The position numbers and the translations under genes were made by a program. DNA of 26,654 nt, taken from the IMG/VR virus record IMGVR_UViG_3300045999_005497, positions 1 through 26,654 of that record. One strand, given 5' to 3'. Shown here in pieces: positions 1-26,654 of this stretch. The DNA is from a virus. The notes beneath the pieces were generated by a model. It did not search any database, was not told the DNA's origin, and saw only the letters and a list, made by a program, of their open reading frames with translations. Positions within the stretch are counted from its first letter, which is position 1, and each line of letters starts with the position of its first letter.

Positions 1-924
1 GAACTTTTTGTTGGGATCTTTACCGAAGTCAGAAATCTTATTAAAGAACTCTTCACGACTGATCTTAATATTGTTGATAAATGCACCATACTTAGCAGTG
101 ATCCAAAGAACATCATAACCATAAGACTGAACTTCTGTCATGAAATTAGTCTCAGCAATCATACGGATCAAGACCTTGGTGTTGGGAGCAGCAACAAGAA
201 CCTTGTCCATATGCTCTTCGTTCAAGATAGTGTCTAGGAGGGTCATACAGTCCCTCTCAGCAGTGTTCTGGTCTTTATCACGAGCAGATCCAATGTTCAT
301 GGCATTAATCTTAGGAGGCAAGATAGAACCATTAGCAATCAACTCGGGAGCAGGAACATTGAAGATGATCTTACCATAAACTTCACGATCATTCATTCCT
401 GGTTTTTTCGGAGTAGCAGAATACTTCGGAGTTGCAGTAAAGAAATAACAACGATCAGCATACTTAGAAAGAATGCGTGTGCCATCAAAAAATGACCTTT
501 TAACAGAATTGTGTGCTTCGTCAAAATAGATAGCGTTGATATGAATACCTGCATCGACAATACGTTGAAGAGAATTATAAGTCGTAAAGATCAGTTTATT
601 ACCCTGAGTATTTTCACACCAATCACCAATTTTATTAGGATTGGTTGTAGCAAAATAATTACAGTCTTTAGCAGAATGAACATGCATCACAGAAGCATCA
701 GTAATGTGCTCCATGAACTCAGAGCACAACTGCTGAGCGAGAAGCAGTCTAGGAGCAACCACAACCACAGTCTGGTTACCCAGAGCAAACTGACGAATGG
801 TGTCATAGATAGCAATAATGCTTTTACCAGCGCCAGTTGGAGCAACAACGATACCCTTGAGATAACGAAGCATTGCTTCAAGAGCGTCTTTTTGGTGAGG
901 GCGAAGTTGGAACATGGAACTCAT
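1..924 (-). CDS. SF2 DNA/RNA helicase (5' part, runs off window)
   Basis: The reading frame is open from the ATG at 924 through base 1 (308 codons, no stop), so the C-terminal part is missing. Seen: RPHQ near residue 8, Walker A APTGAGKS at 28-35, motif Ib TTYNSL at 114-119, DEAH at 135-138 and motif III TATP at 163-166. These define a DEAH-type superfamily 2 helicase/translocase that uses ATP to remodel nucleic acid, probably in phage DNA replication, repair or recombination. It lacks the N-terminal domain of T4 UvsW and starts almost directly at the helicase core, so I do not call it uvsW. A second in-frame ATG at 915 is an alternative start; neither has a clear Shine-Dalgarno. A hairpin terminator separates it from the tail-fibre gene upstream, and a TATAAT box lies just before the start. 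Its codons look more GC-rich than those of the structural genes. Confidence 0.9.
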   Translation of the reverse strand, partial: MSSMFQLRPHQKDALEAMLRYLKGIVVAPTGAGKSIIAIYDTIRQFALGNQTVVVVAPRLLLAQQLCSEFMEHITDASVMHVHSAKDCNYFATTNPNKIGDWCENTQGNKLIFTTYNSLQRIVDAGIHINAIYFDEAHNSVKRSFFDGTRILSKYADRCYFFTATPKYSATPKKPGMNDREVYGKIIFNVPAPELIANGSILPPKINAMNIGSARDKDQNTAERDCMTLLDTILNEEHMDKVLVAAPNTKVLIRMIAETNFMTEVQSYGYDVLWITAKYGAFINNIKISREEFFNKISDFGKDPNKKF

Positions 925-937
925 TGCCGATAGAATT

Positions 938-943
938 ATTATA
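938..943 (-). promoter_or_regulatory. Possible -10 box for the helicase gene
   Basis: TATAAT on the minus strand, 14 bases upstream of the first helicase ATG and just downstream of the terminator hairpin. No convincing -35 was found, and a start site here would leave only a very short leader. Weak call. Confidence 0.3.
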
Positions 944-953
944 CAGCAAAAAG

Positions 954-974
954 AAGGGGTCCTAGGGACCCCTT
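954..974 (-). terminator. Rho-independent terminator after the tail-fibre gene
   Basis: Perfect 9-bp inverted repeat (AAGGGGTCC / GGACCCCTT) with a 3-base loop. On the minus strand it is followed closely by a T-rich tract (CTTTTTGCTGT). It lies 23 bases past the stop of the tail-fibre gene and would separate late structural transcripts from the helicase gene. Confidence 0.8.
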
Positions 975-997
975 GTGACAGTTTATCAATTGGTCAA

Positions 998-3900
998 TTA
1001 TCCATCAAGTCTTCTTAAAAGTTCCTCAATTTGCTTACCTTGTGTCTCAATTTGCTTTTGTTGCTCTTTGATTGCCTCGATAAGAACTGCTACCATGTTA
1101 CCATAGGCAACAGATTTTTTCTCACCATCCAAAACGACATCTGGTAGAACCTTCTCAACTTCCTGAGCAATGACACCGATCTGGTGCTTTTCAATATCTG
1201 TACGATCATATTCAACTCCACGAAGTTGAAGAACTTTTTCAAGTGCATTGTCAATGGTCTTGATGTTGGTTTTTATTCTCTCATCCGAATTAGCAGTTAT
1301 TTCACCAGCAGCGACGATATTAACTCCAACATTCAAATTATTGGTAACATTTACATCACCAGCACTATCAAGTCTCAATCTTTCTTGTGGATTGCTTGCA
1401 CCAGATCCCTGAGTACCAAAAGTTATAGCAAATTGACCTGAGGTTCCTTCAGATTCTCCTCTAATATATCCTCTAGTTCCATTATTACCAGCATCATTAC
1501 CATCCCAAAGAATTCCACCATAGAAATAAGAAGCATTTATAGCAGTATCTGTCTGTACAAATTTCAAATAATTTCCACTAACATCTCCAGTAGTTGCTGG
1601 ATTTGTAGTTACAATGACATCGTTCTGGAAAGTAGCAACACCTACAGTTCTAAATGTATTAACATTTAATTGTTGATTAAATGTAGTAATACCAGTATTA
1701 ACTATGAAACCATTAGTAATATTCCAGAGAAGTGATTGAGATCTAAACTCAACATTATTTTCAAACAGAACAGGACCAGCAGCATAGAGAGAATATCCTG
1801 GTTTTGCAGATGTAGTTTCTATACCAACGTTATTTGTAGTTGAAATACCAACACCATCAAAAACCCAAATATCAGATACGCTGCTAAGTGCAGATCCATC
1901 ACCAATAAATGAACCACTAAAAATACCTACAAAATGCCCATTTTCATTCTTAATGGGTGCAAACTCTTTCCAATCATTTTCTACAGTATAAACCCATCCA
2001 ACAGTACTACCTGGATGTGGATCAGAGTAAAATACAAGATCACCTGGGTTTCCAGCAAGAGTTGGTTGAGATACTCCAACAGTAAACTTCCTGGAAATAG
2101 TAGCATCACCTTGCAAATACAAGGAATTTGCTTCAATACCCTCATCAGAGTTTGATGATAATTTATTATTGAATATAACTGGACCATTGAACTCAGAAAT
2201 TATAGTTCCAGCGTTTCCACCTTCAACTTTTAAAGATCTTTCGATCGTTAACTCTGATGTAGATTGAACGTCAAATCCAATAGAAGTTGTATCGGAAGTT
2301 AAATCTTCACCTCTTACAGAAGGAATTGGGGTATTTACGAGAAGTTCTTGACCAGTAGAAGAATTAGTGACTGCGTTAACAGTATAATTATTACCACGAT
2401 CATCCATTCCAGTGTAAATTGGAGCACCACCATCATCACTTACTGCTTGAGATAATATCCTTTCAGTGTCAGTGAATTTTCTATCCTGTCTTTCTGGTAA
2501 AGCAGTAGAATAATTACCAGGACCAAACCCAAGATATTCAAAAGTATGCCCAGAAGCACGAAGAATTGAATTTCTTCTAAATTCAATCGGTAAGAATTTA
2601 ACTCTTCTTATAACAGAATTTATTAAGTGACTTTCCTTAGAACTACCAAATAGTCCACGGAAAACATTAATTTGAGTTGAAGATGTAACTGTAGAAGACA
2701 CCCTCATTATCTCATTATTAATTATTAAGTAATCACCAACTTGTAGATTAAGTCTTAAGGCATTACCAACAGTAAGAACATTTGTGCTTGGATTAGTTAA
2801 TGCTACAGATAAAGTAGTTGTAATTCCAGCATAATATGGGGTTATTCTTCCTGATGTTCTTTCATTATTATCAGATAAGAAACCACCCTGAGCACCAAAT
2901 CCTGGTTTAAATAAGTATGCTCCAGAAGTTGATGTTGTTCCCAATGAGATAGTAGATACACCGACAAAAACATCTAAAGAAGTTACACTATGGATTTTCT
3001 TTACAATAAAGTCTCCATTATAAAATCCTTCATTAAATCCACTAATTTTTACCTTATTATCAACATAATACCCGTGAGGTTCAACAAAACTAACACTAGC
3101 AATACCAGTTGTTCTAGTATATGTTATTGAAGAAATACCTAATGTTCTTCCAGAAACATATGAAGCAGTGTAAATTAAAGCATCACTATTAACACTAACT
3201 AATCCATTGGTATTAACACCAGTTATTGGTAATGATCCAATAAATTCATAATCCGCAGTAATTGTTGATGAAGAAGATACTTGAATTTGTTTTTCTTGTC
3301 CTACATTAATACTGGTAATTCTGTATAGATTATTATATGTTTTAAAAGTATCTCCTTGAACTCCTTCTACAGCGATACAATCACCAATATTATTGTAAAT
3401 TTCAGTTACCGAAACTACACCAACAATATGTCCAGTAGTTGTAGCAATACCAACAACAGCTAATGTATTACCAATTCCATAAGCACTACCACCATCGATA
3501 ATATTGACAGCAGTAATTCTACCAGTGGAATTAATTTTAACGTTTGCTGTAGCATATTTTCCAGTTGTAGAACCAGCAAATCCTACCAAACGAGCATTAT
3601 ATAAAGTTTGATCTGTACCAGATCCATTACCATAATTTACACCAGCACTAACTATACCAACTCTAGTAATTCGATTTAATCCATGATCTAATCTTGTATA
3701 TAATGTATGAGCAACTCCAGATGAAGATTGAATATCAGTTAATCCAAATCCCACAGCAAAATCATGTAACTTATTAACTAAAGTTTCTTTAGTAATGCTA
3801 TATTCTGGGTTATTAATTTCTACTAATCCAACTGGATTTGGTAGAGCAAAAGACGTTGCTTTTGGTGGATCAGAATCGGAGTTATCTCTATCTAATTGTG

Positions 3901-6883
3901 GATAAAGATTTTTAATTGGTTGAGAGAACTTTAATCCATCAAAAGGTACAACATTAGGAGAATTAGAAACACTCAATAATGTTAAATGATAAATTCCATC
4001 TTTATCATTTGGAACATATTCTTGTATTTCTCTAGTCTTGTATACAACAAAAGTATTATTAAATTTAGCTCTACGATAATAAGGTAGATTTTCATCTCTT
4101 ACTGAAGTATTACTGATAAAAGTTCCTGGATTAGTTGTCAATCCTACAGTAAAAGTTCTTCTCGTTGGTTTAGAAGTTATTTCATAGTATCCATTAAATC
4201 CACTATTACCCACTCCAGTAGTATTTGTTGTGGTTTTAATATTTTTAATTTCAACTAATGAACCAATTGACAATTCGTGAGGAACTTCTGTCGTATAAGT
4301 GGCAATTCCTACTAAATTATCCCAAATAGCATTGGATATTAATCTATAGTTTCTTAACTCGGAGCTATTAGATAATGTTACAGAATCTACACTATTATAC
4401 TTTAAAATTTCTGCGGATGTACCACCAATAGTATCATTAGATTCTTGTATTACAAATCCTTCTTGAGGAGGTCTTGCAACTACTACAGCATCTCTTGGAA
4501 TAACATATCTTGCTCTATAAATTTTATCAGTTAATACTCTAGTATCTGGTTTTCTCTTAATAAATGATCTGGATGTTGCACTTCCTAATGTTGTAGTTCC
4601 CAATCCAACAACTGCTGGTGTTAAATTGTTAAAAGTGGATATTCCACTTACAGTCAAATACCATTGCCCAACACTATTATCAAATTGAATTGGATGTCCA
4701 ATATCACCAGATACTTTATCAGATACTCTACTTTCTACTAATAATATTCCACCTTTGTTGTTAATTGAAATGGCATCAGAAGTTACAGTATCATTAAAGG
4801 TTTGTGCCAGTTGAATTTGATCTGTATTAACACCATTAGTAATGGCATAATAAATTTGATTGTGATTTAATCCATCAGGTAATTCACCAGTACTACTAAA
4901 AATTCTAATTGTTTCACCATTTATGAATTTATGTGGTGTTGTGAATGTTAGTGTATCTGCAGCAATGCTGTTAATACCAGCATTTGTTCTACCAACATGA
5001 ACTACCTTTCTATGTGTGGATTCATAAATACCCGTATTTTGGGTATTAGGCATCACTATTCTAGCAGATAATGATTGAGTAGTGCCATTACCATTATTAA
5101 TTAAAACATGAAGACTATCATCTTTTTTCGCACCTATTCTATATCCCTCTACAATATGATTTGGTGGATCATTTGGATTGGTTCTATTGTAAAGATATAA
5201 TCTACTAGTAGAAGCAATTCCAACTGTTCTTCCAACATCGATAGCATCAAATTCAATAGTTACATCACTATTCTCAATTTGTTTAGGTGGAATAATATGA
5301 GTTATAAATCCAGTATCATCTCTTGGGAAAGATTCTCTCTTAAATCCTCTAGCAACTAATGCCTTTGCACCAAAGTTAGAGTTTGAGTTGGTGATTGAAT
5401 GATCACCACCACTTTCTACTAAGAAATGGTTAGCATATCCAATAGCAAAAATTGATACTAATTGTAAGAACGCATCATTAGATGCTTTAATATGAAAACT
5501 TTCGTAGGATGGTTTATATAAAGAAGAAGAATTAGTGTGAATATTAGTTACAGAAGTACTGTCTTCATAAACACCAGTACTCCGATTATATTTTACAAAC
5601 GCATTGTCATCTTTTTGGAGACCTATTCCAGTAAATTGTGCCACAACCATGGATTTAAATCCATCAGCTTTACTTCCATCGGCATGTAATCCACACATAC
5701 CAAATACTGATCTTAAAGAACAGTTAAAGATATAAGGTGATGAAGAAGTAACAGTATCTACTACAATGTTAAGTGTTGGAGATCCACTAACAATAGTTGG
5801 TAAAGGATTTACAGGAGCAGTAGAGGTCTTATATGTAATTCTGGTTGGAGATTCTACAGTAGCAATGATATATTGACCATTATATCCAGAAACTGGAACA
5901 CCTTCAATTCTAATAGGTGTATCTACGTCTATACCTGGAATTATATCTTCAATATCTACAGTAATAGTTGTTGATGCAGTAACACCATTACCAGATTTAA
6001 TACTCGTAATTCCTACATCTTGTCCCTTAGATCCAACAATTCTAAATTCATCTACTTTTGGTTGTATATCAATAAGGGGACTTGGATAATCATTCGATAT
6101 TTCTCTACCACTCGATGGACCATATGCTAGTCCTATTTTTTGATAATAGAGATCTAAATCTGTTCTATCAGTGGAATATGTTAAGAAAGTATCATTAAAT
6201 TTTACTGGATTTGCACCATCAGCATACTCAAAAGCAGTGACTTTATGGTGAGAAAAATTTGGAACAAATTTTGTAGTATTATATGAATTATAAACAGTGC
6301 TTGCTGGATCAGCATCAAAAAAAGTAAATTGATAGAAATAACAAGATCCAGTTACTCTAAAAATTGATGTTGCTGTAATATTATCATTTGTTGGATCTGG
6401 AACAAATCTAGGTCTTATTTTTGTTTTTCTAAGATCTAATCCAACTACAGAAGTTCCACGAGGAATAATTACACCACCGTAAACACTGTTAAATTTATAT
6501 AAATCGTTATTATCATCAAATACATCAAAATTTGAATCTAAATTAAATGCACTGAAATCATTTGATAAAGCACCACTTCTCTGTCTCCAATTACTTCCAC
6601 TAACAGGTGCTTCGTGTATTGGTATCCATCCAGGTCTATTATCAATAATATGATCACCAGGATAAACTATAATAGATGTTCTACCAAATCTATCATTATC
6701 AAATCCTCTTTGGTAAGAAAATCTTGCTGCTTCTATTAGTGCCCTCTGAATTGTTTTAAAAGGGCGGGCAAGAGAATTGCCTTGATTTTCGATACTATCA
6801 GTAGCATCTATACTCGATGGATCGACATAAAGGGTATTTCCTCTACTATTTTTCAGGAAATTATCTAAGCGGCTAAGACCCAT
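998..6883 (-). CDS. Tail-fibre-like virion protein with C-terminal S74 chaperone
   Basis: 1961 residues. The N-terminus (MGLSRLDNFLKN...LYVDPSSID...RPFKTIQRAL) is the pattern I recognise from large cyanophage structural proteins and suggests a pectate-lyase-like beta-helix head. The middle is beta-rich with many short G/T/S repeats, including a GxGY-type motif (DGGSAYGIGN) also seen in the gp5-like protein. The last 96 residues (from about 1866) are an intramolecular chaperone of the endosialidase/Peptidase_S74 type: SDERIKTNI at the expected self-cleavage serine, GVIAQEVEKVLP, then a heptad-like C-terminal helix (EQQKQIETQGKQIEELLRRL). In that family the chaperone trimerises the fibre and is then cut off before the serine. 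A late promoter lies 30 bases upstream and a terminator follows. The role in host adsorption is inferred from the domain. Confidence 0.85.
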   Translation of the reverse strand: MGLSRLDNFLKNSRGNTLYVDPSSIDATDSIENQGNSLARPFKTIQRALIEAARFSYQRGFDNDRFGRTSIIVYPGDHIIDNRPGWIPIHEAPVSGSNWRQRSGALSNDFSAFNLDSNFDVFDDNNDLYKFNSVYGGVIIPRGTSVVGLDLRKTKIRPRFVPDPTNDNITATSIFRVTGSCYFYQFTFFDADPASTVYNSYNTTKFVPNFSHHKVTAFEYADGANPVKFNDTFLTYSTDRTDLDLYYQKIGLAYGPSSGREISNDYPSPLIDIQPKVDEFRIVGSKGQDVGITSIKSGNGVTASTTITVDIEDIIPGIDVDTPIRIEGVPVSGYNGQYIIATVESPTRITYKTSTAPVNPLPTIVSGSPTLNIVVDTVTSSSPYIFNCSLRSVFGMCGLHADGSKADGFKSMVVAQFTGIGLQKDDNAFVKYNRSTGVYEDSTSVTNIHTNSSSLYKPSYESFHIKASNDAFLQLVSIFAIGYANHFLVESGGDHSITNSNSNFGAKALVARGFKRESFPRDDTGFITHIIPPKQIENSDVTIEFDAIDVGRTVGIASTSRLYLYNRTNPNDPPNHIVEGYRIGAKKDDSLHVLINNGNGTTQSLSARIVMPNTQNTGIYESTHRKVVHVGRTNAGINSIAADTLTFTTPHKFINGETIRIFSSTGELPDGLNHNQIYYAITNGVNTDQIQLAQTFNDTVTSDAISINNKGGILLVESRVSDKVSGDIGHPIQFDNSVGQWYLTVSGISTFNNLTPAVVGLGTTTLGSATSRSFIKRKPDTRVLTDKIYRARYVIPRDAVVVARPPQEGFVIQESNDTIGGTSAEILKYNSVDSVTLSNSSELRNYRLISNAIWDNLVGIATYTTEVPHELSIGSLVEIKNIKTTTNTTGVGNSGFNGYYEITSKPTRRTFTVGLTTNPGTFISNTSVRDENLPYYRRAKFNNTFVVYKTREIQEYVPNDKDGIYHLTLLSVSNSPNVVPFDGLKFSQPIKNLYPQLDRDNSDSDPPKATSFALPNPVGLVEINNPEYSITKETLVNKLHDFAVGFGLTDIQSSSGVAHTLYTRLDHGLNRITRVGIVSAGVNYGNGSGTDQTLYNARLVGFAGSTTGKYATANVKINSTGRITAVNIIDGGSAYGIGNTLAVVGIATTTGHIVGVVSVTEIYNNIGDCIAVEGVQGDTFKTYNNLYRITSINVGQEKQIQVSSSSTITADYEFIGSLPITGVNTNGLVSVNSDALIYTASYVSGRTLGISSITYTRTTGIASVSFVEPHGYYVDNKVKISGFNEGFYNGDFIVKKIHSVTSLDVFVGVSTISLGTTSTSGAYLFKPGFGAQGGFLSDNNERTSGRITPYYAGITTTLSVALTNPSTNVLTVGNALRLNLQVGDYLIINNEIMRVSSTVTSSTQINVFRGLFGSSKESHLINSVIRRVKFLPIEFRRNSILRASGHTFEYLGFGPGNYSTALPERQDRKFTDTERILSQAVSDDGGAPIYTGMDDRGNNYTVNAVTNSSTGQELLVNTPIPSVRGEDLTSDTTSIGFDVQSTSELTIERSLKVEGGNAGTIISEFNGPVIFNNKLSSNSDEGIEANSLYLQGDATISRKFTVGVSQPTLAGNPGDLVFYSDPHPGSTVGWVYTVENDWKEFAPIKNENGHFVGIFSGSFIGDGSALSSVSDIWVFDGVGISTTNNVGIETTSAKPGYSLYAAGPVLFENNVEFRSQSLLWNITNGFIVNTGITTFNQQLNVNTFRTVGVATFQNDVIVTTNPATTGDVSGNYLKFVQTDTAINASYFYGGILWDGNDAGNNGTRGYIRGESEGTSGQFAITFGTQGSGASNPQERLRLDSAGDVNVTNNLNVGVNIVAAGEITANSDERIKTNIKTIDNALEKVLQLRGVEYDRTDIEKHQIGVIAQEVEKVLPDVVLDGEKKSVAYGNMVAVLIEAIKEQQKQIETQGKQIEELLRRLDG

Positions 6884-6912
6884 TTTATTACTCTTAGGTT
6901 TCTACTATGTTT

Positions 6913-6919
6913 TATTTAT
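6913..6919 (-). promoter_or_regulatory. T4-type late promoter of the tail-fibre gene
   Basis: ATAAATA on the minus strand (context CTAATAAATAAAA), 30 bases upstream of the ATG at 6883 and downstream of the island terminator. It matches the core of the T4/cyanophage late promoter TATAAATA. The same motif and spacing recur at five other genes here. Confidence 0.6.
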
Positions 6920-6951
6920 TAGGATAAAAAACCATGATTTAAATACAACAA

Positions 6952-6970
6952 AACCCTCTAGAAGAGGGTT
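6952..6970 (-). terminator. Terminator closing the cpeT/oxygenase island
   Basis: 8-bp perfect stem AACCCTCT / AGAGGGTT with a 3-base loop, followed on the minus strand by TTGTTGTATTT. It lies about 43 bases beyond the stop of the 60-residue gene and just before the late promoter of the fibre gene, so it marks the boundary between two transcription units. Confidence 0.7.
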
Positions 6971-7012
6971 CTGAAGTCACACTTTTTGGGTCACTGCGAA
7001 TTAGTATCGCAA

Positions 7013-7195
7013 TTAAATTATAGCACTATTTTCTTGATTGTCAAGCATATATTCAACAGTGCTTACTACATCATTCATTGCACTCCTAAGATTTGGTTGT
7101 TGACCAGATTCTTGCCTCAATATTGGTCTCGAATCATCACATAAAGTCCAACGCCATTGTTTCATTTCACCACAGTACCAAAGATTAATTTTCAT
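7013..7195 (-). CDS. Small conserved-looking cyanophage protein, function unknown
   Basis: 60 residues, starting MKINLWYCGEMKQWRWTL. It is rich in tryptophan at the N-terminus and has a predicted helical C-terminal half (LRSAMNDVVSTVEYML). No enzyme motif, membrane segment or signal peptide is visible. The ATG overlaps the TGA of the oxygenase gene (ATGA), so the two are translationally coupled and it is the last gene of the island before the terminator. I recall similar short ORFs from marine cyanophages but cannot name a function. It may act with the oxygenase fusion, judged only by coupling. Confidence 0.7.
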   Translation of the reverse strand: MKINLWYCGEMKQWRWTLCDDSRPILRQESGQQPNLRSAMNDVVSTVEYMLDNQENSAII

Positions 7196-8328
7196 AGAAC
7201 TTGATCAACAGGATTTGTCCAATCATTTGTAAATGATCGTAAGTACTCTATTTTACTCAACATTTTCTCATTGTCAAGTACAAACTCTTCATTTGCAAAG
7301 TGCAGTTTACAATTATTCTTTAAAGCTAAATTCATTAAATATTGTCTTCTGTCTGGATCATCTGGTAGTGAGAAAATACTAAACAGGAACAAATGATCAA
7401 TATTTCCATGCTCAATCAAATGTTCCAAATGTGCATGATGAGTACCTTCATTATCTGCATGTTGATATGGAAAAACATACCCCATTCTGGAGCAGTAATT
7501 TCTTACCGTAAGAGTTTGAAAATGAAGATCAATTCCTTTTGTTTTAAATCCTTCATACTCAGCGTATGTTGCAGTAGATTCCCCTGGTTTAATTTCTACA
7601 GGTGTAGAATTAATATCAAGATCCCCTAATTTTCTAAAATAAGCACCTGGCCATTTACGATGAGGTTGACCATCTTCCAATAAAATTCTTACATCAATAC
7701 TAATTCTGGTTTTGTTAGTAAGATTTGGGAAATTACCATGAATATGTTCTTGAGTGAACAGATGAAATTGTCCTGGTTTAATATTTACAGGAAATGCATG
7801 TTTTGTGCATTCTTCTTGGAGTTTTTCATATGACCAATTCTCTTTAACTGCATCAATAGTAATTCTTCTACTTTCTTCTAAAGGAAGAATTTGCAAACTA
7901 TTGCTGTCATAACATTCTGTAAATGCCATCCAAACGGTTCTTAGTCCAAGACCATTTCCAACCCACCTTCCTTGATGAAAGTGAAGAAGAGCACCAATTT
8001 TATCTTGATTTGGAATAACTGCCCTAACGTTCCCAAATTTTTGAATTAGAACATCACGATCAATTTGTGATACAACGTACTGTTTAACAATATCATCAAA
8101 ATATTCATAAAATTCTGTTTTAGTTAAGTCTTTACTAACTTTTGACATTAAATCAGAGACTTTTCCACCTTCAACATATTCATGAAGGAGACTTAGATCT
8201 TGAACGCTAGGATAATATTTTTGCACTTCCCTAAGAATAATCTTATTCATTGGATATTTTTCCAAATCATAAGTTACATCTTTGTTATCAAAGACATCAA
8301 TATATTTAAAATTTACTTCGTTTTTCAT
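7192..8328 (-). CDS. 2OG-Fe(II) oxygenase-like / LIC12192-like fusion
   Basis: 378 residues in two domains. Residues about 90-215 look like the PhyH-type Fe(II)/2-oxoglutarate oxygenase core: HFHQGRW (116-122), TVWMAFTE, NSLQILP, then EHIHGN (distal His, H197 most likely) and TRISIDVRI with R208 or R214 as the 2-oxoglutarate anchor. The usual HxD reads H118-Q-G120. Residues about 272-350 (LTVRNYCSRMGYVF, then FLFSIFSLPDDPDRR and KLHFANEEF) resemble the 'sporadic carbohydrate cluster' LIC12192 family, whose bacterial genes sit in surface-polysaccharide clusters, as I recall next to a 2OG oxygenase gene. Inferred role: modification of a sugar or glycan, of host surface or virion. It lies just after tRNA-Thr and is coupled by ATGA to the 60-residue gene. 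Oxygenase fold fairly sure; second domain moderate; substrate unknown. Confidence 0.75.
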   Translation of the reverse strand: MKNEVNFKYIDVFDNKDVTYDLEKYPMNKIILREVQKYYPSVQDLSLLHEYVEGGKVSDLMSKVSKDLTKTEFYEYFDDIVKQYVVSQIDRDVLIQKFGNVRAVIPNQDKIGALLHFHQGRWVGNGLGLRTVWMAFTECYDSNSLQILPLEESRRITIDAVKENWSYEKLQEECTKHAFPVNIKPGQFHLFTQEHIHGNFPNLTNKTRISIDVRILLEDGQPHRKWPGAYFRKLGDLDINSTPVEIKPGESTATYAEYEGFKTKGIDLHFQTLTVRNYCSRMGYVFPYQHADNEGTHHAHLEHLIEHGNIDHLFLFSIFSLPDDPDRRQYLMNLALKNNCKLHFANEEFVLDNEKMLSKIEYLRSFTNDWTNPVDQVL

Positions 8329-8332
8329 ATTA

Positions 8333-8345
8333 GAGTTATTAACTC
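8333..8345 (-). other. Small hairpin between tRNA-Thr and the oxygenase gene
   Basis: GAGTT-AAT-AACTC, a 5-bp stem three bases past the tRNA 3' end and five bases before the next ATG. It may mark the tRNA 3' processing region. It has no T-tract, so it is not a convincing terminator. Confidence 0.3.
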
Positions 8346-8347
8346 AA

Positions 8348-8419
8348 AGCCCCCGACAAGATTTGAACTTGCGACCTGAGCTTTACAAAAGCCCTGCTCT
8401 ACCACTGAGCTACAAAGGC
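8348..8419 (-). tRNA. tRNA-Thr (anticodon TGT)
   Basis: 72 nt folding as a full cloverleaf: acceptor GCCTTTG/CGGGGGC (three G-T wobbles), D arm GCTC/GAGC, anticodon stem GGGCT/AGCTC with loop TTTGTAA (anticodon TGT, reads ACA), variable AGGTC, T arm GCAAG/CTTGT with TTCAAAT. The discriminator is T, and CCA is not encoded. It sits between cpeT (11 bases upstream) and the oxygenase gene in the same transcript. Phage tRNAs of this type fit AT-rich codon use (ACA). Confidence 0.93.
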
Positions 8420-8430
8420 AAAAAAGAGAA

Positions 8431-8916
8431 TTATTCCTCTTTAAAAGATTTAATTTTATCAAATCTGAAAGGTCCATTAAAGGATCCCCAGATTTGTTCA
8501 TCATTCTCAACATCAAATCCCTTATCAATGACTTGATAAAGATTTTCACTAAGAATACTTTCAGTCATTAAGTATGTAGTCTTAATTCCCCAAGGAACAA
8601 TACAGTCTTTGCAGGAATTTTTTCCAAAAAACTTACCTTCTCTGTATTCCATAATAATATCACATCCAGGGAGATGCGTCAATTCTTCACTATCCTTATA
8701 ATTTTTAAGAAGAAGATAATTCTCTTCTTCAATTACTTCAATAATTGTTTTACGATATGGATTTGGATCTGTATTGTATTTTTGAGATACTGTAAATTTA
8801 TTATTAGAAATCTGATGATGTTCTATTTCTATTAAAGCAAATTGACTAGGATTTGCAAATGCTTGTGCTTGATTGTTAAAATAACCTTCAAAGTATTTAC
8901 AAAATTCTTCAATCAT
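8431..8916 (-). CDS. cpeT: CpeT/CpcT-type phycobilin lyase
   Basis: 161 residues. Family features seen in order: FCKYFEGYFNNQAQAFANPSQ at the N-terminus, HH...FTVSQKYN then PYR (the Q-Y...PYR signature), GCDI...REGKFFGKNSCKDC, TTYLMTES, DKGFDVEN and WGSFNGPFRF near the C-terminus. Members of the family attach bilin chromophores to phycobiliproteins (CpeT in phycoerythrin maturation), and cpeT is a known auxiliary metabolic gene of marine cyanophages. Host proteins are about 200 residues, so this is a shortened phage form. The protein is cytoplasmic, with no signal or membrane segment. The start overlaps the end of the 91-residue gene by 8 bases. Inferred role: keeping or altering light harvesting during infection; activity is unproven. 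Confidence 0.88.
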   Translation of the reverse strand: MIEEFCKYFEGYFNNQAQAFANPSQFALIEIEHHQISNNKFTVSQKYNTDPNPYRKTIIEVIEEENYLLLKNYKDSEELTHLPGCDIIMEYREGKFFGKNSCKDCIVPWGIKTTYLMTESILSENLYQVIDKGFDVENDEQIWGSFNGPFRFDKIKSFKEE

Positions 8917-9184
8917 CTGGTAATTCCTCTGGGTTTTCTAAATCTACTGGAAATAAAAATGGATGTACTTGCTCATCAATTAGATAAAATGAAGTTCTAT
9001 ATAAATCTTCTGGTGAAAATTTATTATTTTCATTAGCTATAGTTATAACTTCTGGATCTTCAGAAACTATAGGTGAAAGTTCATCAAAAGTAAAAGGAAC
9101 ATTATTTATAAAATACATTTTAACAATAACGTCTTCATTATCAAGTTCATACCAACAATAAGTGCTACCGATTCTATATCCCAT
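8909..9184 (-). CDS. Unknown acidic protein upstream of cpeT
   Basis: 91 residues, starting MGYRIGSTYCWYELDNEDVIV and ending in a proline/acid-rich tail (NPEELPDD). No domain recognised. There is no signal peptide or membrane segment, and the net charge is strongly negative. An AGAAG about 8 bases before the ATG could serve as ribosome binding site. It overlaps cpeT by 8 bases, so the two are probably coupled and co-expressed. This suggests, but does not show, a shared role. Confidence 0.65.
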   Translation of the reverse strand: MGYRIGSTYCWYELDNEDVIVKMYFINNVPFTFDELSPIVSEDPEVITIANENNKFSPEDLYRTSFYLIDEQVHPFLFPVDLENPEELPDD

Positions 9185-9198
9185 AAGAATCTTCTTTT

Positions 9199-9204
9199 AT
9201 TATA
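9199..9204 (-). promoter_or_regulatory. Possible -10 box before the 91-residue gene
   Basis: TATAAT on the minus strand (context AATATATAATAAAAG), 15 bases upstream of the ATG at 9184. No matching -35 is seen at 16-18 bases, so this may be just AT-rich leader. Confidence 0.2.
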
Positions 9205-9220
9205 TATTAGGGGTAAACAA

Positions 9221-9430
9221 TTATTCCCCAATATAAGTTTTAGGGTGGTATTTAAGATATTCGTAAAATGTCAATTTCATTTCTTTTTTAGACATACCAC
9301 AATGCTTGGCAGCAGCTGGAAGTGTCATTTTAGCATGAAATAATGCTTCATTTGCTTCCCTCACATTCTCAGGTGTAGTTTTAACAGGTTCCTCTTTTAA
9401 ATTTTTATAAGAAACTTTATAAGGGTTCAT
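9221..9430 (-). CDS. Small basic protein, possible helix-turn-helix
   Basis: 69 residues from the ATG at 9430 (MNPYKVSYKNL...). A TTG six codons upstream would lengthen it to 75 residues, but the extension is encoded by T-rich leader. The C-terminal half (MTLPAAAKHCGMSKKEMKLTFYEYLKYHP) has the spacing of a helix-turn-helix: a helix with paired alanines, a CGMS turn, then a second basic helix. That would fit a small DNA-binding or transcription modulator made early in infection. No clear Shine-Dalgarno. It lies between tRNA-Gly and the cpeT pair. The function is a guess from the motif. Confidence 0.65.
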   Translation of the reverse strand: MNPYKVSYKNLKEEPVKTTPENVREANEALFHAKMTLPAAAKHCGMSKKEMKLTFYEYLKYHPKTYIGE

Positions 9431-9472
9431 AAAAAGGGTTTTTAGCAAATTTTTGGCGGGAAATTTTTTCGA

Positions 9473-9501
9473 CCAAAAATGGAATTAAAGTCCAATTTTG
9501 G
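9473..9501 (-). other. Hairpin just downstream of tRNA-Gly
   Basis: 11-bp inverted repeat with one mismatch (CCAAAATTGGA / TCCATTTTTGG on the minus strand) and a 7-base loop, two bases past the tRNA 3' end. It could protect or guide processing of the tRNA 3' end, or act as a weak terminator. No strong T-run follows directly. Confidence 0.4.
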
Positions 9502-9503
9502 TA

Positions 9504-9574
9504 AGCGGGCAACGGGGATCGAACCCGTGACTACAACTTGGAAGGATGGTATGTTACCGCTACACCATGCCCGC
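9504..9574 (-). tRNA. tRNA-Gly (anticodon TCC)
   Basis: 71 nt: acceptor GCGGGCA/TGCCCGC (perfect), D arm GTGT/ACAT, anticodon loop CTTCCAA (anticodon TCC, reads GGA), T arm ACGGG/CCCGT with TTCGATC, discriminator T, no encoded CCA. The anticodon stem CCATC/GTTGT has two non-pairs (C27-T43 and T30-T40), which is unusual. It starts five bases past the stop of the 66-residue gene, so it is part of the same transcript. Confidence 0.9.
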
Positions 9575-9579
9575 AAGGA

Positions 9580-9780
9580 TCACCCTTTCACAAGGGGATC
9601 AGCGTAAACTAGAGTATCAGATCCGAGAGTTGTCCGAACAAAGCTGAGAACGTTTAGAAACTCATCACTATTAGCACAATCAATCACCTTTTTATTACCC
9701 AAATTCGAATAAATCAAAAAAGTGCGAGTGCTGGGATCCACGACGCAACGTGTGAGATACTCTTCATTGTCAAAAATCAT
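9580..9780 (-). CDS. Unknown small protein, first gene of the early island
   Basis: 66 residues from the ATG at 9780 (MIFDNEEYLTRCVV...DPLVKG). This start has AAAGG 7-8 bases upstream and lies 18 bases after the start site predicted from the sigma70 promoter. Upstream in-frame starts (ATG 9813, TTG 9819) overlap the -10/spacer of that promoter and are unlikely. No domain recognised. The pattern (FDNEEYLTRCVVD, then TFLIYSNLGNKKVIDC) suggests a small mixed alpha/beta fold. It is followed after five bases by tRNA-Gly. Function unknown. Confidence 0.7.
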   Translation of the reverse strand: MIFDNEEYLTRCVVDPSTRTFLIYSNLGNKKVIDCANSDEFLNVLSFVRTTLGSDTLVYADPLVKG

Positions 9781-9804
9781 GGCATCACCTTTGTTTACCT
9801 CATC

Positions 9805-9833
9805 ATTATACATGGTCAAAAAGCATCTGTCAA
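9805..9833 (-). promoter_or_regulatory. Consensus sigma70 promoter of the island
   Basis: TTGACA (9828-9833), a 17-base spacer and TATAAT (9805-9810) on the minus strand: a full consensus match in both hexamers with ideal spacing. The -35 begins 4 bases past the stop codon of the structural gene ending at 9838. The predicted start is near 9798, giving a short leader with AAAGG before the ATG at 9780. The host RNA polymerase holoenzyme should read it without phage factors, so it is most likely an early promoter for the 7013-9780 island. Confidence 0.85.
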
Positions 9834-9837
9834 GCCT

Positions 9838-10398
9838 TTATGCGAGTGAGATTGTCCCATATCTAGTGACACCATCAGAACCTCTAACGGCAACTCTAAG
9901 AGTAGTATCATTCTGAAGGAAGAATTGCATAGTACTATTAGTACCTAAAGTTGCAGTATTACCAACTCCAGACGTTGTTATGCCAGAAACTACTAATCTA
10001 TTAATTGCAGCAGTTCCAGCAGATTGATTAATATTATTACCAGATCCACTAAAAGTAGTTACACCACTAACAGAAACACTGGTTAAAGTAGTTGTATTAT
10101 ATATTGTTGCTCCTGAAGAAGTAACAATTCCAACTACATTTAGATTACCTGAAGTAGTTACAATACCTGCAGTAATATTAGGAGCACCACTTAATCCCTG
10201 TGCAATCGTTGCAATTCCTGCAACAGATGCGTATGAAGATGTTGCTGCATTTGACACTGAGGAACTTAAAGATGTTCCATTTCCAAATGTACTATAAATC
10301 TCATCAAAATTAGCATTAATTTTTTCTGCTCCTGCTCTTAGAGTATCTCCAGTACCATCATTAGATGTCGATCCAATACTAATAAGTGATTTTGCCAT
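9838..10398 (-). CDS. Virion structural protein (small fibre-like)
   Basis: 186 residues. The N-terminus (ISIGSTSNDGTGDTLRAGA, then EKINANFDEIYSTFG) is a recurring head module of cyanophage tail and fibre proteins. The rest is low-complexity Ser/Thr/Gly/Val with repeated SGITT/VVGIVTSSG-like beta motifs and a final beta segment (LRVAVRGSDGVTRYGTISLA). It looks like a short trimeric fibre or adaptor. A late promoter lies 25 bases upstream, and it is the last gene of the baseplate block before the early island. Role inferred. Confidence 0.75.
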   Translation of the reverse strand: MAKSLISIGSTSNDGTGDTLRAGAEKINANFDEIYSTFGNGTSLSSSVSNAATSSYASVAGIATIAQGLSGAPNITAGIVTTSGNLNVVGIVTSSGATIYNTTTLTSVSVSGVTTFSGSGNNINQSAGTAAINRLVVSGITTSGVGNTATLGTNSTMQFFLQNDTTLRVAVRGSDGVTRYGTISLA

Positions 10399-10422
10399 TA
10401 TTATATAAAATAATTTTCTTAT

Positions 10423-10429
10423 TATTTAT
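10423..10429 (-). promoter_or_regulatory. T4-type late promoter
   Basis: ATAAATA on the minus strand, 25 bases upstream of the ATG at 10398 and just past the stop of the 399-residue gene. Confidence 0.55.
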
Positions 10430-10431
10430 TA

Positions 10432-11631
10432 TCAGTTGGCATCAAACTTTACACTTGTATCATCAAATCTACTGTCTTCATTATCAAAGACATAGATTGT
10501 TGTTGGTAATCTAGGATCAACTCGCTCAACAGAAGAAACACCCAATCCAATGTTCACATTTTCTGAACTATTTCTTGTCTGTACTCTTTTATAACTCCAC
10601 ACTCTCAACTGTTGTCCATGTCTCCTTTCTTTCAATGAGTTTACTTCACTAAACCAAGTGCTAATCCCAACTCTTAATGCTTGAATTTCAGATTCTAAAG
10701 TATTAATACTATTAATGATTGTTGTTGCATTAAGACCTGAAGCAATAACAAGTGTACCAGAAGCAGACATGAGTAATGGGGGAAATCCAGTTGATTCTAG
10801 TTTTAATGTTACTGGATTAAAATTAACACCAAGACCATTAAAAGTTCCTGTAGTAATACCAGTCAATCCAGAAACTATTGAGGCATATTCTGGTTCTGCT
10901 GTAAATGTTTGAGATGGATGATCATATGCTCCAGGAATTCCTACAGTACCAATTCCTGGTCCAGTAACTTTAACATATTGACCTATTACATTACTACTAC
11001 TATTCCAAGATTCACTATCCCAATTACCAGAATCGCTAGTTACATAATAAGTAAGAACACCATCATTATATTTTGAATTTTTGAAGAAAGAATCTACCTT
11101 CCCTTGTCCAGCATTCTGAGTTGTTAATACTGGAAATTTATAATTCTCTAAAGCATTATCATTAGGTGCAACTCTATTTTCTAAATTAGGATATCTTAAA
11201 ATTCTTATGTTATCAGGTCTAACATTCCCATAAGCAATTTGAGGAGTTCCTGGATTTGCTGTTCCACCAAAACTAAACCCACCAATTACCGCTGGATATT
11301 CATTTTTATCAGATATGACATCAGAATCTAAATTTGCTTTATCAGCTTCAACTGCACATAATGGAGATCTTATTCCAGGAATATAAACAGACATCACAGA
11401 ATTACAAATAGAAACTATCTGAGATTTTTTAGCATTTATTTGATCCAATATAGGTTGCACGTTTTCAAGTATCTCAAGATCCAATTCTTTTGCTGGTAAT
11501 TGATACTGACTAATAGAAGTTCCAGCTATTCCTAATGGAACAGCAAATGTTGAATTACTGTCTGTTCTATTTGATGATTCGGAAGTTAATCCAGAAACAA
11601 CTGTCTGCCCAACGGTTGATAATGTTGTCAT
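10432..11631 (-). CDS. Virion structural protein, unknown detail
   Basis: 399 residues, starting MTTLSTVGQTVVSGLTSES. The first part contains a helix (ELDLEILENVQPILDQINAKKSQIVSICNSVMS). The middle is Gly/Asn/Tyr-rich beta sequence, and a second helix lies near residues 310-330 (INTLESEIQALRVGISTWFSEVNSLKERR). The C-terminus ends in acidic and aromatic residues. There is no signal peptide or enzyme motif. It sits in the late block between the duplicated-domain proteins and a fibre-like protein, so it is probably a baseplate-periphery or fibre-attachment component. I recognise it only as a cyanophage-type structural ORF. Confidence 0.65.
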   Translation of the reverse strand: MTTLSTVGQTVVSGLTSESSNRTDSNSTFAVPLGIAGTSISQYQLPAKELDLEILENVQPILDQINAKKSQIVSICNSVMSVYIPGIRSPLCAVEADKANLDSDVISDKNEYPAVIGGFSFGGTANPGTPQIAYGNVRPDNIRILRYPNLENRVAPNDNALENYKFPVLTTQNAGQGKVDSFFKNSKYNDGVLTYYVTSDSGNWDSESWNSSSNVIGQYVKVTGPGIGTVGIPGAYDHPSQTFTAEPEYASIVSGLTGITTGTFNGLGVNFNPVTLKLESTGFPPLLMSASGTLVIASGLNATTIINSINTLESEIQALRVGISTWFSEVNSLKERRHGQQLRVWSYKRVQTRNSSENVNIGLGVSSVERVDPRLPTTIYVFDNEDSRFDDTSVKFDAN

Positions 11632-11651
11632 AACTATGGTGTACTGTTAAG

Positions 11652-12464
11652 TTATTTATTTTTCCAATTACCATTAATAGTATATTCACTATTATCTCCT
11701 GGATAATCTGCTGGTGTCAACCCTATGTACTCTGGAATATTTTTTGGAGTATCCTTTCTTTCTGCAGTAATCGTATAGTAACAATTTACAGATCCACCAG
11801 AATTATTTTTAACAATAATTCTAGATCCCCATTCTATTTTTTCAACAAACAATTCTTGATGATACCCAATAGGTGTTAATGTTACTCCTATTGTTTCTTG
11901 ATCTATTAAATTACTCCAGTATTCTGGTAACGTAATAATATTTTCATTTTCCAATTTACCCCTAATATAAACTTCCGCAGCAGGACCTTCTAAACAAACA
12001 TATCGAAGGCGATGATCATCTTTTAATGGGTGTGGTATGTCAAAAGATTTTTTAGATTGTGCGATTGCTCTAGTAGTCGTCATATAAGACGCCGCATTAC
12101 CAACGCCAGACAAATTCAATACACCATTACAAGCAACATTAGAATTACATACAATATTATCATTTGCTACGGTAGTTCCATTAATAATAATGTTTCCGTT
12201 AAAAATTGTATTTTGAATATTCGCAAGTAAATTAGGTAAATCTCCACTATTCTTTTCAAATGTAACTAACGCTGTTGATACTCCATATAGGTGGAAGTAT
12301 GCATAGTCTGCTTGATTGTTGAAAAATAAAACTCCAATATCATTTAATTTAAAAGAAGTGTCTATTGGAATATCACTCCACCATTTAGAATCACTATCAT
12401 CAAAATTATAATTTTTTGCTGGTCCAGTGAAGGTTCCGTACTGTCTAAAATTAAATCCTGGCAT
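11652..12464 (-). CDS. Virion protein with CLEGP domain (copy 1)
   Basis: 270 residues. The N-terminus MPGFNFRQYGTFTGPAKNYNF is followed by a beta-rich linker of repeated NG..IINGTT-like strands. A C-terminal domain at about 145-245 contains FDIPHPLK, YVCLEGPAAEVYIRGKL, ITLPEYWSNLID, ITVTL-like strands and CYYTITAERKD. This domain recurs in the next gene upstream (12466-13149) with clear similarity, so the two arose by duplication. It is found in phage tail/fibre proteins as I recall; no catalytic motif is seen. The two genes are separated by one base. Likely a baseplate or fibre part. Confidence 0.7.
   Translation of the reverse strand: MPGFNFRQYGTFTGPAKNYNFDDSDSKWWSDIPIDTSFKLNDIGVLFFNNQADYAYFHLYGVSTALVTFEKNSGDLPNLLANIQNTIFNGNIIINGTTVANDNIVCNSNVACNGVLNLSGVGNAASYMTTTRAIAQSKKSFDIPHPLKDDHRLRYVCLEGPAAEVYIRGKLENENIITLPEYWSNLIDQETIGVTLTPIGYHQELFVEKIEWGSRIIVKNNSGGSVNCYYTITAERKDTPKNIPEYIGLTPADYPGDNSEYTINGNWKNK
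11653..11659 (-). promoter_or_regulatory. T4-type late promoter overlapping a stop codon
   Basis: ATAAATA on the minus strand, overlapping the TAA of the 270-residue gene and 22 bases upstream of the ATG at 11631. Confidence 0.5.
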
Positions 12465-12465
12465 C

Positions 12466-13149
12466 TCAAATCTCCGTTTGCAATTTATTTACATCTTTTC
12501 TTTCTGCAAATACATGGTAGAAACAATCAATAGGTAATTCACCAAACTCAGTCATATAATTACCTATAATTATTTTATTATCTTTAATTTTAGCAACAAA
12601 TAAAGATTGTTCAAAACTAATAGCAGTCAAAGAAACTGTAATTGTAGTTTCATCTACTAAGTTAGTCCAATATTCTGGTAATTCAATTGTATTATTATTT
12701 CTTAATCGTCCTCTAACATATACTGAATGTTCTGGTCCCTCAAGACAACCATAAACTAACTTTTTATTTTCTTTTGTTGGATGATCTATTACAAAATTTT
12801 TCGTATTAGCCATCAAAACATTAGTATAAATTATATCAGATTTAATTAACTTAACAGATAATAATGTATCAACTTTTAGAAATGATTTTATTCTGGCATA
12901 TGTTTGAACGAATAATGAAAGAAATGGTATCGTTCCAACTTTTGTAACATCTGGATTTTTAGTTGGACCACACATAACCGTGGCCATTTCTTGAGGTGCT
13001 GGTTTAAATAAACTAGGATCACCAGTTACAGTGGGTCCTTCTAAGTATCCAGATCCTCTTACTTCGGTTGGACCAACACCTAAAACATTTGTTGGATTTC
13101 CTTTACCGAGAAATAATCTTTTCCCTATTTCTATATCTGGTAATTTCAT
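12466..13149 (-). CDS. Virion protein with CLEGP domain (copy 2)
   Basis: 227 residues. N-terminal Gly/Pro-rich stretch (GVGPTEVRGSGYLEGPTVTG, then PAPQEMATVMCGPTKNPD), a short hydrophobic helix (PFLSLFVQTYARIKSFL), and then a domain matching the neighbour copy: FVIDHPTK, YGCLEGPEHSVYVRGRL, IELPEYWTNLVD, ITVSLTAI, FYHVFAERKD. It is four bases downstream of the beta-helix spike gene and one base upstream of copy 1, so it is part of the baseplate transcript. The proline-rich head could bind the spike complex, but this is inference. Confidence 0.7.
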   Translation of the reverse strand: MKLPDIEIGKRLFLGKGNPTNVLGVGPTEVRGSGYLEGPTVTGDPSLFKPAPQEMATVMCGPTKNPDVTKVGTIPFLSLFVQTYARIKSFLKVDTLLSVKLIKSDIIYTNVLMANTKNFVIDHPTKENKKLVYGCLEGPEHSVYVRGRLRNNNTIELPEYWTNLVDETTITVSLTAISFEQSLFVAKIKDNKIIIGNYMTEFGELPIDCFYHVFAERKDVNKLQTEI

Positions 13150-13153
13150 ATTT

Positions 13154-13732
13154 TTATAAACTAAACATTTCTTGAGTTTCTAAACCAGAACTATGTTTAG
13201 AATTTAATCCAGTTGTTGCACCATCAGCACAATCAACTAGACCACCGTAAAAATTTAAAGTATTTTTACCAACAATTTCACATAGTCCAGAAGAGAAAAA
13301 TTTAACCACAGAAGTTCCATTTACTTCTATATTTTTAGCCCTCATTACAACTTTTTCGTCAGCATCAAGATTTATAAATCCATTTTTACCATTCTTTCCT
13401 CTTGCTTTCATGTCAATATTATCCGCCATTAAACGTATTCTTCCGTTAGCGGCACGTAAAACAATATCACCATCAGCAACATTCAATATAAACCCTATAC
13501 CATCGATAGATTTCTCAGCACAATGTATTTGATATGTTGTTGGACAGCGATTGATTGTCCCACCCTTCATTTTACCAGTAGAACAGAATTGCATAAAATG
13601 CTCTGCTTCTGGTCCTGGTGGTCCATTTCTCAATTGAACACCAGACATTAAACCATTTATGTCAACATGACCAAATTTTAATTCACCTTCATGTGTACCA
13701 AATCTTCTTGCTTCGGTTTTAGGTTTTGTCAT
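13154..13732 (-). CDS. Beta-helix spike protein of the baseplate hub
   Basis: 192 residues. Residues about 85-150 have short alternating strands in the pattern of the gp5 C-terminal prism and the VgrG/DUF2345 beta-helix (GDIVLRAANGRIRLMADNID, then GFINLDADEKVVMRAKNIEV). Its ATG overlaps the TAA of the gp5-like gene (TAATG), so it is coupled to it. In T4 the OB-fold and the beta-helix needle are parts of one gp5 polypeptide. Here the OB-fold protein and the helix are separate neighbours, which suggests they assemble as two subunits of the membrane-piercing spike. Function is inferred from fold pattern and context. Confidence 0.65.
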   Translation of the reverse strand: MTKPKTEARRFGTHEGELKFGHVDINGLMSGVQLRNGPPGPEAEHFMQFCSTGKMKGGTINRCPTTYQIHCAEKSIDGIGFILNVADGDIVLRAANGRIRLMADNIDMKARGKNGKNGFINLDADEKVVMRAKNIEVNGTSVVKFFSSGLCEIVGKNTLNFYGGLVDCADGATTGLNSKHSSGLETQEMFSL

Positions 13733-16077
13733 TAAACTATTCCAACACAGTCTACAACTTTTACTATTTTATCTGGGGTAAGATCTGATGGTAAAGATCC
13801 AACCATATCATCACCTACTCTATTTACACAGAATACTGGATTGAGTTGAGCATTATATCCAGTTTCACTCTTCACATATATCTGTGGTCTTTCAGTAAAT
13901 CCTATTCCAGTAGATAAGATGTTGACCTTTTCCAAAACACCAAAAGGACCCCACACTGGTTCAAGAATGGCACCATTAACATTAGGTTCAATAATAATTT
14001 TATCCGTTGGGGAATAATTTATACCTGCCCTAACTACATCAATACCACAAAGATAAAGAAAAACTGGATATTCTCCTATAGTACTACTAGGGAATTTACG
14101 GATAACACCATCACCTTCATCACCTACAGCACCCCCACCACCAGTTAAAACATTTATTCCACTTCTATCATCTGGTGTACTGACTAAATCACCATCAGTT
14201 AAGTATAATATTTCATCACCAACATTATATGGTTCATCATAAGTACCATCAGATCTTCTCACAATTATTTGATCTGAAGTAGCCCAAATTCTTCCATCAC
14301 CACCCAAGTCTCCATCAGGAGAACTTATATAATCAAAACCAGATTCTTCAACAATTACTGCAATAACACCAAAAGTTCCGTCACTCGTTGATGTAGTTCC
14401 GATCCCAGTGCCTGTACCAGTTCCAGTGCCAGTTCCAGTGCCAGTTCCCGTACCTGTACCAGTTCCAGTGCCAGTGCCTGTACCAGTTCCACCACCATCA
14501 CCAGTCCCATCATTTCCACCACCAGAAGGAGTACCAATAACAGCTCTTACAACAGCACCTTTACCTTTACCACAATCATCAACTATATTTACAAAAGGTG
14601 CTTTCGTGTATCCAGATCCAGGAGTAATAACATCAACCCCCATAATTTCACCAGCAGCACTTACAATTGCATTTGCTGTAGCACCTTTTCCTCCACCACC
14701 AAAAAATTCAACCCTTGGTGGTCCACATAAAACTGGACCAGTAAAACAACTATTAACACCACTAGAAAGTTGTGAGAACAAACCACTAAAATCAAAATTA
14801 AAATTATCAGGATCTACAACATTTTGAACACTAGCAGCAATGTTTTTTGCTTCGTTAAATATAGATTGAAGATCAAAAGTTACTGAAGGTCTACCACCAT
14901 CCCAAAGATTCCATTGTGTCGTTTCTGGACAATCATTTTGATCATCACAAGAGAAAAATCCAAGAATTTTTGTTATTAGTCCAAGAATACCATCAGCAAC
15001 GCTGATAACACTACCAACTAATGATGATATAGAACTTAATATATTATCAATTGCACCACCCAAAAATCCAAATAGATTTCCCAATAATGATGACATAATG
15101 TTCTCAACTACACATTGAGGTACATTAACAAATTTACCAACAGCGTTTTTTAATAATCCTAAAACTATTCCCAATAGTCCATTTATAAGTTTATTAAAGA
15201 GACATGTTATTAACTCAACTACTTTATCTTGGGCAGTCTTTGCTTTATCTCTATCAGAAGGATTAATTAAATAATATAATTTTTTAATTTTATCCTGAAC
15301 AAATTCCATTACATATTTTCTAATGGTTTCTATTAACCACCTTAGACCTTCTGCAACTTTCTTTGCTGCTTGCTCAATCAAATTATTAATGTAAGCTTGT
15401 TTATCAGCAATCCATTTTTGAGCAGCATTTTTCCAAGTAGATAATTGCCTTCGTACCTTTTCAATTTTTTGGATTAAAGATCTTATAGTTAATTGTATTT
15501 CAGATAATGGAGTTGTTGTACATGGTTTAGGAGAATCTATACCAAAGGTATATTCTTCCATTTTACCAGCATCAGACTGGTTCCAAAAATTTCCAAAAGC
15601 AATACCTTCTAATGGATTACCTTCTACCAGTGGTACAGAATATCCTGGAACAGTATCAGTATCACTAAATCCACTAAGAGGATCAAATCCACTTTCTTGT
15701 GTTTTTTTTAAATTAGTTTGTTCATTATTATATTTTACACCAAGTATTATAGGTGTTTTTTTAAGGGAAGGTACTGCCCAAATTCCCCACACTCTAGAAC
15801 CTTGAGTTATACCTGGGGTCATTCCTGTTCCCCTATGACCACTACCAAAAAAACTTCCAGGAAGTTCTATCCAAGGTAATTGAGAATCTGGTAGTATTTT
15901 TTTGTCAGCAGGATGAACTCCCTGTATCCTAACTTTAACTCTATATCCCCAATTATTTAATTCATTAGCATCCTTTATTGGTTTATCAGTTCTGGGCCAT
16001 TCACCTCTACCTACAACAATACCTTCCCAATAATTACCATGGGCATTAGTATCAAAAAGAGATCCAGTAAATTCCAT
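13732..16077 (-). CDS. gp5: gp5-like baseplate hub/spike protein with OB-fold
   Basis: 781 residues. Residues about 15-115 match the gp5 OB-fold: WEGIVVGRGEWPR, GYRVKVRIQGVHPADK, LPWIELP, GSRVWGIW, PIILGVKY. No lysozyme domain follows, unlike T4 gp5. Residues about 195-385 hold helices and long hydrophobic stretches (LLGIVLGLL, SLLGNLFGFLGGAIDNILSSISSLVGSVISV) that may insert in a membrane or bundle. Residues about 455-500 and 680-760 hold GxGY beta motifs (PGSGYTKAPFVNIVDDCGKG). A Gly-Thr dipeptide repeat lies at about 529-557. The start overlaps the TGA of the frame described at 16077-16289 (TGATG), and the stop overlaps the next ATG. It sits just downstream of the gp27-like hub gene, its expected partner. 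Confidence 0.8.
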   Translation of the reverse strand: MEFTGSLFDTNAHGNYWEGIVVGRGEWPRTDKPIKDANELNNWGYRVKVRIQGVHPADKKILPDSQLPWIELPGSFFGSGHRGTGMTPGITQGSRVWGIWAVPSLKKTPIILGVKYNNEQTNLKKTQESGFDPLSGFSDTDTVPGYSVPLVEGNPLEGIAFGNFWNQSDAGKMEEYTFGIDSPKPCTTTPLSEIQLTIRSLIQKIEKVRRQLSTWKNAAQKWIADKQAYINNLIEQAAKKVAEGLRWLIETIRKYVMEFVQDKIKKLYYLINPSDRDKAKTAQDKVVELITCLFNKLINGLLGIVLGLLKNAVGKFVNVPQCVVENIMSSLLGNLFGFLGGAIDNILSSISSLVGSVISVADGILGLITKILGFFSCDDQNDCPETTQWNLWDGGRPSVTFDLQSIFNEAKNIAASVQNVVDPDNFNFDFSGLFSQLSSGVNSCFTGPVLCGPPRVEFFGGGGKGATANAIVSAAGEIMGVDVITPGSGYTKAPFVNIVDDCGKGKGAVVRAVIGTPSGGGNDGTGDGGGTGTGTGTGTGTGTGTGTGTGTGTGTGTGIGTTSTSDGTFGVIAVIVEESGFDYISSPDGDLGGDGRIWATSDQIIVRRSDGTYDEPYNVGDEILYLTDGDLVSTPDDRSGINVLTGGGGAVGDEGDGVIRKFPSSTIGEYPVFLYLCGIDVVRAGINYSPTDKIIIEPNVNGAILEPVWGPFGVLEKVNILSTGIGFTERPQIYVKSETGYNAQLNPVFCVNRVGDDMVGSLPSDLTPDKIVKVVDCVGIV
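14405..14490 (-). repeat. Hexanucleotide repeat encoding (Gly-Thr)n in gp5
   Basis: About 14 tandem units of GGNACN on the minus strand, encoding an uninterrupted Gly-Thr run. Third-base variation between units shows it is not a simple fresh slippage product. It probably forms a flexible linker whose length can vary by replication slippage. Confidence 0.85.
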
Positions 16078-16289
16078 CAGTTTTCGTATATTCTACATTC
16101 AAGAGCTTCTGGATTTTCATCGCAATAAAGCTCTAAGGCAGTTGGATCATGATCATCATCTGGGTGACGATCTTTATACTTTTCTAAAGAGATTAACTCT
16201 TCTTGAGTATGTCTTCTTGCTTGTGAAGAAATAGTTGGATCATCGAGTAATTTTTTGTCTCGATCTATATCCCTTTGTCTGGTTGAGGA
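16077..16289 (-). CDS. Start-less frame after the gp27-like gene (-1 phase)
   Basis: 70 codons open to a TGA that overlaps the gp5 ATG (TGATG). There is no ATG, GTG or TTG anywhere in it, yet the peptide looks real: hydrophilic, helix-forming and compositionally normal (SSQARRHTQEELISLEKYKD, then DPTALELYCDENPEALECRIYEN). It is in the -1 phase relative to the hub gene, whose TAG lies at 16265-16267, and the frames overlap for 25 bases. Either the hub protein is extended by frameshifting, or a base has been lost near the AAAGGG run (16270-16275), or it uses a non-standard start. No classic slippery heptamer is present. Confidence 0.5.
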   Translation of the reverse strand, partial: SSTRQRDIDRDKKLLDDPTISSQARRHTQEELISLEKYKDRHPDDDHDPTALELYCDENPEALECRIYEN

Positions 16290-17467
16290 TTATCTTTTGG
16301 CGTAGTTCCAGGAAAATCACAATAGATTAAGTCACCAGCTCTAATTGAAATATCTCCAGCAATAGTTATTGTTAAAACTAAAGTAAATAATTGATTATAT
16401 CTCATTGCAGACTGTGCAATGACATTACCAGCATCTAAATTCTGAACAAATACACCTTTCAACTGTTGTTCACTGGTAGATCCATCTGGTAGTTGCCCAA
16501 CATCCAATCTTCTTATCGATTTTCTAGAAGGTCCACTAAAACCAGGTGCCAATTTTGGCATGGTCTTTCCACCTAATTGAGGTTGTTTTTGAGAATCAAC
16601 TAAGGCATATCCAAATTTATCCGTATATGGATCATACCCCTCAAGTTTAGTTCCATACCCACCAACAACCATTCTTTTTTGAACATCAATTGTTTTATCT
16701 GCATAATATTCTAATATTTTTCCAGTGTATCCAGAAGGAAGACCAGTATTCATATTATAAATGTATGATTTATATCCCCTCTTAGAATCTAATAATTTAT
16801 CTATAGATTTAAAATTATATCCGTCATAATTTTCAAAAAACAAATATCCAGCAACCTTTCCTTTTGCACCAGGAACACCATCAGGAATACAAAATCTTGC
16901 CATTTCTGTACATAATCTCATTGGTTTTTTTGCATCACCAATAAAATTATATTTGTTGACTGTGGTATCAGTAAAAACTGGTTTAGAACTCTTAAGATAT
17001 TCTTTTACTATTTTTTTGATAGAACTAGATATTTCACCATCATACCTTTTATAAACAAGACTTGATTCTTGTTCATTAATTAAAAACTCTTTAGTAACTA
17101 AATCTATAGTAAAAGCAGTTTTTTGAGTGTGAGAAAATATATTTCTTATTTTAGAAATATAAAGAGACTTATCTCCAGTAAATCTAATTTTATTTTCAGT
17201 CGGTTGATTATCAATAAATTCTAATTCTACTCTTTCAAATCCAGATAATTGCAACAGTTGCAATACATTAGACGCATTGGATCCCTCACCAGAATTTCCA
17301 GTATCAACAATTGTAGCAGTAACTCTTATAGTATTTTCCAACACACTTTCATAATAAGATAAATTTACAACTCCACCTTTTACATCGGCAGAATTACCAT
17401 TTAGATTAGAATATATTTTGAATATTGAAATATTTGCTGGATTAGCAGCGATGTTTGGTGTGCTCAT
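16265..17467 (-). CDS. gp27-like baseplate hub protein
   Basis: 400 residues, about the size of T4 gp27 (391). Begins MSTPNIAANPANISIFKIYS. Features typical of hub/gp27/gpD-type proteins: beta domains (LQLSGFERVELEFID), SSSIKKIVKEYLKS, and GYLFFENYDGYNFKSIDKLL; then LVLTITIAGDISIRAGDLIYCDFPG close to the C-terminus. Position between the tape-measure-like gene (ATGA overlap) and gp5-like gene supports the hub role: it would form the trimeric cylinder holding the spike. The zero-frame product ends abruptly after the last beta segment (PKDNPQPDKGI), and a coding frame in -1 phase continues from there. Homology to gp27 is inferred from size, pattern and order. Confidence 0.7.
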   Translation of the reverse strand: MSTPNIAANPANISIFKIYSNLNGNSADVKGGVVNLSYYESVLENTIRVTATIVDTGNSGEGSNASNVLQLLQLSGFERVELEFIDNQPTENKIRFTGDKSLYISKIRNIFSHTQKTAFTIDLVTKEFLINEQESSLVYKRYDGEISSSIKKIVKEYLKSSKPVFTDTTVNKYNFIGDAKKPMRLCTEMARFCIPDGVPGAKGKVAGYLFFENYDGYNFKSIDKLLDSKRGYKSYIYNMNTGLPSGYTGKILEYYADKTIDVQKRMVVGGYGTKLEGYDPYTDKFGYALVDSQKQPQLGGKTMPKLAPGFSGPSRKSIRRLDVGQLPDGSTSEQQLKGVFVQNLDAGNVIAQSAMRYNQLFTLVLTITIAGDISIRAGDLIYCDFPGTTPKDNPQPDKGI

Positions 17468-20400
17468 GCTAGTAAAGTTTCGATGTTTAATGCATCAGAT
17501 GTGAAGGTACTACCAAATCTTGGTGGTCCTGGTGGAGATTGTTTAGATACAGTATTATTTACAATTTTTTCTACGGGAATTAATATCAAAGTGGGATTGT
17601 TATTATTTTCATAAGATGCATAAGAACTTAACACCTCAGATATTTGTTTTTTATTTTTAGCAGCATTTAATTTTACTAACATTCCAGGATATTCTTTATT
17701 CATTGTTCCAGTTGTATCTGGATCTAATACCATTTCTGGTTTTTTAGTTTCACCAATTAAAGCATGAGTTGGTTTTGTTACTAATCCACCATGTTTATAA
17801 GCAACGTGAACGTGATCTCTATGCCCAGCATCATTATTTCCATGCAATAATTCCACAGGTCTAACACCTTTTAGTTTATTAAATTCAGATATTACTCTTA
17901 GAATTGGACCTTGTTCATGTGTATATGCACCAATGTCAATAGCACGATTAGAATAATGGAATGATCCATCAGCATGTCTACCAAGAACTCCACCATGTTC
18001 TGGGTGTTCAGTAACTGCTTGAAATTGTGCTGGACTTCTTAACTTTTGTTTAATAAATCTTCCAAGTTCCCCTGCAATTTTAGTTCCAGCAGATCCATAC
18101 CCTGATCCTAATTGAATATTAGGTCCAGATCCACCACCTTTCCCAGATGAAGTTGCTCCAAAATTAGGAACAGAGGCAACTTTATTATCTCTATAATTGT
18201 TATACCATCCAAAATAATTATCACCACCTTTTCTTTGAACACCTCCAGATACACTATACCCTCTAAAATCAGTTCTTCCTTGTATAAATTCTCTAGCATT
18301 TTTTTGCAAAGTTGGATCTAAAAGTGCCGCTGCAACTTTTTTCATTGCGTCTGGAGATTGCCCAGAAGCAGCAGATGCTGATTGTGCATCAGTAATATTC
18401 CTCCACTCTGGATTTGGAACTCCAATTGTTCCAGGTTTAGGGAACTTCCATGTTGGTTCATATTGCATTTGCCCAAGTATTAAATCTTTAATAGATTTTC
18501 CAGAGTATGCCCCAGATCCAAGTCTATTATAAATTGATTGAGCAACATCCGCCCATGCTTGAGGATCACCATCTTCTCTAGAAGCAATAGCAACTAATGT
18601 CCAAAAATCAGAAGTCCCACCCTGAACATCAACTTCACCATCTGGTGTGGTTTGACCACCTGGAACATTCCCACTAATTGGTTTCTTGTTTGATTCTTCC
18701 CTTAAAGCAGTAAGAATTGATGCTGCTTGTTTCTCTACTAAATTAGAAAATGTATTTGCTAAAATTTCACCAACCTTTGCCCCAAAATTTGGTCCTCTAG
18801 ATGGCATATTGGGTGGAACAATACCACCAGTAGCCATAGCAAGAATAGATTTTGCAGTATCCTGAGTTGTCACTTCCATATTAGTATTAACTAATTCTTG
18901 TATAAAAGAACCAAATGCCTTTCCATACTTAGAATAAAATGCCTTGGTAGGTTTTTGACCCATAGCAAGATCAACACCAACAGCCATAGTCTGACTTAAT
19001 AATGTAGATTGACCGCTTTTTAATATACTAGATGTAGTTTTTAAAGATCTAAGAGGACTAACTTGATCTAATGTATTGGGATTTTCCTTAGAAAATACTT
19101 TACTTATTACCTTTTCACCACCAATATTTTTACCAGGATCTGTTTTTGGTGCTTGTAATTTTGGTTGTTTAGGTGTTGTTCTTTTTACTTTTAGAGTTCT
19201 ACCAATACTTCCACCTACAGCAGATCCACCCCTTGTAGGAGTAATTATTCCACCTTGAGCTTTACCTTTTACTTTTCTATCTTTTGCTTGTTCTTTTTTA
19301 CCTTTAAATAGGATATCATATAATTTACCACCAGCCCAATCTCCAGCAAATCCACCAATAATAGCACCAATTGGACCACCAAACCCAGTACCAATGGTTC
19401 CAAGAAGAGCAGCACCAATAGCAGAGAATGCTGCCCTACCTAATGGTTCTCCCATTGCAAGAGACAAACCAAAATCAATAAGTCCTCCTATTATAGGAAG
19501 TCTTTTTAAAAGAGGTCTAGCAAATTTTAAAACAGTCTTTGCACCAGACTTTCCAACTAACTTAACAGCACCAGCTCTTGCAGCATTACTTAATCTAGAT
19601 CTACCATATTTTCCACCAAGATCCTTTACACTTTCTTTACTAAATTTATCAATCGCAGCGTCACGCCCATATTTTCTGGCGTACCTTCGCATCAATTGAT
19701 TTTCATTAGCATCATATTGTGCATTTGACCAATCAGTTTTTCTAAAAACTTCTCTTTGATATGCACTACCACTTCTATTAAAAGAATAATTTCCTTTTTT
19801 ATCTGTTGGTATTGGTTTATTTGTACGAGGATCTCTAAGTTGTTTCCTCTTTCCGTCTGGATGTTTATCTTTAACTTTATTAGCGAGGGCTGCTACACCC
19901 AAAGCAGCAATTATAGTATAATTAAGAACATCATTTAGATTTTTAGAAAATTCATCAAATACTTTTTCCGCACCAGAACCACCAAGTTGTTTTACAAATC
20001 CCTTAGTAGAATCATAAGCTTTATATCCCCAATCAATAAAATTTATTAATCCCTTCAATAAATTTTTACCCATCCAACCAATAAAATTTATTGCTGGAGT
20101 TATTTTACTTGCTATTGATATTAAAGTTGGTAGATAATCTATTGCTCTTACTGCAAGATAACCAAGAAATACATTTAAAATAAATTTCTTAATCCAATCA
20201 ACTATTCCAAGTTTTGGTTTTGGTATATTTTTTAATATCTTAAATCCATAATCTTTCTTCTTTTCAAACTTTTCTTCTTTCTCAAGTCTTCTTTGATTTT
20301 CTTTTTGTATTCTATCTTTTGTTGCTTGATCTTTTTGTAATTGTATTGTTTTTGATAGTATTTTTTCTATTGAAAGAACTGATTCTTTTATAGAAAGTAT

Positions 20401-20580
20401 ATCATCTCTAAGTCCAGACTTACCAAATTTTTGTTTCTGTTCATCTTTACGTTCAGATAATTTTACAATATTTTTATACTGTATATTTTTTACTGGTACT
20501 AAAAATTTATCGGCACTTATTTTCTGTTGGGTGTCGCTATTTTTAGATTGAGGAAGAAGTTTTTTAGAATTTATATTCAT
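17464..20580 (-). CDS. Tape-measure-like protein with cell-wall enzyme domains
   Basis: 1038 residues. Residues 50-110: charged coiled coil (LSIKESVLSIEKILSK, QKENQRRLEKEEKFEKKK). 125-175: hydrophobic segments (FILNVFLGYLAVRAIDYLP). 360-412: glycine-rich membrane-like stretch (LPIIGGLIDFGLSLAM, IGAIIGGFAGDWAGG). 655-770: SleB/Hydrolase_2-like domain (LVAIASREDGDPQAWADVAQ, IYNRL) typical of peptidoglycan lytic enzymes. 850-930: M15-like or related zinc peptidase pattern (HADGSFHYSNRAIDIG, then GHRDHVHVAY). C-terminus: THALIGETKKPEMVLDPDT, common at tape-measure ends. It is coupled to the hub gene by ATGA and has one base between it and a shorter relative upstream. Role: tail-length or tail-lumen protein that helps open the cell wall; inferred. 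Confidence 0.7.
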   Translation of the reverse strand: MNINSKKLLPQSKNSDTQQKISADKFLVPVKNIQYKNIVKLSERKDEQKQKFGKSGLRDDILSIKESVLSIEKILSKTIQLQKDQATKDRIQKENQRRLEKEEKFEKKKDYGFKILKNIPKPKLGIVDWIKKFILNVFLGYLAVRAIDYLPTLISIASKITPAINFIGWMGKNLLKGLINFIDWGYKAYDSTKGFVKQLGGSGAEKVFDEFSKNLNDVLNYTIIAALGVAALANKVKDKHPDGKRKQLRDPRTNKPIPTDKKGNYSFNRSGSAYQREVFRKTDWSNAQYDANENQLMRRYARKYGRDAAIDKFSKESVKDLGGKYGRSRLSNAARAGAVKLVGKSGAKTVLKFARPLLKRLPIIGGLIDFGLSLAMGEPLGRAAFSAIGAALLGTIGTGFGGPIGAIIGGFAGDWAGGKLYDILFKGKKEQAKDRKVKGKAQGGIITPTRGGSAVGGSIGRTLKVKRTTPKQPKLQAPKTDPGKNIGGEKVISKVFSKENPNTLDQVSPLRSLKTTSSILKSGQSTLLSQTMAVGVDLAMGQKPTKAFYSKYGKAFGSFIQELVNTNMEVTTQDTAKSILAMATGGIVPPNMPSRGPNFGAKVGEILANTFSNLVEKQAASILTALREESNKKPISGNVPGGQTTPDGEVDVQGGTSDFWTLVAIASREDGDPQAWADVAQSIYNRLGSGAYSGKSIKDLILGQMQYEPTWKFPKPGTIGVPNPEWRNITDAQSASAASGQSPDAMKKVAAALLDPTLQKNAREFIQGRTDFRGYSVSGGVQRKGGDNYFGWYNNYRDNKVASVPNFGATSSGKGGGSGPNIQLGSGYGSAGTKIAGELGRFIKQKLRSPAQFQAVTEHPEHGGVLGRHADGSFHYSNRAIDIGAYTHEQGPILRVISEFNKLKGVRPVELLHGNNDAGHRDHVHVAYKHGGLVTKPTHALIGETKKPEMVLDPDTTGTMNKEYPGMLVKLNAAKNKKQISEVLSSYASYENNNNPTLILIPVEKIVNNTVSKQSPPGPPRFGSTFTSDALNIETLLA

Positions 20581-20581
20581 A

Positions 20582-23032
20582 TTATTCTACTCCTATTATT
20601 CCGTAAATCTGAATGTTAATCTTTCTACTGGCAGTATTTTGAAATGCAGAGAACGGTGGAATGTCTCTACCACCACTTTTACTTTGTCCAGAAAGATTTC
20701 CACCAGTACTCTTTTTTAAGGGTGGTAAACTAACAATATTGGGAGTTCTATTAACTGATGGTGAGGGTGGTATATAAACATTTTGTTTTGCTGGTATAAA
20801 ATTATGCTTTTTACTTTCCTCTAAGGAGATATTTGTCTGCTGATCTCCAAAGTTTAAACCATTTATAGTGCTACCAAAAGAATTCTGAATTACATTTTTA
20901 AATAATGGCATAAAAGATGGTGAAAATGTATTTGTGATGTCAAGTTTTGGATTTACAACCGATTGAATTTCATCATACCCAGATTGTCCAGGTTTCACTT
21001 TCTTAGCCAACTGTGGGAAATTTTTCGCCCACTGTTGCATAGGAGTTAATTTTTTGGGAGTTATTGTTTTATTCAAATACTCTTGATTAAAAATATTAGT
21101 TTTACCTTTATCAATATTTGTATTACCAAAATTCATAAAAGATTCTTTCATAGTAAAAGGAGACAATTTAGTAGAATTACTTTGTGGTTTCCTTTTACCG
21201 TAAGATGGTAATATTTCTTTTTTATTTTCAACCTTACCACCAACAACTCCACCATTAGCAGCTAACTGAACATTATTATACATCTTTGGTATATTTGCTC
21301 TTGAACCACCAAACTTAGAATTTAGATTTAAAAAGAAATCTTTTCCAAGAGCATCTACAGTTGGTTTATTCATAACAATTTCACCAGGTTGTGCTGCAAT
21401 CAATTGAGTATCTTTTCCAGCACCAGTTACCTGAACACCAGTATCAGTATTAATTGCCCCACCACCAGAAAATCCTATGTCTCTAACATTTATAGGTTGA
21501 GTATAGAAATCCTGAGGTTTTTGTCTTGTTATTAATCCACCATTAGTATAAGATTTCGTTTTTCCAGTTTCTAAGGAATAAATTTGTTCATCTATTTCAG
21601 AACCTTTTCCTTGCATTTTTTCAAACAAGTTTAAATTCTGCTTTTGTTGTTTTAAACTTTCAATTTTTTCTTTATTTGTCCCTGGTTGTGCAGCAGTTTT
21701 CCTTTCCTGTTCATTTACAGTCTGAGGAAATAGCATTGGGATTGTTGCACCAGCAGTAAATAATCCAACACCCATTCCTATAGGACTTTTTAAAAACTTT
21801 AATAGTTGCGGGAGAACTTTCTTAGTTAATTTAAACCCAAATTTTATTAGGGATGCTGTTATTTTTACTGCAAATCTACCTATACCATTTCCAAATAACA
21901 AATATGCACCCAACAATGCGGGCCACCAATCTTTAAGAAATCTAAAAATATTTTTTACTTTTGCAAAATTTTCAGGATTTCCAAGCCAGTCCATCATCTT
22001 TATAAAAAATCTACCCAATAAAACATTAGTAATAAAGTTAATGATTTTATCAAGAATACTTTGAAAGGGAGCTACTATTTTTTGTGCTACATTTTTTAAA
22101 GTTGATTTAACACCCTCTAGTTTATCTTCTCTATCTGATCTTCTTTTATTTTCTCTCTGCAGTCTTTGAGTATCATAATTTTTTTGAAGTATTTTATTCT
22201 GATTAGTTAATAGAGCAGAAATATTTTCCAGACTAGATCTAATTATTTGAATATCTTTTTTGAAGTCAGTAGTTTCTGTAGAAGGTTTCTCTTCAGTTCC
22301 TTTTACATCTGGAACAGATACTTTCCCAGCAAGAAAAAATTGATCTTTTGAAATTCTTATGGGTCCAGTTGCTTTTATATTATCTGCATTTAACTTTCTA
22401 GATTTTACTTTAAATCTACCAACTTTACCCTTTACTCTCTTATATTCATTAGTTAATAACTCTACTTCTTCTGTTGGAATGCTAGTTGATGTCATTCTAG
22501 CAGACATCATTTTCTCTTTTAAGAGAGTTAAATATGTACCATAATCAATATCAAATACATCTTGAAGTCCAAGGAGTTTTAATATTCTCTCATCAATTTC
22601 TTCGTCAACTAAGTCCTCTTCTTTTTTACCTTCATATAAAGTTAAAGAACCTGGAGGATTATTATCAGCAGATGCCGATCCTCCTGGTTCTTTAGGTGGT
22701 TTTTCTCTTTCTATTTTTTTCTTTTTACCTTTATCTTTTACATAATATTCCCACAAGAATAAAATATATTGATTATATAAATCAAAATCTTTTGTATTTT
22801 GTGGATTTTGAACAGCATCAATTGGTGATGGATAATCTTTATCCGATGCAGTATATGATTTAATAAAAGTATCTACAACTCTTTCCGCCTTTACACCAAA
22901 AGTATTCTCGATTAAATACTTGCTTCTCTCTATTCGATCAGCAAGTATTTTCTTGTACGAATTGGATCTACTTGTTTTAATTGTAGATACTGGCCAAAAC
23001 TTATCGATAAACTTTGGTTTACTTAACGCCAT
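20582..23032 (-). CDS. Tape-measure-like tail protein (shorter relative)
   Basis: 816 residues. The central part parallels the next gene: a coiled coil (LENISALLTNQNKILQKNYD, LQRENKRRSDREDKLEG; about 255-310) followed by hydrophobic segments (INFITNVLLGRFFIKMMDWLG; PALLGAYLLFGNGIG; GMGVGLFTAGATIPMLF near 417-432). Around residue 520-570 is INTDTGVQVTGAGKDTQLIAAQPGEIVMNKPTV, a motif shared by many phage tape-measure tails. No enzyme domain is seen. The N-terminal 250 residues (MALSKPKFIDKFWPVSTIKTS) are unique. It starts inside the end of the gp51-like frame (14-base overlap). Probably acts with the 1038-residue protein in the tail lumen; which of the two sets tail length cannot be told. Confidence 0.7.
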   Translation of the reverse strand: MALSKPKFIDKFWPVSTIKTSRSNSYKKILADRIERSKYLIENTFGVKAERVVDTFIKSYTASDKDYPSPIDAVQNPQNTKDFDLYNQYILFLWEYYVKDKGKKKKIEREKPPKEPGGSASADNNPPGSLTLYEGKKEEDLVDEEIDERILKLLGLQDVFDIDYGTYLTLLKEKMMSARMTSTSIPTEEVELLTNEYKRVKGKVGRFKVKSRKLNADNIKATGPIRISKDQFFLAGKVSVPDVKGTEEKPSTETTDFKKDIQIIRSSLENISALLTNQNKILQKNYDTQRLQRENKRRSDREDKLEGVKSTLKNVAQKIVAPFQSILDKIINFITNVLLGRFFIKMMDWLGNPENFAKVKNIFRFLKDWWPALLGAYLLFGNGIGRFAVKITASLIKFGFKLTKKVLPQLLKFLKSPIGMGVGLFTAGATIPMLFPQTVNEQERKTAAQPGTNKEKIESLKQQKQNLNLFEKMQGKGSEIDEQIYSLETGKTKSYTNGGLITRQKPQDFYTQPINVRDIGFSGGGAINTDTGVQVTGAGKDTQLIAAQPGEIVMNKPTVDALGKDFFLNLNSKFGGSRANIPKMYNNVQLAANGGVVGGKVENKKEILPSYGKRKPQSNSTKLSPFTMKESFMNFGNTNIDKGKTNIFNQEYLNKTITPKKLTPMQQWAKNFPQLAKKVKPGQSGYDEIQSVVNPKLDITNTFSPSFMPLFKNVIQNSFGSTINGLNFGDQQTNISLEESKKHNFIPAKQNVYIPPSPSVNRTPNIVSLPPLKKSTGGNLSGQSKSGGRDIPPFSAFQNTASRKINIQIYGIIGVE

Positions 23033-23201
23033 TTTGCTGTTGCTGTTTAAGTTTTTCTTCTTCTAAATGAGCTTGGAGTAAAGCAACATAAATGTCTCTT
23101 TCCCACGGCAACATACTTTCAATCTCAGTTAATGAGTATTTATGATACTGCATCAAGGCAAAGTTTAACTTAAAATAATTTTCAAGGTCCATATGGACCA
23201 A
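23019..23201 (-). CDS. gp51: gp51-like baseplate hub assembly protein / frameshift extension of gp26
   Basis: Pattern FKLNFALMQYHKYSLTEIES, MLPWERDIYVALL and EEEKLKQQQQ matches the short ORF that follows gp26 in cyanophages and is annotated as gp51-like hub assembly catalyst; T4 has gene order 26-51-27. The frame has only a TTG (23201) and an internal ATG (23192, MDLENYF), neither with a Shine-Dalgarno, but it stays open upstream in exactly the -1 frame of the gp26 end, through a U_UUU_UUC heptamer. So it is probably made at least partly as a gp26 fusion of about 301 residues. The end overlaps the 816-residue gene by 14 bases. Confidence 0.7.
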   Translation of the reverse strand: MVHMDLENYFKLNFALMQYHKYSLTEIESMLPWERDIYVALLQAHLEEEKLKQQQQNGVK

Positions 23202-23216
23202 GGCTATACGAAAAAA
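23186..23216 (-). promoter_or_regulatory. Putative -1 ribosomal frameshift signal (gp26/gp51)
   Basis: On the minus strand TTTTTTC (23210-23216) lies in the gp26 frame as T_TTT_TTC, two codons before the gp26 TAG (23204-23206). Both tRNA-Phe positions can re-pair after a -1 slip. Ten bases further is the palindrome GGTCCATATGGACC (23186-23199), which can form a GC-rich 5-bp stem with ATAT loop as stimulator. The -1 frame leads directly into the gp51-like ORF. Confidence 0.65.
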
Positions 23217-23923
23217 CTTGATAACCCTTCCAGAATTACTGTACTTTCAACTTTAGTGCTTGGATTTTTGACTTTGATTTCATGCGAAAGTTTTGGCATA
23301 GTTTCAAAGAATTTTTCAACCTTCTTGAATTGAGAAGAATTCATTTGCTCAAGAAAATCAACTACTTCTTTTTTAGTAACATCAGAAGAAGTCCAAATTT
23401 CTTCTTCAGTATAAATTTTCTCAACACATGAAGCAACTAAGTCAAAAGATTGTTCCATATTATTATCATTAGTAAAATCAAAATTACTCTTAATAAATTG
23501 ATCCAATGATGGATATTTCATTTCAATAGCAAGAGCATCATCAATCTTAATTTGTTTACTGTGGTCAGGATTTTTTTGAACCTGAATATCATCAATGTTA
23601 ATTTTTACTTGAACGGTAGTTTGTTCATCATCTGGGCAAATAATATTGACATCAATTTCTTCACCGACAGATTTACCACGAATATTTAAAAACAAATATT
23701 CAATATCAAATGTTGGAAGTGTTTCAACTTTTATATTTTTAGTTAGAATACAATTTTTAATTACATTTTTTATTGCATTAGTTATCTGCTTAGAATCTTC
23801 TGTCTCTAAAGCAATGACTAAAAGTTTTTCCTCTCTTACAAGAAAAGGTCTATATTCAATTGATTGTCCAGTAGATGGCAATTCCAACTCATATGTTGGT
23901 GTAGATATTTTTGGTAAAGGCAT
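23204..23923 (-). CDS. gp26: Baseplate hub protein gp26
   Basis: 239 residues (T4 gp26 is 208). The N-terminus matches the T4 gp26 family as I know it: YELELPSTGQSIEYRPFLVR, EEKLLVIALE, then a helix (ITNAIKNVIKNCIL) and IDVNIICPDD. The C-terminal part is helical (DVTKKEVVDFLEQMNSSQFK, KVEKFFETMPKLSHEI), as in tail assembly chaperones. It ends in LEGLSSFFV with the slippery heptamer inside the Phe-Phe codons. Role in T4: subunit/assembly factor of the central baseplate hub. It is transcribed from a late promoter 29 bases upstream that overlaps the stop of the tube-like gene. Confidence 0.85.
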   Translation of the reverse strand: MPLPKISTPTYELELPSTGQSIEYRPFLVREEKLLVIALETEDSKQITNAIKNVIKNCILTKNIKVETLPTFDIEYLFLNIRGKSVGEEIDVNIICPDDEQTTVQVKINIDDIQVQKNPDHSKQIKIDDALAIEMKYPSLDQFIKSNFDFTNDNNMEQSFDLVASCVEKIYTEEEIWTSSDVTKKEVVDFLEQMNSSQFKKVEKFFETMPKLSHEIKVKNPSTKVESTVILEGLSSFFV

Positions 23924-23951
23924 AATCTGTCATACAATTCAGATGTTGTTT

Positions 23952-23958
23952 TATTTAT
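23952..23958 (-). promoter_or_regulatory. T4-type late promoter of gp26
   Basis: ATAAATA on the minus strand (context CATAATAAATAAAAC). It shares bases with the TAA of the tube-like gene and lies 29 bases before the gp26 ATG. Confidence 0.55.
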
Positions 23959-24758
23959 TATGCAAAAGCGGATGATCCTAATACACCTTGGTCAACATTT
24001 CTACCATTAAAGAAATTTGCACTATTAGTAGCATCCTGAGAACTTCTTCCAAAATTATTATAATACTCGTTAGTCAATATGTTTTGAGTAATGAATGGTG
24101 TATTTGACGTTATTGGTTGTGTAGTAACTGGTGCTGGTTGTTCTATAGTACTTTGTTCTGGTACATCACTAAAACGTCCAACATAATATCTACTATAAAC
24201 AAATGATACTGTAACTTTTAATAAATTAGAAGTATCATAAGATACTGGTATAGAATTTATACTTACTGGAAATGCTTTTATAAAAGTATATTTGAGTTGA
24301 GATCCATAATCTCTTTCATATTTAATTATCTCTATCTTATCAGTACTATAATTATCTGGCCAAGTTGGTCTGGAGGTAAATGTTCTTTTTTCAACTCCAC
24401 CAGCATAACTTTCACCAGCAATATATCTCATCCAAGATTCAAAAAATCTTATAGGAACATAATTATGATTCACATAAAATGTAAAATCTGCCCTATCATC
24501 ATATAATCTTCGATAAGCATGTTTTTCATTAACCCCAACATAATCATTCACGATATCTAATGTTGCAAAAGATGATCCAGGTAAAGATGCTTCACTACAA
24601 GAAACTTCAAAAAAATCTACATCCAAAGATACACCAGAATTATTAGTTATAAATTGAGAAGCTGCATCAGGAACAGCAAATTTCACAGAGTAATGAGAAG
24701 TAAGTGCTGGTCTTAAAATGTTTGCTTTTAATTGTGCTACTGTCTTTGGAGCAACCAT
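23958..24758 (-). CDS. Tail-tube-family protein (gp54/gp19-like)
   Basis: 266 residues. The core (residues about 45-205) reads like the T4 tube fold: EVSCSEASLPGSSFATLDIV, AYRRLYDDRADFTFYVNHNY, RFFESWMRYIAGE, KYERDYGSQLKYTFIKAFPV, INSIPVSYDTSNLLKVTVSF. The major tube protein gp19 is usually encoded next to the sheath gene, elsewhere. Here, opposite gp4 and gp48 and before gp26, a tube initiator (gp54-type) or hub-proximal tube protein is more likely. The C-terminal 55 residues are low-complexity Thr/Pro/Asn, probably disordered. It begins 41 bases from the divergent gp4 gene. Family fairly sure, exact ortholog not. Confidence 0.75.
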   Translation of the reverse strand: MVAPKTVAQLKANILRPALTSHYSVKFAVPDAASQFITNNSGVSLDVDFFEVSCSEASLPGSSFATLDIVNDYVGVNEKHAYRRLYDDRADFTFYVNHNYVPIRFFESWMRYIAGESYAGGVEKRTFTSRPTWPDNYSTDKIEIIKYERDYGSQLKYTFIKAFPVSINSIPVSYDTSNLLKVTVSFVYSRYYVGRFSDVPEQSTIEQPAPVTTQPITSNTPFITQNILTNEYYNNFGRSSQDATNSANFFNGRNVDQGVLGSSAFA

Positions 24759-24759
24759 C

Positions 24760-24767
24760 TATAAATA
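24760..24767 (+). promoter_or_regulatory. T4-type late promoter of gp4
   Basis: TATAAATA, an exact match to the T4 late consensus (context CTATAAATAAAG), 33 bases upstream of the gp4 ATG in the short divergent gap. Confidence 0.75.
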
Positions 24768-24799
24768 AAGTTACTATTATATTATATGTAGTCAAGATA

Positions 24800-25243
24800 A
24801 TGGGAGAAAGTATAAAAAGTAAATATCACCCAGAAAATCCATTTAAATATAAAGGAAATTCCAATAATATAATTTGTAGAAGTAGTTGGGAAAGAAAATT
24901 TTGTAGGTGGTGTGACCTAAATGAAAGTATTCTTGAATGGGCAAGTGAAGAATTTTTTATCCCGTATGTATCACCAATTGACAAAAGGGTTCACAAATAT
25001 TATCCAGATTTTATAGTAAAGATGAAAGATAGGTTTGGAGAAATAAAAACTTATGTTATTGAAGTAAAACCAAAAAGACAAACATTACCACCAGTTAAAA
25101 AATCTAGAGTGACAAAAAGTTTCATCTACGAAGCAAAAACTTATGAAGTTAATAAAGCTAAGTGGAAAGCAGCAAAAGAATGGTGTGAAGATAGATTATT
25201 AGTATTTAAAATTATTACCGAAGATGATTTAGGTATTAATTAA
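24800..25243 (+). CDS. gp4: Head completion protein gp4 (TnsA-like nuclease fold)
   Basis: 147 residues (T4 gp4 is about 150). Start chosen at ATG 24800: an upstream in-frame ATG at 24704 would run through the oppositely oriented tube-like gene and the late promoter and add a non-conserved hydrophobic stretch. Family features: NPFKYKGNSNNIICRSSWER, LEWASEEFFIPYVSPIDK, HKYYPDF, YVIEVKPKRQ. E31, D70 and E88-x-K90 have the order of a PD-(D/E)xK/TnsA nuclease site. In T4 it acts after DNA packaging, trimming or completing the head before tail joining. The TAA overlaps the next ATG (TAATG). Confidence 0.92.
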   Translation: MGESIKSKYHPENPFKYKGNSNNIICRSSWERKFCRWCDLNESILEWASEEFFIPYVSPIDKRVHKYYPDFIVKMKDRFGEIKTYVIEVKPKRQTLPPVKKSRVTKSFIYEAKTYEVNKAKWKAAKEWCEDRLLVFKIITEDDLGIN

Positions 25244-25599
25244 TGGCAAAAGAAATCAACAGAATTAAGTCATTAAAATCAAAAATTAAAAGAGTAACTG
25301 ATCCAGAAGATCTAATGGTCTACATTATGGATGCATTAAAAGAAATTGATCTAATACCTACACCAGGGAAACATTATACTTTTGTTTATAGACCAAAAAC
25401 CCCAAACATAACATACGATCAACATCCACTAGTGACATGTTTAGAAATTCAAAAGTGGGGATTTAAAGGATATAATTATCATTGGAGAGAGCAAAGAAAT
25501 TATACTTGGATAGAGGTTGTTGGGCAATTGCATCATGTTAGAAATAATGAATTGAGTGATTTACAAAATATCCAGTACGCCAAATTCATTACTAAATAA
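25243..25599 (+). CDS. Small conserved phage protein between gp4 and gp48
   Basis: 118 residues, coupled to gp4 by TAATG. Basic helical N-terminus (MAKEINRIKSLKSKIKRVTD), then a compact beta domain: PGKHYTFVYRPKTPNITYDQ, HPLVTCLEIQKWGFKGYNYH, and a final helix (LSDLQNIQYAKFITK). The 'Y.PKT...YD.HPLV...G..G.N.H' pattern is one I have seen in small phage proteins of unknown role; it is not the T4 gp53 or gp2 pattern. Context (head completion and tube cap) suggests a minor structural or assembly protein. Function not assigned. Confidence 0.75.
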   Translation: MAKEINRIKSLKSKIKRVTDPEDLMVYIMDALKEIDLIPTPGKHYTFVYRPKTPNITYDQHPLVTCLEIQKWGFKGYNYHWREQRNYTWIEVVGQLHHVRNNELSDLQNIQYAKFITK

Positions 25600-25602
25600 A
25601 TA
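25596..25602 (+). promoter_or_regulatory. T4-type late promoter of the gp48-like gene
   Basis: ATAAATA overlapping the TAA of the 118-residue gene (context CTAAATAAATAC), 30 bases upstream of the GTG start at 25633. Confidence 0.6.
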
Positions 25603-25632
25603 CAACCTCTTCTTGAGAACGGAAGAATAATA

Positions 25633-26654
25633 GTGTCTATACAAAACACACCCACAAGTCAAACTACATTGTTTCCAGTTAAAACTGGAACTGGAACAGG
25701 TAGATTTGGTATACAAATAAACCCACAAAACCCTAATTCAGCTCCTAACGTAGTTGATCAAAATGGATCTGTTGTTGCTACTTGGAATGCTACAAATAAT
25801 TCTTGGGCACCTTTAGATTCAAATACTACTGTTGGGTCTGATAACACTCCCATAGGAGCATTTCTAAATCAAAACTCATCCACATTCACGAAAAACACTA
25901 CAACAATAATTAATAAATTACCAACAGATCAAAAGCAAGGTTTTTTAAGTTCTGGTACTTTCAAACCATATAATACTTGGGTTGGAAATCAAGCACCAGC
26001 ACAAACTCCAGCACCCTCTGGTGGAGATACATCCACTACCACAGATACTAATGGATCAACTGGAGCTAGTGGAGGAGGAGTATTTGATGGACAATCCAAT
26101 AAATCATTAAGTTCATTTAGTGTTTCTGGTAAAAAAGGTAAAAGAGGTGATTATGGAAATTGGACCTATCCAAAAAATCCTGGACAAGAAAAACAAGATT
26201 ATGTAAAATTTTCAATTTTAGAATATGGAACTAGAACTATAAACAGTCAAGGTGGATTTGACAATAGATCTTTTTCAAAAGAAACCTTAGGTACAGTTAA
26301 ATTACCAATACAATCACAAATATCAGACAGTAATGCTGTAAAGTGGAATGAAGATGTTATAAATGCTGCCCAATTAGCACTCACGGGAATTGCATTAGAT
26401 GGAATTACTGGTGGAGTTAAAGAAGGATTTAATCAAGCATTTACTACTGCACAAGGTATAACACAAAATCAACAAGTAAATGATTCAGTTAAAACAATGA
26501 TAGCAACATATTTTGGTGAGCAAGCGACTGGTGCCACTAATTTACAATCTAGATTGTTTGGGGCAATATTAAATTCAAATACAGAGTTACTTTTTGAAGG
26601 TCCTGCATTAAGACCATTCAACTTTAGTTTCAAATTATCAGCAAGAAACAAAAA
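25633..26654 (+). CDS. gp48: gp48-like baseplate tail-tube cap (5' part, runs off window)
   Basis: 340 codons open to the right edge. The GTG at 25633 has GGAAG about 8 bases upstream and follows the late promoter at the usual distance; no ATG is available earlier. Residues about 1-170 are low-complexity Thr/Asn/Gly/Pro (GTGTGRFGIQINPQNPN; TPAPSGGDTSTTTDTNGSTG). Then YVKFSILEYGTRTI begins the folded part, a helical stretch (WNEDVINAAQLALTGIALDG; TAQGITQNQQVNDSV), and NTELLFEGPALRPFNFSFKL, the hallmark of the gp48/tube-cap family. In T4, gp48 sits on the hub under gp54 and starts tube polymerisation. The long disordered N-terminal part is an unusual addition. Confidence 0.8.
   Translation, partial: MSIQNTPTSQTTLFPVKTGTGTGRFGIQINPQNPNSAPNVVDQNGSVVATWNATNNSWAPLDSNTTVGSDNTPIGAFLNQNSSTFTKNTTTIINKLPTDQKQGFLSSGTFKPYNTWVGNQAPAQTPAPSGGDTSTTTDTNGSTGASGGGVFDGQSNKSLSSFSVSGKKGKRGDYGNWTYPKNPGQEKQDYVKFSILEYGTRTINSQGGFDNRSFSKETLGTVKLPIQSQISDSNAVKWNEDVINAAQLALTGIALDGITGGVKEGFNQAFTTAQGITQNQQVNDSVKTMIATYFGEQATGATNLQSRLFGAILNSNTELLFEGPALRPFNFSFKLSARNK

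Follow-up and report, generated by a model that had tools for sequence, protein, structure and literature searches.

Lambda G/GT has the slippery heptamer GGGAAAG, and Escherichia coli dnaX has A AAA AAG with a frameshift product that is shorter. For T4-like phages, the tail assembly chaperone genes were reportedly identified by Vladimirov, Gautam and Davidson in 2022 (Virology 566:9-15), with 26/51 as the G/GT equivalent; the abstract of that paper is said to name genes 26 and 51 for T4 and to state that several T4-like groups have kept frameshifting. In lambda, the −1 slip takes place towards the end of the gene for the short chaperone, ahead of the tape-measure gene, and gives a longer, C-terminally extended protein (PMC5009743). 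The same source, a 2016 review, describes G-T frameshifting as conserved in long-tailed phages "except T4" (PMC5009743). In dnaX, an upstream Shine-Dalgarno-like element, a slippery heptamer and a downstream stem are combined (PMC5600365). One paper citing the 2022 work describes the TAC-N genes of T4-like phages as carrying poly-T −1 signals (PMC12846349), and another describes some T4-like phages as having a separate fused long gene instead (PMC10885494). The TAC locus of the Vandenendeviridae/Andersonviridae, as in phage Adele, is a myovirus TAC gene with a conserved poly-T −1 site that is commonly annotated as two genes (PMC12846349).

The locus described here lies on the minus strand of the window, that is, the whole stretch of DNA that was analysed, which comes from a T4-like cyanophage (26,654 nt; IMG/VR record IMGVR_UViG_3300045999_005497). 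Its sequence makes it very probable that a programmed −1 frameshift yields a short and a long tail assembly chaperone from one gene. The genes are those of the T4-like chaperones of Vladimirov et al., namely 26 and 51. The locus would share with lambda G/GT a slip late in the short gene and a longer product but belongs to another protein family and has another slippery heptamer. It resembles dnaX in its three elements, the Shine-Dalgarno-like one being a possible stimulator, but has T TTT TTY and a longer rather than a shorter predicted product. It differs from the Adele locus in having the full T TTT TTY in place of a GTTTTT motif and in phage family (PMC12846349). The features of the junction, from upstream to downstream, are as follows.

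23958 to 24758, minus strand: tail-tube protein gene, directly upstream (PF23849 1.6e-12, phrog_45 9.9e-32)
23204 to 23923, minus strand: gp26-like ORF of 239 aa, proposed short tail assembly chaperone (TAC-N)
23224 to 23230, minus strand: G-rich GGAAGGG, a Shine-Dalgarno-like stretch ahead of the heptamer and a possible stimulator
23210 to 23216, minus strand: slippery heptamer T TTT TTC, in frame with gp26, read from the sequence
23204 to 23206, minus strand: zero-frame stop TAG, separated from the heptamer by a single codon (GTA)
23200 to 23209, minus strand: 10-nt spacer between heptamer and stem, from the sequence
23186 to 23199, minus strand: downstream hairpin GGUCC-AUAU-GGACC, from folding and comparative evidence
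23019 to 23215, minus strand: −1 frame encoding the gp51-like C-terminal domain, the extension of the proposed long chaperone (TAC-NC)
20582 to 23032, minus strand: 816-aa ORF, a tape-measure candidate, directly downstream and overlapping the end of the −1 frame

The gp26-like ORF ends in GGG TTA TCA AGT TTT TTC GTA TAG, and the in-frame T_TTT_TTC that the original prediction placed near this TAG was confirmed at 23216-23210 of the minus strand. The 10-base spacer and the perfect 14-base palindrome of that prediction were also present (23209-23200 and 23199-23186, respectively); the palindrome, GGTCCATATGGACC, can form a 5-bp stem closed by an AUAU loop. The gp51-like frame, said to be open in the −1 phase through the site, indeed stays open from a point 40 nt ahead of the gp26 stop as far as its own stop codon at 23019, and the deduced fusion, anticipated at about 301 residues, is exactly 301 aa in length and reads ...EGLSSFFRIALVHMDLENYF... 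at the junction. The arrangement has the canonical elements of −1 frameshifting: a heptamer of the form X XXY YYZ near a stop, an open −1 frame and a suitably spaced stem.

IMG/VR contigs and GenBank phages provided 212 loci with a gp26 relative, which reduced to 152 distinct junctions. An in-phase T TTT TTY with an open −1 extension was found in 145 of the 152 (one of the 145 ends at the contig end). The set spans Kyanoviridae and Eurybiavirus together with phages, T4-like or more distant, whose hosts are Stenotrophomonas, Aeromonas, Vibrio, Cronobacter, Acidovorax, Acinetobacter and Agrobacterium; a scan with a Vibrio gp26 query found no relatives. From the heptamer-carrying loci we picked 85 representatives of less than 85% nucleotide identity. 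T TTT TTY stands at the junction in all of them (TTTTTTC in 76 and TTTTTTT in 9), and because they were preselected for the heptamer, the fair denominator for its presence is 152. All representatives have an open, homologous −1 frame. Among the 16,320 other in-frame sites of the 85 divergent gp26 genes, T TTT TTY did not occur once; this count and the conservation across lineages ruled out a chance heptamer. Heptamer, −1 phase and downstream stem, which the original prediction had proposed to look for in relatives, were all conserved (145/152 junctions and a covarying stem).

Several junctions depart from this pattern. In Vibrio phages YC (L104) and K469 (L101), there is no heptamer, and the gp26 stop overlaps the gp51-like start as TAATG; these phages may use reinitiation in place of slipping. 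In S-SCSM1 (L085, NC_070962.1, ∼2208-2245), the heptamer is kept and an insertion of ∼10 nt after the TAG places the gp51-like frame at +1, which closes the −1 route; the +1 frame may be due to an error in sequencing or a recent break, or may mark a different route. Locus L002 has an indel upstream.

Strong evidence for the predicted hairpin came from comparison rather than from the fold of the single window. The window hairpin folded with about −8 to −9 kcal/mol (centroid −8.3 kcal/mol), giving z −1.57 against dinucleotide shuffles of the hairpin alone and z −3.0 against synonymous versions. When the 36 nt past the heptamer were compared with synonymous versions encoding the same −1-frame peptide, the mean z was about −2.7, with p < 0.05 in 58 of the 85 representatives; the signal faded over about 30 nt, and none was seen upstream of the heptamer. 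Within the clade of the window, both sides had changed in four of the five stem pairs. Double-change cells numbered 25 in the stem versus 6.5 expected, a value reached in 0 of 500 shuffles and compared with 0 to 3 in slid controls, although kinship inflates such counts. Different stems occupy the same place in P-SSM2 and ACG-2014f (AGTATGGCTC/GAGTCATACT) and in the S-RSM4 group (ACTCTTCCA/TGGAAGGGT), and the predicted stem is weak or absent in C48C1, S13 and the L198-L214 group. An Rfam scan of the junction gave no match.

Upstream of the heptamer, GGAAGGG had an anti-Shine-Dalgarno energy of −6.0 kcal/mol in the window, and across the representatives the G-rich stretch was the deepest such minimum within the last 90 nt (−5.50 versus −4.62 in synonymous versions). 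The rare Gly codon GGG was used in 31 of 84 cases at the site and in 33 of 405 elsewhere (p 2e-10, uncorrected for kinship). The signal was singly significant in 13 of the 85 sequences, and a conserved Gly partly holds the site. The stretch, the heptamer and the stem together suggest a dnaX-like arrangement, with moderate evidence for the Shine-Dalgarno-like part.

Profile searches related both reading frames to T4 proteins. The zero-frame product matched PF12322 T4_baseplate (1.6e-74) and phrog_150 (5e-78). The −1-frame product matched phrog_634 ("baseplate hub assembly catalyst," 2.1e-27) and also the tail of phrog_150 (positions 241-280 of 282), which indicates that the phrog_150 family includes natural fusions. 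T4 gp51 is such a fusion, matching phrog_150 over 13-280 and PF12322 over gp51 residues 1-201, and T4 gp26 matched PF12322 without the additional C-domain. A profile of the deduced −1 fusions aligned with the T4 gp51 family end to end over 240 columns (E 2.3e-14; E 2.9e-9 for the gp26 part alone and E 3.8e-6 for the extension alone), without a gap across the junction, where FFRIALVHMDLENYF meets VFKLLVNPDEIFTFY. Because T4 gp51 comprises a gp26-like domain and the C-domain in one ORF, T4 has the long form as a separate gene, and T4 gp26, which lacks the slippery heptamer, corresponds to the short form. The description of 26 and 51 as separate genes in T4-like phages is right for T4, but T4 gp51 itself carries the gp26-like domain in addition to the C-domain. 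Separate genes 26 and 51 occur in T4, fGh-Ecl04 and vB_EQ1 (Tevenvirinae), whose gp26 encodes Phe-Phe by the non-slippery TTC TTT or TTC TTC. In the window record, which is a fragment, the C-domain is reached via the −1 frame only; one gp26-like match was obtained there, and no second complete gp26-like domain was found joined to the C-domain in the same frame.

Taken across the phages compared, it seems fairly likely that the 26/51 junction is a dnaX-like cassette (Shine-Dalgarno-like stretch, T TTT TTY and stem) that is old among T4-like phages, with a near-constant heptamer and unrelated stems swapped between cyanophage lineages, that the slippery codons are absent in Tevenvirinae, which have the separate long gene, and that the shortened gp51 of cyanophages and marine vibriophages is an annotation artefact.

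Production of the gp51-like protein as a separate short polypeptide, from its own ATG or TTG or by reinitiation after the gp26 stop, is very improbable. GenBank records do annotate two genes, an ATG is present at 23192 in the window, and a TAATG overlap occurs in Vibrio phages YC, K469, 6E35.1a and PG216. The two candidate starts in the window are both weak (anti-Shine-Dalgarno +0.5 for TTG 23201 and −2.1 kcal/mol for ATG 23192), and no start codon overlaps the TAG. The gp26 and 816-aa starts are no better (+0.4 and +1.2 kcal/mol), so the missing Shine-Dalgarno sequence is weak evidence in this genome. In 47 of the 85 lineages, the opening 45 nt of the −1 frame contain no ATG, and the annotated gp51 starts vary in place among phages, some lying deep within the conserved domain; a separate gp51 start was rejected because no ATG is conserved. 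The expectation that this ORF would lack a good start of its own was upheld by the lack of a conserved ATG, with the absent Shine-Dalgarno sequence only supportive. A separate gp51 also leaves the invariant heptamer, the phase, the stem and the T4 gp51 fusion unexplained.

Still less probable is transcriptional slippage, by which a base would be added or dropped on the T run and the fusion translated from such mRNAs. Long T runs are prone to slip, and relatives of the C48C1 type carry 8 T; the run is only 6 T long in the window and in the 76 TTTTTTC lineages, which is short for transcriptional slippage. This process requires neither codon phasing nor a hairpin at fixed distance, yet both are conserved. 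In C48C1 (L092), L192 and L193, the slippery site lies inside the 8-T run, a length at which transcriptional slippage could contribute.

Least probable of all is that the heptamer is held merely by a need for Phe-Phe in gp26. The pair is almost invariant across the family, but all 85 representatives have TTT as the first Phe codon and a T at the end of the codon before it, although one Phe codon in three is TTC and only 41% of codons have T in the last position. The −1 frame, moreover, stays open and homologous in every case, and amino-acid constraint alone is rejected because Tevenvirinae gp26 keeps Phe-Phe in other codons.

The programmed −1 frameshift reading is based on the sequence signals, their conservation and the homology of the fusion to T4 gp51; the slipping itself, its rate and the chaperone role are inferred. 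Most ribosomes would terminate at the TAG, yielding the short form of 239 aa (gp26, TAC-N). A smaller share would be held up by the downstream hairpin, probably with help from the upstream Shine-Dalgarno-like stretch, and the two Phe-tRNAs would slip from TTT-TTC to TTT-TTT. The slipped ribosomes would continue through the gp51-like frame to give a long form of 301 aa (TAC-NC). If lambda gpG/gpGT is a guide, the part common to both forms would bind the tape-measure protein and the C-domain would bring tail-tube subunits; these roles, with the short form on the tape measure and the long form recruiting tube, are transferred from lambda G/GT (PMC5009743).

If so, what is annotated as two near-core genes in the abundant T4-like phages of the ocean would be one gene with two products, and the same protein pair would be made by recoding in some lineages and from a second gene in T4. 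Since no slippery codons are left in T4 gp26, the change-over between recoding and a second gene is directly testable. In the GenBank records examined, the two ORFs are never joined. A 2010 survey listed cyanophage gp51 as a version without the first ∼200 residues (PMC3037559), and these would be missing because cyanophage gp51 is the tail end of the frameshifted chaperone. With frameshifting of T4-like chaperones published in 2022, the kind of event is already known, and the present case is a very well supported one. The Shine-Dalgarno-like element, the hairpin covariation, the lineage-swapped hairpins and the absence of the heptamer from Tevenvirinae gp26 are possibly new details.

The gp26-like gene sits between the tail-tube gene and the long 816-aa ORF, where a tail assembly chaperone would usually be expected if that ORF is a tape-measure gene. 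The 816-aa ORF matched phrog_35029 (6e-45), a family whose function is not known; its tape-measure matches were weak, and no homology to T4 gp29 was found. The proposal that gp26/gp51 is the equivalent of G/GT, placed before tape-measure-like genes, stood in that the deduced fusion consists of the short form plus a C-domain with the tail-tube gene upstream, but it was not a new inference. An AlphaFold model of gp26 built from the window and contig rows (pLDDT 85) matched the HK97 tail assembly chaperone 2ob9 with the highest probability among PDB entries, though weakly (prob 0.77, E 1.1, 58 columns), and the gp26 profile gave only chance hits against PDB sequences.

Other ORFs of the minus strand deserve mention. 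The 399-aa ORF at 10432-11631 had no PHROG or Pfam match at E 0.01. The 1038-aa ORF (17464-20580) and the 816-aa ORF (20582-23032) are distantly related (phmmer 4.6e-11), which gives the impression of a tape-measure-like gene duplicated in tandem. The ORFs at 11652-12464 and 12466-13149 both matched phrog_17490 and phrog_28536, an apparent tandem duplication.
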